From NCBI GenBank assembly GCA_001796415.1, contig MGML01000069.1:1-12928 (forward strand): a DNA stretch of 12,928 nt, read 5' to 3'. The first letter of the stretch is position 1; every line of letters begins with the position of its first letter. Shown here piece by piece: positions 1 to 12,928 of the stretch. The notes under the pieces are model-generated. The model had not been told where the DNA came from, ran no database searches, and was given only the letters and a program-made list of their open reading frames with translations. The DNA comes from Chloroflexi bacterium RBG_13_46_14. Its GTDB lineage: Bacteria; Chloroflexota; Dehalococcoidia; Dehalococcoidales; UBA2162. A program made the position numbers and the translations under genes.

Positions 1-3000
1 AGATACATAGATGAGGATCTCTGTGTAGGCTGCAGAAACTGCGCTACTTACTGCCCTTACACCGTTTCTAATCCGTTTGATGAAAATCTCGGACCTGCAA
101 AAGCGATAGATATCTGGTGTCCTCAGGCTATTCCTGCTTCTGCGGCCATCAATCGCGATGTCTGCCTTTTTTTCGATGATAAATGCACCATATGTAAATC
201 GGTCTGCCAGGCAAAGGCGATCGACTTCAAGCAGAAAAAGAAAAGAGGGATAATGCATGTCGGGGCAATTATTGTCAGCCCCGGATACGAGATATTCGAC
301 GCGAAGCTGGCGGGTGCTTATGGCTACGGACGCATGAAAAATGTGGTCAACAGCCTCGAGTTCGAACGAATGTCGAATGCTTCAGGTCCGTTTAACGGTG
401 AAGTTGTCCGTTTGTCTGATGGTAAAATCCCGCACAAGATTGCATGGCTGCAATGCGTCGGTTCACGCGATTCAGGCCTGGGAAATACCTATTGCTCAGG
501 TATATGCTGCACGTACGCCCTGAAACAAATGATCCTGGTAAAGAATCATCACCCGGATATGGAAGTAGCGATATTCCATAACGATATCAGGACATTCGGC
601 AAAGGTTTCGAAGATTTTTATAAACGGGCTAAGGAAATGGAAGGTGCCCGATTTATCAGGAAGAGAATTTCTTCGGTTAAGGAAAATAAGCGAAATAATA
701 ACCTCATTGTTTCTTACGTCACCGACGATCATACCGTACAGGAAGAAGAATTCGATTTGATAGTACTCTCCGTCGGAATGAGTCCCGCAAAAGATAACAG
801 GGCACTGGCGGAGATAATGGGATTCGAACTTAATGAACACGGCTTCTGTGAAACAAGCGGATTAACACCAAACGAGATTACCGGCAAGCCCGGTATTTAT
901 CCTGCTGCCACATTCACCGCACCGATCGATATTCCCGACTCTATCAGTTCAGCCAGCGGTTCAGGTGCGATGGCAGCCCAGTTATTATCAAGCCAGAGAG
1001 GAACTCTCGCCCAGATAAAGATATACCCCGATGAAAGATCGGTCGAAGGCGAAGAACCCAGGATCGGTGTCTTTGTATGCAACTGTGGCACCAACATAGG
1101 CGGAGTTGCCGATGTTCCCGCTCTTGTCGAATACGCCCGGACTCTCGACGATGTAGTTCATTGCGAAGAACACACTATCTCATGCGGTTCCGATTCACTC
1201 CGTAAAATAACCGAAGCCATAAAAGCAAAAGGACTGAATCGAGTCGTTGTTGCAGCCTGTACCCCCAGAGACCACGAAACAGTGTTCCGTGAAGCGTTAC
1301 GTGAAGCCGGGTTAAACCCTTATCTGCTGGATATGGCTAACATCAGGGAACACTGCACCTGGGTACACTCTTTCGAAAAAGAAGAAGCCACGGAAAAGGC
1401 AAAGGACACCATCGCCATGTCTGTCGCCCGGGCACGCAATCTTACGGAACTGGAGGAACTTGAGCTTCCGGTAAATCCGAAAGGCCTGGTGCTCGGCGGC
1501 GGTCTTGCCGGAATGAACGCGGCTCTTTCGCTTGCCCGGCAGGGATTTGAAGTATATCTTGTAGAGAAGGAAAACGAACTGGGTGGTCACGCCAGGCATA
1601 TTCACTACACGCTTGAAGGACTGGAAGTAGGACCTTATCTCGAACAGATAATCTCGGAAGTAGAGAATGAAAGGAATATCACGCTGTATAAGGGATATGA
1701 ACTGACCAATTTCGCCGGATATGTCGGCAACTTCAGGAGTACACTGGTCAAGACCGGCGAACATGATTCAGAGTCAATCGAGCTTCAGCATGGTATTACG
1801 ATACTTGCCACCGGGGGAAGTTCCTATACACCGACCGAATATAATTATGGGCAGAGTTCCCGGATAGTGACGCAGCAGGAACTTGAAGAAATGATCTCGG
1901 CTGGTACCTTGCCTAAAGACATCAAGACCGTATCAATGATCCAGTGTGTCGGCGCCAGAAATGAAGAACACGGTTATTGCAGTCGTATCTGCTGTGGCGT
2001 AGCTTTGAAAAATGCTCTTAAACTTAAGGAAATAAATCCCGATACGGAAATTACGGTGTTTTACCGCGATATGAGGGCTTACGGCTTCAAAGAGGATTAT
2101 TATCTCGAAGCCAGGGACAAAGGAGTCCTGTTCATCCAGTATGAACCCGAAAGACAGCCGGAAGTATCGGTAAATGGTGACAACCTGACACTCCAATATT
2201 ATGACAGCACGATAAACATGGAGGGTGAGATCAAGCCCGACCTGCTGGTACTCAGTACACCCGTCGTCCCGGACGGCAACCGAGAATTATCTCAATTACT
2301 CAGGCTTCCGTTAACCGGTGACGGATTCTTCATGGAAGCTCATATGAAACTGAGACCGCTTGATTTCGCGACCGACGGTATCTTCCTCTGCGGGATGGCA
2401 CAATATCCCAAGGATATTCCCGACTCTATCAACCAGGCGAAAGGCGCAGCCCTTCGCGCAGCTACTATCCTGTCCAAGGATACCATCGTTGCCAGCGGCG
2501 CTATCTGCGAAGTGAACGAGGAAGACTGTATCGGATGTGGGCTCTGCACCAGAGGTTGTCCTTATAATGCAATAGAGATGCTGGAAACAGAGGTAGGCAA
2601 GGTAGCTCATGTAATACCAGCCGCCTGCAAGGGATGCGGTGTGTGCAACGCCGTTTGCCCTACCCAGGCTATATCTCTCAATCACTTCACCGACCAGCAG
2701 ATATTTTCTCAAATAGATGCCGCTTATACCGTACCTATCGATGAAGATAAACCGAAGATACTTACTATACTGTGCAACTGGTGTGGTTATGCGGCTGCCG
2801 ACCTTGCCGGAGTATCAAGGATTCAATACGCTTCGAATACGCGGACAATAAGAGTCCTGTGTTCCGGTCGGGTACATCCCAAGTTTGTCTACGACGCTTA
2901 TCTGAAAGGTATAGACGCTGTTCTCGTAGTCGGATGCCATCCGGCGGACTGTCACTATATTTCGGGTGTCCAGCAGCAGATACGGACCATTCCAATTACC

Positions 3001-3258
3001 CAGAAAGGTCTTGAAAAAATAGGTATCGAACCTTCCAGGCTAAAACTTGAATTCGCCTCAGCCGCAGAAGGAGCGGCTTTCGCGGCAATCATAAATAATT
3101 ACACCGATGAAATTACTAAAATTGGTCACCTTGAATTAACCGATGAGCAGAAAGAAAAGCTGGTAACGCTCAGGGACAAGAGAACCCTGCCAAAGAAGAA
3201 AGGGAAAGCGGCAAGTGCAGCAGCAATTGACGACGGAGAAAATACCGCCTCGGAATAA
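1..3258 (+). CDS. HdrA-like tandem flavoprotein fused to MvhD domain (5' partial)
   Basis: Subunit A-like protein of a soluble heterodisulfide reductase, the FAD and Fe-S scaffold for electron bifurcation or confurcation. The frame is open from base 1, so the start lies outside; the ATG at 253 is not the start, because a ferredoxin insertion is encoded before it (Cys 8, 11, 14, 18 and 62, 65, 69, numbering from base 1). 1085 residues are visible. Two HdrA modules lie in tandem: each has a QCVG(S/A)R motif followed by a YCxxICC motif (Cys 152/165/169/170 and 649/660/664/665). The second begins near residue 354 with CNCG (Cys 360, 362) and has an FAD-binding GGGLAG at 499-504. Two [4Fe-4S] motifs follow (Cys 843/846/849/853 and 876/879/882/886), then an MvhD/FlpD domain from about 918 (Cys 925, 928, 954, 979, 984). 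Similar domains occur in QmoB- and HdrL-type proteins. It overlaps hdrC by 44 nt. The family call is secure; the physiological partner is unknown. Confidence 0.93.
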   Translation, partial: RYIDEDLCVGCRNCATYCPYTVSNPFDENLGPAKAIDIWCPQAIPASAAINRDVCLFFDDKCTICKSVCQAKAIDFKQKKKRGIMHVGAIIVSPGYEIFDAKLAGAYGYGRMKNVVNSLEFERMSNASGPFNGEVVRLSDGKIPHKIAWLQCVGSRDSGLGNTYCSGICCTYALKQMILVKNHHPDMEVAIFHNDIRTFGKGFEDFYKRAKEMEGARFIRKRISSVKENKRNNNLIVSYVTDDHTVQEEEFDLIVLSVGMSPAKDNRALAEIMGFELNEHGFCETSGLTPNEITGKPGIYPAATFTAPIDIPDSISSASGSGAMAAQLLSSQRGTLAQIKIYPDERSVEGEEPRIGVFVCNCGTNIGGVADVPALVEYARTLDDVVHCEEHTISCGSDSLRKITEAIKAKGLNRVVVAACTPRDHETVFREALREAGLNPYLLDMANIREHCTWVHSFEKEEATEKAKDTIAMSVARARNLTELEELELPVNPKGLVLGGGLAGMNAALSLARQGFEVYLVEKENELGGHARHIHYTLEGLEVGPYLEQIISEVENERNITLYKGYELTNFAGYVGNFRSTLVKTGEHDSESIELQHGITILATGGSSYTPTEYNYGQSSRIVTQQELEEMISAGTLPKDIKTVSMIQCVGARNEEHGYCSRICCGVALKNALKLKEINPDTEITVFYRDMRAYGFKEDYYLEARDKGVLFIQYEPERQPEVSVNGDNLTLQYYDSTINMEGEIKPDLLVLSTPVVPDGNRELSQLLRLPLTGDGFFMEAHMKLRPLDFATDGIFLCGMAQYPKDIPDSINQAKGAALRAATILSKDTIVASGAICEVNEEDCIGCGLCTRGCPYNAIEMLETEVGKVAHVIPAACKGCGVCNAVCPTQAISLNHFTDQQIFSQIDAAYTVPIDEDKPKILTILCNWCGYAAADLAGVSRIQYASNTRTIRVLCSGRVHPKFVYDAYLKGIDAVLVVGCHPADCHYISGVQQQIRTIPITQKGLEKIGIEPSRLKLEFASAAEGAAFAAIINNYTDEITKIGHLELTDEQKEKLVTLRDKRTLPKKKGKAASAAAIDDGENTASE

Positions 3259-3793
3259 CGAATTTACGAATAAGATAGCCGCTGAAGTCAGGTACCTCAA
3301 TCGATGCTACCAGTGCTCGATGTGCAGCGACGGATGTCCCGTTGCTTATGCGATGGATTATTACCCCAACCAGGTAATCCATCTCGTCCGGCTCGGTCTC
3401 AAAGAAAAAGTATTGAAAAGCACTACCATATGGCTGTGCGCTTCCTGCGAGACCTGTGCCACTCGCTGTCCTAATGAAATAGAGATCGTCCGTCTGATGG
3501 ACATACTTCGAGAAGAATCGGTAAAAGCCGGTGTCAACAGCCGGGTGAGTAATATACTCAAATTTCACCAGGCATTCCTGGAACAGATAAAGAAAAAGGG
3601 CAGGATCGATGAAGTAAGCCTGATGATTAGCTACGAGATGAAATCACGTGAATTCCTCTCTGTTTCGAAGATAAAGGAACTGGCGGCTATGGCAATTGGA
3701 ATGTTTAAGAAGGGTAAGATTAAGTTTCCTTCGTTGAAGAGATACTCGACCGGAGAGATCAAGTCTATTTATAAAAAGGTTTTTTCTCGCTAA
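3215..3793 (+). CDS. hdrC: HdrC-like ferredoxin subunit
   Basis: Small iron-sulfur subunit (192 aa) that carries electrons between HdrA and HdrB. Two [4Fe-4S] motifs are plain: Cys 31/34/37/41 (CYQCSMCSDGCP) and Cys 75/78/81/85 (CASCETCATRCP), with spacing typical of HdrC. There is no membrane anchor, so this is the soluble type. The basic C-terminal tail (about 110-192) has no cysteines. The start is a GTG, with AGGGA about 10 nt upstream inside the end of hdrA, giving a 44-nt overlap in another frame and suggesting translational coupling. No in-frame ATG precedes the first cluster; the only later candidate before conserved sequence is a TTG at 3227, so the GTG is preferred. hdrB follows 27 nt downstream. 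Confidence 0.9.
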   Translation: MQQQLTTEKIPPRNNEFTNKIAAEVRYLNRCYQCSMCSDGCPVAYAMDYYPNQVIHLVRLGLKEKVLKSTTIWLCASCETCATRCPNEIEIVRLMDILREESVKAGVNSRVSNILKFHQAFLEQIKKKGRIDEVSLMISYEMKSREFLSVSKIKELAAMAIGMFKKGKIKFPSLKRYSTGEIKSIYKKVFSR

Positions 3794-3820
3794 AATATTT
3801 CCCAAGGGAAAAATGAATTT

Positions 3821-4678
3821 ATGAAATACGCATACTATCCTGGATGTACGGCAACAACCACATCAGTCGAATATGAAGAATCCGTCAGGGAAATAGCCGG
3901 ATATCTTGACATCGAGTTCACAGAAATACCGGACTGGACATGTTGCGGCGCCAGTTCAGGTCATGTAATAAACCGCGAGCTTTCCCTTGCTCTGCCGTCC
4001 CGTAACCTTGCCCTTGCTGAAAAGATGAATATGGATGTTGTCGCACCCTGTCCAGGTTGTTTATTACGTTTTAAGACTGCGGAATACGAGCTTGGCAGAG
4101 ATCCAGCGCTGAAATCAAAGATCGAAGAAGACATAGGTTTGAAACTAAATCTTTCACATAAATCGCGTCACGTTCTGGAAATCCTGTACCGGGATATCGG
4201 CGTACAAACCATCAGAGATAAAGTAGTAAGACCGCTCGAAGGTCTAAAAATAGCACCATATTACGGATGTGTTCTGGTTCGTCCTCCTGAGGTTACTTCC
4301 TTCGATAATCCGGAGAATCCCACGATTATGGACGAGATAATGGAAGCCCTGGGAGCCGAGATTGTTGACTGGTCGTATAAGGTTGACTGCTGTGGAGGTT
4401 CTCTCTCTATAGTCGTTCCGGAAATAGTAAAGAAATTATCCGGGAAGATTATACAGGGAGCCAGGGAAGCCGGGGCTGATATGATAGTAACTGCCTGTGG
4501 AATCTGCCAGCTTAACCTGGATATGCGCCAGCCGAAGGAACCTAATACTGAACCCTTACCTGCGCTCTATTTCAGTGAGTTGATGGCACACGCTTTCGGC
4601 AGCCAGGGTATTAAAGGATGGGCTGAGAAGCACTTCATTGATCCGTCGATAAAACTTGCCGAACTTGGTTTGCTTTAA
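3821..4678 (+). CDS. hdrB: HdrB-like CCG-domain subunit
   Basis: Catalytic subunit of HdrABC-type complexes, in which each CCG domain binds a non-cubane [4Fe-4S] cluster that reduces a disulfide or another acceptor. The protein is 285 aa, a normal length for HdrB. Both CCG domains are intact: Cys 9, 41-42, 77, 80 (a C-X31-CC-X34-CxxC pattern) and Cys 150, 190-191, 226, 229 (C-X39-CC-X34-CxxC). No signal peptide or membrane segment is visible. It is the last gene of the hdrA-hdrC-hdrB run and ends 9 nt from the stop codon of the convergent paaX-type gene, so no separate terminator fits between them. The SD is weak: AAGGG lies 12 nt before the ATG. The natural acceptor cannot be read from the sequence; in a non-methanogen it need not be CoM-S-S-CoB. 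Confidence 0.9.
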   Translation: MKYAYYPGCTATTTSVEYEESVREIAGYLDIEFTEIPDWTCCGASSGHVINRELSLALPSRNLALAEKMNMDVVAPCPGCLLRFKTAEYELGRDPALKSKIEEDIGLKLNLSHKSRHVLEILYRDIGVQTIRDKVVRPLEGLKIAPYYGCVLVRPPEVTSFDNPENPTIMDEIMEALGAEIVDWSYKVDCCGGSLSIVVPEIVKKLSGKIIQGAREAGADMIVTACGICQLNLDMRQPKEPNTEPLPALYFSELMAHAFGSQGIKGWAEKHFIDPSIKLAELGLL

Positions 4679-4687
4679 ACGCTTAAT

Positions 4688-5509
4688 CTAGTACTCCGCC
4701 AGTACTGAATCGAAATACTGGTTTGCCTTTTCAGTAAGTATTTCGTGATAACGATCGAAAAGATCCATTGCCTCCGAACGCAACCAGTTTTTAGGAAGAA
4801 GCTCTTCAGGAAGATCCGGATCCAGGTACGGCAGCCGTCGATAATCATCAATCAGTTTGAATCTCTGGACAAAGTATTCACTGGATTCAATGTTTTCACC
4901 TTTATCGATGCGTGCCTGGTGGTCTTCCATCTTTTTCCGGTATTCTTTTATAAATGCGTTATACCTTTTATGAATCTTCTGGAGATCCCAGCATCTGGCT
5001 ACTATTCCTGTCGGGTCATTCGAATTTTTCATCCTTGTCTGAAATACCTGTATATAAGGCCTTATTTCCAGTTTATCTGCCAGTTCTATCACCTCATCGG
5101 TAAGGTCATGGGGCGATATCCAGGTAGCGGTGGTCAAAGGGCCGAAACCCATCCAGGCGAGTTCTCTGCGGAGTCTATCCCTTGCTTCCCTGTTCTCTTC
5201 TGGAATGTAATAGACTACCAGGTTCCACAGACCGTTCCATTTATCGCGTTTCCGCTCGAAAATCCTTCTCTCGCCTTTGTACATTAAAGCCTGACCTTCA
5301 TCGCTCAGTGAATAATAACTTCGTGACCTGTTGCGTCTGACCTTTAATATACTCGCGCGGCACATGCGTGAAACCGCCGACCTGATGGAATTTTCGGAAA
5401 GACCGAAGTTACTTAGAAGAGCTATGAGACTGCCTATTCCTATTTCACCGCCTCTATGGCGAACATAATCACCATAGAGAGTAAGCATTGCAGACCTGGG
5501 ACCGAACAT
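4688..5509 (-). CDS. PaaX-family transcriptional regulator
   Basis: DNA-binding regulator of 273 aa. PaaX proteins usually repress aromatic (phenylacetyl-CoA) catabolism by binding a CoA thioester ligand. The N-terminal winged helix covers about residues 1-75, beginning with the family-typical PRSAMLTLYGDYVRHRGGEI and continuing to a wing at RNRSRSYYSLSDEG. The central domain starts near KWNGLWNLVVYYIPEENR, and the C-terminal domain includes RSEAMDLFDRYHEI. The length fits the family. The first ATG is kept because the conserved N-terminus begins right after it; a GGTGA lies about 8 nt upstream. It converges on hdrB with a 9-nt gap. Its own promoter carries two copies of an operator-like sequence, so autoregulation is likely. 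No paa catabolic genes are visible, so its ligand and targets are unknown. Confidence 0.88.
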   Translation of the reverse strand: MFGPRSAMLTLYGDYVRHRGGEIGIGSLIALLSNFGLSENSIRSAVSRMCRASILKVRRNRSRSYYSLSDEGQALMYKGERRIFERKRDKWNGLWNLVVYYIPEENREARDRLRRELAWMGFGPLTTATWISPHDLTDEVIELADKLEIRPYIQVFQTRMKNSNDPTGIVARCWDLQKIHKRYNAFIKEYRKKMEDHQARIDKGENIESSEYFVQRFKLIDDYRRLPYLDPDLPEELLPKNWLRSEAMDLFDRYHEILTEKANQYFDSVLAEY

Positions 5510-5513
5510 AGTA

Positions 5514-5595
5514 TGTCACCGTAACAATATTGCGTTAATTAAGCGATAGATTATGTTAACACGTGACTTATGAGGTGTCAACATGACAATATCGC
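5514..5595 (-). promoter_or_regulatory. paaX-type gene promoter with two operator-like repeats
   Basis: On the minus strand a perfect -35 TTGACA (5576-5581) is followed after 17 nt by TAACAT (5553-5558, 4/6 to the -10 consensus). Two 20-bp direct repeats match at 16 of 20 positions: 5576-5595, covering the -35 box, and 5514-5533, between the predicted transcription start and the start codon. On the plus strand each contains a dyad of the form TGTCA-N3-TRACA followed by ATATYGC. The copies are 62 bp apart, close to six helical turns. The placement fits an autoregulatory operator pair; PaaX binding is inferred. Confidence 0.55.
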
Positions 5596-5631
5596 TAAGA
5601 AATGAGTATACGGGTAATACGAATGATCAGT

Positions 5632-5949
5632 CTACGGATGGGTTCCTCTGACTACTTCTATCTCCAGTTCATCCTGTATTGCTTTCTCATACAGGTCGAC
5701 TGTTGGGCATGGATGTACCAGGCAGTTTCCGAGGTGTATCACCTCAGCGCCTTTTTCCTTAAGCTTGCTTGCTTTCTCCAGTATCTTATCCGCTTTACCT
5801 CTACCGCAGCCGCCACAGGTATCGAATCCGATAAGTTCGATATCACTGTATCTCTCAAAACTCCCCTTCTTTTCCTGTAACGCCGGAAAACAGTGAAATC
5901 CTGCACAATTGTTGCTGTGTTCACCACACCTGATAATACCTATTTTCAT
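5632..5949 (-). CDS. CGGC-domain cysteine-rich protein
   Basis: Small cytoplasmic protein of 105 aa matching the CGGC domain family. Visible features are Cys 8, 15 and 20 near the N-terminus, the signature CGGC at 45-48 (TCGGCGRG), and NCLVHPCP with Cys 76 and 81. The conserved Cys and His have led to a proposed metal-binding role for the family; its biochemical role is not established. The SD is good (GAGGGGCGG about 6 nt before the ATG). It starts 23 nt after the stop of the selenoprotein gene on the same strand, so the two are almost certainly one operon. That context makes a redox or metal partner of the selenoprotein plausible, but this is inference. Confidence 0.85.
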   Translation of the reverse strand: MKIGIIRCGEHSNNCAGFHCFPALQEKKGSFERYSDIELIGFDTCGGCGRGKADKILEKASKLKEKGAEVIHLGNCLVHPCPTVDLYEKAIQDELEIEVVRGTHP

Positions 5950-5972
5950 TAATTACCGCCCCTCTACTATAT

Positions 5973-7631
5973 TTATCGCCATTCGTCTACAGACGCAGTA
6001 CCGAGTAATCCAAGACTACCGGCCTGCCAGTAAGGATTCGTCTCACCACCGGCGACCATTATATTAACATCCAATTCTCGCGTAATCGGTATCTTGACTC
6101 CTTCCGGCAGTTTAAGCCATGAAGCATAAGGTTCTTCACCGGCTTTTGCTCTCGCCAGCTCCTCAGGATGTCCGCCTTCCGGAAACTGACCGGGAAAGCC
6201 CCAGTACTGTTTCTGATCGTATTTAACATTTTCTTTCAGCCACTGATGGAATTCTTCCTTAGTTTTATATCCAAGATCGTCATGGAGCATCATCGCCACT
6301 AGCGGATCCATCACGATAGAAGCTCCGCAGCACTGGAAATTATCCTCGAAGAATATTCTGATTGTCTGGTCCTTCCATGACTCGAAGCCACCCATATTAC
6401 TCCAGTTCCAGCCATGAAATACACTGACTACGCTTTCTTCAGGCTTATATCCTTTCAGCACATGGAAAGGTTTCCATCCTTCAGGTAGTCGTTCTTCACG
6501 TTCACCAAAACAGAGATTCGTAAAGTTGTGTCCCTGACCCTGGCTTCCCATATAATTCAGCCCCGGCGTGACTCTGCCGCCAAGGTTCTTCGATACCAGC
6601 GACCACGCCGCCCCAATGGATGCATTCGCATGATTAAAGGGACCAAATGTGCCTATGGACATGTTCATCTTTATTTCGTTTCTTATCGGGCCGTTCACGC
6701 AGACCATCGCCGTAAACGAATTGGTAGATGTGAACAGAGCAGTATGTCCCATAGAAGCAACAGCAAGAATTACCGGAAAATACTCAGGTTTCGCTCCGGC
6801 TATAACGGCATTCACCGCAACCTGTTCTACGTTATAGGACCATTTCTCATGTGGAGATGACGGTGCCATTTCAGCGACTTTTTCATCGGGCTTACGACTC
6901 GTCCCTTTCAGCATGGCTTCCACCCGTTCTTCGGTCGGCACGATTATGGGCAGATACAAAGTCCAGCCGTTATTCCTGAACAGTTCCTGGAAATTCTCTT
7001 CGGTATCGGTACCCAGTATTCTCTGGCGGGGTCTCTCGATATTTCCCGTTTTCGATTCGTCTTCATTCAGGGATAGAGTGAGGTGATCCACGATCTCCTG
7101 TAAAACCTGTCTCCCGGTTACAGGATCTTTGCCCAGCAGCTTCTGCCGGCACTCCTCAGACGGCCTGTAAGCAACAGGATGCTGGACGAAAGCTACTCTC
7201 AAGTGCTGCATACCTTTGCCATAAAGAGACTCCCGCACAGGCGTCTCAAACGTATTGGTAATGACCGGTACTGAAGGTATGCCCATCTTTTCGGCTGTGA
7301 CACAGTGGCCGGCAACCGCCGGCGCGCAGGTGCTTCAATGTCCGACGTACTGGATCATCCCGTCACCTTTTTCTTTTATCTCTGCCCATAGTTGAGGATC
7401 ATCAGCAAAATATGAACCTGCTTTCTGTCTGTAAACAAAATTCGTTTTGGGATAATTTTCTTTCAAGAGGTTTACGAGTTCTTCACCAAACTGTTCACTC
7501 GCCGGAAATTTGGCGTCGACTATATAGATGGTTTTACCATCAAGAGTATCGAGTCGGGGTGACATCGGCTGTAACTGCAGTGGAGGTAAGGTACCGAGTG
7601 GACTTAATACAGTAACGGTCTTTTCAACCAT
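5973..7631 (-). CDS. UGSC-family selenoprotein, UGA read as Sec99
   Basis: A 552-aa selenoprotein candidate read through one in-frame UGA at 7335-7337. Residues 1-98 (7631-7338) and the part after the UGA are in the same frame with no other stop. The junction reads YVGH-U-STC-APAVAGHC, so Sec99 sits in a U-x-x-C redox motif with Cys102. The region from about 20 to 150 (IYIVDAKFPASEQFGEEL, EKMGIPSVPVITNTFE) resembles the UGSC (seleno)protein family as I recall it. A second domain (about 205-552) contains ANASIGAAWSLVSKNLGG and a vicinal CC at 434-435. The SD is strong (AGGAGGG, 7 nt before ATG 7631). A standard caller would split it, starting a 437-aa ORF at ATG 7286 that lacks an obvious SD and loses the motif. 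The CGGC gene follows in the operon. The reaction is unknown; a thiol/selenol oxidoreductase is likely. The alternative is a nonsense mutation, which the hairpin and motif make unlikely. Confidence 0.87.
7308..7323 (-). promoter_or_regulatory. Bacterial SECIS-like hairpin after the UGA
   Basis: In the mRNA, 11 nt after the UGA, a 6-bp all-GC stem GCCGGC/GCCGGC closes a 4-nt loop, GGUU (7314-7317). The loop starts 17 nt after the UGA and its first two bases are G. Bacterial SECIS elements typically have a short apical loop with a G in its first two positions, roughly 16-37 nt after the UGA. A weaker lower stem (GCAC, 2-5 nt after the UGA, with GUGU, 32-35 nt after) extends the fold around an internal loop. 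It lies inside the coding sequence, as expected for SelB-dependent Sec insertion. Confidence 0.75.
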
Positions 7632-7694
7632 AAATAATCCCTCCTGAAAACGTCCTTGAGATTAAATCATACTACTTTCCACGTTATTTATAAA
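7632..7694 (-). promoter_or_regulatory. Promoter and RBS of the selenoprotein-CGGC operon
   Basis: On the minus strand TTTATA (7689-7694, 4/6 to the -35 consensus) and TATGAT (7666-7671, 5/6 to the -10 consensus) are 17 nt apart. The leader of about 28 nt ends in a strong AGGAGGG, 7 nt before the ATG. A small AGCC-GAA-GGCT dyad (7694-7704) lies between this -35 and that of the divergent arylsulfotransferase-like gene. Confidence 0.5.
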
Positions 7695-7705
7695 GCCGAA
7701 GGCTC

Positions 7706-7760
7706 TTGACATTAATGCTTCTCTCACATAAAGTTTGAATAATTTAACGAATACAAGGAG
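7706..7760 (+). promoter_or_regulatory. Promoter and RBS of the arylsulfotransferase-like gene
   Basis: A perfect -35 TTGACA (7706-7711) is followed after 17 nt by TAAAGT (7729-7734, 4/6 to the -10 consensus). AAGGAG (7755-7760) lies 8 nt before the ATG at 7769, giving a short leader of about 28 nt. The CATAAAGT around the -10 also occurs at the LUD gene promoter near 12044-12051. Confidence 0.6.
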
Positions 7761-7768
7761 ATGTCCAT

Positions 7769-9157
7769 ATGACCTATAATGTTTTCCCTACAGGTACAAC
7801 AATATACGATCCTGTAAACTGTTGGAATGGTTACACGATATTCCAGGCACGTATGTTTGAAAACAAGTCCTCGGTCGCCGTACTTATCGACATGAACGGA
7901 AATGTCGTTAATCAGTGGAAAGGTCTGGACGGCATACCGAACAAGATGCTTCCCGGTGGTTATGTCATGGGTAACACTGGTTCAAGAAATCAAAAGTATG
8001 GTTTCCAGGACCAGCTTGATCTTGTACAGGTTGACTGGGAAGGTAATATCGTCTGGAAGTTCAACAGGTACGAACGGATAAAAGACGGACGCAGCAAGCC
8101 AGTCTGGATGGCAAGACAGCACCATGATTATCAGCGTGAAGGGAATCCGGTCGGCTATTATGTTCCCGGCATGGATCCGAAGGTAGAAAACGGTGATACC
8201 CTCCTGCTGTGCCATAAGAACCTCTATAACAAAAAAATCACGGAAAAACTCCTCCTCGACGATACGATAATAGAGGTTGACTGGAATGGCAAGGTTATCT
8301 GGGAATGGATATGTTCCGACCATTTTGAAGAAATGGGATTTACCGAGGATGCTAAAAACACCCTTGCCCGTACTCCGGGCATGTTCGATGCGGGAGACCG
8401 CGGCAGCGACTGGACACATATAAACTCCATGTCCACCCTGGGACCTAACAAATGGTATGACGCCGGTGACGAAAGATTTCATCCCGAAAATATCATCTGG
8501 GATGGTCGCCAGACCAATATCATCGCGATTATTGAAAAGAAAACCGGCAAGCTAGTCTGGCAGATAGGGCCAGAATATAATACCTCACCCGAGTTAAAGA
8601 AACTCGGCTGGATCATCGGCCAGCATCATGCCCATATGATTCCAAAAGGTCTCCCCGGCGAAGGTAATATTCTTGTTTTCGATAACGGCGGTTCCGCAGG
8701 CTACGGCGCCTCGAATCCCGGCGCTCCCAACGGAGTCGGTGTCGCACGACGGGATCATTCACGTATACTGGAAATCGATCCTGTCACACTCGAACTGGTC
8801 TGGAGCAACGCTCCTGCCGCCATGGGACCGGGCTTACCCAACCAGGGAGTACGAATCTACAGCGGTCATATCAGCTCAGCCCAGCGTCTCCCTAATGGTA
8901 ATACTCTTATCACAGAAGGAGCCAGTGGTCATCTTCTCGAGGTAACTAACGATCGAGAGATTGTCTGGGAGTACGTCAGCCCGTATTTCAACAGGAAGAA
9001 TGTAAATCACGTGTACCGGGCATACCGCCTGCCGTATGAATGGGTACCGCAGGTCGACAAACCGGAAGAGATACCGGTAGCACGTTTAGATAATTCGAAA
9101 TTCAGAGTCCCGGGTTCACCGCCTGCACGTGTCCGGAAGACAACCCGTATAAAATGA
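7769..9157 (+). CDS. Arylsulfotransferase-like (ASST fold) beta-propeller protein
   Basis: A 462-aa protein resembling the arylsulfotransferase (ASST) family, which in characterised members moves sulfate between phenolic donors and acceptors through a sulfated histidine. The sequence shows repeated propeller blades ending in a W-rich strand: VQVDWEGNIVWKF (86-98), IEVDWNGKVIWEW (168-180), KKTGKLVWQI (257-266) and later EIVWEYVSPYF. Histidines typical of an ASST-like centre are present (H118/H119, H217 in DWTHINSM, H286/H287/H289 in GQHHAHM, H367 in YSGHISS), but I cannot assign the catalytic one. Unlike periplasmic AssT it has no signal peptide and starts directly with MTYNVFPTG, so it should be cytoplasmic. 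It is divergent from the selenoprotein operon and ends in its own terminator. Substrate unknown; the propeller might serve another function. Confidence 0.8.
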   Translation: MTYNVFPTGTTIYDPVNCWNGYTIFQARMFENKSSVAVLIDMNGNVVNQWKGLDGIPNKMLPGGYVMGNTGSRNQKYGFQDQLDLVQVDWEGNIVWKFNRYERIKDGRSKPVWMARQHHDYQREGNPVGYYVPGMDPKVENGDTLLLCHKNLYNKKITEKLLLDDTIIEVDWNGKVIWEWICSDHFEEMGFTEDAKNTLARTPGMFDAGDRGSDWTHINSMSTLGPNKWYDAGDERFHPENIIWDGRQTNIIAIIEKKTGKLVWQIGPEYNTSPELKKLGWIIGQHHAHMIPKGLPGEGNILVFDNGGSAGYGASNPGAPNGVGVARRDHSRILEIDPVTLELVWSNAPAAMGPGLPNQGVRIYSGHISSAQRLPNGNTLITEGASGHLLEVTNDREIVWEYVSPYFNRKNVNHVYRAYRLPYEWVPQVDKPEEIPVARLDNSKFRVPGSPPARVRKTTRIK

Positions 9158-9201
9158 GAAACCGGGTATGGATATCCATACCCGGTTTCTCTACCTTTTT
9201 T
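9157..9201 (+). terminator. Intrinsic terminator, 34-bp perfect palindrome
   Basis: A 17-nt arm (9157-9173, beginning AGAAACCGGG) is perfectly complementary to 9174-9190. Six Ts follow at 9196-9201. The palindrome begins at the last base of the TGA stop of the arylsulfotransferase-like gene. On the other strand the hairpin is followed only by a short T run, so it may weakly stop minus-strand transcripts from the URO-D gene as well. Confidence 0.9.
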
Positions 9202-9225
9202 AACGTCCAGTGTAGTGAATCTTAC

Positions 9226-9360
9226 ATTTCGTTAATATGCAATTAACCATACCGACGAAAGTCGGTATCCAGAAGACAGGTAAATCTGGCATCGACTGGA
9301 TTCCGGCTGGAGTTTATCCGCCAGAGGCAGGCCGGAATGGGATATATGGACTAACGAAAT
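9226..9360. repeat. MITE/REP-like inverted-repeat element
   Basis: A non-coding 135-bp unit bounded by perfect 9-bp inverted repeats ATTTCGTTA (9226-9234) and TAACGAAAT (9352-9360). Inside are a hairpin ATACCGAC-GAAA-GTCGGTAT (9249-9268), an ATCCAG/CTGGAT pair (about 9266-9271 and 9295-9300) and a larger stem TTCCGGC/GCCGGAA (about 9301-9347). The pattern of hairpin, ATCCAG spacer and second hairpin resembles the dispersed repeats with CATTCCCGCGAAAGCGGGAATCCAG-type units found in many anaerobe genomes. No target-site duplication or transposase is seen. The rest of 9202-9376 holds no gene. Confidence 0.55.
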
Positions 9361-9376
9361 TTTGAAAAACAGTACA

Positions 9377-10639
9377 CTAGTTATACACGCCGTATTCGTG
9401 TGTAAAGTCTATCATTGCTTTCAGGTTCTCGGGTTTCACTTCATCGGTCGAGCTTCTTGGCGATAAAATGAATCCGCCGTCTTTACCGATATCGTCTATC
9501 AATTTCTTGCAGTAATCCTTTACATCATCAACAGTGCCGGTCTGGAGTAAGGATGAAGGAACGTTACCCTGGATACAGAGATGACCTTTCAGGATTTCCT
9601 TGGCCTTATGTATATCGGTGGTGTCCAGGCGTACTATCATTTTGCCTTTTGGCAGTTCGAGCAGGTATTCCAGTTTCTTTGTAAAATTTCCTTCAAAGAA
9701 AACACACATCGTCCCGCCGCGTTCGGTCATTGTCTCGATTACTTTTTTGAATGAAGGCCAGTAAAATTTTTCAAAAAGTTTATTGGACAGAAAGTCATCT
9801 GAACCCCTGGTATTTGTCATGAATAATCGCTTATATCCATTTTCACTGGGAGGTGGCATTGGACTGGATAAAGACCGTTTCAATATTTTATCAATAGCTG
9901 CCAGGATCTTATCGGGATTGCGATACAGGTCGATCATTGTTCCCTGCATTCCTCTAAGCGAGTGAGAAATCATGTCGAACGGAGGCATCGCTGCACCCTG
10001 GAAATAGGTGGGATGACCCATATCCTGCATCATCTGGCTGAACTTCTGGGAAACCACCATGTGCTTGCGTGCCTCCCGCCCGTATTCCATGAGTGTCTCT
10101 ATCGCCAGGGCTACTTCAGGATCCGACATTGCCATTCCGAGCATCTGGGCACCGCCGCCACCCATAAGACCGGCAAGATCGGGAAGCTTAGCGAGTCCGG
10201 CAAGTTTGTCACTGTTACGTGGCATGAACTTTCTCAGCATATAATTTCCGGTATCGCTGAGATACTCATCCCAATCCTCCGAATTCATGGCTTCGATCTC
10301 AATGGACTGATGTCCTTTGTATTCATCAACGCCGTATCCGGGCCAGCGCATTGTCTTAAGCGCCAGGATTTCCATCGCTTTACCAGGGGACGGCATCTGG
10401 GGGTAAATCAGGTCGGCCTGGAAATCTTTTAACGTCATCTTATACGCGTTATACCATGTATCGTGGTCATAGTACGCTGCCGAAGAAGGCACACCGGCGT
10501 TTTTCCCGGGGAAGTACCCCATACCGCATATTATGGGAACCCGGTCCGGTATCTCGAGCCTGATAGTCTTGTGTATCCGGTCTTCTTTTTCTTTTCTAAG
10601 CTGTTTTGCGGTCTTTCCCTCCGCGATAATTTCATCCAT
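9377..10639 (-). CDS. Uroporphyrinogen decarboxylase (URO-D) superfamily protein
   Basis: A 420-aa protein of the URO-D/corrinoid methyltransferase superfamily (TIM-barrel; MtaA/MtbA/CmuA relatives transfer methyl groups from corrinoids). Supporting motifs are RLEIPDRVPI near residue 30, GHLCIQGNVPSSLL at 352-365, the helix VKDYCKKLIDDIGKDGGFIL, and the family-typical ending VKPENLKAMIDFTHEYG. Cys355 sits in the CIQGNVP strand, but the position after FILSP, where methyltransferase members often have a Cys zinc ligand, reads RSS (395-397). A standard zinc site therefore looks incomplete. It is too divergent and long to be housekeeping HemE. The SD is good (GGAGGG, 8 nt before the ATG). It follows the MFS gene by 43 nt, so they probably share a transcript. 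Substrate unknown; it may act on the compound the transporter moves. Confidence 0.83.
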   Translation of the reverse strand: MDEIIAEGKTAKQLRKEKEDRIHKTIRLEIPDRVPIICGMGYFPGKNAGVPSSAAYYDHDTWYNAYKMTLKDFQADLIYPQMPSPGKAMEILALKTMRWPGYGVDEYKGHQSIEIEAMNSEDWDEYLSDTGNYMLRKFMPRNSDKLAGLAKLPDLAGLMGGGGAQMLGMAMSDPEVALAIETLMEYGREARKHMVVSQKFSQMMQDMGHPTYFQGAAMPPFDMISHSLRGMQGTMIDLYRNPDKILAAIDKILKRSLSSPMPPPSENGYKRLFMTNTRGSDDFLSNKLFEKFYWPSFKKVIETMTERGGTMCVFFEGNFTKKLEYLLELPKGKMIVRLDTTDIHKAKEILKGHLCIQGNVPSSLLQTGTVDDVKDYCKKLIDDIGKDGGFILSPRSSTDEVKPENLKAMIDFTHEYGVYN

Positions 10640-10682
10640 TGAACAAACCCTCCACTCTAGAATTTATTACTAATTTTAATAA

Positions 10683-11963
10683 TTAACCCGTAATTTCCGG
10701 ATATTTCCTGTTTCGTCTGCTTCTCCAAAGGAACAATGAACATACCACGGTAATTACTGCGGTAGCAATACTGGAATAGCTGAAAGTCCGCGCAAAACCG
10801 ATAGCATCGATAAGCGTACCTACCACCGGCGCCAGGGGCGCGCCAATACCGGTACCCGAAAAATAATATATACCCATAATGGTAGCCCTTCTGTTTGCAG
10901 GAACATTACTTGTCAGATAACTCTCCGATGTCGGCATGCGAGTATTCATTACGAATCCCATTATTATCATCAAAGTAATCAACGTCGCCACGTTAGGGGC
11001 TCTTCCCATGAAATAAACGAGAGGTATCGAAAGATAAGCCACTATCAGTATCATACGCATGCTGCCGAACCTGTCTGAAAAATAACCACCAAGAGGAGCG
11101 GCAACCAGACCGATCGCGGGAGTTATCGACATCATAAGCCCGGCATCTGTTTCCGAAACGTAAAGAACATCGGTGGCATACAGCGACAAATACCCCATGG
11201 CAGACTGTACAACCGTGCCGGTAAAAACACTGATGACTAGAAATGAAATAATAGCGCTCCACCGAATAGAGTCAACCTTTTCAGGTATTTCTTCCTGTGG
11301 TTGTTCCTGTCTTCTCCGGGCATCGATTTTTGCCTGTTTACCAATCATGAAATAAAGAATAATTCCTGCGATGGCTATAGGAATCGATATAACCAGGTAC
11401 GGCATCTGCCAGCCCCATTTAGCTGCGATCGGGGTTGCGATAAGAGGGAAAATCCAGAAAGCGGAGGTACCGCCGATAAGATGAATCCCCAGTGTCCTTC
11501 CGCGGAATTCCTCCTTGACCGATGAAGATATCGCCGCCGCCGAAGCCGGATGATACCCGGCGCCGAGGATGGCTGATATAATCATAAAAACGATCAGCCA
11601 GGTAAACGAATGTGTGAATCCAAGGAAAAATCCGGCAATGGCGACACCGGTGACACCCAGCAGCACCATGATACGCACACCGAGTTTATCGGCAATTATC
11701 CCGGCGGGAAGTTGAGCCAGTCCGCCGGTAAGCATAAAAGCCCCTCGCATCAGGCCAATTTGCGTGTAACTCAACTTCAGGTCATTGCGGATCATGGGCT
11801 GGAGTGGATTCATCATGGCACCAATTCCATGGTGACCGAAATGCGCCAGGAGAAAAAGCGGCAGCATTCCGGTTAAATATGGACGGAGGTTAATTCGTTT
11901 GATTTTGCTTAAAAAAGAACCGTTCCCGGAGGTATAGGGATCGGCATTCTGCGAATCGCTCAT
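10683..11963 (-). CDS. Major facilitator superfamily transporter
   Basis: Inner-membrane secondary transporter of 426 aa, the usual MFS length, with about 12 hydrophobic helices. The MFS loop motif appears after helix 2 (AGIIADKLGVRIM) and in degenerate form in the second half (GGYFSDRFGSMRMIL), which supports a 6+6 topology. The charged central loop (KQAKIDARRRQEQPQEEIPEKVD) separates the halves. Start at the ATG 11963 gives a roughly 30-residue hydrophilic N-terminus; no SD is visible and the -10 box lies only 11 nt upstream, so translation may be leaderless. It is first in a likely operon with the URO-D gene and divergent from the LUD gene. Some motifs (helix 4-5 region GAGYHPASAAAISS) are common in nitrate/organic-anion-type MFS members, but I cannot name a substrate. 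Confidence 0.9.
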   Translation of the reverse strand: MSDSQNADPYTSGNGSFLSKIKRINLRPYLTGMLPLFLLAHFGHHGIGAMMNPLQPMIRNDLKLSYTQIGLMRGAFMLTGGLAQLPAGIIADKLGVRIMVLLGVTGVAIAGFFLGFTHSFTWLIVFMIISAILGAGYHPASAAAISSSVKEEFRGRTLGIHLIGGTSAFWIFPLIATPIAAKWGWQMPYLVISIPIAIAGIILYFMIGKQAKIDARRRQEQPQEEIPEKVDSIRWSAIISFLVISVFTGTVVQSAMGYLSLYATDVLYVSETDAGLMMSITPAIGLVAAPLGGYFSDRFGSMRMILIVAYLSIPLVYFMGRAPNVATLITLMIIMGFVMNTRMPTSESYLTSNVPANRRATIMGIYYFSGTGIGAPLAPVVGTLIDAIGFARTFSYSSIATAVITVVCSLFLWRSRRNRKYPEITG

Positions 11964-11974
11964 ATTGATTTATT

Positions 11975-12027
11975 ATTATAGGGATTCTTGCCCGATGTTA
12001 CAACCTGGTGAACATACCTGGTTGACA
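11975..12027. promoter_or_regulatory. Divergent MFS/LUD promoters with a shared dyad
   Basis: Minus strand: TTGTAA (11998-12003) and a perfect TATAAT (11975-11980) spaced 17 nt, for the MFS gene. Plus strand: a perfect TTGACA (12022-12027), followed after 18 nt by TAAAGT (12046-12051), for the LUD gene. Between them lies an inverted repeat CAACCtGGT-N6-ACCtGGTTG (12001-12009 and 12016-12024, one central mismatch per arm) that overlaps both -35 boxes. A protein bound there could block both genes. No regulator for it is identified. Confidence 0.6.
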
Positions 12028-12065
12028 GCCAGACTTGTTAAATCATAAAGTGGGATATATAACAA

Positions 12066-12079
12066 CCGAGGAGGTAAGA
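12066..12079 (+). promoter_or_regulatory. RBS that fixes the LUD start
   Basis: A near-perfect Shine-Dalgarno CGAGGAGGT lies 5-6 nt before the ATG at 12080. The in-frame ATG at 12035 has no SD and sits upstream of the predicted transcription start (about 12058), so 12080 is the better start. Confidence 0.85.
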
Positions 12080-12781
12080 ATGGTTTCAGGAAATAAACAG
12101 GATATTGAGCAAGTAGTAAAGTCACTAAAAGATAACCGCTTCGAAACGGTGGTTGTTGTGGACGACAAGGAAGCTGCCGTAAAAGCGGTACTTGAAATGA
12201 TTCCCGACGATGCCACTGTGGGGACAGGGGGTTCGATGACCGTAAACCAGACGGGGGTGCGTGATATCTTAACGGAGAAAGGTAATATTAAACCCTTCAT
12301 CCCCGGACAGCCAAGGCCGGCCCAGGCCGATATTTTCCTTTCCAGCAGCAACGCCATTACGCTGGACGGTAAAATCGTAAATATCGACTCAACAGGCAAC
12401 AGAGTTTCGCAAATGATATACGGTCCTTCGAAGGTTATCCTTGTAATAGGCCAGAACAAGATAGCCGCCGACGTTGACGAAGCACTTGACAGAGTTCAGA
12501 ATATCATCTCACCGATTCATGGTAAAACCATGGGTATCGACGCGCCCTGCGCCAAAGATGGGAAATGCCATGACTGTAAATCTCCCGGCAGGATATGCAA
12601 TGTCACTACCATTATCAGGAAAAAGCCGAGAATGACCAATATATGTATCGTGCTGGTAGCCGAAGACCTGGGTCTCGGCTGGGATCCCGGATGGCCGCAG
12701 GAGCGAATCGATAACATCTATCAGAATTACGAAAACCAGTGGGAGATTGAAAAAGCCCGATTCAGACCACCGGTTAAATAG
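12080..12781 (+). CDS. LUD-domain protein (LutC/DUF162-like)
   Basis: A 233-aa protein of the LUD domain family, named for lactate-utilisation proteins LutB/LutC; stand-alone members of this type are common in anaerobes and mostly uncharacterised. The fold signature is clear: TVVVVDDKEAAVKAVLEMIP, TVGTGGSMTVNQTGVRDIL (47-64), DIFLSSSNAITLDGKIVNIDSTGNR (84-108) and the nucleotide-binding-like VILVIGQNKIAADVDEAL. A C-terminal cluster of Cys 157, 163, 166 and 173 (C-X5-C-X2-C-X6-C), followed by NVTTIIRKKPR, could bind a metal or Fe-S centre. It is single, divergent from the MFS transporter, and shares an operator-like dyad with it. No LutA or LutB partner is present, so lactate oxidation cannot be claimed. 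No terminator is evident after its TAG stop. Confidence 0.88.
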   Translation: MVSGNKQDIEQVVKSLKDNRFETVVVVDDKEAAVKAVLEMIPDDATVGTGGSMTVNQTGVRDILTEKGNIKPFIPGQPRPAQADIFLSSSNAITLDGKIVNIDSTGNRVSQMIYGPSKVILVIGQNKIAADVDEALDRVQNIISPIHGKTMGIDAPCAKDGKCHDCKSPGRICNVTTIIRKKPRMTNICIVLVAEDLGLGWDPGWPQERIDNIYQNYENQWEIEKARFRPPVK

Positions 12782-12850
12782 ATTCATCTTCCATCGACGC
12801 AAGTTTCTACAAGCCAGAGTCCTGCAATCTTTATTAATCGAAAAGTTGGC

Positions 12851-12928
12851 ATCCTGAGTTCCTGTGCAAACAGGGGTGAAAACACGATAAGCTGTCATCC
12901 TGAGGACGACGGAGAAGGACGAAGGATC
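12851..12928. repeat. TCATCCTGAG / GAAGGATC dispersed repeat, cut by window edge
   Basis: GTCATCCTGAG (12894-12904) and GAAGGATC (12921-12928) form the ends of the widespread intergenic repeat of the form GTCATCCTGAG...GAAGGATC, with a partial inverted pair ATCCT/AGGAT. A partial GGCATCCTGAG copy lies at 12848-12858. The element may continue past the right edge. The rest of 12782-12928 holds no gene, RNA or clear terminator. Confidence 0.55.

Follow-up and report, generated by a model that had tools for sequence, protein, structure and literature searches.

An in-frame UGA very probably read as selenocysteine in a two-domain UGSC-family protein of a Dehalococcoidia bacterium, and the distant kinship of its family to GrdB and PrdB

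Does the TGA that parts two open reading frames in a Dehalococcoidia genome end a gene, or does it encode selenocysteine (Sec), and what would the joined protein do? The DNA analysed here (the window) is a stretch of 12,928 nucleotides from Chloroflexi bacterium RBG_13_46_14. The original prediction, made from the sequence alone, read its in-frame UGA as Sec and the two frames as a single selenoprotein, and the features at issue are as follows.

5973..7631, minus strand: UGSC-family selenoprotein gene, 552 codons via UGA read-through, TAA stop; PF24696 match at 79.6 bits
7335..7337, minus strand: UGA codon 99, almost certainly selenocysteine (U-S-T-C), from frame, homologue alignment, codon choice and dN/dS
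7640..7645, minus strand: Shine-Dalgarno-like AGGAGG of the selenoprotein gene, from the sequence

The reading frame is as predicted. From the ATG at 7631 to the TAA ending at 5973, the sole in-frame stop is the TGA at 7337-7335, which follows 98 codons and is codon 99 of 552; 16 codons, STCAPAVAGHCVTAEK, then lead to the ATG at 7286 and a 437-codon open frame. Two same-frame ORFs are therefore parted only by this TGA, and the 552-aa read-through product carries the motif H-U99-S-T-C102, i.e., the expected U-x-x-C at residues 99-102. The sequence, read by eye, has AGGAGG (7645-7640) 8 nt 5' of ATG 7631 and no visible Shine-Dalgarno sequence before ATG 7286, so the claim of a ribosome site before the upstream ORF only is confirmed. 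Ten genes have their stop in the window: TAA in five, TAG in four and TGA in one, an ASST-like gene at 7769-9157; the prediction that one other gene uses TGA was right, and its count of nine genes was one too low.

Comparison with homologues indicates that UGA codon 99 almost certainly encodes Sec. We aligned 81 primary sites, the window and 80 genome loci (the best 80 of 301 relatives in a genome-contig scan), and the codon facing the window TGA was TGA in 62, TGC (Cys) in 16 and a Leu codon in three. The proposed check, an alignment of homologues at residue 99, thus returned Sec or Cys at 78 of 81 primary sites, window included. The TGA itself recurs in the related Dehalococcoidia bacterium W403 and at 60 other loci among the 80. 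An in-frame UGA aligned with the Cys of homologues is the mark of bacterial selenoproteins, and the Sec or Cys of a UxxC/CxxC motif that is typical of UGSC proteins is found here as U99-S-T-C102. The [ST]-x-C-x-P-type sequence after residue 99 is kept in Sec and Cys forms alike, and the Cys forms run on uninterrupted by a stop. One Cys form, L024, comes from a metagenome bin labelled Bordetella parapertussis and resembles those at other Burkholderiales loci, and the bin may be mislabelled.

Of 7995 candidates scored in a protein search, 4161 were homologues at E up to 0.001. In the best 120 of these, residue 99 is Leu (54), Cys (16), Met (6) or absent (44). With Leu or Met in 60 of the best 120, neither Sec nor Cys at this position is indispensable to the fold; Leu or Met also replaces Sec or Cys at the genome loci L009, L015 and L016, the last being a Leu form that W403 holds alongside its Sec forms. 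Among the 44 homologues without residue 99, 37 begin at query residue 111-121, right after the Sec codon. The damage to automated annotation that had been foreseen is real.

The window gene belongs to a known selenoprotein family, as a divergent form with two domains, of which the N-terminal one is the following.

7047..7610, minus strand: UGSC domain, residues 8-195 (Pfam match 8-164), from a profile match and a Rossmann-like model; distant homologue of the UxxC half of GrdB/PrdB

The Pfam profile PF24696 (UGSC) is matched at 79.6 bits against a gathering cut-off of 25, and by all 37 members of our alignment A1; the NCBIfam equivalog NF041046 (UGSC_fam) gives 64.5 bits against a cut-off of 125. 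Likeness to the UGSC family (PF24696, NF041046; the 'UGSC-containing protein' of PMC2398784) resides in the N-terminal domain, the Sec in UxxC and the existence of Cys forms, whereas the window protein has USTC instead of UGSC, adds a C-terminal domain of 355 residues and stays below the NF041046 cut-off. Strands and helices alternate in the AlphaFold model (pLDDT 90), with Sec99 between strand 91-97 and helix 102-115. The best structural matches of the model are chains that we judged Rossmann- or flavodoxin-like (our own label); that thioredoxin is absent from the matches proves nothing.

On profile evidence, the Sec domain shares a distant common origin with the UxxC half of GrdB (glycine/betaine/sarcosine reductase selenoprotein B) and PrdB. 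An hhalign comparison of UGSC with GrdB/PrdB gave a probability of 91.6 and a score of 48.9, compared with at most 25.5 when the columns were shuffled (39 shuffles) and 17.6 when the alignment was reversed, and a second comparison with controls gave 92.9%. A lone PrdB-like protein scored 37.0, while 166 neighbour-protein decoys reached at most 27.0, and the UxxC motifs of the two families coincide in the profile alignment. The first such comparison, with the narrower alignment A1, returned a probability of just 8%. The two sides share a strand-UxxC-helix-xGIPTV-strand stretch (GrdB/PrdB: PF07355, TIGR01918, TIGR04483). Kinship at this level is not membership of the named families: no PF07355 match appeared in a Pfam scan of the window protein and the 37 A1 members, and no TIGR04483 match in an NCBIfam scan of the window protein. 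Five of the 37 A1 members matched PrdB (TIGR04483) with E values of 0.5 or less, the best of them, E 0.0014, reaching 18.1 bits where the cut-off is 300. The partner domain fits no named family either. GrdB and PrdB are Sec enzymes for small organic substrates, according to the available part of a 2026 review (PMC13188914). PrdB/GrdB-like genes of W403 and of G028, a genome of the same class, have an in-frame TGA of their own (L121 and L120; UPGC, UPVC).

The rest of the protein is a second conserved domain.

5976..7040, minus strand: C-terminal partner domain, residues 198-552, with no Pfam or NCBIfam name; conserved C374, E377, E379, W386, H390

Residues 198-552 matched no family in Pfam or NCBIfam, nor did six stand-alone versions from G028, bar one insignificant NCBIfam match (E 0.24). 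The window domain and 14 stand-alone ones nonetheless have N274, N313-G314-P315, C374, E377, E379, W386 and H390 in common (at most one row differing). In the examined stretches of G028, both domains lie in one ORF in 83 cases. Another 53 ORFs hold UGSC alone, and for 45 of them the C-terminal domain is encoded by its own ORF no more than 4 kb away on the same strand. Conversely, 48 of the 49 stand-alone C-terminal ORFs have a UGSC ORF no more than 4 kb away, a figure favoured by the choice of most stretches for their UGSC genes, with 20 control stretches in the same scan. This pattern of fused and split genes is evidence, from gene arrangement, for a two-part enzyme. A UGSC/Unknown_1 fusion is described in Figure S1A of PMC2398784; as far as its mention there goes, it joins a UGSC protein to a second conserved domain, as in the window gene.

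Gene neighbourhoods in G028 suggest what such an enzyme might act on. Among its neighbour ORFs, 41 of 91 scanned (121 were called) are SBP_bac_5 solute-binding proteins, followed by CoA-transferase III (4), glycyl-radical enzymes (3) and HMGL-like proteins (3). A profile made from this 41-member cluster gave an SBP_bac_5-type density of 20.0 per 100 kb across the 340 kb of UGSC regions, versus 3.7 across 402 kb of control regions selected to lie away from listed UGSC matches. A same-strand solute-binding protein starts within 5 kb of 58 of 73 UGSC genes, and within 3 kb of 51. The clustering points to substrate-specific catabolism in G028; the window itself contains no solute-binding protein. 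These observations bear on the likeliest alternative, which accepts the same selenoprotein and makes it a thioredoxin-like thiol-disulfide oxidoreductase, not a substrate-cleaving reductase. The 2008 description of UGSC proteins, in its accessible part, proposed this function, the 2026 review (PMC13188914) places UGSC among such proteins in the text available, and UxxC is akin to CxxC redox motifs. Its difficulties are the profile kinship to GrdB/PrdB, the pairing in G028 with a second large domain and with substrate-binding proteins, and the Rossmann- or flavodoxin-like matches of the model, a fold comparison that is not decisive alone. We consider a thiol-disulfide oxidoreductase rather unlikely; a single UGSC selenoprotein with distant kinship to GrdB/PrdB is highly probable, and a substrate-specific reductive role like theirs is about as likely as not.

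If UGA 99 is decoded as Sec, a recoding signal is expected close behind it, and a candidate is present.

7308..7323, minus strand: candidate bacterial SECIS stem-loop GCCGGC-GGUU-GCCGGC, apical loop 7317-7314, from structure prediction and codon choice

The GGUU apical loop lies 17 nt 3' of the UGA, at nt 21-24, and the E. coli fdhF element is similar in loop and spacing. Measured against dinucleotide shuffles, the hairpin is no more stable (z -0.14 to -0.96), and the strongest evidence comes from codon choice, not energy. Ala105-Val106 is encoded GCG-GTY, which places GGU(C/U) in the hairpin loop, in 44 of 45 Sec forms having Ala-Val versus two of 15 Cys forms; the background among Ala-Val pairs of the same loci is 19.9% (639/3218) and 16.1% (213/1323). 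The contrast between Sec and Cys forms has p 2.7e-10, which is indicative only, since the sequences are related and independence is overstated. Regardless of the residues encoded, GGT occupies the loop position in 51 of 62 Sec, 7 of 16 Cys and all three Leu forms. The inner pairs 17-28, 18-27, 19-26 and 20-25 are formed in 49, 44, 43 and 51 of 52 distinct Sec sequences and in 13, 7, 15 and 15 of 16 Cys sequences; of the 52, just 29 and 28 retain the outer pairs 15-30 and 16-29. A downstream hairpin with a G/U-bearing apical loop is thus recognised through its GGUU loop and codon choice, its energy alone not being significant, and the Sec-specific codon choice strongly suggests that it is a SECIS element.

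The relative W403 supplies the decoding machinery and a record of selection. Its ortholog (locus L001, genome G001) is 93% identical over residues 1-552 and has the same TGA, and the genome is collinear with window positions 1-9157 and 9381-12780 at 83-85% nucleotide identity. W403 encodes a tRNA-Sec (68.2 bits, anticodon tca) together with selA (568.7 bits), selB (337.2) and selD (371.2), all above cut-offs. Its selD (L092) has one in-frame TGA and is probably a selenoprotein gene itself. Between the window and W403, dN is 0.056 and dS 0.67 for codons 1-98, dN 0.031 and dS 0.99 for codons 116-552, and codons 100-115 show zero amino-acid changes; both sides of the TGA appear to be under purifying selection. 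Because W403 carries the same TGA, a sequencing-read error is very unlikely as its source. In a tally of 49 genomes, which represent 50 of the 80 loci, selA was above cut-off in 29 of 33 genomes with a TGA primary site versus 8 of 16 with a TGC primary site (Fisher p 0.01). One of these 16, that of L074, also bears a TGA paralogue, and the Sec loci without a passing selA (L014, L019, L039 and L043) come from assemblies that may be incomplete.

A true stop, with one protein of 98 aa and another of 437 aa whose translation re-initiates at ATG 7286, would suit the two open frames, the ATG 3' of the TGA and the database gene predictions that start relatives after it. That account is contradicted by the conserved [ST]-x-C-x-P-type stretch that the Cys forms read straight into, by the lack of any ribosome site seen before ATG 7286 and by the Sec-specific codon choice, and we hold it to be very improbable. 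Least probable is that UGA is reassigned (e.g., to Trp), or that the gene is a pseudogene or a sequencing error, for which nothing speaks beyond the in-frame TGA itself, whereas another window gene terminates with TGA, the aligned residue among the uncut of the best 120 homologues is Cys (16), Leu (54) or Met (6) and never Trp, the same TGA stands in W403 and 60 other loci, both halves are under apparent purifying selection and W403 has the Sec machinery. The central claim of the original prediction, an in-frame UGA read as Sec in a single selenoprotein, is supported by the homologue codons, the Sec machinery of W403 and the Sec-specific codon choice, and no result that it named as refuting it came up in these comparisons. 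The partner domain, the kinship to GrdB/PrdB and the expansion of the family go beyond what it contained.

The neighbouring genes of the window offer possible partners for the selenoprotein.

5632..5949, minus strand: CGGC-domain protein (PF08821), 105 aa, 23 nt 3' of the selenogene
4688..5509, minus strand: PaaX-like transcriptional regulator, from a profile match
10683..11963, minus strand: MFS transporter, from a profile match
9377..10639, minus strand: URO-D family protein, weakly MtaA/CmuA-like, from a profile match
1..4678, plus strand: HdrA(FlpD-fused)-HdrC-HdrB-like electron-transfer genes, from profile matches

The lone CGGC match found in W403 occupies the same place beside the ortholog. 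Among the 80 loci, these neighbours are common only to W403, except that URO-D is also present at L016. It is possible that the PaaX-like protein regulates the cluster, that the MFS transporter imports the substrate and that the Hdr-like genes supply electrons. In the mechanism that we propose, UGA 99 would be decoded as Sec by tRNA-Sec and SelB, steered by the hairpin just 3' of it. The N-terminal Rossmann-like domain would be a relative of the GrdB/PrdB UxxC half, with the C-terminal domain as a fused partner subunit. By analogy with those enzymes, Sec99 may attack a bound small organic substrate, leading to its reductive cleavage, and Cys102 may resolve the intermediate into a Se-S bridge. 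The bridge could then be re-reduced by a small carrier, perhaps the neighbouring CGGC protein, with ferredoxin/Hdr-type donors. GrdB/PrdB-like reductive chemistry has, in our view, about an even chance of being correct; a redox-carrier role for the CGGC protein is a tentative suggestion. The substrate probably differs between paralogues.

Such paralogues are numerous in some genomes of W403's class. W403 has 26 UGSC matches, 21 of them with one in-frame TGA, which could be placed at the motif in 20 (13 UxxC, namely UGSC, USTC, UDGC and UPGC, and 7 UxxA). Seven of its paralogues (L113-L119) carry WU[SH]GA, a Sec without the second Cys. A UGSC match is present in 35 of 100 sampled genomes of the class, W403 included. 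G029 (2.7 Mb), which has selA and a tRNA-Sec (anticodon tca), shows 46 UGSC matches, of which the 40 among the matches listed all have one TGA; at G029:C1:28985-31084, a UGSC selenogene immediately adjoins selA.

The distant relative G028 (5.0 Mb) seems, from its sequence, to carry the UGSC family in more than 100 versions. At least 150 scored UGSC matches were found among 208 candidates. The 89 stretches examined (20 chosen as controls) contain 137 distinct UGSC domains, of which 133 have UxxC at a TGA; at least 133 distinct UGSC genes of this kind (L124-L142, L148, L153 and L168-L216) thus lie in the roughly 0.96 Mb of the genome that was covered. Three domains lack a TGA, one of them being an 85-residue fragment, and one (L193, on contig C101) has two in-frame TGA codons in its motif, UGTU. 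No pair of domains is 95% identical over at least 80 residues, the median nearest identity is 69%, and GC content is 59.7% in UGSC stretches versus 59.5% in control stretches. In G028, TGA remains in use as a stop: it ends 45 of 175 long ORFs, a set from which UGSC ORFs were not removed. A selA gene is present (568 bits), and a search of the genome recovered no tRNA-Sec; if G028 is a metagenome bin, as may be the case, co-assembly is possible. The largest bacterial set given in the available part of the 2026 review (PMC13188914) is 63 selenoprotein genes in a Methylomirabilota bin, with 57 before that, and an earlier survey, in its available part, counted 33 UGSC proteins in 26 organisms (PMC5029168). 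Among the papers listed in searches of the selenoprotein, UGSC and Chloroflexota literature, no title or displayed abstract opening reports a comparable expansion.

What stands out is the chemistry that the family is likely to perform, together with its expansion in genomes of the same class. Gene predictions often start UGSC proteins after the UGA, so the Sec trait is easily missed. The kinship to GrdB/PrdB, the two-domain or two-gene form and the pairing with solute-binding proteins together give a testable hypothesis, namely Sec-dependent reductive catabolism of imported compounds. With roughly balanced confidence, we suggest that two-part UGSC enzymes form a large class of Sec-dependent GrdB/PrdB-like catabolic reductases, each for its own imported compound, that has exploded in G028. 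The UGSC selenogenes of G028 are more than twice as many as the genes of the largest bacterial selenoproteome that we found in print, in the parts available. Should this count prove correct, the number of genes that a single bacterium can commit to selenium is far above anything reported so far.
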